This document shows, in pieces, positions 1-32,404 of a stretch of DNA of 32,404 bases. Source of the stretch: a virus. Made by a program: the position numbers and the translations under genes. The notes under the pieces were generated by a model. It saw nothing but the letters and a program-made list of their open reading frames with translations. It ran no database searches and was not told where the DNA came from. Position 1 is the first letter of the stretch. Each line of letters starts with the position of its first letter. The DNA is taken from IMG/VR virus record IMGVR_UViG_3300028283_000022, positions 1 through 32,404 of that record; one strand, given 5' to 3'.

Positions 1-446
1 TAGAACTGGAAAAGAACGTGGCACGGTGGTAGTGCCATCTTGTCTAAATCCCCAACGTTCCATGCGCTAACGATGATCCTGCGTGAGTTTGGGTCTGTTT
101 TAATAAGGCGTATAGCCTCTTCTATCTGGTCAATATTCCCAGATGGGCACTCCCAATCCCTCCACTGCTTACCATAGATTTTACCTAAATCGCCGTCCTT
201 GTCTGCCCATGCGTCCCATATCTTGCATCCAAGCGTTTTAGCGTTAGTCTCGCCACGCAAAAACCACAGTAGCTCCTTAACTACTGCGCTGGTGTTGACC
301 TTCTTAGTAGTAACCAGTGGGAATCCTTTGGCGAGATTAAAACGAAGCTGTGCACCAAAGATTGATTTTGTTCCAGTGCCCGTACGATCTTCCCTCGTTT
401 CCCCGTTCTCCAAGATGTTACTAAGCAGATCAAGATAGTTCTTCAC
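1..446 (-). CDS. thyA: Thymidylate synthase ThyA, partial (C-terminus beyond window)
   Basis: Translating the minus strand from a GTG at 446 gives about 148 residues of classical ThyA: KNYLDLL, then the DRTGTGT phosphate-binding segment, [21 protein letters not shown] and the active-site PPCH close to the window edge, where Cys is the catalytic nucleophile. ThyA methylates dUMP to dTMP using methylene-tetrahydrofolate. The family is about 264 residues long, so roughly 115 residues lie outside the window. The GTG start overlaps the TAG stop of the upstream mazG-like gene by one base, so the two are translationally coupled. It is the last visible gene of the tmk - korA-like - mazG-like - thyA string. 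The identification is very secure because motif order and spacing match the family throughout. Confidence 0.95.
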
Positions 447-994
447 TAGCGAATATCCCCATCACCACCCAACGTACCACGGGATTTCCGACCAGACAGC
501 TTTTCCATGTTTGCAGTAATCACTTGCTCTGGGTCTAATCCAATGGAACTACATAGTTTTATCAACACATCAAATACGTCGCCGATCTCGTGCTGCGCGG
601 CCTCTTTTTTTGTTTCGTTTCCGAGGTCGTCACATACCCAGTTAACACGCTTAACAACGTCCCCGACTTCGTTCGATAATAAAAAAGCAATTTGCATTAG
701 CTCAATCGTAGAACTAACGCGAGCACCCACGGAAAGCAGCATGCCAGAAACAAACCCAAGCGCGTCTTGAAGCCTAACCGCATACCAAAACACGTCTCCT
801 AGTTCCGCGCCAATTTTTAATCGCTTCTCCGCGCCATCGCCATCCCTGTAGAGCTTCTTGATTTTGTTAGCCACTTCTCCTGATTCTCCAGCCAAACCTA
901 ACGAAAGGTACATCAGCTCGTTTGTCGAGCCTGTGTTGGCTTCTGGGTAAATGGCGGTAGTACGGGTAAAGGCTTGGTATTCTTTCATGCTCAT
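446..994 (-). CDS. MazG-like nucleotide pyrophosphohydrolase with two tandem MazG-type helical cores
   Basis: This 182-aa protein matches the MazG / all-alpha NTP pyrophosphohydrolase superfamily, which hydrolyses NTPs or dNTPs to NMP and PPi and is common in phages. The Mg-binding signature is present as E37xxE40 with E64xxD67. A second, weaker copy, E109xxD112 with E136xxD139, follows after residues 81-108. A phage MazG is usually a single core of about 100 residues, so this looks like an internal duplication, and the C-terminal segment (LDPEQV...[16 protein letters not shown]) resembles the usual tail that follows the first core. ATGA overlaps the korA-like gene upstream, and its stop overlaps the thyA start. 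Next to thyA and tmk it probably edits the nucleotide pool. An alarmone-lowering role, as proposed for other MazG proteins, cannot be judged from sequence. Confidence 0.85.
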
Positions 995-1290
995 ACGGAA
1001 TCTCCTTTCATTTTTTGTTGTTCGCTTTGCGCAAGGCTTAAAATAGCCTCTTTACCCGCTGGCGTGGCTCTAACTGTCACACATTCCCAAGACTGGGGGA
1101 TATTATTCAATTCTTTGTACTTGCTAGAGAACCGTCTCACTAATGAGATAAGTGTTTTTGCCGTGGTTCCAGTTTTCTCGGCAACGTTAACCTGCCTCTC
1201 TCCGAGCATTAACATCCTATACAAAGCCACTTTCGATTTCGGCATAATTTCCATTTGATCCGTCACTTCGTTAAATTCTGCTTCGGTCAC
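991..1290 (-). CDS. KorA/TrfB-type transcriptional repressor
   Basis: A 99-aa protein whose layout matches plasmid KorA (TrfB family): an opening of the TEAEF type, a helix-turn-helix around residues 27-50 (ERQVNVAEKTGTTAKTLISLVRRF), then a segment IPQSWECVTVRATPAGKEAIL corresponding to the KorA stretch LPEGYARVTAVLPEHQA. Plasmid KorA represses replication and partition operons by binding short palindromes. The start is GTG, one base after the tmk stop, and its end overlaps the mazG-like start by ATGA. A KorA-type protein inside a nucleotide-metabolism operon of a phage-like element suggests autoregulation of the operon or a phage-plasmid lifestyle; that part is inference. Similarity was judged by eye and the family is moderately sure. 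Confidence 0.72.
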   Translation of the reverse strand: MTEAEFNEVTDQMEIMPKSKVALYRMLMLGERQVNVAEKTGTTAKTLISLVRRFSSKYKELNNIPQSWECVTVRATPAGKEAILSLAQSEQQKMKGDSV

Positions 1291-1291
1291 T

Positions 1292-1906
1292 CTAATACCC
1301 TCCGTTAATTCTAAATACTGGCTTAGTTAACCACCCATCAAACAGATATTTATTATAGCCCTTAATCACACTCTCGAAAAACTCATGGCCATTGGATTCA
1401 ATCGCGTCCACTTCCCCGCGATTCTTAACCCTCTCCATCGCAGTTGATATCGGAACGTCTAAAAAGATTGTGGCGTCAGGCTCGACGTGTCCTATTTTAG
1501 CAATCTCAACTTCACGAATCCAGTCCCAACATACTCCGAAACCACTACCCTGATACGCATACGTTGATGCGGTGAAGCGATCACACAAAACATGTTTCCC
1601 TGTTTCAATCGCAGGTAAGATTATATTTTCAAGCAATCCTCTTCTAGCATCAAATAACAACTCCACTGCCAATTTCGCGTCCTTTCTCTTCCGTAACTTG
1701 TGCTTTAAGAGAGCACGTAGTATCTCCCCGGGTGGATCATTAGCAACCAGTACTTCTTTACCCTGCCACGTTAGCTCGTTTTTCATTCTATTGAGTAGAG
1801 TTGTTTTACCTGAACCATCAATCCCTTCTACTACAATGAACCTGTTTTCAACGTTCAACTCCAAAAACTCTGGGCTATAACCAACCATTGAAATATGCGT
1901 CGACAT
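1292..1906 (-). CDS. tmk: Thymidylate (dTMP) kinase
   Basis: A 204-aa P-loop kinase phosphorylating dTMP to dTDP. Visible motifs: Walker A GIDGSGKTT near residues 29-37 after FIVVE, the DRFTASTYAYQG segment (the DRY-type motif with the TMP-binding AYQG), and TIFLDVP in the core strand. The usual EPGGT segment reads DPPGE, so the protein is divergent but of normal length (about 200-215 aa). The ATG at 1906 is preceded by AGGA seven bases upstream. It is the first gene of the minus-strand set tmk > korA-like > mazG-like > thyA and faces the plus-strand virion/lysis genes across about 80 bases that must hold both promoters. Together with thyA it completes a route from dUMP to dTDP. Confidence 0.9.
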   Translation of the reverse strand: MSTHISMVGYSPEFLELNVENRFIVVEGIDGSGKTTLLNRMKNELTWQGKEVLVANDPPGEILRALLKHKLRKRKDAKLAVELLFDARRGLLENIILPAIETGKHVLCDRFTASTYAYQGSGFGVCWDWIREVEIAKIGHVEPDATIFLDVPISTAMERVKNRGEVDAIESNGHEFFESVIKGYNKYLFDGWLTKPVFRINGGY

Positions 1907-1988
1907 TATGAAATCCTAGCAAAACTTGTTTCTATTGCAACCCATTTTTATCGTGTCAAAATTAGCGCGTTGATCAAAGAAGGTAATT

Positions 1989-2663
1989 ATGACACTTTCG
2001 CTTGCCGAATTGCAAACTCAATTTACAGTAAGCCTGTCTGGCACCACAGATCAAAAGCTGCAAACTCTTGCCAATGCGGTTAATGATGCAGAGTCAAAAC
2101 TTGCTCGGCTTGATGATGTTTTAGCTACTGACACTTATCTATCATCTCTGTTTTTTGAGAGTGTACTTTTAATTAGCAGGCTAAACGCTGCAAGCACAAA
2201 CACGATTACCGCTCTTAACACGATTATCGCGTCGCTCAATAACTCTTCAATTGTTTATAGCAAGAAAATTAGCATCACAGACGCAAGTGGTATTTACTCA
2301 TTTCTATATGCAGACAACAGTATTAGTTCGGGTAATTATTTTGTTTCTGCCGTCCCCTTTGGTAACAACTCGTTTTCCGCAACCATAACAAACCAAACAA
2401 CGTCAGGCTTTCATATCGAAATCAAGAGCCAAGGCGTGCATTTCGTTCCGCAGCCCGTAAATTGCGGGTCTGGTAATACCGTAATCGTTGTTCTCACAAT
2501 CACAAAAGATAGAGAAACGCTTGATGCCGTTGCTTATTTGGACAGCATCTGGGACGGACTGCTGTTGTTTAATGGTGAAAAAGAATGGCTCGGGTATTTG
2601 CCAGCGCATTTCGATTGGGATAACACCGAAACTTGGGAGAGCAATAAAACATGGTCTTTTTGA
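1989..2663 (+). CDS. Putative virion/tail-associated protein (unknown)
   Basis: A 224-aa protein that I do not recognise. It starts at an ATG preceded by AAGAAGG at good spacing. The N-terminal half (to about residue 95) is helical and Ala/Leu/Asn-rich; the C-terminal half is Ser/Asn/Thr-rich and beta-like (for example NYFVSAVPFGNNSFSATITNQTTSGFHIEI), ending in a Trp-rich tail (FDWDNTETWESNKTWSF). This composition resembles distal phage tail or fibre-attachment proteins. It opens the plus-strand set and sits ten bases before a second virion-like gene that leads into endolysin and holin. Assignment to the virion rests on composition and position only. Confidence 0.6.
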   Translation: MTLSLAELQTQFTVSLSGTTDQKLQTLANAVNDAESKLARLDDVLATDTYLSSLFFESVLLISRLNAASTNTITALNTIIASLNNSSIVYSKKISITDASGIYSFLYADNSISSGNYFVSAVPFGNNSFSATITNQTTSGFHIEIKSQGVHFVPQPVNCGSGNTVIVVLTITKDRETLDAVAYLDSIWDGLLLFNGEKEWLGYLPAHFDWDNTETWESNKTWSF

Positions 2664-2673
2664 GGTATAAAAT

Positions 2674-3186
2674 ATGACTATAACAGTAACTGCGTCATCT
2701 ATTTGGGATGACGCTGTAGCACCTGCAATGACTGACCCTGTGAGCCGTACTGTCTTTTATCCTGTCGTGCAGAAGTTAGCAAACAGGGATAAGTACCTGT
2801 ACGATCAATTAACAAGCATGCAATTAACAGTGTCTGGTTTCCAGACTAATTATGCAAACGCTTTAAGCACGGCACAAACGCAGCTCGCAACAGCACAAAG
2901 CAATCTCGCAATAGCTAACGCAGAACTTGCCGCAAAGAACACTCAAATACTGAACTTGCAGGGTAACGTAAATCTTGTAAATTTAGCGAGTACCAGCGCG
3001 TCATATACGATTGACGGTACTCACTACGTGATACTTTCTCCCAGCACTCTCTTTGATTTTAAGAATAATGCAGCTAGAAACCGAATATTCAATGGCAAGA
3101 TAGAAAAAGTTTTCGTGCTGAATTACGGTCTATCTCAAGTAGAAGTTGTTGCTCTAATGAGTAATCCTTATTATGCACACAGCTAA
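2674..3186 (+). CDS. Putative virion protein with coiled coil (unknown)
   Basis: A 170-aa protein starting eleven bases after the previous stop, with the ribosome site GAGG before TATAAAATG. Residues about 55-95 form an Ala/Gln/Leu-rich coiled-coil stretch (ANALSTAQTQLATAQSNLAIANAELAAKN), followed by a compact domain with the segments SYTIDGTHYVILSP and NAARNRIFNGKIEKVFVLNYG. No family was recognised. The coiled coil and the place next to the lysis cassette suit a trimeric fibre, tail chaperone-like or virion accessory protein. Its last codons overlap the start of the endolysin gene by 14 bases, suggesting translational coupling. Confidence 0.62.
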   Translation: MTITVTASSIWDDAVAPAMTDPVSRTVFYPVVQKLANRDKYLYDQLTSMQLTVSGFQTNYANALSTAQTQLATAQSNLAIANAELAAKNTQILNLQGNVNLVNLASTSASYTIDGTHYVILSPSTLFDFKNNAARNRIFNGKIEKVFVLNYGLSQVEVVALMSNPYYAHS

Positions 3187-3799
3187 CACACTGGTAAGCA
3201 TTGTTTCAAAAGAGCTATATCAAGTACGAGAGAACCCACCCAAACTCTCGGATTCTGATTTTGCAATAGCAGCAGATTCTATTGGATGTGATATTGCATC
3301 AATTAAAGCTGTTGCGGAAGTCGAGTCTAACGGTGGTGGCTTTAGCAAGACTGGTCTACCCCGTATTCTTTTCGAAGCGCACCACTTTTCGCGGTACACG
3401 AAAGGAATATACGACGCTACCCACGCAAATATTTCCTCGCGCATCTGGAATCGCGAATTGTACAAGGTTGGGGATGCAGAGTACGACAGATTACTAAAAG
3501 CTGTTTCATTGGATAGGCTTGCAGCTTTGAAATCGGCATCGTGGGGCATGTTCCAGATAATGGGTTCTAATTACTCTACATCTGGATTCAAGAACGTTGA
3601 GGCATTTGTAGAGGCTATGTTTGAAAGTGAAGGAAAGCATTTAGATGCAGCGGTAAACTTTATCAAGTCAATCGGTGCGGCAGATGCCCTGAAGCGTAAA
3701 AACTGGGATTCTTTTGCACTGAAATACAACGGGTCTGGCTACTCAGTAAATAATTATCACAACAAACTAAGAAACGCTTATTACCGCATAAAGGGATGA
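3173..3799 (+). CDS. Endolysin, N-acetylmuramidase of the DUF3380 family
   Basis: A 208-aa phage lysozyme-like protein. From about residue 36 it follows the DUF3380 (N-acetylmuramidase) pattern: IASIKAVAEVESNGGGF with the candidate catalytic Glu49 or Glu51, PRILFEAHHFSRYT, LDRLAALKSASWGMFQIMGSNY, and a C-terminal WDSFALKYNGSGY repeat-like block. Enzymes of this family cleave the glycan backbone of peptidoglycan and serve as endolysins of Gram-negative phages. There is no N-terminal signal or SAR helix, so release should depend on a holin. It overlaps the gene before and is followed at once by two small membrane-protein genes, the expected lysis cassette. The N-terminal 35 residues (ENPPKLSDSDFAIAAD) correspond to the short lead-in common in this family. 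Confidence 0.9.
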   Translation: MHTANTLVSIVSKELYQVRENPPKLSDSDFAIAADSIGCDIASIKAVAEVESNGGGFSKTGLPRILFEAHHFSRYTKGIYDATHANISSRIWNRELYKVGDAEYDRLLKAVSLDRLAALKSASWGMFQIMGSNYSTSGFKNVEAFVEAMFESEGKHLDAAVNFIKSIGAADALKRKNWDSFALKYNGSGYSVNNYHNKLRNAYYRIKG

Positions 3800-3801
3800 T
3801 T

Positions 3802-4140
3802 ATGAACGACGCGAAACATGACACCAAACATACTGAAACTTGCGACTCTAGCAAAACGTGTTTGTATCACGTAGATATTGCGGTAGACATACGAGAAATC
3901 ATTACAAGGCAAGATTACTTAATAGAGAAGCTCTCAGATTTTAAGCTCGAAGTAAGCAGAGGTATTACAGACTTAACAGCAGTTATTACTTCACACGATC
4001 ACCGAATAACAACTCTTGAAAATGAAGTGACTTTTTGGCGCAAGTCTTCAGAGCGTCGCTTTGCAATTCTAATAATCGTAATGCCTTTTATCGCCGGTAT
4101 AATTGCAATTATTCACGAACTATTACAAAAGCTTCACTAA
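3802..4140 (+). CDS. Small membrane protein of the lysis cassette (XhlA/holin-accessory-like)
   Basis: A 112-aa protein with a soluble, partly coiled-coil N-terminal region (residues 25-80, VDIREIITRQDYLIEKL and HDHRITTLENEV) and one membrane helix near the C-terminus at about 87-106 (FAILIIVMPFIAGIIAIIHE), preceded by basic KSSERR. This layout recalls XhlA-type haemolysin/holin-associated proteins. I chose the ATG at 3802 because AAGGG lies six bases upstream; an ATG at 3796 overlapping the endolysin stop is the alternative. It sits between the endolysin and a short hydrophobic protein, so a role in lysis is likely, but which of the two is the pore-former cannot be decided. Confidence 0.7.
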   Translation: MNDAKHDTKHTETCDSSKTCLYHVDIAVDIREIITRQDYLIEKLSDFKLEVSRGITDLTAVITSHDHRITTLENEVTFWRKSSERRFAILIIVMPFIAGIIAIIHELLQKLH

Positions 4141-4142
4141 CT

Positions 4143-4304
4143 ATGAACCTACACACAGACATATTTGAAGCACTACAAGACCCGTCCACGTGGGCGTCAA
4201 TTTCTGGAGTCATTGCCGGTGCAAACATGGATACGCCTTACGCTTGGTTGATTGTTCTTGCGGGTATCATAGGCGTCATTATGAAGTGGGAGCCAAAAAA
4301 ATAG
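4143..4304 (+). CDS. Small holin-like membrane protein
   Basis: A 53-aa protein starting two bases after the previous stop. It has two hydrophobic stretches, a short one at about 17-27 (WASISGVIAGA) and a clear helix at about 33-47 (YAWLIVLAGIIGVIMKW), and a basic end WEPKK. The size, charge layout and position last in the lysis cassette fit a small holin or holin-like protein letting the endolysin cross the inner membrane. The reading frame is open further upstream inside the preceding gene, but that part is a shadow. Its TAG stop is the first part of the terminator hairpin, so the plus-strand unit ends here. Confidence 0.66.
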   Translation: MNLHTDIFEALQDPSTWASISGVIAGANMDTPYAWLIVLAGIIGVIMKWEPKK

Positions 4305-4324
4305 CCCCAGACCTCGGGGCTTTT
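4303..4324. terminator. Bidirectional intrinsic terminator between convergent operons
   Basis: A six-pair stem AGCCCC / GGGGCT with a seven-base loop, followed on the plus strand by TTTT and on the minus strand by a run of T (the plus strand shows AAAAAA at 4295-4300). It lies exactly between the end of the plus-strand lysis genes and the end of the 11-kb minus-strand operon, so it can stop both. Confidence 0.85.
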
Positions 4325-4342
4325 GGTGGTTGTTGGTACGCG

Positions 4343-4873
4343 CTAGTAGTACACGCTTGAGTCCTCAAGGTTAACGTTCTTTAGCCTGATCTTGAGTTCC
4401 ATCGGAGTCGTCCATGCTCCGTTTGCGTCGTACCAGTATCCCCTCCCGTTGTGGTACGTAATCTCTCCCTCCATCACAAAACGCTTCATTACCAGTGCCG
4501 TTATCCAGAATAGCTCAATAGCCTTGTTCACTGGATTTTCTGGGTTGTTTCTGTCAAAGTGGCAGTACTGATCGGGAGTACAATCTTGGATAGTGAGCAG
4601 CGATCGGATATGCCTCCTGACGTTCTCACCTCCGAACAAATCACGCTTTAGCGTGTCGTGCGGAAGGCTAATAGATGACATGTAAGACACGTAGATTGAC
4701 TCGCAAATAATCTCTACTTCTCGAATTGTCAGGTTTGAAAACAGCTCCTCGCTGCCAAAAATCTCTTTGCACTTGTTCCAGCCAGACCATAAATCAAAGA
4801 ACTTCGGGTTGTTCTGGATGTACGAGGCGTGGAACTTATTAATCTGCTCAAAAACGTATTGTAGTGTATTCAT
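4343..4873 (-). CDS. Hypothetical protein, last gene of the replication/packaging operon
   Basis: A 176-aa soluble protein with no family I recognise. The ATG at 4873 follows GAGG seven bases upstream. Features: aromatic-rich N-terminus (YVFEQINKFHASYIQNNPKFFDLWSGW), a helical middle, and a C-terminal block with GRGYWYDANGAWTTPMELKIRLKN that looks like a small beta domain. It ends 19 bases from the bidirectional terminator. It lies 45 bases after the preceding gene, a larger gap than elsewhere in this operon. Function unknown. Confidence 0.7.
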   Translation of the reverse strand: MNTLQYVFEQINKFHASYIQNNPKFFDLWSGWNKCKEIFGSEELFSNLTIREVEIICESIYVSYMSSISLPHDTLKRDLFGGENVRRHIRSLLTIQDCTPDQYCHFDRNNPENPVNKAIELFWITALVMKRFVMEGEITYHNGRGYWYDANGAWTTPMELKIRLKNVNLEDSSVYY

Positions 4874-4917
4874 GTATACCTCGTGGAAAAGGACGAGTTT
4901 CCCCGTCCCGTTGGCTT

Positions 4918-5205
4918 CTAGTCTGCGTACTTCGCGTAGTACTTCTTTTCGTTTCTAAAGCCGACAGACTGCGCAAACTTCTCAATGCAAGTCTGAATCT
5001 GTCGGAACGCATCATACTGCGCGTCACAATCGCACACATCCAGTACTTCTTGCGTTATGCCATCAAGTACGCTCACTCGCGGCTTGTAAAAATCGATTCC
5101 GTCATCGCTGGAAAACGTGTTAGTATAATCTGCAACTGAAAACGAAACGTATAACACAGCGTCTTTTACTTCGTGGCTGATAATCTTCACTTGTTCGCAG
5201 TTCAT
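4918..5205 (-). CDS. Hypothetical small protein
   Basis: A 95-aa acidic protein (MNCEQVKIISHEVKDAVLYV...). I start it at the ATG at 5205 because AGAGGG lies just upstream; the frame stays open to a TTG at 5232 that has no good ribosome site and would place that motif inside the coding region. It contains a Cys-Asp pair motif (VLDVCDCDAQYDAF) and a basic C-terminus (NEKKYYAKYAD). No family was recognised. About 80 bases upstream lies a degenerate copy of the TATCTCT-AA-AGAGATA palindrome, so this gene may have its own regulated promoter. Confidence 0.65.
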   Translation of the reverse strand: MNCEQVKIISHEVKDAVLYVSFSVADYTNTFSSDDGIDFYKPRVSVLDGITQEVLDVCDCDAQYDAFRQIQTCIEKFAQSVGFRNEKKYYAKYAD

Positions 5206-5283
5206 TTCCGTACCCTCTGTTGGTGTTTTCAAGTGCGTTCACTTGATAAAGAACAGTCTACAGATTATTTTTATTATGTTGTA

Positions 5284-5299
5284 TATCTCTAAAGGGGTA
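5284..5299. promoter_or_regulatory. Degenerate operator-like palindrome upstream of the 5205 gene
   Basis: TATCTCTAAAGGGGTA here matches the perfect palindrome at 30378-30393 except for two bases in the right arm, and the flanking bases (TGTATA before the left arm) also agree. Both copies lie upstream of minus-strand genes. The stretch 5206-5486 carries no supported gene; besides this site it holds a start-less open frame at 5341-5469 (minus) that may be gene debris. Confidence 0.5.
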
Positions 5300-5486
5300 T
5301 TAGATATTTTCAAATAATGTAACTTTGTACGAGAGAAGAACTACGCTATCACATGAGAACCTCGCCACTCTTTGGCTTCCCGCTGATTGTTGCACTTGTA
5401 AATTCCAGACTCTGCTTCCGCTTCCGCGTGCCAAAGAAGCTTTTCTAGTCTATCTACACGGTGTGGGCTTTAGGCTCAATCCAAGA

Positions 5487-5735
5487 TCAGATCACATGGC
5501 GCAACAAAGAATAAGGACACTTGTTCAGCATTTCGCCAAGTTTTTCAAATATCAGATCAACAGTTTCAGGATAGTCTGGTGCAGACGTGTCCATGGGGAA
5601 CACTAGCTGACGTCGTGGAAAATCTGGATGCCGCATCACATAAAGCTGATCATATAATCCAGCTTCCAGTAATTCCCAGCCCAGCGATCTTAAGAAATCG
5701 CAAAGAACAACAGGCGAAAGGTTACTCTGAAACAA
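5487..5735 (-). CDS. Hypothetical small protein
   Basis: An 82-aa protein opening at a TTG directly after the ssb stop; no ATG or GTG is available nearby. The sequence is protein-like and conserved-looking: LCDFLRSLGWELLEAG, then RRQLVFPMDTSAPDYPETVDLIFEKLGEM. This pattern (a 'GW' helix, an arginine-started LVFP-D strand, then PDY-ETV helix) reminds me of uncharacterised bacterial proteins that are usually longer, so the gene may be cut short at its 3' end. Downstream, 5341-5469 keeps an open, charged frame without a start codon that could be the lost remainder. Function unknown. Confidence 0.55.
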   Translation of the reverse strand: MFQSNLSPVVLCDFLRSLGWELLEAGLYDQLYVMRHPDFPRRQLVFPMDTSAPDYPETVDLIFEKLGEMLNKCPYSLLRHVI

Positions 5736-6137
5736 CTAGAACGGCACTACGCTTTCTTCACTTTCTACTAGTACTGGCCTAGCATATGATCCGCGATGAT
5801 ACTGTTCTTGCAGGTCACCTACGCGCTGATTAACGCCGTCGCAAATTAGTTGCCAGAAGCTGCCAACCACTTCCGTTGTTTTCTTGTCCTTGAAATTGCT
5901 AGTCTTAATCTTGCCTTCCGAGTACACCACACACCCAACCTTAATGACATCCGAAATCTCGGACGCTTGCTTACCGAAAAATACGAAGTTGTGTAGTTCC
6001 TCGGATTCCTTTTTGTCTTTTGTTTCATCAGTAGTGGCTACGGTGAACCTGATTATCTCCAAACCTCCTTTCGTTAGCTCTAGCTTTGGTTCTGACTTCA
6101 CCTTTCCAATCACTGACAGCTTATTTAGACTGCGCAT
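5736..6137 (-). CDS. ssb: Single-stranded DNA-binding protein
   Basis: A 133-aa OB-fold SSB. It starts with LNKLSVIGKVKSEPKLELTKGG, has IIRFTVATTDE, the strand LHNFVFFGKQASEI typical of the family (W/F-h-x-V-x-x-F-G), a YSEGKI strand, and ends in the acidic tip SEESVVPF that matches the partner-binding tail (DDDIPF in E. coli). The protein coats single-stranded DNA and recruits helicase, primase and recombination proteins. It lies 12 bases after dnaB in the same operon, so the two would be made together for phage replication. It is shorter than bacterial SSB (about 170 aa) because the linker is short. Confidence 0.92.
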   Translation of the reverse strand: MRSLNKLSVIGKVKSEPKLELTKGGLEIIRFTVATTDETKDKKESEELHNFVFFGKQASEISDVIKVGCVVYSEGKIKTSNFKDKKTTEVVGSFWQLICDGVNQRVGDLQEQYHRGSYARPVLVESEESVVPF

Positions 6138-6149
6138 GCTATTTGTTTC

Positions 6150-7457
6150 CTATATTATGTTGTCGAATCGTGCACACAATTTCACAAAATCTAGTTTAAT
6201 TGTGCCTGTGGGGCCGTTTCTATGTTTGCCGATAATAATCTCGGCGATACCCTTTTCGTTCGTGTTCTCGTTGTAAACCTCTTCTCGGTAGAGAAATATA
6301 ACCAGGTCTGCATCCTGTTCTATTCCGCCAGAGTCGCGTAAATCAGACAAGATAGGCCGCTTGTCTACCCTTAATTCTAAACTGCGGTTTAACTGCGAAA
6401 GTACGACCACTGGTACTTTTAATTCACGCGCCAATATCTTTAGATCACGTGTGATCGCCGCCACTTGAGTAGCCCTGTTTTCTTTGCCGCTCGTGGGTAT
6501 TAACTGCAAATAGTCAACAATGACAAGGTCAAGCGGAGCGGTTTTCTTTATTCTCTTGCAACGCGCTTTGATATCTGAAACCGTCAAAGTGGGAGAGTCA
6601 TCAACCAATAAGCGCGTCCTCTCTAACCTCATGATTGTTTGTGTAACTTGCTCCCACTCGTCCTTTCTTAAGTTTCCCATTTCGATTAGCTTGTAATAGA
6701 TATGAGACATAGAAGCAATCAATCTAGTTGCTAATTGTTCTACGCTCATTTCCATACTGAACACTAATACTGTTTTATCAGTTCTGGTTACAACGTGTTC
6801 CGCAATCCTCATCGCAAATGCAGTCTTACCCATGGATGGTCGACCAGCCACCACAATCAATTCAGACGGCTGCAACCCCGATGTTATTTTGTCCAGTTCA
6901 AGAAAGCCCGTAGGAATTCCCGTCATTTTCCCACCAGACTTCAACATCTTCTCTGCTTTTTCTATAACCTCGTGCGACACTTCATAGATATTTCTAGCGG
7001 ATTCTGGTTTTTTACCCCGATCTGATATCTCAAAAAGCCTGTTTTCTATTTCACTAATAATCTCTTCTGGCTCCGAAAACGATTTCCCCTTGAATTTTTC
7101 AATAAGATCGGTTGTTAATTGAGACAGTTCACGCAATAGAGAATGTTTTTTTACAATCTCAGCATACGATTTAATGTTCTTTGTTCCCGAAACTTGAGCC
7201 GTTATTTCAGCCAAATATACCAGTCCACCGATTTCTTTTAGCTTATTCCCAAGAACGTCACTAACGGAAATAATATCGATTGGAACGTTCTTAGACGCAA
7301 GCCTAGAAATCGTTTCGAATATCAAACGATTAGAGTAGACATTAAAATCAATTGGAGAAACAATGTCCGCTACTTCACTCCACGCGTCCTCGTCAATCAT
7401 TAGCCCCGCAACTACTGCGCGCTCAGCTTGTATCATTGCTTCTTCAGAGTAAATCAT
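6150..7457 (-). CDS. dnaB: Replicative DNA helicase, DnaB family
   Basis: A 435-aa protein with both DnaB domains: an N-terminal helical domain (AERAVVAGLMIDEDAWSEVADIV, residues 11-33) and a RecA-like C-terminal ATPase with Walker A GRPSMGKT at 205-212, FSMEMS at 233-238, Walker B LVIVDYLQL at 311-319, then SQLNRSLE and LRDSGGIEQDADLVIFLYRE. It unwinds DNA at the fork as a hexamer. Length is close to the family norm of about 450 aa. It starts in an ATGA overlap with the portal gene, a very unusual neighbour. A separate initiator-like and loader-like protein are encoded upstream in the same operon. Confidence 0.95.
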   Translation of the reverse strand: MIYSEEAMIQAERAVVAGLMIDEDAWSEVADIVSPIDFNVYSNRLIFETISRLASKNVPIDIISVSDVLGNKLKEIGGLVYLAEITAQVSGTKNIKSYAEIVKKHSLLRELSQLTTDLIEKFKGKSFSEPEEIISEIENRLFEISDRGKKPESARNIYEVSHEVIEKAEKMLKSGGKMTGIPTGFLELDKITSGLQPSELIVVAGRPSMGKTAFAMRIAEHVVTRTDKTVLVFSMEMSVEQLATRLIASMSHIYYKLIEMGNLRKDEWEQVTQTIMRLERTRLLVDDSPTLTVSDIKARCKRIKKTAPLDLVIVDYLQLIPTSGKENRATQVAAITRDLKILARELKVPVVVLSQLNRSLELRVDKRPILSDLRDSGGIEQDADLVIFLYREEVYNENTNEKGIAEIIIGKHRNGPTGTIKLDFVKLCARFDNII

Positions 7458-8758
7458 AGGTTTGTGGAAAGCTTTGTGAGTTTAACTACTAAGTCTTCTT
7501 CATTCGTGGATAATTCTATCGCATCCTTTATCTTTTGTTCTGAAATCGGTTGCGGGATGTTCTCCAAGGTGCTATCCACTAAATCTTCTAGCATCTGCTG
7601 GTCTTTTGTGTATCGTTTAGCAGTTTTAGCAGATAAAGACAGGTTGGATCCGCTTTTAACCGTTTCTGCACTTGCAACCATTTCGAAATCTTCGGGCTCA
7701 AGGTCATACCTGTCTAACAAATACTTCTGCGTAAATTTCACAATGCCCGCATTAGCTAATTTCACGTCCCTATCTGCTCGCGCTGACTCTAATCCAGTAT
7801 CATCAGACATCACAAAAGATGGGGCGTTACCGGTAAATTGGTTTATCTTCCACAGAGCATTTATTAGTCTTTGTACAGTTGGTGTGATTAACCGAATATC
7901 TGACCTGCGCTTATCACTTCTCACGTCGTTATGAACGCTTGCTGCTGCATACGAACCGCCACTGCTAACATCGCTAGTTAATGTCTGGCCCAAAATTAGT
8001 TTCTGAATACGCCTACACAGCGCATGTTCCAGCTTTTCAAACTCACCAGCAGCACTTGGTGTGATAGCTGAAACATCACCTCCAAGCTCCACTCCGATTA
8101 CAGCCTGATACCCTAGCCTCTGTATTGCTTCAACAAAGCTAACTGGGTCTTGAGACTTTCCGAGAATAAGCGGGTCTGCAAACCTTTCAAGAAAGTTTAC
8201 CCAAAACCTCCAGCCATTAGCACGAAAAAACCATGGCCAATAGGCCCTGGATAGTAAAGCCTCGCCATAAGGATTTCGATATGTTCCGCTTCTAACAGTC
8301 AAGAGGAACTTCAATTCGGTATCGACGTTGATAATCTGTCCAGTTCCGGGAATGGTGAGTTTTAATTGACCGTCACGCATAGGTTCAAACCATTCCATTG
8401 GCTTTTCCTTAACTCCCTCTATTTCTATTTTCCCGCCTTCACCTTCTTTATAAACCGTTTCCAATACCGAGTAACCATATGGAACGGCAGACCATACACC
8501 CCTTAGCACACCGTCAATATGAGGTTCTAATAGACGCCATAGCCATTCTCCCTTCCTGTTATCTGCTCCTTCCAATCGCCAAGGAGTAGCCAAAATGGCA
8601 TCCCTTCTAGTTTCTAATGCTGCCGATATTTCATCATCTGTTTCTAATTTACGAAGCTCATACCTACCCATTCCGAGTTTATTAAGAATAAAATCAGGGT
8701 CAGGTATACGAGTAAGCGCAGATAAAACCTGCTCGATTGCAATTTCACGATAGATCAT
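7454..8758 (-). CDS. Portal protein, DUF935 / Mu gp29-like
   Basis: A 434-aa portal protein of the DUF935 family, which includes Mu gp29. Recognisable blocks: MGRYELRKLETDDEISAALETRRDAILATPWRLEG, VPYGYSVLETVY, WRFWVNFLERFADPLILGK, LGQTLTSDVSSGGSYAAASVHNDVRSDKRRSD and TGLESARADRD. Portal proteins form the dodecameric ring through which terminase pumps DNA into the capsid. Family members are usually about 450-520 aa, so this one is on the short side with a trimmed C-terminus. It starts in an ATGA overlap with the Mor-like gene and its stop overlaps the dnaB start. In other Mu-like phages head-morphogenesis and protease/scaffold genes follow here; none does. Confidence 0.9.
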   Translation of the reverse strand: MIYREIAIEQVLSALTRIPDPDFILNKLGMGRYELRKLETDDEISAALETRRDAILATPWRLEGADNRKGEWLWRLLEPHIDGVLRGVWSAVPYGYSVLETVYKEGEGGKIEIEGVKEKPMEWFEPMRDGQLKLTIPGTGQIINVDTELKFLLTVRSGTYRNPYGEALLSRAYWPWFFRANGWRFWVNFLERFADPLILGKSQDPVSFVEAIQRLGYQAVIGVELGGDVSAITPSAAGEFEKLEHALCRRIQKLILGQTLTSDVSSGGSYAAASVHNDVRSDKRRSDIRLITPTVQRLINALWKINQFTGNAPSFVMSDDTGLESARADRDVKLANAGIVKFTQKYLLDRYDLEPEDFEMVASAETVKSGSNLSLSAKTAKRYTKDQQMLEDLVDSTLENIPQPISEQKIKDAIELSTNEEDLVVKLTKLSTNL

Positions 8759-9108
8759 TTTGTCGCCTTCTGTTTCTTTCTAATTTTCCGAATATATTGC
8801 TCACTTAGCCCGTGCCTCAATGCACATTCTCTCACACTAATACCTCTACTGAGATCAAATTTTATTAGATCCAGCCTCTTTGTTGTTCTCTCCGACTCTT
8901 TACTCTTCAAATAAAAATATTGCGCTGGAAGTGCATTGCATAATTTCACTACCGCAGGCCTACCAATGGCCAAAACTAACTGAGAAGATTTAGCGGGTGT
9001 GCCCGGGATATAAATACTCGTTCCACCAATTCTCTCGTATAACTTTTTTGCGAGATCCTCACCGATAATTGATTCAATATCTTTTTCTATGGACATCGAC
9101 TCGGTCAT
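8755..9108 (-). CDS. Mor-type (Mu middle-operon activator-like) transcription regulator
   Basis: A 117-aa protein resembling the Mor/C activator family: a dimerisation-like N-terminus (IESIIGEDLAKKLYERIGGTSIYIPGTPAKS) and a C-terminal helix-turn-helix (IKFDLSRGISVRECALRHGLSEQYIRKIRKKQ). Mor of phage Mu activates middle transcription by binding next to -35-less promoters. It is embedded by ATGA overlaps between terL and the portal gene, so it is made with the packaging proteins and could act as a timing switch or feedback regulator. I assign the family by pattern; a terminase-associated HTH protein is the alternative. Confidence 0.7.
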   Translation of the reverse strand: MTESMSIEKDIESIIGEDLAKKLYERIGGTSIYIPGTPAKSSQLVLAIGRPAVVKLCNALPAQYFYLKSKESERTTKRLDLIKFDLSRGISVRECALRHGLSEQYIRKIRKKQKATK

Positions 9109-10316
9109 ATTGCGTTGAGTCTCTTTAGAGTTCCAGAAACCTTTGTGCTATTCGTAGACAATGCCATAAACGCATACGACGCAGCATCCACTCCGTCATC
9201 ATGTGCGCTCTCTGGAAAAGAGGTTAGCTCTTCTCTAAACCACGCAGGCACTCTTGCGGGATCATGCCTAACTAGCCTTTGCTCATAACGTGTTAAAAGC
9301 GGCATAAATCGAGTGATTTTATCCTTATCGGGCGATATACCACGCACTGCATAATGAGTGGTTCTAGCTAATTCTTGCACTACTGACGCTTGGTATTGAA
9401 CGCTCTCTACTGCCATGAAAACAGGCTTATGCCTACTCGCCGCTTGCTTGATTCTATTCAACACTTCGTGCATTCCTGCCCGATACCTTTCTACTTCTAC
9501 GATATACACAACACCGCTTTCAGGGTCTCGCGTCATTACCACAATAGCCGTGAAATCGGACGTTTCCCTAGTGCTAATTGCCAAATCAACGCCAAATACA
9601 ACTGGCCATGCTGGATTGGCAATTCCTTCCACGATATATTCATTCTTTACGAGACCAGCACCGAAGGTTACGAACTCAGCATTATACTCTTGCTTGAATA
9701 CTAATTCCGGTAGTTCCTTCTTTTTCAACTCTATTTCTTGTTTGTCGATGTACGGATTAACAGTGGTGGGCATATTAAAAGATTGCCAAGATGGATATTC
9801 TGGATCCAATTCTCTATTGAATAATTCATGAAAGAAATTTAATCCCTTGGGCGTTGATATAAACCAAGCATCACCCCGAAGGTCAGTGAGCGTAGGAGAT
9901 ATTGCGCGTTCCCATGCATCCTTCAAATACCGTGCGTGTGCCGCTTCATCAATTACGATACGCGCATACTTTCGGCCACGGCCTGCATCCACGTCTTCTA
10001 GCGTCCAGAAATCTATTTTCCCGCCAGTAATTAGTTCGATCCTCATTTCCGCGCGATTAGCTTTCTTCACAACAGGTTTGAGAGTGGCGAGCATTTCTTG
10101 CCAAACCTCTAAAAGATATTTATAAGTGGGACTAAAGAAGGCAACTGGCGCACCATCAATAGCTCCCCCTTCTGATAACGTTAGCCATTCCGTAGCGAGC
10201 AAAGTTTTACCAAAACGACGGCCAGCCGCTATCACTTTATAGCGAGCATTGCTTTCTAGTATTTCTATTTGTCCAGAATGAAGGTCAGGGTCTGGAATAA
10301 CAATCTTAGTTTTTAT
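9105..10316 (-). CDS. Terminase large subunit (probable non-ATG start)
   Basis: The packaging ATPase/nuclease. Walker A is GRRFGKT, Walker B IVIDEA, the coupling motif ISTPKG, and the RNase H-like nuclease domain shows FGVDLA, MAVESVQYQ and HDDGVDA acid residues. The first GTG (10235) would begin right at the Walker A strand and omit the adenine-binding segment. The same frame is open upstream and reads KIVIPDPDLHSGQIEILESNARYK, a normal terminase N-terminus with the Q motif. No ATG, GTG or TTG is available there; an ATA at 10314-10316 sits seven bases after GGAG, so I begin there (about 403 aa, normal length). The gene lies four bases after terS and overlaps the Mor-like gene by ATGA. Confidence 0.9.
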   Translation of the reverse strand: MKTKIVIPDPDLHSGQIEILESNARYKVIAAGRRFGKTLLATEWLTLSEGGAIDGAPVAFFSPTYKYLLEVWQEMLATLKPVVKKANRAEMRIELITGGKIDFWTLEDVDAGRGRKYARIVIDEAAHARYLKDAWERAISPTLTDLRGDAWFISTPKGLNFFHELFNRELDPEYPSWQSFNMPTTVNPYIDKQEIELKKKELPELVFKQEYNAEFVTFGAGLVKNEYIVEGIANPAWPVVFGVDLAISTRETSDFTAIVVMTRDPESGVVYIVEVERYRAGMHEVLNRIKQAASRHKPVFMAVESVQYQASVVQELARTTHYAVRGISPDKDKITRFMPLLTRYEQRLVRHDPARVPAWFREELTSFPESAHDDGVDAASYAFMALSTNSTKVSGTLKRLNAI

Positions 10317-10320
10317 GTTT

Positions 10321-10863
10321 TTACTCCAACCTAAACTCTCTTAATTCTGGTTTGAATTCCTGAGGCTTAAAATCTGGCCTTTTCACCACTCCTACGCGCT
10401 CAATTTCAATAACTGGCTTTGCCGCGCCCTCATCCAATCCCCATGCTATTCTCTCTCCTTTTTGCCTAAGAATTAGCATTTCGGCAGTGATCTTTGCATT
10501 CCGCGCATCTTCGTATTCGGATGGTATTCCAAATTTTAATCTATGATCTGACCATTCGCGCTGATGTGTTTTTAATAGATTTGCTGCACGATCTACAGCA
10601 AGATCCAAGAGCCTTTCTGCTTTCTCTGATGAATCACTATCTTTTAAGCCAATCAGCCTTTCTGTTGCCATTTCTCGTATGACGTCAGACAGGCCTTCTT
10701 TTGGCTTGCTTCCCCAGTTCTCTTCTCTTGCTTTATGCACTATCATTGTCTGCGAGATGCCGTATTTTTTAGATAGCTCGCTTAGACCAACACCCACGCT
10801 TCTACTCGCGCGTATTTCTTCCCACTCGTCTCTTGATAGTTTAGATGTCCCTTTGTACGACAT
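10321..10863 (-). CDS. Terminase small subunit-like protein
   Basis: A 180-aa protein with an N-terminal DNA-binding helix-turn-helix (DEWEEIRASRSVGVGLSELSKKYGISQTMIVHKAREENW, residues 12-50), a helical middle rich in charged residues that suits oligomerisation, and a C-terminal tail KRPDFKPQEFKPELREF. Small terminase subunits recognise the packaging start and regulate the large subunit. The gene precedes terL by four bases, the classical order, and begins in a TAATG overlap with the nuclease gene. The HTH plus position make the call likely even though the sequence family is diverse. Confidence 0.8.
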   Translation of the reverse strand: MSYKGTSKLSRDEWEEIRASRSVGVGLSELSKKYGISQTMIVHKAREENWGSKPKEGLSDVIREMATERLIGLKDSDSSEKAERLLDLAVDRAANLLKTHQREWSDHRLKFGIPSEYEDARNAKITAEMLILRQKGERIAWGLDEGAAKPVIEIERVGVVKRPDFKPQEFKPELREFRLE

Positions 10864-11204
10864 TATTTTTCTCCCAATCCAAGGGCTTTCTCAATAAACG
10901 TAATAGCCCTGCCATCTTTTACCATATCTCCCGTCACTCTTATTAGCTTCCAACCCTTTATAGCGGCAGTATTGTACTTTTCGCAATCTCTTTCAAATCC
11001 CAACGCTCGAATATGCCTACCATTCACCCACGTACCACCTTCAATTTCCAGTGCCACTTTCATTTCTGGCCACGCATAATCAAATCGCCACTTTCTTGGA
11101 GGTGCAAATCTATGTTCTCTGAGAAATGGCAACGTTCCAGACTTAGACAGCTGCAAGCTCATTAGATCAGTCAGAGAAAGCCTAGAGCTTATTGTCATGG
11201 TCAA
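10863..11204 (-). CDS. Small PD-(D/E)XK-type endonuclease (Vsr/DUF559-like)
   Basis: A 113-aa protein with the core FDYAWPEMKVALEIEGGTWVNGRH followed by ERDCEKYNTAAIKGWKLIRVTGDMV. This arrangement (Asp on one strand, ExEGG on the next, then a conserved K/W-K-L-x-R-V strand) is that of Vsr/DUF559-like nucleases that many phages carry close to replication genes, often annotated as endonuclease or VRR-like. It may trim or resolve DNA branches before packaging. ATGA overlap with the loader-like gene upstream and TAATG overlap with terS downstream place it at the boundary between replication and packaging. Confidence 0.75.
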   Translation of the reverse strand: MTMTISSRLSLTDLMSLQLSKSGTLPFLREHRFAPPRKWRFDYAWPEMKVALEIEGGTWVNGRHIRALGFERDCEKYNTAAIKGWKLIRVTGDMVKDGRAITFIEKALGLGEK

Positions 11205-11860
11205 TTTGTTCTATGATGCCTACGCATAACAACAGCTATGCTTTTTATGCCGTCTTGCAATATAGACGCATCAAAAACCCTCTTCTCGCTATTTGATAGT
11301 GTGAACATTAAAGGATCTTTCTTGAGTACATCAAATAGGCTGGCGTCTAACGTGAATGCGTATTCTTTTGTGATTAGCTTCTTGATTAGCGCGTCCTTTA
11401 TTGCCGTTGCTCGTTTCTTCGAATCATGTCCAGCAGACACAATCCATTTCACCTTTTCACCCGCAATTACTAACCGCTCGTAGGTGGCCTTAAAAGCCAT
11501 TCGTGCACCAACCACATCCCCAGCATCAAACACGTTCCTAGCCCTATTCCACGCTTTCGCAATCTCACTTGTCCAGATAACCGTGTTGGCCTCATCCGCG
11601 GCTTCAACAGCGATTGCCCACGCCTCGTCCGAATCTGGACTAACACCGGTAATTTTTGGCAACTTATGAAGAATATCCGCAGGCTTTGGCAAATACCTAC
11701 CACGATCTGGATCCGAAACGTGCAGCTTGATTGCTTTCATTAAATCAATTGATCCGTAATCCCCAAAAAATTCTGCGTAAAACATCGCTTTCACATCATC
11801 TACAACATCGTATATCGAGAAAGCGGTTTTGAATATTGAAACCCTGTCATCGCTCGACAC
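11201..11860 (-). CDS. Putative replication (helicase-loader-like) protein
   Basis: A 219-aa mostly helical protein. The segment RGRYLPKPADILHKLPKITGVSPDSDEAWAIAVEAADEANTVIWTSEIAKAWNRARNVFDAGDVVGARMAFKATYERLV matches uncharacterised phage proteins found next to replication genes, and the 'P-x-P-ADI' opening recalls lambda P-type loaders. It starts with GTG (GGGGG upstream) two bases after the large initiator-like gene. Its place between an initiator-like protein and the dnaB-containing part of the operon suggests loading DnaB. No Walker motif is present, so it would not be a DnaC-type ATPase. The function is inferred from context. Confidence 0.65.
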   Translation of the reverse strand: MSSDDRVSIFKTAFSIYDVVDDVKAMFYAEFFGDYGSIDLMKAIKLHVSDPDRGRYLPKPADILHKLPKITGVSPDSDEAWAIAVEAADEANTVIWTSEIAKAWNRARNVFDAGDVVGARMAFKATYERLVIAGEKVKWIVSAGHDSKKRATAIKDALIKKLITKEYAFTLDASLFDVLKKDPLMFTLSNSEKRVFDASILQDGIKSIAVVMRRHHRTN

Positions 11861-11861
11861 C

Positions 11862-14666
11862 TTAACCCCCTAAGCTCGCTTTGAACATTCTCAGATTAAA
11901 CAGACCTCGTTCCATTGCGCCCATTGCGAACGTATCTATCTTCGAGATATCAGATTCAGTAGATAAATTGTTTTGGGCAACGCTATTATTAGCACTCACA
12001 GTGCATTGCTTGTTCTCTGATGCCGTATTTCCAGACTCAACAACATTTCCTTCTTGATCCACGCGCTCTGCGTTCACATCTCTAGCCGCATCGTACCCTT
12101 GCCCCTTCTTTAATTCCATTTCGCTAAGCACTTTCAGCGCATCAATACGTTGCTTGTTCACCTTCTTTTGATGAGTTTCCTTGAAAGACTCATAAGAAGA
12201 TTCGAGTTTCGGATCTTCGGTAACGTTATTATACATTGCCGTCCTAACCCTCTGCGCATTTGATAACAACACTTTCAAGTCATGACCAGTCTTTATAAAG
12301 AACGGGGAATTGTGCTTCAGGTAGAACGCAACCAACGCGGGTGCCTCTTGACCCACATCTTTTGCAAATCGCTTAATCATTGAATGTGACGCAGCATTTC
12401 TAAGAGCTGGCGCATTGTATCGACTGAGATACGCAGCAGCATATGCGTCCCAAGTTTTTTGGCACAATTCAAACAAAACTGGATCCACGCCTTCTTTTAG
12501 TTTCCTAACTCCCTTATTTTTAGTCTCTGCAATAACGTCAGGAGCAGAAAAAACGGTGGAGACCAATTCGAACCCAGACGCCCGCGGTTCCTGCGCTTCC
12601 TGAACAACTGATTGCGTGACAACTTCGGGTTCAACTCGTACCAGAAGATTCTGTTCGACAATATTAACGCCTGCCAGATAGCTATTCATTGCTTCTTTAG
12701 TCGCGCCATCCAACGTCTTCCTTTTTTGTCTGCTCTGCCGTGGTTCTACGACCGCGATAATCTGATCCTCTTCGCTCACGTGTTTATGTGTCAACACTGG
12801 AACTCGGTCAGAATCAATCTGCGTTAGTGAACGAGTGTTCAGATTTACGGCCACGGCAATGACACTACCAATCACATTAAAACCATCGATCGGCTCGGCT
12901 CGTTTCACGCGACGCGATTCTTCCTTTGCCTTTTTTGCCTCTGCCGCTTTCCTTGATTTCTCTTGCACTTTAACAAACGCACGCATTAGCTCTGGGTCGC
13001 CACCAGTGATTCTGATTGCCTTTTCTTCTTCCGTTTCTTCCCTTCCTTGTCCCTTCATAACCTCAGAAACACTCACAACCTCTTGATTTATAACGGGAAT
13101 AGACAACGCTTCCTTGTCCCTTCCTGCCTGCTCGATATCGTTCTGCTCTTGCAGGTCTTTATACGCTTGCATCAAATCTGGATCACCACCTGTAAGCTTG
13201 AATATCTTTTCCTCTTCCGTTTCAAAACCAGTTAGATCGTTTAGGCATGGGTGACGCTGTGGCAAATCGCAGATGCTTTCCTGTCCACTCATCCCATCCG
13301 CAACGCACGCAACCTCTTGATTTACAACATGAATATCGGATGCCTGCTCGTCCCTTCCTCCCAAATCTTCAATCTCCTCGGTAATGGGGATTACGCGCGC
13401 GCGATCTAATTCCATTTTGTTAGTAGCCCCAACAACCTCAACCCGCGGAATTTCACCAACGCCGTTAAACGCGCCTACCGTGCTTTCTGGCGAGTTCTCA
13501 TGGGTACCCGCTACCTTTGCACTACCTCCCACGTCAACAGGTGTTACATCGAACGCTGGCAAGTCACACGCGGGCTCTGAAATCTGCTCAGCCAAGCAAT
13601 CGGGAGTTTCGGCATGAGAGGGGGGATTCGCAACTGGGGGAGAGGCAGTATCTTTTAGACCTAAGACTGGGTTTTGAGTGAGAGAATTGATTTCAACAGC
13701 TAACGGCTCTGGCGAGGCTTCTAAACCATGGCTAACCTCAGGCTTCAAGATTGGGTTGGTCTCTTTAGTAAACGTCAACTGAGAAGATTCTAGGCTGTTA
13801 GAAGCAAGGTGTTGGGACTTGTCAGTGTTCTTCTCTTCAAAACCATCCTTGGACGTTGTTTCCTGTTTGTCTTTCTTGTTTTCACAATCTCTATGGGTAG
13901 TGTCAGGGTTAACACATGTCCGAGTGCTAAGCGTAGCGAGCATCTCGGGAAGTCTTTTGATTGTGCTTGTCAGTTCAAGTACTGCGATCAGTATTGCTTG
14001 TGCGAAAGTTGTTGGCTCGGTGTTGTCAGTTTGCAAAGGTTTTGACTTTGACTTTTCTTTAGTACTTTGACTTTGATCTAAAGGCAAAGAAAAAGACTTA
14101 AGGATGTGGTCCGCTCTTCCGATAACTAAGCGATCCTCTTGGTCATTTTGACCCTGCTCCGTCCTCGTCCCCTCATCCGATTTTAATTCCTCGCAAACCG
14201 TTGATTCAGCAGAAGAAATCAGTGTTCCAACTTGTCCCTTCATCGCTGTTTTTTGTTGTGCTTTGCTCGTCCCTTCCTTGTCCCCTCCTCGTCCCTTCCT
14301 CATTTGAACGGAATAATGCGGAGCTGCGGACGTATCCTTTTTTTCGTCGATGTCGGCAAGAGGTAAGCGGAACACGAAGTCTGCGCCGTCCTCTTCCAGT
14401 CGCTCAACAAGACCAGCACGTCCAAGCTCGTTGATCCTGCTCTCGATGTACTTGCGCGTGCGCTTGACTGGTTTTTTAGTAGAGCCACGAACAGGGGTGA
14501 ACTCGATAGTTTCTTTGAGAGACTGAATGCTCACTCGACGCCTAAAGCCAACTTCTGCGGTCTCGAAGTTAACGTACGGCTTGAGACCAAGAACGTAGAT
14601 CACTTTTGCATCTGCACTCAAACCCTGAGTAGCCCACTGCTCATTTGTGTTTAGATAGGTTCTCAT
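11862..14666 (-). CDS. Large replication-initiator-like protein with internal repeats
   Basis: A 934-aa protein. Residues 1-105 form a winged-helix-like region (WATQGLSADAKVIYVLGLKPYV ... TRKYIESRINELGRAGLVERLEEDGADFVFRLP) as in phage replication initiators. Residues 110-430 are a long, polar, probably disordered linker. Residues 438-506 and 515-566 are two copies of one unit: GRD-x(7)-NQEV, then EEEK-TGGDP-LM-A. A basic helical stretch follows (about 567-590). The C-terminal part (about 750-880: LCQKTWDAYAAAYLSRYNAPALRNAASHSMIKRFAKDVG) resembles a DnaT/initiator C-terminal helical domain. It begins by ATGA overlap with a small gene. No polymerase or helicase motif is seen. Initiation or loader recruitment is inference; the length is far above usual initiators (250-350 aa). 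Confidence 0.75.
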   Translation of the reverse strand: MRTYLNTNEQWATQGLSADAKVIYVLGLKPYVNFETAEVGFRRRVSIQSLKETIEFTPVRGSTKKPVKRTRKYIESRINELGRAGLVERLEEDGADFVFRLPLADIDEKKDTSAAPHYSVQMRKGRGGDKEGTSKAQQKTAMKGQVGTLISSAESTVCEELKSDEGTRTEQGQNDQEDRLVIGRADHILKSFSLPLDQSQSTKEKSKSKPLQTDNTEPTTFAQAILIAVLELTSTIKRLPEMLATLSTRTCVNPDTTHRDCENKKDKQETTSKDGFEEKNTDKSQHLASNSLESSQLTFTKETNPILKPEVSHGLEASPEPLAVEINSLTQNPVLGLKDTASPPVANPPSHAETPDCLAEQISEPACDLPAFDVTPVDVGGSAKVAGTHENSPESTVGAFNGVGEIPRVEVVGATNKMELDRARVIPITEEIEDLGGRDEQASDIHVVNQEVACVADGMSGQESICDLPQRHPCLNDLTGFETEEEKIFKLTGGDPDLMQAYKDLQEQNDIEQAGRDKEALSIPVINQEVVSVSEVMKGQGREETEEEKAIRITGGDPELMRAFVKVQEKSRKAAEAKKAKEESRRVKRAEPIDGFNVIGSVIAVAVNLNTRSLTQIDSDRVPVLTHKHVSEEDQIIAVVEPRQSRQKRKTLDGATKEAMNSYLAGVNIVEQNLLVRVEPEVVTQSVVQEAQEPRASGFELVSTVFSAPDVIAETKNKGVRKLKEGVDPVLFELCQKTWDAYAAAYLSRYNAPALRNAASHSMIKRFAKDVGQEAPALVAFYLKHNSPFFIKTGHDLKVLLSNAQRVRTAMYNNVTEDPKLESSYESFKETHQKKVNKQRIDALKVLSEMELKKGQGYDAARDVNAERVDQEGNVVESGNTASENKQCTVSANNSVAQNNLSTESDISKIDTFAMGAMERGLFNLRMFKASLGG

Positions 14667-14881
14667 TTTCGATAACCCGTAGTTGCGAAAGTGGCGATTG
14701 AATTTGCCACGGTTAGTAGTTCTTGTTTTGTTAGCTTCTCTTCAGCTGCAACATCGATAATCATGTCGACAAATGCAATGAGTGAAGATTCTCTAGTATC
14801 ACCCACATCATTGCTATAGAAACTTGTTTCATTAAAAAAATCGTATTCTTCAGTAGTGAGATGATCGAAATTGTTGTTCAC
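14663..14881 (-). CDS. Small hypothetical protein
   Basis: A 72-aa acidic protein (NNNFDHLTTEEYDFFNETSFYSNDVGD ... AAEEKLTKQELLTVANSIATFATTGYRK), starting with GTG in a GTGA overlap with the gene before and ending in an ATGA overlap with the 934-aa protein gene. It looks like a two-helix protein with an acidic N-terminus. No family was recognised; tight coupling supports it being a true gene. Confidence 0.6.
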   Translation of the reverse strand: MNNNFDHLTTEEYDFFNETSFYSNDVGDTRESSLIAFVDMIIDVAAEEKLTKQELLTVANSIATFATTGYRK

Positions 14882-15102
14882 TGGTTTTGCTCAAAATAAG
14901 CTGCAAGCATGTTTCCAGTTCGTGTTAGCTTTACTTTGATTTTTCTTGTTCCTAGTTTTTGAAAGTACACGATATCTTTGTTTTTAAGGTCTATCAGTAT
15001 CTGGGAGATAGAATCTAGTTTCGGTATATTTATTGTTAGCCCATGATTTTTTATCGATGTCATGAGATTCTTTTCGTTTTGAGAAATATCTTCTACGCGC
15101 AT
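14878..15102 (-). CDS. Small winged-helix-like protein
   Basis: A 74-aa protein: LMTSIKNHGLTINIPKLDSISQILIDLKNKDIVYFQKLGTRKIKVKLTRTGNMLAAYF. The helix-helix-wing pattern ending in KLTRTGNMLA is typical of small winged-helix DNA-binding proteins. Two neighbours upstream share the same ending (xLTxxG...), so three small related proteins may lead this operon. It overlaps both flanking genes by a few bases. The function is probably regulatory or replication-linked, by inference only. Confidence 0.6.
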   Translation of the reverse strand: MRVEDISQNEKNLMTSIKNHGLTINIPKLDSISQILIDLKNKDIVYFQKLGTRKIKVKLTRTGNMLAAYFEQNQ

Positions 15103-15365
15103 AGCTGTATGTACGTAACTTTGTTGCGGCCAAGGCTTGTTATCTGTGCTCTGAAGATTTCGCTAGATTCTGCTCTCACTTGAACGTAGCCCAGCTCTAT
15201 TAGTAGTTTTAGAGCGTTAATTTCTTCTTCGCCTTCGTTTTCTTCTGGAAACCAATGCGAGTCGTACTGTGAAGCCCAGACCCAGCCTTTCCATTGCTTA
15301 TTAAAAAGCAGGTAACGATGTTTTGCGCTAAACTCGAGTAAGAGAAACTCCGAAATCGCGCTCAT
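15093..15365 (-). CDS. Small winged-helix-like protein
   Basis: A 90-aa protein: LLEFSAKHRYLLFNKQWKGWVWASQYDSHWFPEENEGEEEINALKLLIELGYVQVRAESSEIFRAQITSLGRNKVTYI. The opening resembles that of the next gene (FLASFSSTNQYLSF), and both contain a predicted helix ALxxxIxxG followed by beta wing and (T/S)xxG. I read them as paralogues. Its ATG overlaps the stop of the upstream gene (TAATG). No specific family was recognised. Confidence 0.6.
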   Translation of the reverse strand: MSAISEFLLLEFSAKHRYLLFNKQWKGWVWASQYDSHWFPEENEGEEEINALKLLIELGYVQVRAESSEIFRAQITSLGRNKVTYIQLCA

Positions 15366-15664
15366 TAGACAGCCTCGCGAACCAGATAATCGGCAACAGA
15401 GCGAACCAGCTGCGACTTCTTGATTAGCTCTGCGCCTTTCTGCGTTAGAAATACCAAGTGCCTAGCCTCGCCTTCTCCTGCCGTGTGCCTGAACGTGTCC
15501 ACTAACCCTTGGTGAATGGCAACCTCCAGCGCAACAGTGTCGACAACGCCGCGGCTTACGGTAACGTTCCACCGGGCGTCATTGATCTCGTTGTTTTCAT
15601 TCACAGAAAACGACAAATATTGGTTAGTTGACGAAAACGAGGCCAAAAACTCTTCAAGCTGCAT
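15365..15664 (-). CDS. Small winged-helix-like protein, first gene of the operon
   Basis: A 99-aa protein: QLEEFLASFSSTNQYLSFSVNE, then VDTVALEVAIHQGLVDTFRHTAGEGEARHLVFLTQKGAELIKKS. The last block has the typical wing-helix ending of small DNA-binding proteins. A good ribosome site AAGGGA lies eight bases before the ATG. It is the promoter-proximal gene of an operon running to the terminator at 4303. The 18-base repeat TAGGTACTGTAAGGCCAG sits 25 bases upstream, in its leader, and a copy lies within the next gene upstream. Confidence 0.62.
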   Translation of the reverse strand: MQLEEFLASFSSTNQYLSFSVNENNEINDARWNVTVSRGVVDTVALEVAIHQGLVDTFRHTAGEGEARHLVFLTQKGAELIKKSQLVRSVADYLVREAV

Positions 15665-15688
15665 TTTTGTATTCCCTTGTGTTTTGTA

Positions 15689-15860
15689 TAGGTACTGTAA
15701 GGCCAGTTTATAACTGTTTGTTTTATATGAAAAATCTTGTTTCGTGTTCTATTCTTGTAAATTTTTCTTGTAGACAACTGTAAAAAAGTGCTTGACTACG
15801 CTTGTTTTTTATTGTTATCGTGAAGTTGTTGAGTAGAACCTTTAGGTACTGTAAGGCCAG
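15689..15860. repeat. 18-base direct repeat pair (15689-15706 and 15843-15860)
   Basis: TAGGTACTGTAAGGCCAG occurs twice without mismatch, 154 bases apart. One copy is in the leader of the replication/packaging operon, the other lies within the 3' part of the RHH gene. The stretch between the RHH stop and the operon start (15665-15795) carries no other supported gene. Confidence 0.8.
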
Positions 15861-16032
15861 ATTCTTTTCCAGTACCGACAATGCCGTATAGGTAAATAGA
15901 CAGAGCATGTCTCACTATCTCGGACAGCGATCTATCTTCGCTGTGTGCCTTCTCCTGTAGGTCTTTCAACATGCTTTCAGGAGCAAAGAACTTGATTGGG
16001 GCTGATGTGCTTGGTAGTGGGTTCTGGCGCAT
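15796..16032 (-). CDS. Ribbon-helix-helix (Arc/CopG-like) DNA-binding protein
   Basis: A 78-aa protein with an RHH pattern at residues 12-50: APIKFFAPESMLKDLQEKAHSEDRSLSEIVRHALSIYLYG. The beta strand IKFFAP binds DNA as a dimer in this family, followed by two helices. The tail (residues 52-78) is polar. It is transcribed away from the double-HTH repressor and has a strong promoter, TTGACA at 16084-16089 and TATTCT at 16062-16067 with 16 bases between. The pair resembles a phage switch (CI-like repressor against a small Arc/Mnt-like repressor). It precedes the long operon in the same direction and may control it. Confidence 0.78.
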   Translation of the reverse strand: MRQNPLPSTSAPIKFFAPESMLKDLQEKAHSEDRSLSEIVRHALSIYLYGIVGTGKESGLTVPKGSTQQLHDNNKKQA

Positions 16033-16061
16033 GTGAAATATCTCTGTTTATCTATCGCCAT

Positions 16062-16089
16062 AGAATACCATTTTATTTTTAGATGTCAA
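16062..16089 (-). promoter_or_regulatory. Promoter for the RHH gene within the divergent switch region
   Basis: On the minus strand TTGACA (consensus -35) is followed after 16 bases by TATTCT (4 of 6 for -10). The overlapping element ATAGAATACCATTTTATTT at 16060-16078 recurs with one change at 30347-30365, and a TATCTCT half-site is at 16039-16045. The region 16033-16112 must also hold the promoter of the plus-strand repressor, so it is the likely lysogeny control region. Confidence 0.6.
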
Positions 16090-16112
16090 TGACTTTTTAA
16101 GGGGTGTGTGAA

Positions 16113-16880
16113 ATGGATAAAAACACATTTTCCGATCTTTTGAGTGTCGGCGGTCGGGTTCGTTATGCCCGCGCGATAGTTGCTTGTATTGACCAAGGGC
16201 GTCTTGCAGGGAAGATCGGATTAAAACAATCTGCGATTTCTTCGATAGAGAGCGGCAGGACTAAAAACACGGACAAACTACAACAAATAGCCGATGCTTG
16301 CGGCGTGAGTTATGAATGGATTATGCATGGCGGGGATTTGAAAACCAAAGAAAATTGTGGAGAGTTATTTGATTGTGAGAGGGGACTAAATATTCATGCT
16401 GATACAGAGGGGGGTTTGGCTCGGAGGTTTTTGCGGGCAAGGAAGTTGGCAGGACTGACGCAAACGGAGGCGGCAAAGATTGTGGGAGTGGCACAGAACA
16501 CAGTTGTGACGATTGAAAACGGGGTTACAAGCAGGTCTAAGTATTTACCAGGCTTTGCAAAGGCGTTTGGTGTCCGCAATGAATGGCTAGCAACTGGAAA
16601 TGGGGATATGTGCCCAAAGCCTGATGTTCAATCTGAGCATGTCGCCTCACCGTTGCGATCCGCAGACCAGAATCGTATCTCTGACATTTTTGCTTCCGTG
16701 CTTAAGATGTTGGACATTAAACATGAATCTATAATATTGTCTTTATTTCAAGCATACCTAAGCACTGGAGATGAGATGCTAATCGAGTCCATGAAGGCAC
16801 TACTAGGTAACAGGAATAGTACAGAAGAACGGGGTTTTAGCAAAAGACGAACCGAAGAAGTAGAGAGGGTTGCTTGCTAA
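16113..16880 (+). CDS. Phage repressor with two XRE-type helix-turn-helix domains
   Basis: A 255-aa protein. A first HTH (residues about 11-55: RVRYARAIVACIDQGRLAGKIGLKQSAISSIESGRTKNTDKLQQIADACGVSYEWIMHG) and a second at about 104-155 (ARRFLRARKLAGLTQTEAAKIVGVAQNTVVTIENGVTSRSKYLPGFAKAFGVRNEWLATG) are both Cro/CI-like. There is no LexA/CI peptidase (Ser-Lys) domain, so control would not be RecA autocleavage but antirepression, in line with the many antirepressor-type genes to the right. I start at 16113 because AAGGGG lies at proper distance; a GTG at 16104 would overlap it. Divergent from the RHH gene. Confidence 0.85.
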   Translation: MDKNTFSDLLSVGGRVRYARAIVACIDQGRLAGKIGLKQSAISSIESGRTKNTDKLQQIADACGVSYEWIMHGGDLKTKENCGELFDCERGLNIHADTEGGLARRFLRARKLAGLTQTEAAKIVGVAQNTVVTIENGVTSRSKYLPGFAKAFGVRNEWLATGNGDMCPKPDVQSEHVASPLRSADQNRISDIFASVLKMLDIKHESIILSLFQAYLSTGDEMLIESMKALLGNRNSTEERGFSKRRTEEVERVAC

Positions 16881-16897
16881 ACGCTGTAGGGTTACAC

Positions 16898-17146
16898 ATG
16901 AGCAGGTTAGCTATCCTATTTTTATCGTTGGTCTGTAGCCTTGGTTGTGTTGCAGATGACGCGTTGGGCGTTGGGCAAGGTAAAAAGTGTGTGTATAAGC
17001 CCGTCATGTCGGACGATGACCTTACCTACCCCAACACCCGCTTAGCTAAAATAGCCACTAGCAGACCTCCCATTAGATATCCAATAAACGCCTCCAGCAT
17101 AACCAACAGCTTTCCTAATGCCGATCTCGGCACCCAGTCTCCGTAG
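16898..17146 (+). CDS. Small exported protein, C-terminus overlapping the channel gene
   Basis: An 82-aa open frame with AGGG six bases before its ATG. Residues 1-20 are a signal peptide (MSRLAILFLSLVCSLGCVA, then DDALG). The following GQGKKCVYKPVMSDDDL resembles small secreted proteins of proteobacterial phages. The last 40 residues are read through the 3' end of the oppositely oriented channel gene and do not look like a natural continuation, so the original gene may have been truncated when the channel gene was joined here. It may be real in its first 45 residues only. Confidence 0.45.
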   Translation: MSRLAILFLSLVCSLGCVADDALGVGQGKKCVYKPVMSDDDLTYPNTRLAKIATSRPPIRYPINASSITNSFPNADLGTQSP

Positions 17147-17829
17147 CCAATGGTTGTAAAGGTTACCGTCGAGAAGTAAACGCCATCCAACAGTGTTGGG
17201 GCTGATCCTGTGTTGCTTACGATTGTTTCCGGTACTGCTGAAAAGATGACCCCGAAAGTGGTTATCACTCCCACTACCCATGCCATCCAACGCGATAAAG
17301 ATTGGCCATAGTTGCTAGTAAGCCATAGCCACCATGACATGGTAGGGTGACGTCTCTTTAGATGTTCTATGCGCTGCTGAAAGTGTGCCTGTTCATGCAA
17401 CAATACGGCCAGCGTAAAGTTGATGCTGTTTAGATCAACGCCTAGAAAACTTGTTTTCGTATCGTACTGCACGTTGTCTAATAGTGTTCCATTCATTCGG
17501 CACCAGTCGAAACTTGTTCCTCTTAGATTCGACTCTGACAACCAAGTATCATCAAGGTTTGATGCTGACAAGTTCGAGTTACTGAGGTCTGCTCTAAAGA
17601 AGTCTATCTTTGACAGGTCTTGCTTGCTCAAGTCTACCCCGTTTAGCGGTGCTCCCCTCATATCCGTATGGTCGCAGTATTTGCCGACCAGTTCGTCTAA
17701 TGCCTCGCGCTTGTAGCCATTCTCTCTCCACTTCCTGAGTATTTCCTTCCCATCCGTACTCGCAAGCTCGAAAATTTCAGACTGAAATCCAATGACGCGC
17801 TGATCGACAATGGAAGCGTTCAGGTTCAT
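17026..17829 (-). CDS. Pentapeptide-repeat protein fused to a two-helix potassium channel
   Basis: A 267-aa membrane protein. Residues about 56-140 hold pentapeptide repeats of the A(D/N)LxX type (VDLSKQDLSKIDFFRADLSNSNLSASNL, then further units). A first membrane helix lies at about 181-200, a pore helix and selectivity filter TTIGYGD at 225-231, and a second helix at about 241-263, the KcsA-like 2TM layout. It should form a K+-selective tetrameric pore in the inner membrane with a cytoplasmic repeat domain. I start at 17829 since GGAG lies just upstream; the frame is open to 17871. It stands alone on this strand, with a palindrome TTTAAC-AC-GTTAAA upstream. In a phage element this would be a moron (lysogenic conversion) gene, by inference. 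Confidence 0.85.
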   Translation of the reverse strand: MNLNASIVDQRVIGFQSEIFELASTDGKEILRKWRENGYKREALDELVGKYCDHTDMRGAPLNGVDLSKQDLSKIDFFRADLSNSNLSASNLDDTWLSESNLRGTSFDWCRMNGTLLDNVQYDTKTSFLGVDLNSINFTLAVLLHEQAHFQQRIEHLKRRHPTMSWWLWLTSNYGQSLSRWMAWVVGVITTFGVIFSAVPETIVSNTGSAPTLLDGVYFSTVTFTTIGYGDWVPRSALGKLLVMLEAFIGYLMGGLLVAILAKRVLG

Positions 17830-17863
17830 TTTTTCTCCAAGAAAAATAGCCGATATCCACAAT

Positions 17864-17877
17864 TTTAACACGTTAAA
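17864..17877. promoter_or_regulatory. Palindromic operator-like site upstream of the channel gene
   Basis: TTTAAC-AC-GTTAAA, a perfect inverted repeat with six-base arms, lies 35 bases before the channel gene start in the divergent gap 17830-18051. The rest of the gap holds the promoter of the plus-strand gene and nothing else that I can support. Confidence 0.5.
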
Positions 17878-18016
17878 CGAAGTCTTTTTTTGTAAATAAA
17901 ACTACGCAACCCTCCCATCCTAACATCCCCTCCTACTGAACTGCGATTGTCGCGCGTTGCCCTTCCGTGTCTTTTGCTCTAGCAGTAATAAATTATTGGT
18001 TTTTAGAATTATTTAT

Positions 18017-18044
18017 TTGACAGATCAATATTAAGTGGTATTAT
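18017..18044 (+). promoter_or_regulatory. Sigma70-type promoter for the zinc-ribbon/AT-hook gene
   Basis: TTGACA at 18017-18022 and TATTAT at 18039-18044 with 16 bases between, so transcription should start at about 18051. The first in-frame ATG is at 18052, which would make the mRNA leaderless, while a second ATG at 18100 has a modest ribosome site. Confidence 0.7.
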
Positions 18045-18099
18045 ATTACTCATGACGTCAGCGAACGTTAAACCTCAACCACAAACACCGAGAGCGACC

Positions 18100-19458
18100 A
18101 TGACCACCAAAGCCAAAGCCTCAGTAACACCGAAGGACAAACGCACGGGTATTGAGTTCGTTCACTCTTGCGGCCACGTTGGCAACCTCGTTGATTACAC
18201 GATTTATCGCGCAGACCGCTACGAAAACGGTACGGTGGTGCCATTCCGCAGCCAAACATTTTATGAGATGGCTGACATTGCGGAATACAACGAGCGTCAC
18301 GGAACAGACTATCGCTTTGTGCGTGAAGAAGAGGTAATGGTTCAGCTTTCGGGAAACCAAGGCATTCGTAGAGTGCAGTTAAGCGACCGTTTCGCCAAGA
18401 AGTGCCCTGCTTGCCGTGCAGCAGCCAAGAAAGCGGCAGAAGAAGCAAAGAAGGCCGAGGTTGTTGCGCCAGTAGTAACCCCCGCACACTCCCCAGAAGT
18501 AACGCCAGAAGCTACTCCAACAGTAAAGAAATCCCGTGGACGCCCACGCGGTTCTCGCAATATCAAGAACACAAACGCACAACAAGACCAAAGTACGGTT
18601 TCGGTCACGATCGAACGAGATGGAAAAACTGTGCAATGGACTGGCTCGATGTCTCAATACACGTCAGCTAAAAAGGTAAGGTCTCTTCCAGCTATCCACA
18701 CCTGCGGCCACTTCCCAGATGATTCTAAGTTATCTCTAAAAGGTCTACGCAAAGAAGCGTTCTACGACAAGTACGTAGAAACCTACTCTCATGAGTGCCC
18801 GATGTGCGTTGCCGGTTCAAGCGTTTCTGACGCCGATTTACAAACCCTTGACCTGCCTTTATACGCTGAGCCTTCCATTGAGGTAGCACAAGAGACGGTA
18901 GAGGTCGTGCAGGTTGAAGCCGTGCAAGAAGAAGTAAAAACGGAAGTAGTAGAGGAAGAGGTCGAGCTAATTAAGTCTCCGCTGGTTTTGCAAATTGAAG
19001 AGTTGATAGCGGAGATCAGGTCAAAGAAGGCAAACAAGGCGAATGTAGAAGCAGTGGCTGTTCGTGAGACGGTGAAAACAGAGTCAAGGATATCACCTGA
19101 CGAAGCAATGTTGAACTTCTACGATTCTAGCTTCCAAAACGTTTCTGACTATTGCGAAGACCAGTACGAACCGAGTAGCGAAGAAATTGGTGAGGTTGTT
19201 TATTACGACGAATGGGGTTCTGTAGTTAAACAAGAAAACATGCGGGATGTTAGCGATTACTACGAGCTGATTAACGGGCAGATGGTGAAAACGCGTGCAT
19301 CTAAAGTCGGTTATAGCGACGCTGGCTTTGTCCGTGGGTTTTCTAAAATGAATAGGGAGGATATGACCTCTTTACAGAAGATCAGGTCTACATCAATGAG
19401 CAACAGGTATTACGAAGGCAAGCGCGAGGAAAGGGCTGGAAAGAAATCTGGCTGGTAG
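18100..19458 (+). CDS. Double zinc-ribbon / AT-hook protein, unknown role
   Basis: A 452-aa protein (468 if the ATG at 18052 is used). Counting from 18052, two similar metal-binding units are visible: C40-G-H42 with C118-x-x-C121, and C218-G-H220 with C249-x-x-C252, both of the form 'CGH ... CPxC'. Between them is an AT-hook-like stretch SRGRPRGSR at 161-169, suggesting contact with the minor groove of AT-rich DNA. Residues 260-330 are very Glu/Val-rich (acidic), and the C-terminus is Tyr/Ser-rich with a basic end. I chose 18100 for the weak GAGAG upstream. It has its own strong promoter and leads a plus-strand series. It could be a DNA-bound regulator or a host-takeover factor; the family is unknown to me. 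Confidence 0.8.
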   Translation: MTTKAKASVTPKDKRTGIEFVHSCGHVGNLVDYTIYRADRYENGTVVPFRSQTFYEMADIAEYNERHGTDYRFVREEEVMVQLSGNQGIRRVQLSDRFAKKCPACRAAAKKAAEEAKKAEVVAPVVTPAHSPEVTPEATPTVKKSRGRPRGSRNIKNTNAQQDQSTVSVTIERDGKTVQWTGSMSQYTSAKKVRSLPAIHTCGHFPDDSKLSLKGLRKEAFYDKYVETYSHECPMCVAGSSVSDADLQTLDLPLYAEPSIEVAQETVEVVQVEAVQEEVKTEVVEEEVELIKSPLVLQIEELIAEIRSKKANKANVEAVAVRETVKTESRISPDEAMLNFYDSSFQNVSDYCEDQYEPSSEEIGEVVYYDEWGSVVKQENMRDVSDYYELINGQMVKTRASKVGYSDAGFVRGFSKMNREDMTSLQKIRSTSMSNRYYEGKREERAGKKSGW

Positions 19459-19489
19459 TAATTCAATCACACACACGAAAGGGTAATAG

Positions 19490-19690
19490 ATGATCGATTT
19501 AGAGAAGTTTAAGAAAGTTTTTGCAGAAGAGTTTGGCGATATCCAACAGAAGAAAAACAAGTGCACAGATGATCATGTGAAATGCAAATGCAAGAGTCGG
19601 GATATAGAAGTCAGGGAGTACGCTGGAATGCTAATCGGCGACAAGGTTTGCAAGGGTTGCGGCACTGTGTTTCCTTTCCGTGGGTTCTAA
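19490..19690 (+). CDS. Small zinc-ribbon-like protein
   Basis: A 66-aa protein with AAGGG before its start. Cysteines appear as KCTDDHVKCKCKSRD and GDKVCKGCGTVFPF; the final CxxCG-x-F pattern suggests a small zinc ribbon. It follows the larger double zinc-ribbon gene after 31 bases and probably shares its transcript. Function unknown. Confidence 0.65.
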   Translation: MIDLEKFKKVFAEEFGDIQQKKNKCTDDHVKCKCKSRDIEVREYAGMLIGDKVCKGCGTVFPFRGF

Positions 19691-19691
19691 A

Positions 19692-20063
19692 ATGAAGAAA
19701 TTAGCAGGCGCAAAAGTGATAAGCCCCAACCTAGATGCAACGTTCTATTCACCAAAGGTTGTTGGCGAGGAAAAGCGCGGTTGGGTAATGGGTATAGAGC
19801 GTATTGAGAAGACGGATCAAATTACCGGGGAAGTGAAGAGAGAAGATGTGGTTAGGTTCAGGGAAGACGGAGAGAACGCAAAAGACCTTTTTATCGGACA
19901 AGCGTCGTTTGTTCGTTTGATTACACACTTAATCAAAGAAAATAAAATTAAAACTGGTGTGGATGGGACGCCAATTCAAACCCGGTACAAAGGAACGGTA
20001 AAGAACAAATCAAACAACTTCGAGTCGAAGCTATTCGAAGTGTTTATGCTATCCACGGATTAA
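19692..20063 (+). CDS. Hypothetical protein
   Basis: A 123-aa protein (KKLAGAKVISPNLDATFYSPKVVGEEKRGWVMGIERIEKTDQITGEVKREDVVRF ...). It begins one base after the stop of the small zinc-ribbon gene, pointing to coupled translation. The beta-rich central part and the basic region PIQTRYKGTVKNKSNNFESKLFEVFML are compatible with an OB-like nucleic-acid-binding fold, but I cannot assign a family. It is followed by 171 bases without a clear gene, holding GC-rich inverted repeats. Confidence 0.65.
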   Translation: MKKLAGAKVISPNLDATFYSPKVVGEEKRGWVMGIERIEKTDQITGEVKREDVVRFREDGENAKDLFIGQASFVRLITHLIKENKIKTGVDGTPIQTRYKGTVKNKSNNFESKLFEVFMLSTD

Positions 20064-20081
20064 ACGGGAGTCACAACTCAA

Positions 20082-20154
20082 AACCCGACGGGCGGCGCGG
20101 GTTGAATGGCATAGATTGCTAATGCGTAAGTTCCCTCGGTTTAGCCTGCGCAGG
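20082..20154. other. GC-rich structured leader upstream of the kilAC-nrdJa unit
   Basis: The gap 20064-20234 has a hairpin AACCCG (20082-20087) with CGGGTT (20098-20103) and a perfect ten-base palindrome CCTGCGCAGG (20145-20154). It is conspicuously more GC-rich than its neighbours. I looked for a cobalamin riboswitch because nrdJ enzymes use AdoCbl but found no convincing B12 box. Confidence 0.35.
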
Positions 20155-20234
20155 TGCATAAACGCCGTGACTTAATCTCAACGCGAAATCTACGCAAGCC
20201 GCCATCCTTCAATTCCTTCTTATTAAAATCAAAC

Positions 20235-20609
20235 ATGGCAAGAAAACTAAAACTGAAAAAACAAGAAGAGATGAGCAGTAAGCCCGTCACAATTACTGTT
20301 GCATCGGGATATCTGAAGGTACCACCCGCAGAGGTTTATAACTATCTACAAGAATTGGGTTGGGTCTATAAAAACTCAGGTAGTTTTGTTGCGAATCAAG
20401 AGAAAATAAAAATGGGACTGTTAGAGCATGCAGATGTGAAAGAGCAGATTTTAATTACGCGGAATGGGGTAGTGAAACTATCTCAGATATTCGCAATAAA
20501 CATGTACTACCAGACTGCAAAAAATGTTTTGGCTATTAGTAAAAAAGAAGATATCAGCAGGCTTAGAAAATTATATCCGACCGCTAATAGTGAAGACACA
20601 AATGACTAA
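20235..20609 (+). CDS. Stand-alone KilAC-domain protein
   Basis: A 124-aa protein. Residues from about 18 match the KilAC domain found at the C-terminus of phage antirepressors: ITVASGYLKVPPAEVYNYLQELGWVYKNSGSFVANQEKIKMGLLEHADVKEQILITRNGVVKLSQIF. The usual BRO-N or KilA-N half is missing. The start is uncertain: the ATG at 20235 lacks a clear ribosome site; an ATG at 20271 has AAGAAG very near, and the frame is open from a GTG at 20154. Its stop overlaps the nrdJa start (ATGACTAA), so it is co-translated with the reductase. It may modulate the antirepressors further on. Confidence 0.72.
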   Translation: MARKLKLKKQEEMSSKPVTITVASGYLKVPPAEVYNYLQELGWVYKNSGSFVANQEKIKMGLLEHADVKEQILITRNGVVKLSQIFAINMYYQTAKNVLAISKKEDISRLRKLYPTANSEDTND

Positions 20610-23556
20610 TCTACAGAGCGTTTCTCTCGACATCTTCAACAAGAAATACCGACTCAAAGACAAGAATGGAAGCTGGGTAGACCAGACCATCGAGGACACT
20701 TTCAAGCGGGTTGCCAGAGCATTAGCTAATGTGGAAAAGGAAGATATACGCGAGGAGTGGTACGAGAAATTCTTGTGGGCTATGAACAACGGAGCCATTC
20801 CAGCAGGCCGCATTCTCTCCAATGCAGGTGCCACTGAGTACAAACCTTCTACCTCTACGATTAACTGCACGGTATCTGAACACGTCCAAGACTCCATGGA
20901 TGGCATTCTCCACGCTGTCCACCAAGCAGGCTTAACCCTTCATTCGGGAGCGGGTATTGGCTATTGCTTCTCCACACTCAGGCCAAAAGGTGCGTTCGTT
21001 TCAGGTGCTGGCTCCCACACTTCGGGGCCGCTTTCGTTTATGGAGATATTCGACAAGATGTGCCAAACCGTGTCATCGGCAGGTGGCAGGAGAGGGGCAC
21101 AAATGGCCACGTTCGATGTATCCCATCCAGACATCCTAGAGTTTATTAGAGCCAAACGAGAAGACGGCAGGCTACGACAATTTAATCTCTCGGTGCTAGT
21201 TACCAAAGAGTTTATGGAGGCCGTAGAAAATGATGCTAAGTGGGTACTGTCCTTCCCAATCCAAAAGAATCATGTCAAGGATAAATCAGAATTGGCCGAT
21301 CCTACCAAAGTGGTTTGGAGAAAGTGGCCAATCACGGAAGGTTACTTTGTAAATAAAGATGGACTAGTGGCGTGCAAAGTCTACAAAGAACTTCCTGCCC
21401 GCAGGCTTTGGGACGCCATCATGTCCTCCACCTACGACTACGCAGAGCCCGGATTCATTCTAATTGATGAAGTAAATAGCCTAAACAATAATTGGTGGTG
21501 TGAGGAGATTACGGCCACTAACCCTTGCGTCACGGGCGAGACAAGACTTCATACAGACAAGGGAATGATTCCAATACGCGAGCTATACGATTCCAAAGAA
21601 TTGATTGTTGCATCTGTAGATACTCGCACTCTCAATAGCAAGCCTGATTGCATTGGCGTGGTTCCTAGAGCAGCTGCGCCAGCATTTCAAACATGTACGG
21701 GAGCGGAAGTGTTTGCCGTGGAAACTGAGCACGGCTATAGCATCAATGCCACGGACTGGCACGATTTCTATACCACACGAGGCAAGATTGAGCTTCGTGA
21801 TCTAAAGGTTGGTGATCAACTTCTAATTCAATCTGGGAAAGGGCAGTTTGGAAAAGAAGGAGAGTTTCAAGACGGGTACGCAATGGCTTCAAAGTCGTCT
21901 GCATTGGTTCCTGACAACGTCTGGAAAGGTTCCGAGGATTATGTACGAGGTTATTTGCAGGCTCTCTACGAACACTACAGCGACCTATCTGGCGTTACGA
22001 AGGGAATAAGGGGAGGAAAGGAAGAGAAAATACGGCTGTTTGCGGCTTATCGGTTTTCCGATGAAAACTACCGATTTCTCAAGAATGTCCAGATACTTCT
22101 ATCCAACTTTGGAATACTCTCGAAAGTAATCGGCAGGAAATTAGATATTAGCACGTTGATTGTCTCTGGTGCATCAGTCCATAAATTCATGGCTGAAATC
22201 GGATTCCCAGCGCAAGGAAACAGATTTACTAGAGTTTGCATAGATAACCCGTGCTCCTCTGAAAACACTATAAAGAAAACGGAACACTACTACTCGAAAG
22301 TGGTCAGTATCGAGCCGCTGGGAATCTTCCCGGTCTATGACACAACACAGCCCGACCATAACTCCGTAATCTTCAATGGAATCGTAACCGGGCAATGTGG
22401 AGAGCAGCCATTACCCCCAAACGGTTCTTGCCTGCTGGGATCAATAAATCTAACTAAGTTTGTAGAACATCCATTCACTGAACAAGCTAAGTTTGACTGG
22501 AAAAGGTACATAGAAGTAGTCGAAATCTTCACCCGCATGTTAGATAACGTAGTGGAGATTAACGGCCTACCCCTTCCAGAGCAACGGAACGAGATTACCC
22601 GTAAGCGCAGACATGGAATGGGATACCTAGGACTAGGGTCTACCTTGACCATGCTAAAGATTCCTTATGGTAGTCCAGAGTCTATTGGGTTCACGGAACG
22701 AGTAACTAGAGAATTAGCACTGGTCGGTTGGAAGGTAGGGGTTGAATTAGCAAAAGAGAAAGGGGTTGCTCCGATATTTGAAGATTTCTTCGAGATTACG
22801 CCTGCTATAGCAAGGCTTAGGCCAGCGTTATTGGAAGATGGCTACAAGGTTGGCGAGAAGGTTTCAGGGAAGATACTATTCAGTTATAGCCACTATATGG
22901 AGAAGATCCGAGAGGTTAATCCAGCATTGCCAGAAGAGATCAAAACCTACGGCTGCCGATTTACTCACCATTCTTCTATAGCCCCCACAGGAACAATCTC
23001 CCTTTCACTTGGAAACAATGTAAGTAACGGAGTAGAGCCTAGCTTTGCCCACCAGTACTCAAGGAATGTCATCCAAGAGGGTAGGAAGACCAAAGAGAAA
23101 GTAGACGTGTTCTCTTATGAGTTCCTAGAATACCGTAGATTGATCGACACCAACGCCACAGTAGATAGCCTCCCTAGCTATTTCGTAACCGCTTCAGACA
23201 TTCCTCCCAAAGCACATGCCGACATTCAATCGGCCGCACAGAAGTGGGTAGATAGCAGCATATCCAAAACTATCAATGTCCCAACTGACTTTCCCTACGA
23301 AGAATTCAAGGAAATTTACCGGTACGCCTATAAAAAAGGGCTAAAGGGATGTACCACGTTTAGGTATAACCCTGCGGTTTTCCAAGGCGTGCTGGTAAAG
23401 GACAAAGACCTAGAGGCTACCAAGTACCGATTCGTATTGGACACGGGAGAAATTATAGAACTAAAGGGAAACGAAGAGGTGGAGTACGAAGGGGAAACTC
23501 ACACGGCCGCCAATTTATTTGATGCCATGAAAGAAGGGTATTACGGGAAACTATGA
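20602..23556 (+). CDS. nrdJ: AdoCbl-dependent (class II) ribonucleotide reductase, large part NrdJa, with intein
   Basis: A 984-aa precursor. Without the intein (residues 309-598) it is a 694-aa class II reductase converting ribonucleotides to deoxyribonucleotides with a B12-derived radical. Seen: TINC with Cys89 (redox Cys), FNLSVLVT, the finger-loop ATNP-CGEQ (thiyl Cys and Glu) interrupted by the intein, PNGSCLLGSINL, APTGTISL, and GCTTFRYN near Cys917. The C-terminus AANLFDAMKEGYYGKL is where the NrdJa half ends in organisms with split NrdJ, such as Pseudomonas, and the missing TSCPD part is encoded at 27129. The ATG at 20602 overlaps the kilAC stop; the frame is open upstream but the family starts here. 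Between nrdJa and nrdJb lie eight small or antirepressor-type genes, which is very unusual. Confidence 0.93.
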   Translation: MTNLQSVSLDIFNKKYRLKDKNGSWVDQTIEDTFKRVARALANVEKEDIREEWYEKFLWAMNNGAIPAGRILSNAGATEYKPSTSTINCTVSEHVQDSMDGILHAVHQAGLTLHSGAGIGYCFSTLRPKGAFVSGAGSHTSGPLSFMEIFDKMCQTVSSAGGRRGAQMATFDVSHPDILEFIRAKREDGRLRQFNLSVLVTKEFMEAVENDAKWVLSFPIQKNHVKDKSELADPTKVVWRKWPITEGYFVNKDGLVACKVYKELPARRLWDAIMSSTYDYAEPGFILIDEVNSLNNNWWCEEITATNPCVTGETRLHTDKGMIPIRELYDSKELIVASVDTRTLNSKPDCIGVVPRAAAPAFQTCTGAEVFAVETEHGYSINATDWHDFYTTRGKIELRDLKVGDQLLIQSGKGQFGKEGEFQDGYAMASKSSALVPDNVWKGSEDYVRGYLQALYEHYSDLSGVTKGIRGGKEEKIRLFAAYRFSDENYRFLKNVQILLSNFGILSKVIGRKLDISTLIVSGASVHKFMAEIGFPAQGNRFTRVCIDNPCSSENTIKKTEHYYSKVVSIEPLGIFPVYDTTQPDHNSVIFNGIVTGQCGEQPLPPNGSCLLGSINLTKFVEHPFTEQAKFDWKRYIEVVEIFTRMLDNVVEINGLPLPEQRNEITRKRRHGMGYLGLGSTLTMLKIPYGSPESIGFTERVTRELALVGWKVGVELAKEKGVAPIFEDFFEITPAIARLRPALLEDGYKVGEKVSGKILFSYSHYMEKIREVNPALPEEIKTYGCRFTHHSSIAPTGTISLSLGNNVSNGVEPSFAHQYSRNVIQEGRKTKEKVDVFSYEFLEYRRLIDTNATVDSLPSYFVTASDIPPKAHADIQSAAQKWVDSSISKTINVPTDFPYEEFKEIYRYAYKKGLKGCTTFRYNPAVFQGVLVKDKDLEATKYRFVLDTGEIIELKGNEEVEYEGETHTAANLFDAMKEGYYGKL
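21526..22395 (+). other. Intein in NrdJa at the catalytic-loop Cys
   Basis: A 290-residue in-frame insert between ATNP and CGEQ. It starts with Cys (CVTGETRLHTDKGMIPI, block A), has a T-x-x-H block B (ATDWHDFYTTRG), the LRDLKVGDQL strand, and ends with DHNSVIFNGIVTGQ before the extein Cys. The last residues are Gly-Gln where most inteins have His-Asn; Gln-ended inteins in ribonucleotide reductases are known to splice. The middle (YVRGYLQALYEHYSDLSG, then LKNVQILLSNFGILSKVI) looks like one degenerate LAGLIDADG-type endonuclease core with the acidic residues lost, so homing is probably dead. The reductase would be inactive until splicing. Confidence 0.9.
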
Positions 23557-23861
23557 TGAGCACGAATAGAATACAAACCAAAGTTGTGTTTTACGGTCGA
23601 CATTGCGAAATCGATACCCTGATCGATGCGTCCTATCACATAGAAGAGCGCGACGGTTTGGAGTATTGCATTCTCGAACAATGGGAACTATTGGAATTTT
23701 GCGGAAAGAAGATTCAGAGTGAAAAGCAATACGAAAAGTGTTTGGGTGCATTGATGCACAGCACGGGCATCCCAACGATTGAGGGCGCAATAAACGAACT
23801 AGAAGACACAGTACAAGAAGCCGTTGAATCCCACACTACAGATGAGAATTGCGATGCATAA
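23553..23861 (+). CDS. Small hypothetical protein after nrdJa
   Basis: A 102-aa acidic protein whose ATG overlaps the nrdJa stop (ATGA; a second ATG follows directly). Sequence: STNRIQTKVVFYGRHCEIDTLIDASYHIEERDGLEYCILEQWELLEFCGKK. The C-terminus is Glu/Asp-rich. Its first residues resemble a 27-residue frame that follows the second nrdJa-end copy at 26296 (IQHIELEVVF), so this gene may be part of the duplicated segment. Its stop overlaps the start of the Rha-type gene. No family was recognised. Confidence 0.65.
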   Translation: MMSTNRIQTKVVFYGRHCEIDTLIDASYHIEERDGLEYCILEQWELLEFCGKKIQSEKQYEKCLGALMHSTGIPTIEGAINELEDTVQEAVESHTTDENCDA

Positions 23862-24606
23862 TCTAGCCATGAATAGCCTTATGCCTATTTTCAATAACGC
23901 CGCGGTAATGACCTCCCGAGAGATTGCGGAGTTGGTGGGCAAGCGTCACGATCACGTACTACGAGATATTCGCGTAATGGTCGAAAAGTTTTTAGCCTCC
24001 CCAAAATTGGGTTGGCATTGTGTGTCAACGACTTACGTGGACGAGCAAGGAAAACCACGCGAGATGTTCGAATTAGACAAAGACACCACGCTTACCTTGA
24101 TTTCTGGGTATGACCCAGTAGTCCGATTCAAAATCATCAAACGCTGGCAAGAGCTAGAAGCAAATACGCAAACCAGCATTCCAGCTATTGGCTCTACTTA
24201 CTCCAACGCTCACTTGGTATTTGATGCCCTATTCAAAGTTTGTCAGCTGATTGGATTAGACACCAATGCCGCGGCAATCTCTTCTAATAATGCCGTGGTG
24301 CGCAAAATTGGGATTAACCTGCTCGAAGAGGTGGGGCAAGCCAAGCTACCCTCCCCTAACAACGTTGTGACGCTAACCCCCACAGACATAGGAAAGTCCA
24401 TTGGCCTATCCGCTAGAGAAGTAAACAAGAAGCTAGAGTGTCTTGGTCTGCAATACCTATTAGGAAAGGTTTGGGTACCAACAGAAGCGGGTAAGCAGAA
24501 AGGAGCTAGGGTAATCGACTCTTCGAAGAAGAATAGTAAAGGTGCGATGATCCAACAGCTTCGATGGTCTCAAAATATCCTTGTTCTACTTACCGATGGT
24601 GTCTAG
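23854..24606 (+). CDS. Rha-family phage regulatory protein
   Basis: A 250-aa protein with the Rha domain (pRha) at about residues 15-105: VMTSREIAELVGKRHDHVLRDIRVMVEKF ... FELDKDTTLTLISGYDPVVRFKIIKRWQELE. The C-terminal part (VVTLTPTDIGKSIGLSAREVNKKLECLGLQYLLGKVWVPTEAGKQ) is another helix-turn-helix type domain found in such proteins. Rha proteins act as phage regulators, some blocking growth in integration host factor mutants, others as antirepressors. The ATG at 23854 overlaps the stop of the previous gene; several later ATGs are possible (23869, 23881). It opens the island of antirepressor-type genes between nrdJa and nrdJb. Confidence 0.85.
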   Translation: MHNLAMNSLMPIFNNAAVMTSREIAELVGKRHDHVLRDIRVMVEKFLASPKLGWHCVSTTYVDEQGKPREMFELDKDTTLTLISGYDPVVRFKIIKRWQELEANTQTSIPAIGSTYSNAHLVFDALFKVCQLIGLDTNAAAISSNNAVVRKIGINLLEEVGQAKLPSPNNVVTLTPTDIGKSIGLSAREVNKKLECLGLQYLLGKVWVPTEAGKQKGARVIDSSKKNSKGAMIQQLRWSQNILVLLTDGV

Positions 24607-24610
24607 TTCC

Positions 24611-24805
24611 ATGGAAGACACTGATTTTAATAGCTGGTTCCTCGAAAACTGGCGCAACAAATCAGAAGAAAACAAACTCCAGCGCGAACAAGAAATGGAA
24701 ATTGCGCAAGCAATTGAAGCATTATTTGACAACGGAGATACAGAATCTTACGGTCAAGAATTCATTGATCTTTTAGGTGCTCAAAAATGCAACCAGTCTC
24801 GATAG
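24611..24805 (+). CDS. Small acidic hypothetical protein
   Basis: A 64-aa protein (MEDTDFNSWFLENWRNKSEENKLQREQEMEIAQAIEALFDNGDTESYGQEFIDLLG...) starting four bases after the Rha-type gene. It is helical and acidic with amphipathic character, and has no recognisable family. Tight spacing supports it, but the ribosome site is weak. Confidence 0.55.
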   Translation: MEDTDFNSWFLENWRNKSEENKLQREQEMEIAQAIEALFDNGDTESYGQEFIDLLGAQKCNQSR

Positions 24806-24838
24806 ACGTAGCAACGCTTTTCAACTAGAGAAACCAGA

Positions 24839-25624
24839 ATGACCAATCTAACCGTTTTTAAGTTTGAAGATATCCAAGATGTCCGAGTTGTAATGTTAAA
24901 TGAGACACCTTGGTTTGTGGCTACTGATGTTTGCAAAATTTTGGGGATAAAAAACACGTCGGACACAATGTCCAGAATAGACTCAGAAGACACACAGACT
25001 ATAGATTATTCAATTGTGGCTATCACCTATAGTCGAGAAAATCAATCACTTAGCGCGTTTGATCCAAAGAAGATTATCGTGGTCAACGAGTCGGGACTCT
25101 ATTCTCTTGTGCTTTTTAGTCGTAAACCAGAAGCAAAGAAATTTAAGAGGTGGATTACTTCAGAGGTTGTTCCGTCTGTTCGTAAAACTGGCCAGTACTC
25201 GATTGTTGCTCCTGCCAAACCAATTGAGCTAACACGCCTCCAGTTAATCGAGATGGCACTAGCCGCCGAAAAGGAACGATTGGTACTAGAGGCTAAAGTT
25301 CAGGAACTAGAACCAAAGGCCGTGGCACTCGACAGAATTGCAGAGAGCAAAGGTTCGCAGTGCATTACGGACGCTGCTAAAGCTCTAAAGGTTCAACCGT
25401 GCAAGCTATTCGAGATACTGGTAAACAAGAAGTGGATATACAAACGGGACGGCGGCAAGAATTGGCTAGGCTACCAAGACAAGATCGAGTCTGGCTTGCT
25501 AGAACACAACATCGTGGTGATTGGTTCAATGTCACGTGAGCAGGTCTTACTAACGAGTAAAGGTATTACGAAGATTGCACAGGTGTTAGGTGGAACAATA
25601 ACTGTGCAGGCGAGGCTTTGGTAA
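24839..25624 (+). CDS. Antirepressor with BRO-N and KilAC domains
   Basis: A 261-aa protein. BRO-N at residues 1-115: FKFEDIQDVRVVMLNETPWFVATDVCKILGIKNTSDTMSRID ... VNESGLYSLVLFSRKPEAKKFKRWITSEVVPSVRKTG. A helical linker (KERLVLEAKVQELEPKAVALDRIAE) leads to KilAC at about 175-255 (CITDAAKALKVQPCKLFEILVNKKWIYKRDGGKNWLGYQDKIESGLLEHNIVVIG...LLTSKGITKIAQVL). This is the full layout of phage Ant proteins, which bind and inactivate repressors, or regulate directly by DNA contact. A plain AGAGAAAC precedes the ATG. It would counter the double-HTH repressor encoded at 16113, by inference. Confidence 0.9.
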   Translation: MTNLTVFKFEDIQDVRVVMLNETPWFVATDVCKILGIKNTSDTMSRIDSEDTQTIDYSIVAITYSRENQSLSAFDPKKIIVVNESGLYSLVLFSRKPEAKKFKRWITSEVVPSVRKTGQYSIVAPAKPIELTRLQLIEMALAAEKERLVLEAKVQELEPKAVALDRIAESKGSQCITDAAKALKVQPCKLFEILVNKKWIYKRDGGKNWLGYQDKIESGLLEHNIVVIGSMSREQVLLTSKGITKIAQVLGGTITVQARLW

Positions 25625-25654
25625 TTAGTACTAATCCAAATTTAGGAGCAATTC

Positions 25655-26266
25655 ATGAACAAGTTTACTGTTTACCAGTTCGAAACAAACAAGATCAGGG
25701 TATGGCGTGATAGTTTTGGCAACCCTTGGTTTTCCGTTCACGACATATGTCGGTGCGGCCGATCTAACAACCGCGTATGGTTTTATGGCTTGCCAGAGAA
25801 CCAACAGGGGATAGCAAATGTATCATCCACGAAGTCTGTCTTGGTCGTTAGTTTTTACGGGTTGGTGACAGCCTCGGAGAAAACTCGTACCGACGTTAAA
25901 AAACTCATTGACTTTATCAGGTCAACCGTGATGCCTAACTTTCAGAAGAAAGACATTGCTAGTGTTGCACCATCCACTACTAAGACAACAGAATCAAAGC
26001 CATTTGCGTTGAGCCTAGCTTTTGAGAATCCAAAACAGGCAATTACATCCGAAACTAAAGAGATTGCAAAACCTGCCATTACGCTATCAACAGAAGAGAA
26101 GATAGCGACCATTTTTAGAATACAATCCGAATTGGAGAAGGTGCCGGGAGTAAATAAGTCTCGGTTGTTATCCGAAACCCTAAGTTGCTTGCAAGAGGTT
26201 ACTGGATTACCCCTTGATAGCATGCGTTCGTTAATTACAGATGAAGTTACACAACGTGGCCGCTAA
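25655..26266 (+). CDS. BRO-N-like protein, degenerate, with a different C-terminal domain
   Basis: A 203-aa protein with GGAG six bases before its ATG. Residues 1-95 look like a weakened BRO-N domain: YQFETNKIRVWRDSFGNPWFSVHDICRCGRSNNRVWFYGL ... VVSFYGLVTASEKTRTDVKKLIDFIRSTVMP. The C-terminal 60 residues (LSTEEKIATIFRIQSELEKVPGVNKSRLLSETLSCLQEVTGLPLDSM) are a helical domain that is not KilAC. The stop lies inside the second copy of the nrdJa 3' end, so this gene ends at a recombination scar. Likely a regulator or antirepressor relative with changed specificity. Confidence 0.72.
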   Translation: MNKFTVYQFETNKIRVWRDSFGNPWFSVHDICRCGRSNNRVWFYGLPENQQGIANVSSTKSVLVVSFYGLVTASEKTRTDVKKLIDFIRSTVMPNFQKKDIASVAPSTTKTTESKPFALSLAFENPKQAITSETKEIAKPAITLSTEEKIATIFRIQSELEKVPGVNKSRLLSETLSCLQEVTGLPLDSMRSLITDEVTQRGR

Positions 26267-26304
26267 TCTGTTTGATGCCATGAAAGAAGGGTATTATGGA
26301 AAAC
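26258..26304 (+). pseudogene. Second copy of the nrdJa 3' end (remnant), matching 23505-23551
   Basis: 47 bases match the nrdJa end with five differences. Read in the nrdJa frame, they still code AANLFDAMKEGYYGK, because all five changes are at third codon positions. The remnant is then followed by unrelated codons and a stop. It lies between the BRO-N-like gene and the small genes before nrdJb and marks the place where the reductase pair was rearranged. It must come from a separately evolved nrdJa, not from a recent copy of the one here. Confidence 0.85.
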
Positions 26305-26379
26305 CGCGACATACAGCACATAGAATTAGAAGTGGTATTTTCCGATAGTATACAGAAGGAGAAATTATATGAGTATTGA
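26296..26379 (+). CDS. Very small open frame after the nrdJa-end copy
   Basis: A 27-residue frame (MENRDIQHIELEVVFSDSIQ, then KEKLYEY) starting within the last codons of the nrdJa-end copy, as the 102-aa gene does after the intact nrdJa. The shared IQ-x-x-x-VVF-like core suggests that it is the truncated relative of that gene. It may be debris rather than a working gene. Confidence 0.3.
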   Translation: MENRDIQHIELEVVFSDSIQKEKLYEY

Positions 26380-26572
26380 CCGTCCGATTAGATGTCGACA
26401 TGCAAAAACGGCAATAGGCAATATCAAGTATTTTATTGCAGAGGGAGGGCACTGCGTTATTGTTTCTCGACATACTGACAATCTGGAGGCAGCGAAAGTT
26501 CTTTACCGTCATTTATTTGTTGGTAAAAGGGTTCATTGCGGAAATCAAGTTTGCAAAGACTCGTTAGCATAG
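26369..26572 (+). CDS. Small hypothetical protein
   Basis: A 67-aa basic protein with AGAAGGAG upstream of its ATG (SIDRPIRCRHAKTAIGNIKYFIAEGGHCVIVSRHTDNLEAAKVLYRHLFVGKRVHCGNQVC...). Three of its four Cys fall in the C-terminal part. No family was recognised. It belongs to the short gene run between the nrdJa-end copy and nrdJb. Confidence 0.55.
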   Translation: MSIDRPIRCRHAKTAIGNIKYFIAEGGHCVIVSRHTDNLEAAKVLYRHLFVGKRVHCGNQVCKDSLA

Positions 26573-26592
26573 ACGTTGCGGGAGTTTATCAA

Positions 26593-26796
26593 ATGGTTTG
26601 CTTAGAGCATGATTCTTCATGTAGTGAACGGTTTTTCACAGGAGATTCTGTGGTAGACAATTACAATCCTAGAACAGAGCGTGGGATTAGGTTGCTTGCC
26701 ATACGCCGAGATTACGTGGTCAATGGTGGACAACTTCTTGATGGTGATGCGCTGGATGTTGAAATACAGATGCGAAAAAATGTAGTGATTGAATAA
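26593..26796 (+). CDS. Small hypothetical protein
   Basis: A 67-aa protein beginning at an ATG with GGGAG eight bases upstream (MVCLEHDSSCSERFFTGDSVVDNY..., then RGIRLLAIRRDYVVNGGQLLDGDALDVEIQ). The frame is open for 57 more bases upstream without a ribosome site. The second half looks like a compact beta domain. The function cannot be predicted. Confidence 0.52.
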   Translation: MVCLEHDSSCSERFFTGDSVVDNYNPRTERGIRLLAIRRDYVVNGGQLLDGDALDVEIQMRKNVVIE

Positions 26797-26812
26797 CTCG
26801 GAGAAATTAAGC

Positions 26813-27151
26813 ATGCCATGCATCAGCTACGAAAACACGTATTACAAAATGCAAATGGATATTTGGGAAGAAGAAGGTGAGATTTGGTTCTTCCTAGATG
26901 CTGTGGTGCTACCAGAACGACTAACACGAGTAATAGACTCTCTCGAAAAAGTAGAAGAGAGATTTCTTAGAGGGCTTAGGGACAACACGAGAAAAGTGTA
27001 TTGCCACGGAGTCCAATACGTCGTGAATAAGGAAGGTCTCGACATTCTAACCTCTATGAGAGAAACCCCAGACATCATTGCCCCATTCTGCCACGCCGCA
27101 ATACTCAAACACCGAAAAGGAGAATTGAATGTCAACCAGAATTGCAACTAA
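26813..27151 (+). CDS. BRO-N-like truncated regulatory protein
   Basis: A 112-aa protein with GGAGA before its ATG at 26813. The pattern MQMDIWEEEGEIWFFLDAVVLPERLTRVIDSLEKVEERFLRGLRDNTRKVYCHGVQYVVNKEGLDILTSMRETP follows a BRO-N domain (W-F-x-x-x-V... then V-N-x-x-G-L), but without conserved 'S-R' and any C-terminal domain. It overlaps the nrdJb start by 23 bases. Probably a regulator fragment or decoy; the family call is by pattern only. Confidence 0.55.
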   Translation: MPCISYENTYYKMQMDIWEEEGEIWFFLDAVVLPERLTRVIDSLEKVEERFLRGLRDNTRKVYCHGVQYVVNKEGLDILTSMRETPDIIAPFCHAAILKHRKGELNVNQNCN

Positions 27152-27755
27152 GATCGTTGATTATAGCGTTGTCCAGTCCGATGCTACCGTGCTTCAAATG
27201 CCAATAGCTTCGAATCCTCAAAGCATAATAGTTACAACCGCAAAAAAAGAACGGCCTCCCCTTCTCCACGGAACCACTTACAAAGTGCTAAGCCCGTTAT
27301 CTGAGCACGCCATGTACGTGACCATCAACGACATACTAGAAGATGGCAAGCGGTCACCATTCGAGATGTTCGTTAATTCTAAGAACATGGAACACTACCA
27401 ATGGATCGTAGCCCTCACCCGCACAATATCAGCAGTGTTTAGGCATGGTGGGGACGTGAGCTTTCTAGTTGAAGAGCTCAAATCAGTATTTGATCCAAAA
27501 GGTGGCTATTTCAAAAAGGGTGGGAAGTGGATGCCTTCACTAGTGGCCGAAATTGGGGATGTGATTGAGGAGCACCTATCTTCTATTGGATTGTCTTTTA
27601 AGGTGCCTGCCGTGAATCCATCCGCACGAAACGCTGGAAGTGTATCCAACCATACCGCCATGGAAGTACAGTGCGAAAAATGCCTACAATTCTCAGTAGT
27701 GGTCAGCGAGGGATGTAGTACGTGCATGAGTTGTGGAGATTCAAAATGCGGATAA
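27129..27755 (+). CDS. nrdJ: AdoCbl-dependent ribonucleotide reductase, small C-terminal part NrdJb (TSCPD)
   Basis: A 208-aa protein that corresponds to the C-terminal TSCPD-containing part of class II reductases: LLHGTTYKVLSPLSEHAMYVTINDILEDGKRSPFEMFVNSKNMEHYQWIVALTRTISAVFRHGGDVSFLVEELKSVFDPKGGYFKKGGKWMPSLVAEIGDVIEEHL, then a Cys-rich tail with CEKCLQF and CSTCMSCGDSKCG that may carry electrons to the active site. In Pseudomonas, NrdJ is split in the same way into NrdJa and NrdJb from adjacent genes and both parts are needed. Here the halves are separated by 3572 bases. A good ribosome site AAGGAG lies before the ATG. Its stop overlaps the start of the repA-like gene. Confidence 0.88.
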   Translation: MSTRIATKIVDYSVVQSDATVLQMPIASNPQSIIVTTAKKERPPLLHGTTYKVLSPLSEHAMYVTINDILEDGKRSPFEMFVNSKNMEHYQWIVALTRTISAVFRHGGDVSFLVEELKSVFDPKGGYFKKGGKWMPSLVAEIGDVIEEHLSSIGLSFKVPAVNPSARNAGSVSNHTAMEVQCEKCLQFSVVVSEGCSTCMSCGDSKCG

Positions 27756-28493
27756 CCGTAGCAGAGTCTGTTTGGTTGATTAAAAATTACATACCACGGG
27801 AATCGCTTATTATGTGCCACGGTGCATCTGGTGCTGGCAAGTCCTTAGTTGCATTAGATATGGCTCTACATATCGCAACTGGTAAAAAAGAAGTGGCTTG
27901 GTAACGATGTGAAACAAGGCGTTGTTGTTTACCTGGCAGGCGAGGGCTTTAATGGTTTAATCCGAATGATTCAAGCATGGGAGCAATTTCACAATATCAA
28001 TATTCCTAGTAAGAACATCCATTTCTCAAAATCTGTCGTTGGTCTAAACTCGCCAGATGTCCACAAAATAGTCCGAGAGTCTATTCAAGAATTAAAGCAA
28101 AAGCCGTCCCTGATCATCATTGATACCCTACACATGTTTTTTGCAGGCGACGAGAACAGCGCAAAATATGCCAAGGGGGTGATAGACGTGTGTGGAAAAC
28201 TTACCGAAGAGTTCGGGAGTTCAGTACTGTTGATTCACTATCCGTGCGTATCAAAGAAAGCGCAACACCGAGCGAGGGGATCGAGTGCATTGACACATGC
28301 GATAGATGTGGGATTCAGTGTTGAGAAAGAAATGTTAAGCAACGGAAATTTGGGTCGGATTAAAATTATACCGAGGAAAAGCAGAAACACGGAACTTTCT
28401 TTTCCTATTTATGCAACGCCTTGGAGAGATTTTGCGCCACTCAAAGATCATCCGTTGCTAGCACCGCGCGCCATTGAAAAAGCCGTCTTTTGA
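27746..28493 (+). pseudogene. RepA-like P-loop ATPase (AAA_25 type), split by a one-base frameshift
   Basis: First frame 27746-27904: Walker A CHGASGAGKSLVALDMALHIATG; second frame from 27909 on: QGVVVYLAGEGFNGLIRMIQAW, Walker B LIIIDTLHMFFAG, and SSVLLIHYPCVSKKAQHRARGSSALTHAIDVGF. The parts join without gap if one A is removed from the six-A run at 27884-27889: the reading becomes TG-KKKWLGNDVKQG, as in RepA-type proteins. The intact protein would be about 248 aa, near the RSF1010 RepA size. RepA-like proteins are hexameric helicases. The ATG at 27746 follows GGAG and overlaps the nrdJb stop. Alternatives are programmed slippage at the A run or a sequence error. Confidence 0.82.
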
Positions 28494-28520
28494 CTGCTCT
28501 AGTGAGTGAGTGCTTGCCTT

Positions 28521-29018
28521 TTACCTCACCACTAACCTCGTACCAACAGACAATCGACAACCCGAAACCTCCTTACCTTGTTTCAGTGCTTCCTTGATTG
28601 CGGCCTTATCTACGATCGTATGCTCAACAACACGTGTAGAAACAAATTCAGGTGATAGTGCAGATTCATTTTCTATCACTAATGACGCGGGGTTATTCTG
28701 AATTGAAACACTGAACCAAGGATGCTTGATCTTCTGTGTTCCCACTGCCTCCATGCCAGATTTCACGTATTCAAGCAACCAAGCTGACCGCGTCTCAATC
28801 GCTCGCCTACGCTTTGCCATTGCCTCTTCTGCTTCCTTGATAGCCTTTGCTTCTGCTTCCAAGCCACGCGCAAAAGCGACAATGTTAACTGCTTTAGTAC
28901 CAAAAGCGTCTTGTACGTCTTGCATTGTGTCCGCAACATCAGCAGCGGTCATATCATCCCGCGCCATAAACTCTTCCAGTATCTTCGTGTAATCGCTTGC
29001 AATCTCGTAAAGTTTCAT
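28521..29018 (-). CDS. Siphovirus Gp157-family protein
   Basis: A 165-aa protein of the Gp157 family: MKLYEIASDYTKILEEF at the start, a long helical middle (AKAIKEAEEAMAKRRRAIETRSAWLLEYVKSGMEAVGTQKIKHPWFSVSIQNNPASLVI), and VDKAAIKEALKQGKEVSGCRLSVGTRL at the end, all in the usual order. It is found next to recombination and single-strand annealing genes of many phages; no activity is established. A ribosome site AGAGG precedes the ATG. It is the last gene of a three-gene minus-strand unit. Confidence 0.88.
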   Translation of the reverse strand: MKLYEIASDYTKILEEFMARDDMTAADVADTMQDVQDAFGTKAVNIVAFARGLEAEAKAIKEAEEAMAKRRRAIETRSAWLLEYVKSGMEAVGTQKIKHPWFSVSIQNNPASLVIENESALSPEFVSTRVVEHTIVDKAAIKEALKQGKEVSGCRLSVGTRLVVR

Positions 29019-29033
29019 AGTAACCTCTAAAAT

Positions 29034-29055
29034 AGGGGAGGTATGTCACTCCCCT
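29034..29055. repeat. Hairpin at the 3' side of the annealing-protein gene, matched by 29848-29869
   Basis: AGGGGAG ... CTCCCCT, seven-base arms with an eight-base loop. The plus-strand core is GGGGAGGTATGNNNCTCCCC. Its partner near the gene start carries the same core on the minus strand, so the two copies are inverted with respect to each other. Read on the minus strand this one is followed by ATTTT and could act as a weak terminator before the Gp157 gene. Confidence 0.7.
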
Positions 29056-29066
29056 TGTGTTTGGTT

Positions 29067-29870
29067 TTACTTCGGAACGTCGTTTAGTCGAGTAATAATG
29101 TAATCAACTTGCGAATTAGAAAGGCTTTCAAGATCCGGTGCCGTCTTCGTTTTACTGATTGAGCCAAGGAAAACTGACAATTTCGCAAGAGTGATGCCGC
29201 GGGGTTTTAGTTCGCGAATAAGCCTGTGTATCGGCTCGTCAACAACAGCAACAACCGATTCTTTTGTTGCTAATGACGTGCTCTGAACGCGCCGATTGCG
29301 GTCTTCTTCTGCAATCATTTCTTCAGCAGGCGTTGGTTCATATCCTGCTAATACCATTACCCAGGAGAACGCAAGTCGCGCTGCTTTAGACGTGGCTCGC
29401 GTTTGAGACATGCTTCTACGTGCAAAATCGCCGCGATCGTCCCACAACTTCTCGTCACCCCCGCATTGAGCAGAAGCGCGCGTTAATACCAATCCGTCGC
29501 TAATGCGTACAAACTCTACCGTTGAAATGAAAGCCTTTCCTTCCCTAGTCGTTTCAACTTCCCTAGGCAGAGCTCCCAACATAGCTGCTAACGTTGTCCA
29601 TCCCTCGCACTTGACAAAATTCCTCCCTTTTATGTTGATAGACAAGCCTTGTGCTTCAATCATTTTCTTTAGTTCCGTTGCAACAGCGGCTGAATTTTCA
29701 ACAAAATTCAACGGGGTCGAGGCTTTCAACATGCCTAGATCAACACGGTGTTGAATCTGTTTAGACTCAACAGCGGCTTCTACCGTACCTTCTACTACTG
29801 TCTCTAATGCCTGCGCTTGTGATTCCACTTTTATTTCCCCTTGGTTTTGGGGAGGCTCATACCTCCCCAT
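29067..29870 (-). CDS. Phage single-strand-annealing-type recombination protein (putative)
   Basis: A 267-aa protein. The core ALGLSIN..., NFVKCEGWTTLAAMLGALPREVETTREGKAFISTVEFVRISDGLVLTRASAQCGGDEKLWDDRGDFARRSMSQTRATSKAARLAFSWVMVLAGYEPTPAEEM matches a widespread phage protein group whose RSMxQTRAxSKAxR block resembles single-strand annealing recombinases (RecT/Erf/Rad52-like). The C-terminal 60 residues (HRLIRELKPRGITLAKLSVFLGSISKTKTAPDLESLSNSQVDYII) form a small helical domain. Next to the Gp157 gene this is the usual recombination module. I start at 29870 since AAAGAG lies eight bases upstream; a GTG at 29906 would overlap the previous gene. The first eight codons form a GC-rich hairpin. 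Confidence 0.7.
   Translation of the reverse strand: MGRYEPPQNQGEIKVESQAQALETVVEGTVEAAVESKQIQHRVDLGMLKASTPLNFVENSAAVATELKKMIEAQGLSINIKGRNFVKCEGWTTLAAMLGALPREVETTREGKAFISTVEFVRISDGLVLTRASAQCGGDEKLWDDRGDFARRSMSQTRATSKAARLAFSWVMVLAGYEPTPAEEMIAEEDRNRRVQSTSLATKESVVAVVDEPIHRLIRELKPRGITLAKLSVFLGSISKTKTAPDLESLSNSQVDYIITRLNDVPK
29848..29869. repeat. Hairpin over the start of the annealing-protein gene, inverted partner of 29034-29055
   Basis: TGGGGAGG ... CCTCCCCA, perfect eight-base arms, six-base loop. The minus-strand core GGGGAGGTATGNNNCTCCCC is shared with the hairpin downstream of the gene. On the mRNA it starts at the initiation codon itself and would hinder ribosome binding. Confidence 0.72.
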
Positions 29871-29875
29871 TCTAT

Positions 29876-30271
29876 TTACTCTTTGATCCTGAAACCACCT
29901 ACCCACGTACCCTTGCCTAGCGGTCTATTTTCAGGGTAAACAACAAAGCTGGAATGGATGGGCACAGACACTCGAAAATCTCCGTACTTTCCTTTCTTTT
30001 CTCTAACAACAATCTTGTATCCAAGCTCGTCAGATACGATATTTGCAAATCGTATGGCATCAGACATTGTTGCATAAACAACTTCGGCAACAACGCCGGT
30101 AATTGACTTTACAGACTCTCTCATGTTACGAGCTTCTGCATTCTCATTACTTGCGAGCTGTTCAACATCACGCATGCTCGGAACGGTCATTAGAACAGTG
30201 TATTGCTCACCAGTAAAGCGGTCAGTGCGCACATATTCAATCTTCTTTACGTCTTGAAAAATTCTATTCAT
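29876..30271 (-). CDS. Hypothetical protein, first gene of the recombination unit
   Basis: A 131-aa protein: NRIFQDVKKIEYVRTDRFTGEQYTVLMTVPSMRDVEQLA, then SDAIRFANIVSDELGYKIVVREKKGKYGDFRVSVPIHSSFVVYPENRPLGKG. A strong ribosome site AGGAGG lies four bases before the ATG, but it falls inside a small hairpin (AAAGCC / GGCTTT) that could mask it. The beta-rich second half is typical of small phage accessory proteins. No family was recognised. It leads the unit under the promoter at 30372-30401. Confidence 0.65.
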   Translation of the reverse strand: MNRIFQDVKKIEYVRTDRFTGEQYTVLMTVPSMRDVEQLASNENAEARNMRESVKSITGVVAEVVYATMSDAIRFANIVSDELGYKIVVREKKGKYGDFRVSVPIHSSFVVYPENRPLGKGTWVGGFRIKE

Positions 30272-30289
30272 AAAGCCTCCTACGGCTTT
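30272..30289 (-). promoter_or_regulatory. Ribosome-site hairpin of the 30271 gene
   Basis: On the minus strand AAAGCC-GTAGGA-GGCTTT-ATG: a six-base-pair stem ends directly at the start codon and holds part of the AGGAGG ribosome site in loop and stem. It could lower translation until opened. Confidence 0.45.
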
Positions 30290-30346
30290 TGGGTTTGTAC
30301 TGCTTGGTCAACTTCTTGATCCATTTCGTTTCTCACTAAACAGACA

Positions 30347-30401
30347 ATAGAATACTATTTTATTTAGTGTTATTGTATATCTCTAAAGAGATAGTTAACA
30401 A
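30347..30401 (-). promoter_or_regulatory. Operator within the promoter of the recombination unit
   Basis: On the minus strand TTGTTA (30396-30401) and TACAAT (30372-30377) are 18 bases apart, and the perfect palindrome TATCTCT-AA-AGAGATA (30378-30393) occupies the spacer. A bound protein would block polymerase. On the plus strand TTAACA (30395-30400) and TAAAAT (30416-30421) may be the overlapping promoter of the SLOG gene. Downstream (30347-30365) lies ATAGAATACTATTTTATTT, shared with the switch region at 16060. Confidence 0.65.
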
Positions 30402-30453
30402 AATAAAATAAACTGTAAAATGTTCTTTAGTGATTGATTGCACTGGAGGTTGT

Positions 30454-30816
30454 ATGAAAGTAGGCGTTGTTGGTAGCAGGTCAATTAAAGAATCACCACG
30501 GCTAATCGAAGTTTTGAATAGCCTTGGGTTTATCAGTTTGATTGTGTCGGGCGGGGCTGCAGGGGTTGACACGCTAGCAGAATGGTACGCACATGTTGAA
30601 TGTATCGATACTTTAATTTTTAAGCCAGATTACAGACGCTACGGAAAGCGAGCACCATTGGAGCGTAATACTTTTATTGTGGATGCTTGCGATGTGTTAG
30701 TAGCGGTTTGGGATGGTGTTTCGAAAGGAACAATGGATACGGTCTCGAAAGCACGTAAGTTTGGAAAGCGGGTTATTCTGATTGAACCTGAGCGGCCACA
30801 GGGTTCACTTCTTTAG
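30454..30816 (+). CDS. SLOG-superfamily (YspA/DUF2493-like) nucleotide-binding protein
   Basis: A 120-aa Rossmann-like protein with GGAGG before its ATG. Motifs: GVVGSRS at the start, IVSGGAAGVDTLAEWYA (the GGxxGxD loop), FKPDYRRYGKRAPLERNTFIVDACDVLVAVWDGVSKGTMDTVSKARKFGKRVI. It matches small SLOG proteins related to DprA and LOG that bind nucleotides or derivatives, common in phages and near defence systems. It may sense or cleave a nucleotide signal; the actual substrate is unknown. It is divergent from the recombination unit and followed by a perfect terminator. Confidence 0.85.
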   Translation: MKVGVVGSRSIKESPRLIEVLNSLGFISLIVSGGAAGVDTLAEWYAHVECIDTLIFKPDYRRYGKRAPLERNTFIVDACDVLVAVWDGVSKGTMDTVSKARKFGKRVILIEPERPQGSLL

Positions 30817-30824
30817 CAGGTCTG

Positions 30825-30855
30825 GGAGGGGAAACCCTCCTTTTTCTTTTTTTTT
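30825..30855 (+). terminator. Intrinsic terminator after the SLOG gene
   Basis: GGAGGG-GAAA-CCCTCC, a six-pair stem with a GAAA tetraloop, followed by a long T-rich tract (TTTTTCTTTTTTTTT). Confidence 0.92.
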
Positions 30856-31047
30856 GAGTTTGCGCAGTTTCAAGGCCGCGACCTGAACAAAATCTTTTCT
30901 CCTTTCCCTTTATCATTTTTTGAAGATTTTGAGTGAGCGGGTCTTTTTACTTTCTAATTAGCGCGGTGGCAATGTGAGCCTTTTGATCTTTTCATTTTTC
31001 GTTAGTTTCTCGTTTCGCGTGTTTTGAAAAGCGCGCGGGAAAGAGAA

Positions 31048-31103
31048 TTAAAAAAAAATATCTCTTTTGGTGGTCTTTGCGCCAAAAGAACGATATTTTT
31101 TAA
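31048..31103. repeat. Long inverted repeat in a 430-base non-coding stretch
   Basis: The stretch 30817-31248 has no gene. Besides the terminator it holds AAAATCTT / AAGATTTT, CGCGT / ACGCG, AAAGAGA / TCTCTTT and this hairpin: TCTTTTGG (31063-31070) with CCAAAAGA (31082-31089), extended by TATC / GATA and A/T runs to about 20 pairs. The AT-rich arms allow easy melting. It could be a replication origin, centromere-like or regulatory site; nothing decides between them. Confidence 0.6.
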
Positions 31104-31184
31104 TGATCAAACAGCGCGTTAATGTTTACGCGAAAAAGAGAAGCTAATAGAAATAGGAATAAAAGGCTGCCAAGCGATTTTCTT

Positions 31185-31214
31185 TTGACGCTGTTCTTAA
31201 TTGTGAGTTAGACT
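31185..31214 (+). promoter_or_regulatory. Promoter of the KorA-like-tailed regulator
   Basis: TTGACG (31185-31190) and TAGACT (31209-31214) are 18 bases apart. An imperfect inverted repeat GTTAGA ... TCTAAAC (31207-31229) overlaps the -10 box and may be an autoregulatory site. Confidence 0.45.
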
Positions 31215-31254
31215 AATCGAAATCTAAACCAGTTTACCAACGCGAGACATGACA

Positions 31255-32025
31255 ATGAAACCAATCCCACTCCGATTCTCTGATCTGACACACGATAGCC
31301 TGCGTCTTGCAAGCGACATTCGCAAGTTTGCAGAAGCAATGGGTATGGCTAAATTCACACCTGCGATTTCTAGCAGATTAGTACGTGCTGGCATCATCAA
31401 TTCAGTTGTTGATATTTTTTTGGTCACTGTTAACGATATGAGTAGCGCAACGGCAGACTCTAGTCTAAAGATCAAAGACAAGGATACGTATTTTAACAGC
31501 GTCTTAGATTCTGTTCATAGAAGCAAAGAGATCACCTTTTCCAAGTTTATACGAGCCATTTTTCTACTAGACATTTCAGAGAAAGAGGCTAACAGGCTTG
31601 CAAAAGAGATTGGCACACTCGAAAACATGTTGGCTAGTAAAATTTACGGTTATTTTAGTAGAGAGGTAATAGACGGGTTACTGAAAGCCGAGGTTATAAT
31701 TCAATACGAAGTGGCGCAGGAGAAGGAAAAGAGCAAAAAGAAGCAATGGAGCTATTCAGACGAGTACACCACTATTTCTAAAGAAGATTTTAGAGAGTTG
31801 ATTGAATTCACACAAATTCGAGAGCCACACGCTTCTGATCTCGAAAGCGTATTTGTGGAAGGTAAGAGTGTTAGTTTAGTTGCCAATGAGAGAGGGGTTC
31901 ACGTATCAATTATTATGGACAGGGCTAATCAGCTTATGGATATCAGGAGAAGGTCGGAAGCGGTAACAGTGTTTGTGCCGTCACACTTGATGCAAAAGGT
32001 AAAGGAAATGGCAGAAACACTGTAG
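31255..32025 (+). CDS. Putative DNA-binding regulator with KorA/TrfB-like C-terminal domain
   Basis: A 256-aa protein. The N-terminal 140 residues are helical (RFSDLTHDSLRLASDIRKFAEAMGMAKFTPAISSRLVRAGIIN ... KFIRAIFLLDISEKEANRLAKEIGTLENML) without a family that I know. The C-terminal part, ISKEDFRELIEFTQIREPHASDLESVFVEGKSVSLVANERGVHVSIIMDRANQLMDIRRR, follows the KorA/TrfB pattern of a helix, then V-x-G-x-S helix-turn-helix. I chose the ATG at 31255 because CGAGA lies seven bases upstream; an ATG two codons before is also possible. It could be a plasmid-like replication or partition regulator acting on the inverted repeats upstream. Confidence 0.62.
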   Translation: MKPIPLRFSDLTHDSLRLASDIRKFAEAMGMAKFTPAISSRLVRAGIINSVVDIFLVTVNDMSSATADSSLKIKDKDTYFNSVLDSVHRSKEITFSKFIRAIFLLDISEKEANRLAKEIGTLENMLASKIYGYFSREVIDGLLKAEVIIQYEVAQEKEKSKKKQWSYSDEYTTISKEDFRELIEFTQIREPHASDLESVFVEGKSVSLVANERGVHVSIIMDRANQLMDIRRRSEAVTVFVPSHLMQKVKEMAETL

Positions 32026-32060
32026 GTTTTGAGTGGCGCAGTAAATGCCTTCAGCGGCAG

Positions 32061-32404
32061 TTACTCCTTCCACACCTCGGCACCCAACGGAAGCGCATTT
32101 AATTCAGCCCGCGCTTCTCGCCAAGTGGGGTAATGCTCCTGAAGGATCTCGATAAAAAGTTTGCTATGCACTGGTTCGACTAGGTTAACCATATCGTGAA
32201 CAATGACGTATTCGAGTAGGTCTTTTGGTTTCTTCACCAGTTCGGTGTTAAGGCGAAGGTGTGCATCTCGGCGGTTACAGCTTCCCCACTTGGTTTTCAT
32301 CCGTTGCAGGAAATAGCCGGTTACCTTCACTTTCAGCTTTGGCTCCCACTTTTTGATGAGCAACGGCACGACTTCGTGAAGCAGCGATTTATGCCACTCG
32401 TGAA
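32061..32404 (-). CDS. YgjP-like (DUF45/M48-type) metallopeptidase-family protein, partial
   Basis: The frame is open through the window edge; the visible part reads HEWHKSLLHEVVPLLIKKWEPKLKVKVTGYFLQRMKTKWGSC, then LRLNTELVKKPKDLLEYVIVHDMVNLVEPVHSKLFIEILQEHYPTWREARAELN. This is the DUF45 (YgjP/SprT-like) family, where the motif is HELVH (or HExxH) plus a later His. Here the motif is HDMVN: the Glu has become Asp and the second His is Asn, while the later H (EPVHSK) remains. The enzyme may be inactive. It is convergent with the KorA-like gene, and its N-terminus lies outside the window. Confidence 0.82.
   Translation of the reverse strand, partial: HEWHKSLLHEVVPLLIKKWEPKLKVKVTGYFLQRMKTKWGSCNRRDAHLRLNTELVKKPKDLLEYVIVHDMVNLVEPVHSKLFIEILQEHYPTWREARAELNALPLGAEVWKE

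Follow-up and report, generated by a model that had tools for sequence, protein, structure and literature searches.

The described defence protein closest to the one studied here is HalA, the effector of the Hailong system, which is presented in one report as an ion channel blocked by the poly-dA of HalB (PMC13275509); the inhibitory logic of Hailong is described in a second report (PMC12657230). Read from the NCBIfam profile NF051894, HalA consists of pentapeptide repeats (about positions 44-180) followed by a channel (244-336). Other membrane effectors carried by phages are RexB of lambda and the RexB-like proteins of Sbash (gp31) and P. putida P1, and in two papers RexB-like effectors appear as prophage-borne, proposed ion channels that open on infection (PMC6426596, PMC12894663). 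Since activated RexB is reported to have caused no membrane depolarisation in P. putida (PMC12894663), this analogy is itself unsettled. Lambda RexB and Sbash gp31 have four predicted transmembrane (TM) helices, and RexA is a separate sensor. Finally, the Kcv-type channels of algal viruses and short phage K+ channels such as phiK7A1_155 possess a two-TM (2TM) pore with a GYGD-type filter. Pentapeptide-repeat domains are known mainly as DNA mimics or scaffolds. Our literature searches returned no paper joining pentapeptide repeat, potassium channel and bacteriophage, no paper since 2020 on an anti-phage pentapeptide-repeat channel effector, and no paper joining HDOD and pentapeptide repeat.

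We analysed a viral contig of 32,404 bases (the whole stretch is called the window below), in which an ORF on the minus strand, 17026-17829, encodes a protein of 267 amino acids, P0001; the plus strand there is stop-rich. The original prediction had described repeats followed by a 2TM pore with TTIGYGD at this position, leaving the strand unstated, and Pfam, a test of the five-residue register, a structural model and the alignment with homologues bear out this fusion. The pentapeptide-repeat domain spans residues 55-139 (17413-17667, minus strand; PF00805/PF13599), with the best-formed units at residues 55-119. Pfam Pentapeptide matches residues 80-117 (E = 2.1e-9) with 37.2 bits, above the cut-off of 20.2, and Pentapeptide_4 matches residues 71-138 (E = 8.9e-7). 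The register test found 11 good units with centre residues from 57 to 117, a number that none of 5000 shuffles of these residues reached (maximum, 7). A linker with an amphipathic segment (residues 140-177; 17299-17412, minus strand) contains TSNYGQSLSRW, which is continuous with TM1; relatives have TSDCGRSxxRW at this place, and the alignment shows a conserved TS(D/N)xG(R/Q)SxxR motif in the amphipathic helix joining the repeats to TM1. The channel part, recognized as Ion_trans_2 at residues 189-265 (E = 2.3e-15; 56.7 bits, above the curated cut-off of 22.5), comprises TM1 (residues 178-198; 17236-17298) and TM2 (residues 237-266; 17032-17121), both on the minus strand and located by hydropathy and the model, and between them a canonical T-x-G-Y-G-D selectivity filter, TTIGYGD (residues 225-231; 17137-17157, minus strand). 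Residues T226, G228, Y229, G230 and D231 of this filter are invariant in the family alignment. P0001 is not a chance ORF, since a homologue with 47% identity exists in another phage.

An AlphaFold2 model calculated from two sequences showed strands of a single residue, recurring every five residues from residue 56 on, and was too weak for the pore. With 31 sequences, the pore helices were modelled at residues 178-198, 213-225 and 237-266, in a block with pLDDT 84-96 from residue 181 on; the repeats were of moderate quality in this model (pLDDT 63-80, residues 61-110), and for them the two-sequence model was the better one. The modelled pore has a Kir-like fold, with Z values of about 12 over 92-102 residues against KirBac3.1 entries. 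No solved chain covering both domains was present among the matches listed, at most the best 50-60 of each structure list, and no chain with both was seen among the matches listed for the viral structure library. The flanks of P0001 are positive on the repeat side and the C terminus comes immediately after TM2, so that on a positive-inside reading the simplest topology would have both termini inside. By analogy with KirBac/NaK, P0001 would be a K+-selective 2TM subunit forming a tetramer, and it is very probably a channel with a cytosolic repeat domain. Given this predicted side of the repeats, the earlier suggestion that they serve as a gating or sensing part is the natural reading, and a repeat rod continued by an amphipathic helix into TM1 makes a plausible gate.

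How does P0001 compare with the described systems? It shares with HalA the order of repeats and channel, and at positions 244-336 the HalA profile aligns with residues 167-265 of P0001 (E = 1.1e-4). For positions 44-180 the matches are repeat proteins of unrelated genomes, and a Nostoc repeat/channel fusion aligns with positions 50-338 (E = 5.7e-6). An identification of P0001 as HalA was rejected, as its 21.5 bits fall far short of the cut-off of 250; its homologue from the tailed phage L079 (see below) scores 16.4 bits. In contrast to Hailong, P0001 is encoded by a single gene with no HalB-type gene found nearby: a HalB-like nucleotidyltransferase was absent from the window ORFs scanned, including both flanking genes (16104, 18052), and from ten L079 genes scanned with Pfam. 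Because of the score below that of HalA and the lack of HalB near the gene, the trigger must differ if P0001 is an effector. None of the PADLOC models matched P0001 or the L079 protein. Like the RexB group, P0001 would be a membrane effector encoded in a phage, but with two TM helices; its flanks carry an HTH repressor gene and an ORF without family matches. The Kcv-type channels and phiK7A1_155 differ from it in having no repeat domain. The same architecture is found in PHROG 15350, a viral family without annotated function, which P0001 matches in both repeats (E = 8.1e-7 at 193-266) and channel (E = 1.7e-12 at 380-492), although the relation is distant and the repeat domain of the PHROG is much longer. 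A plasmid protein of Halalkalicoccus jeotgali fits this PHROG end to end (E = 2.8e-121), and the family therefore looks haloarchaeal. The plasmid in question, NC_014302.1 (plasmid 5), has 23.7 kb and encodes a P4-type primase besides the fusion; it may be a provirus-like element.

The original prediction also placed the gene beside the switch genes, and this position was confirmed. The channel gene is convergent with the gene of a double-HTH repressor (16113-16880, plus strand; HTH_3, E = 2.2e-18; PHROG transcriptional repressor, E = 8e-27), from whose end it is 145 nt away, and divergent from the first rightward early ORF (18052-19458, plus strand), at a distance of 222 nt. The 468-aa early protein had no family match in Pfam, PHROGs, NCBIfam and PADLOC. 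Being convergent with the repressor gene, the channel gene is in the switch region but outside the repressor transcript, and as it is opposed to that gene, transcription in lysogeny would need a separate promoter. A ribosome-binding site (TGGAG, 17835-17839, minus strand) was recognized by eye ahead of the ATG at 17829, and so was a possible extended -10 (TGTTAAAAT, 17862-17870, minus strand), which is absent from the promoter-scan list and overlaps a TTTAAC-N2-GTTAAA palindrome (17864-17877). Near-copies of the palindrome occur elsewhere in the window at chance level only. The consensus scan gave no promoter of the channel gene's own; a promoter-like site for the divergent rightward early genes (18017-18044, plus strand; 11/12, extended -10) is a consensus match only. 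We saw no operators shared by the repressor and the channel promoter, the RNA folds of the channel-gene flanks were unremarkable, and no repressor relatives were found among viral contigs.

A scan of viral contigs with P0001 as a single protein gave no match; as profiles A2 and A1 did find relatives there, the empty scan is a matter of sensitivity. With profile A2 we detected L079, a tailed phage whose channel protein is 47% identical to P0001 over 245 residues and whose contig by eye carries integrase and tail genes. When all ORFs of at least 60 codons were compared between the window and this contig (L079 and L124), the channel gene was the sole gene in common, which argues that it moves on its own; the whole fusion is conserved in a second, otherwise unrelated phage. 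The L079 gene stands alone, flanked on either side by terminator-like hairpins (9 versus 2.1 expected); behind the hairpins follow genes for a toxin of RelE/ParE type (Gp49 family) and an HTH antitoxin. As in the window, the channel gene is divergent from early-type genes, here those of a leftward operon. A search of viral contigs with profile A3 returned L079 and nothing else. Of the five A2 matches, the four besides L079 were rejected, three being repeat proteins without a pore (L080, L082, L083) and one a pore without repeats (L081).

Profile A1, built from plasmid fusions, added eight further viral contigs. Distant fusions are represented by four of these, L254-L257, which gave matches to repeat families as well as to channel families. 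In three others (L258-L260), which hardly differ from one another, the pore is combined with another type of N-terminal half, where repeats are not demonstrated, and the last (L261) is a short channel. The L256 fusion adjoins a Mu-type transposase gene, with a repressor gene and a HigBA-like pair seen by eye, and that of L257 lies between an integrase gene (by eye) and late control gene D. In L258-L260, which are P2-type prophages, the channel gene is inserted between S, the gene for tail completion, and V, a baseplate gene; in L258, S ends at 3898, the channel gene extends over 4032-5354 and V starts at 5485. The same place is empty in Erwinia phage EtG, and in E. coli KV7 (NZ_LT795502.1, 1775631-1777245) it is occupied by DUF262 and HEPN genes, both linked to phage defence. 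As a separate observation, P2-type prophages have a cargo slot in their S-V interval, holding a K+-channel-like gene, a DUF262 and HEPN pair, or nothing. The domain pair, which the original prediction had advised looking for in prophages, recurs in other phages at accessory positions, and we are fairly confident that the channel gene is an accessory phage gene. With these phage copies, homologues are not restricted to host core genomes, the outcome named beforehand as contradicting the original prediction. The most important new evidence is this recurrence at cargo positions of phages unrelated to each other; it makes the effector guess the leading candidate.

It is the repeat/channel fusion, and not the channel as such, that is rare in viral contigs. 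The statement that channels are rare in bacterial phages did not hold up, because TTVGYGD occurs in at least 120 stretches of IMG/VR contigs (L133-L252) and 65 of the 80 examined were pore-like by hydropathy, with host contamination possible; by the register test, no repeat fusion was found among the matches listed. A TTIGYGD scan of viral contigs yielded 38 contigs, about seven of them pore-like by eye, and none with a repeat run in a pore-like ORF. Among 50,697 phage records, P0001 matched one, in the channel part only, and the L258 protein matched none; one cellular relative had 448 matches and the Halalkalicoccus protein had 105, in no case covering more than 80% of the query.

Relatives are also encoded by plasmids and chromosomes. 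P0001 matched 23 of 72,556 plasmid records, two over 80% of the query, mostly from haloarchaea, Enterococcus (channel only in one that was opened) and cyanobacteria. In one phylum, including a Desulfobacteraceae MAG, 27 of 297 genomes match the linker and pore and have repeats upstream in frame; the twelve best-scoring chromosomal relatives are 31-38% identical to P0001 from the repeats through the end of TM2. These channels of Desulfobacteraceae and kin share the linker motif with P0001 but have more repeats, a frequent HDOD neighbour and housekeeping settings. Of the 27 loci taken, the channel gene was called by our script in 19, the other eight being lost to its stricter pattern, ORF choice or contig ends. 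In 10 of these 19, the next same-strand gene belonged to one cluster, of which the one member tested was an HDOD protein (E = 8.7e-49). Channel and HDOD-type genes (L105-L112, L119, L126) often overlap or are a few bases apart on the same strand, as a conserved two-gene unit. Some loci have por and transporter genes around them. Judged from its gene neighbours, the cellular branch looks like a housekeeping one, and with HDOD, por and transporter genes next to the best-sampled cellular relatives, the family taken together is not one of defence genes. The one match of the single-protein scan of genome contigs (L002), a histidine kinase with a chance octapeptide, was dismissed.

In phylogenetic trees, P0001 and the L079 protein formed one clade (support 98/95 and 99/95). 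Viral members were dispersed over the tree, and parsimony required at least five changes between viral and cellular settings, in a tree whose cellular sampling consists of one phylum and plasmids and whose exact placements are unsure because several branches are long. The last tree was calculated without Acaryochloris, L261, L259 and L260, and Halorarius is missing from it for lack of a filter match.

The reading that we tentatively favour, a serious possibility as a whole, is that of a stand-alone, cytosolically gated K+ channel acting as an infection-triggered effector. The gene would be a moron, a single-gene accessory unit of a temperate-type phage at the border of the immunity region, putatively expressed from the prophage. 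Its product, a predicted K+-selective 2TM subunit whose N-terminal pentapeptide-repeat domain in the cytoplasm would gate the pore, would be shut in the healthy cell. A cytosolic signal of infection or stress would reach the repeat domain and open the pore; K+ would leave the cell, the membrane potential would shift, growth would halt and superinfection would be aborted, in the way thought for HalA of Hailong and RexB of lambda. An anti-phage role as such is possible, if short of probable; superinfection exclusion or abortive depolarisation, suggested for P0001 from the start, is a form that it might take.

The gene could instead serve the fitness of the lysogen, as a lysogenic-conversion K+ channel against osmotic or ionic stress drawn from a cellular housekeeping family. 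The full-length relatives in the 27 genomes mentioned above, with their ordinary chromosomal settings and the HDOD-type neighbour in over half of the called loci, are what this explanation would lead one to find; yet the two phage copies form a clade of their own, in which the repeat domain is shorter and an HDOD partner is missing, and other phage copies reside among toxin-antitoxin or cargo-slot genes, and we regard it as unlikely. Distinctly unlikely, in our estimation, is a lytic-phase function, in which early expression from the divergent region would depolarise or re-ionise the host or shut out competitors. The intergenic region of 222 nt shared by the channel gene and the window's first early gene would suit it, as would the similar arrangement of the L079 copy relative to its early-type operon, but hairpins separate the L079 copy from its neighbours, and relatives at P2-type and late-gene positions lack such a layout.

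A functionless passenger, that is, host DNA captured by the phage, would explain the slightly higher third-position GC of the channel gene (0.534 versus 0.37-0.50 in nine window genes compared). This explanation, very improbable and already disfavoured, is opposed by the intact frame, the retention of the filter and of most linker residues, the identity to an independent phage copy and the repeated occurrence in unrelated phages.

Extending the infection-triggered effector reading beyond this locus, several unrelated kinds of temperate phages might carry one-gene abortive-infection effectors, in which a repeat rod senses the signal and directly gates a K+ channel; P0001 would then share a subfamily with L079, further subfamilies would be represented by L254-L257 and PHROG 15350, and HalA would be the same device under nucleotide control. 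This generalization is doubtful. Such a sensor-pore fusion would differ from RexAB in having no separate sensor and from Hailong in having no nucleotide signal. If the proposed function is true, it links a class of phage cargo, a widespread uncharacterised family of cellular channels and the Hailong effector, and it offers a single-gene system for studying how ion channels may be gated by a pentapeptide-repeat domain. Another lead open to testing is the channel-HDOD pair of the chromosomes.

As for the rest of the window, genes were identified for terminase, Mu-type portal, DnaB, thymidylate kinase, MazG and endolysin, along with Rha and Bro/KilAC antirepressors, a CopG-like protein and an intein-bearing ribonucleotide reductase. 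The window ORFs scanned yielded neither a capsid gene nor an integrase gene, and the contig probably represents only part of the genome. The ribonucleotide reductase is split into two pieces, 20524-23556 (which has the intein) and 27129-27755, the latter matching positions 593-759 of the B12-dependent reductase (E = 1.7e-14). A 47-nt stretch from the end of the first piece is repeated at 26258-26304 (89%); from this repeat and the split reductase, about 3 kb with antirepressor genes seem to have been inserted. A YgjP-like metallopeptidase domain at the contig end (32061-32369) has HDMVN in place of the expected HExxH, and the ORF at 31249-32025 has a weak match, well under the cut-off, to the NAD-dependent DNA ligase LigA (residues 22-166; E = 4.4e-10). 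Finally, 30430-30816 encodes a SLOG-type protein (DprA/YspA-like), the SLOG fold being one used for nucleotide sensing.

Follow-up and report, generated by a model that had tools for sequence, protein, structure and literature searches.

A second nrdJa tail between the separated nrdJa and nrdJb genes of a tailed-phage genome: a probable scar of recombination

The split class II (B12-dependent) ribonucleotide reductase (RNR) of P. aeruginosa is composed of a catalytic subunit, NrdJa, and a separate cysteine-rich subunit, NrdJb (PMC4520616, PMC5704485). The two genes form an operon, and HDX data on the P. aeruginosa enzyme place the binding of NrdJb near the NrdJa C-terminus (PMC4520616). Adjacency of nrdJa and nrdJb in one operon is usual for split class II RNRs but perhaps not essential. 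Among phages, disrupted and mosaic RNR genes are on record, with gene exchange, inteins and insertions between the RNR genes (Dwivedi et al. 2013, PMC3653736).

We report on a window, i.e. the whole of a 32.4-kb IMG/VR virus record, that carries tailed-phage genes (portal, terminase, DnaB-like helicase, endolysin, thymidylate kinase and MazG) together with a catalytic nrdJa and a separately encoded nrdJb, as in P. aeruginosa. The NrdJa C-terminal motif AANLFDA(L/M)KEGYYGK is common to the window and the gammaproteobacterial genes examined. In contrast to the P. aeruginosa system, the nrdJa gene of the window has an intein, and a 3.6-kb stretch with antirepressor genes and a short nrdJa relic separates it from nrdJb. 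Gene exchange, an intein and an insertion between the RNR genes also characterize the mosaic phage loci of Dwivedi et al. (2013, PMC3653736), from which the present locus differs in being interrupted by regulator genes and in having kept the tail of a second copy.

The nrdJa-nrdJb region and its regulator genes

Table 1. Positions of the features of the nrdJa-nrdJb region in the window.
Feature	Coordinates	Strand	Basis
ANT/KilAC-domain-only ORF (antirepressor tail), directly upstream of nrdJa	20154-20609	+	ANT similarity; PHROG antirepressor Ant, E~4e-4
nrdJa, catalytic subunit of split class II (B12-dependent) RNR	20524-23556	+	Pfam Ribonuc_red_lgC, E=6e-126; lgN, E=3e-14
Intein in nrdJa, 290 aa, LAGLIDADG-like domain, C-terminal Gln	21526-22395	+	Pfam Intein_splicing, E=3e-10; LAGLIDADG_3, E=1.8e-5
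Repeat copy A, authentic nrdJa 3' end	23505-23551	+	Direct repeat and shared peptide
ORF overlapping the nrdJa stop	23553-23861	+	N-terminus resembles NrdJb N-terminus
Rha-type antirepressor/regulator, gp11-like C-terminal domain	23869-24606	+	Pfam Phage_pRha, E=5e-17
Bro-N + ANT antirepressor	24839-25624	+	Pfam Bro-N, E=2.5e-23; ANT, E=1e-24
Bro-N-like antirepressor, probably truncated	25655-26266	+	tblastn against AcaML1 gp11
Proposed recombination/deletion junction between the truncated antirepressor and the nrdJa relic	26228-26258	+	gp11 homology ends at 26227, repeat starts at 26258
35-codon frame through relic B (MKLHNVAANLFDAMKEGYYGKPRHTAHRIRSGIFR)	26241-26349	+	Open frame, ATG at 26241; translation doubtful
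Relic B, putative last 15 codons of the conserved tail (AANLFDAMKEGYYGK) of a second nrdJa	26258-26304	+	nhmmer, E=9.5e-12
Small genes of 67, 86 and 112 aa between relic B and nrdJb	26369-27151	+	ORFs
nrdJb, separately encoded cysteine-rich subunit	27129-27755	+	Pfam TSCPD, E=1e-9

The nrdJa gene likely starts at the ATG at 20602, inside the longer ORF listed in Table 1. The Pfam match identifies the class II RNR barrel, and the C-extein is 57-70% identical to proteobacterial and phage NrdJa. The intein ends in Gln without the penultimate His (...NGIVTGQ, followed by CGEQ) instead of the usual HN, and its LAGLIDADG-like domain scores 25 bits.

The nrdJb gene, with the C-terminus GCSTCMSCGDSKCG, is homologous to the gene that follows nrdJa in relatives. 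The gap between the two genes is 3,572 nt in the window. Among the bacterial and phage loci with a nearby nrdJb, nearly all have it beginning 0-891 nt past nrdJa, mostly <100 nt. Different origins of the two window genes were considered, but there is no sign of them: the trees do not conflict, and the window stands beside the same phage, L159, in both the nrdJa and the nrdJb tree, with weak support (58 and 62). The L159 contig has an intein-less nrdJa whose C-terminus lacks the conserved DALKEGYYGK motif and ends GQNLYSFLKVGS, and its nrdJb ends ahead of the usual C-terminal cysteine motif. The intact nrdJa and nrdJb of the window presumably still make one split enzyme.

Between nrdJa and nrdJb the order is the ORF that overlaps the nrdJa stop (ORF 23553), the Rha regulator, the Bro-N/ANT antirepressor, the Bro-N-like ORF, the relic and the small genes, the sequence GAAGGAG preceding the small gene start at 26369. 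Neither an intron nor a free-standing homing endonuclease was recognised in this interval. The closest described counterpart of the Bro-N-like ORF is gp11 of the Acidithiobacillus phage AcaML1 (JX507079), whose Bro-N and middle domains match 25673-26227 in tblastn against the window (E=1e-12; the middle domain, 26072-26227, E=2.7e-9); its Bro-N domain also matches the Bro-N/ANT antirepressor. The homology ends at 26227, whereas gp11 runs 91 residues further, and a domain related to this C-terminal part sits in the window on the Rha protein instead (gp11 C-terminus against 24364-24495, E=6e-5). Judged against this single relative, the Bro-N-like ORF appears to have lost the C-terminal domain kept by gp11. 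Its frame runs into the relic, and its stop codon, TAA, lies inside the repeat.

The ORF directly upstream of nrdJa is 35% identical over 83 aa (E=8e-12) to the ANT domain of the Bro-N/ANT antirepressor. As this ORF ends across the likely nrdJa start codon, translation of the antirepressor tail and that of the reductase gene are probably coupled. With an ANT-only ORF upstream of nrdJa and a gp11-like domain on the Rha protein, the regulator genes around nrdJa look like shuffled pieces. We rejected the idea that the Bro-N-like ORF (head) and the ANT-only ORF are halves of one gene; comparison of the gp11 C-terminus with the ANT-only ORF gave p=0.2.

ORF 23553 occupies the place of the nrdJb start in relatives. 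It opens with MSTNRIQTKVVFY, which resembles the NrdJb N-terminus, MSTRIATKIVDY (p=0.0005 in a shuffle test of 25 x 25 residues), but a PSSM of NrdJb N-termini ranks its start only 9th among 40,497 ten-residue stretches in the window. This is suggestive only, and the start of ORF 23553 is possibly a second relic, of the start of nrdJb. No homologues of the ORF were found.

Other observations concern genes elsewhere in the window. A primase/RepA-like ATPase gene (27722-28493) is apparently split into 27722-27904, with the Walker A motif, and 27909-28493, with the rest; the split is near a run of six A and may be due to an indel in sequencing, to gene decay or to a frameshift. The protein encoded by 16104-16877 matches phage repressor/HTH families in two regions (approximately residues 20-85 and 105-190) and is possibly a fused double repressor. 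Diverged direct repeats (approximately 72% identity) are present at 12960-13362, in the region of a 934-aa minus-strand gene (11862-14666).

A repeated nrdJa tail with synonymous differences only

The two tails, the second of them 2.7 kb downstream of nrdJa and fused to the apparently truncated Bro-N-like gene, form a 47-nt direct repeat with 42 of the 47 bases equal (89%), recovered by blastn self-comparison of the window (E=1.5e-10; own-genome match of the repeat, E=5e-13), and both copies encode AANLFDAMKEGYYGK. The original prediction was thus right about the match, its five changes and the common peptide, but it erred in placing all the changes at third codon positions: the differing codons are GCC/GCT, TTA/CTG, TAC/TAT and GGG/GGA, and TTA/CTG includes changes at positions 1 and 3. 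Hence all five differences are synonymous, and one of them is at a first codon position, the other four being at third positions. All are also transitions; we rejected this as a mutational signature, since at three of the five sites only a transition can be synonymous. A 26-nt core is identical in the two copies, which differ on either side of it. The local copy has the normal nrdJa ending, YYGKL and then the stop, while the relic is without the final codon and stop.

The relic is derived from nrdJa and is not a chance match, because an nhmmer profile built from 52 nrdJa 3' ends of other organisms, with neither window copy included, finds it with the E-value given in Table 1; the alignment does not reach beyond 26254-26302. 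Anchored alignments revealed no significant homology beyond the repeat, upstream or downstream. For the 3' flank, an unanchored test gave p=0.008, which was not reproduced in the anchored test (p=0.12).

A neutral copy of the local gene had been expected to show scattered changes. This holds in outline, and by a naive calculation five random changes would spare the peptide with a probability of 1e-4 to 3e-3. These values are too generous to the original argument, since it overlooked that the local gene is itself under selection and adds synonymous changes only. When one constrained and one neutral copy were simulated, the probability that all five differences are synonymous was 0.002-0.013. 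As a control, nrdJa tails of different species were compared where they encode the same peptide: the median was 9 differences in 45 bases, and five or fewer separated 50 of the 543 pairs, so five differences fit two related but separate lineages. The simulated probability speaks for two functional lineages and against a dead local copy that drifted, and over the 15 codons available we regard two separate nrdJa lineages as a moderately better reading than neutral drift of one copy. The proposal that the remnant came from another functional nrdJa lineage hence stands as the best-supported reading, although its strength was overstated. Because the family is so conserved over these 15 codons, functional copies normally differ by synonymous changes alone, and this pattern can be used neither to date the donor nor to place it.

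The main competitor is that the relic is a copy of the phage's own nrdJa end, generated by slippage or unequal crossing-over, in which the five differences arose later. The Met that both copies carry (DAM where most tails have DAL) is uncommon: a class-wide gammaproteobacterial sample had it in 1 of its 48 tails, and an order-level sample in 5 of 294 genomes. With 5/45 differences, moreover, the two copies rank among the closest 9% of between-species pairs. A neutral copy should, however, gain amino-acid changes, and given the simulated probability above we consider a local duplication unlikely.

Search for a donor and further explanations

No donor was found among phages: megablast of positions 20000-30000 against 50,697 phages gave no match, distant blastn of the two tails returned at most short chance matches, and the exact peptide variant DAMKEGYYG was absent from 2.9 million viral contigs. 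The Bro-N/ANT protein was tried and rejected as a locator of the donor, as its 80 loci were distant relatives only. The tail closest to the relic is that of a chromosomal nrdJa in a gammaproteobacterial MAG (NZGG01000019), which agrees with the relic at 42 of 45 bases (three differences) and with the local copy at 40 of 45 (five), the two window copies differing at five. An nrdJa nearer to the remnant than the local one, which the original prediction had called for, thus exists nominally, but it does not identify a donor: unrelated nrdJa lineages also reach three differences or fewer, and the two-base advantage is therefore not diagnostic. Nor is this gene followed by the small gene types of the window, as had been anticipated; nrdJb and a thyA-like gene come after it.

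Synonymous-only change would also be expected if the relic were under coding selection. The 35-codon frame through it is open and has an ATG, and it might make a peptide that mimics the NrdJa tail, near the region where NrdJb binds according to the HDX data cited above (PMC4520616). Against this, neither the ATG at 26241 nor the GTG at 26256 is preceded by a Shine-Dalgarno sequence, the frame overlaps the 3' end of the upstream gene, and none of the other nrdJa tails examined clearly stands alone; all but one are in long nrdJa frames, and the exception (L129) is cut by the contig end. We consider selection on the relic improbable, and it is more doubtful still that the product of such a small gene imitates the NrdJa C-terminal tail and thereby tunes assembly of the split reductase with NrdJb.

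Elements that integrate at tRNA genes or icd restore the gene end with their own version. By analogy, the segment 23552-26257 might have integrated site-specifically at the nrdJa 3' end and restored it in this manner; direct repeats flank the segment, the gene end is intact and the 26-nt core is identical. However, Pfam and PHROGs scans of the interval revealed no integrase or recombinase in the segment, its right end is inside an apparently truncated gene, and no like pair of tails is present at other nrdJa ends (a second tail in the available surrounding DNA of 0 of 53 other nrdJa tails). Such an integration is highly improbable, and the suggested mobility of the island through homology at nrdJ ends likewise found no support, given the 0 of 53 and the fact that searches for relatives of ORF 23553 found none.

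Merging of two co-occurring phage strains at the 26-nt identical segment during assembly is equally hard to credit: the exact repeat is present and no near relative of the window was found in any collection searched, but a single misjoin at the core would not remove the second copy, because the copies differ on both sides of it and the local one ends normally, and modern assemblers use word lengths above 26.

A probable history of the locus

Relic B is probably the surviving tail of a second nrdJa of a different lineage, left by a deletion or crossover at 26228-26258. A phage or recombination intermediate would once have held two nrdJa stretches of different lineages in like orientation, one intact and with its downstream genes, the other upstream of nrdJb. 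A non-homologous deletion or crossover would then have fused the antirepressor gene, broken in its middle (26227), with the 15-codon end of the second nrdJa (26258), thereby removing the antirepressor C-terminal domain and the rest of the second nrdJa. In this history we infer the two lineages from the synonymous-only differences, and the two tandem copies and the deletion event are likewise inferred. That recombination built the locus, as originally predicted, is the best-supported reading, and the scar most likely stems from recombination between two related gene sets, i.e. ordinary phage mosaicism.

The locus is a further example of RNR mosaicism and involves no new principle. As a scar of this kind it shows that class II reductase genes can be gained, duplicated and cut back in phages, and that exchange of regulator genes can part nrdJa from nrdJb.
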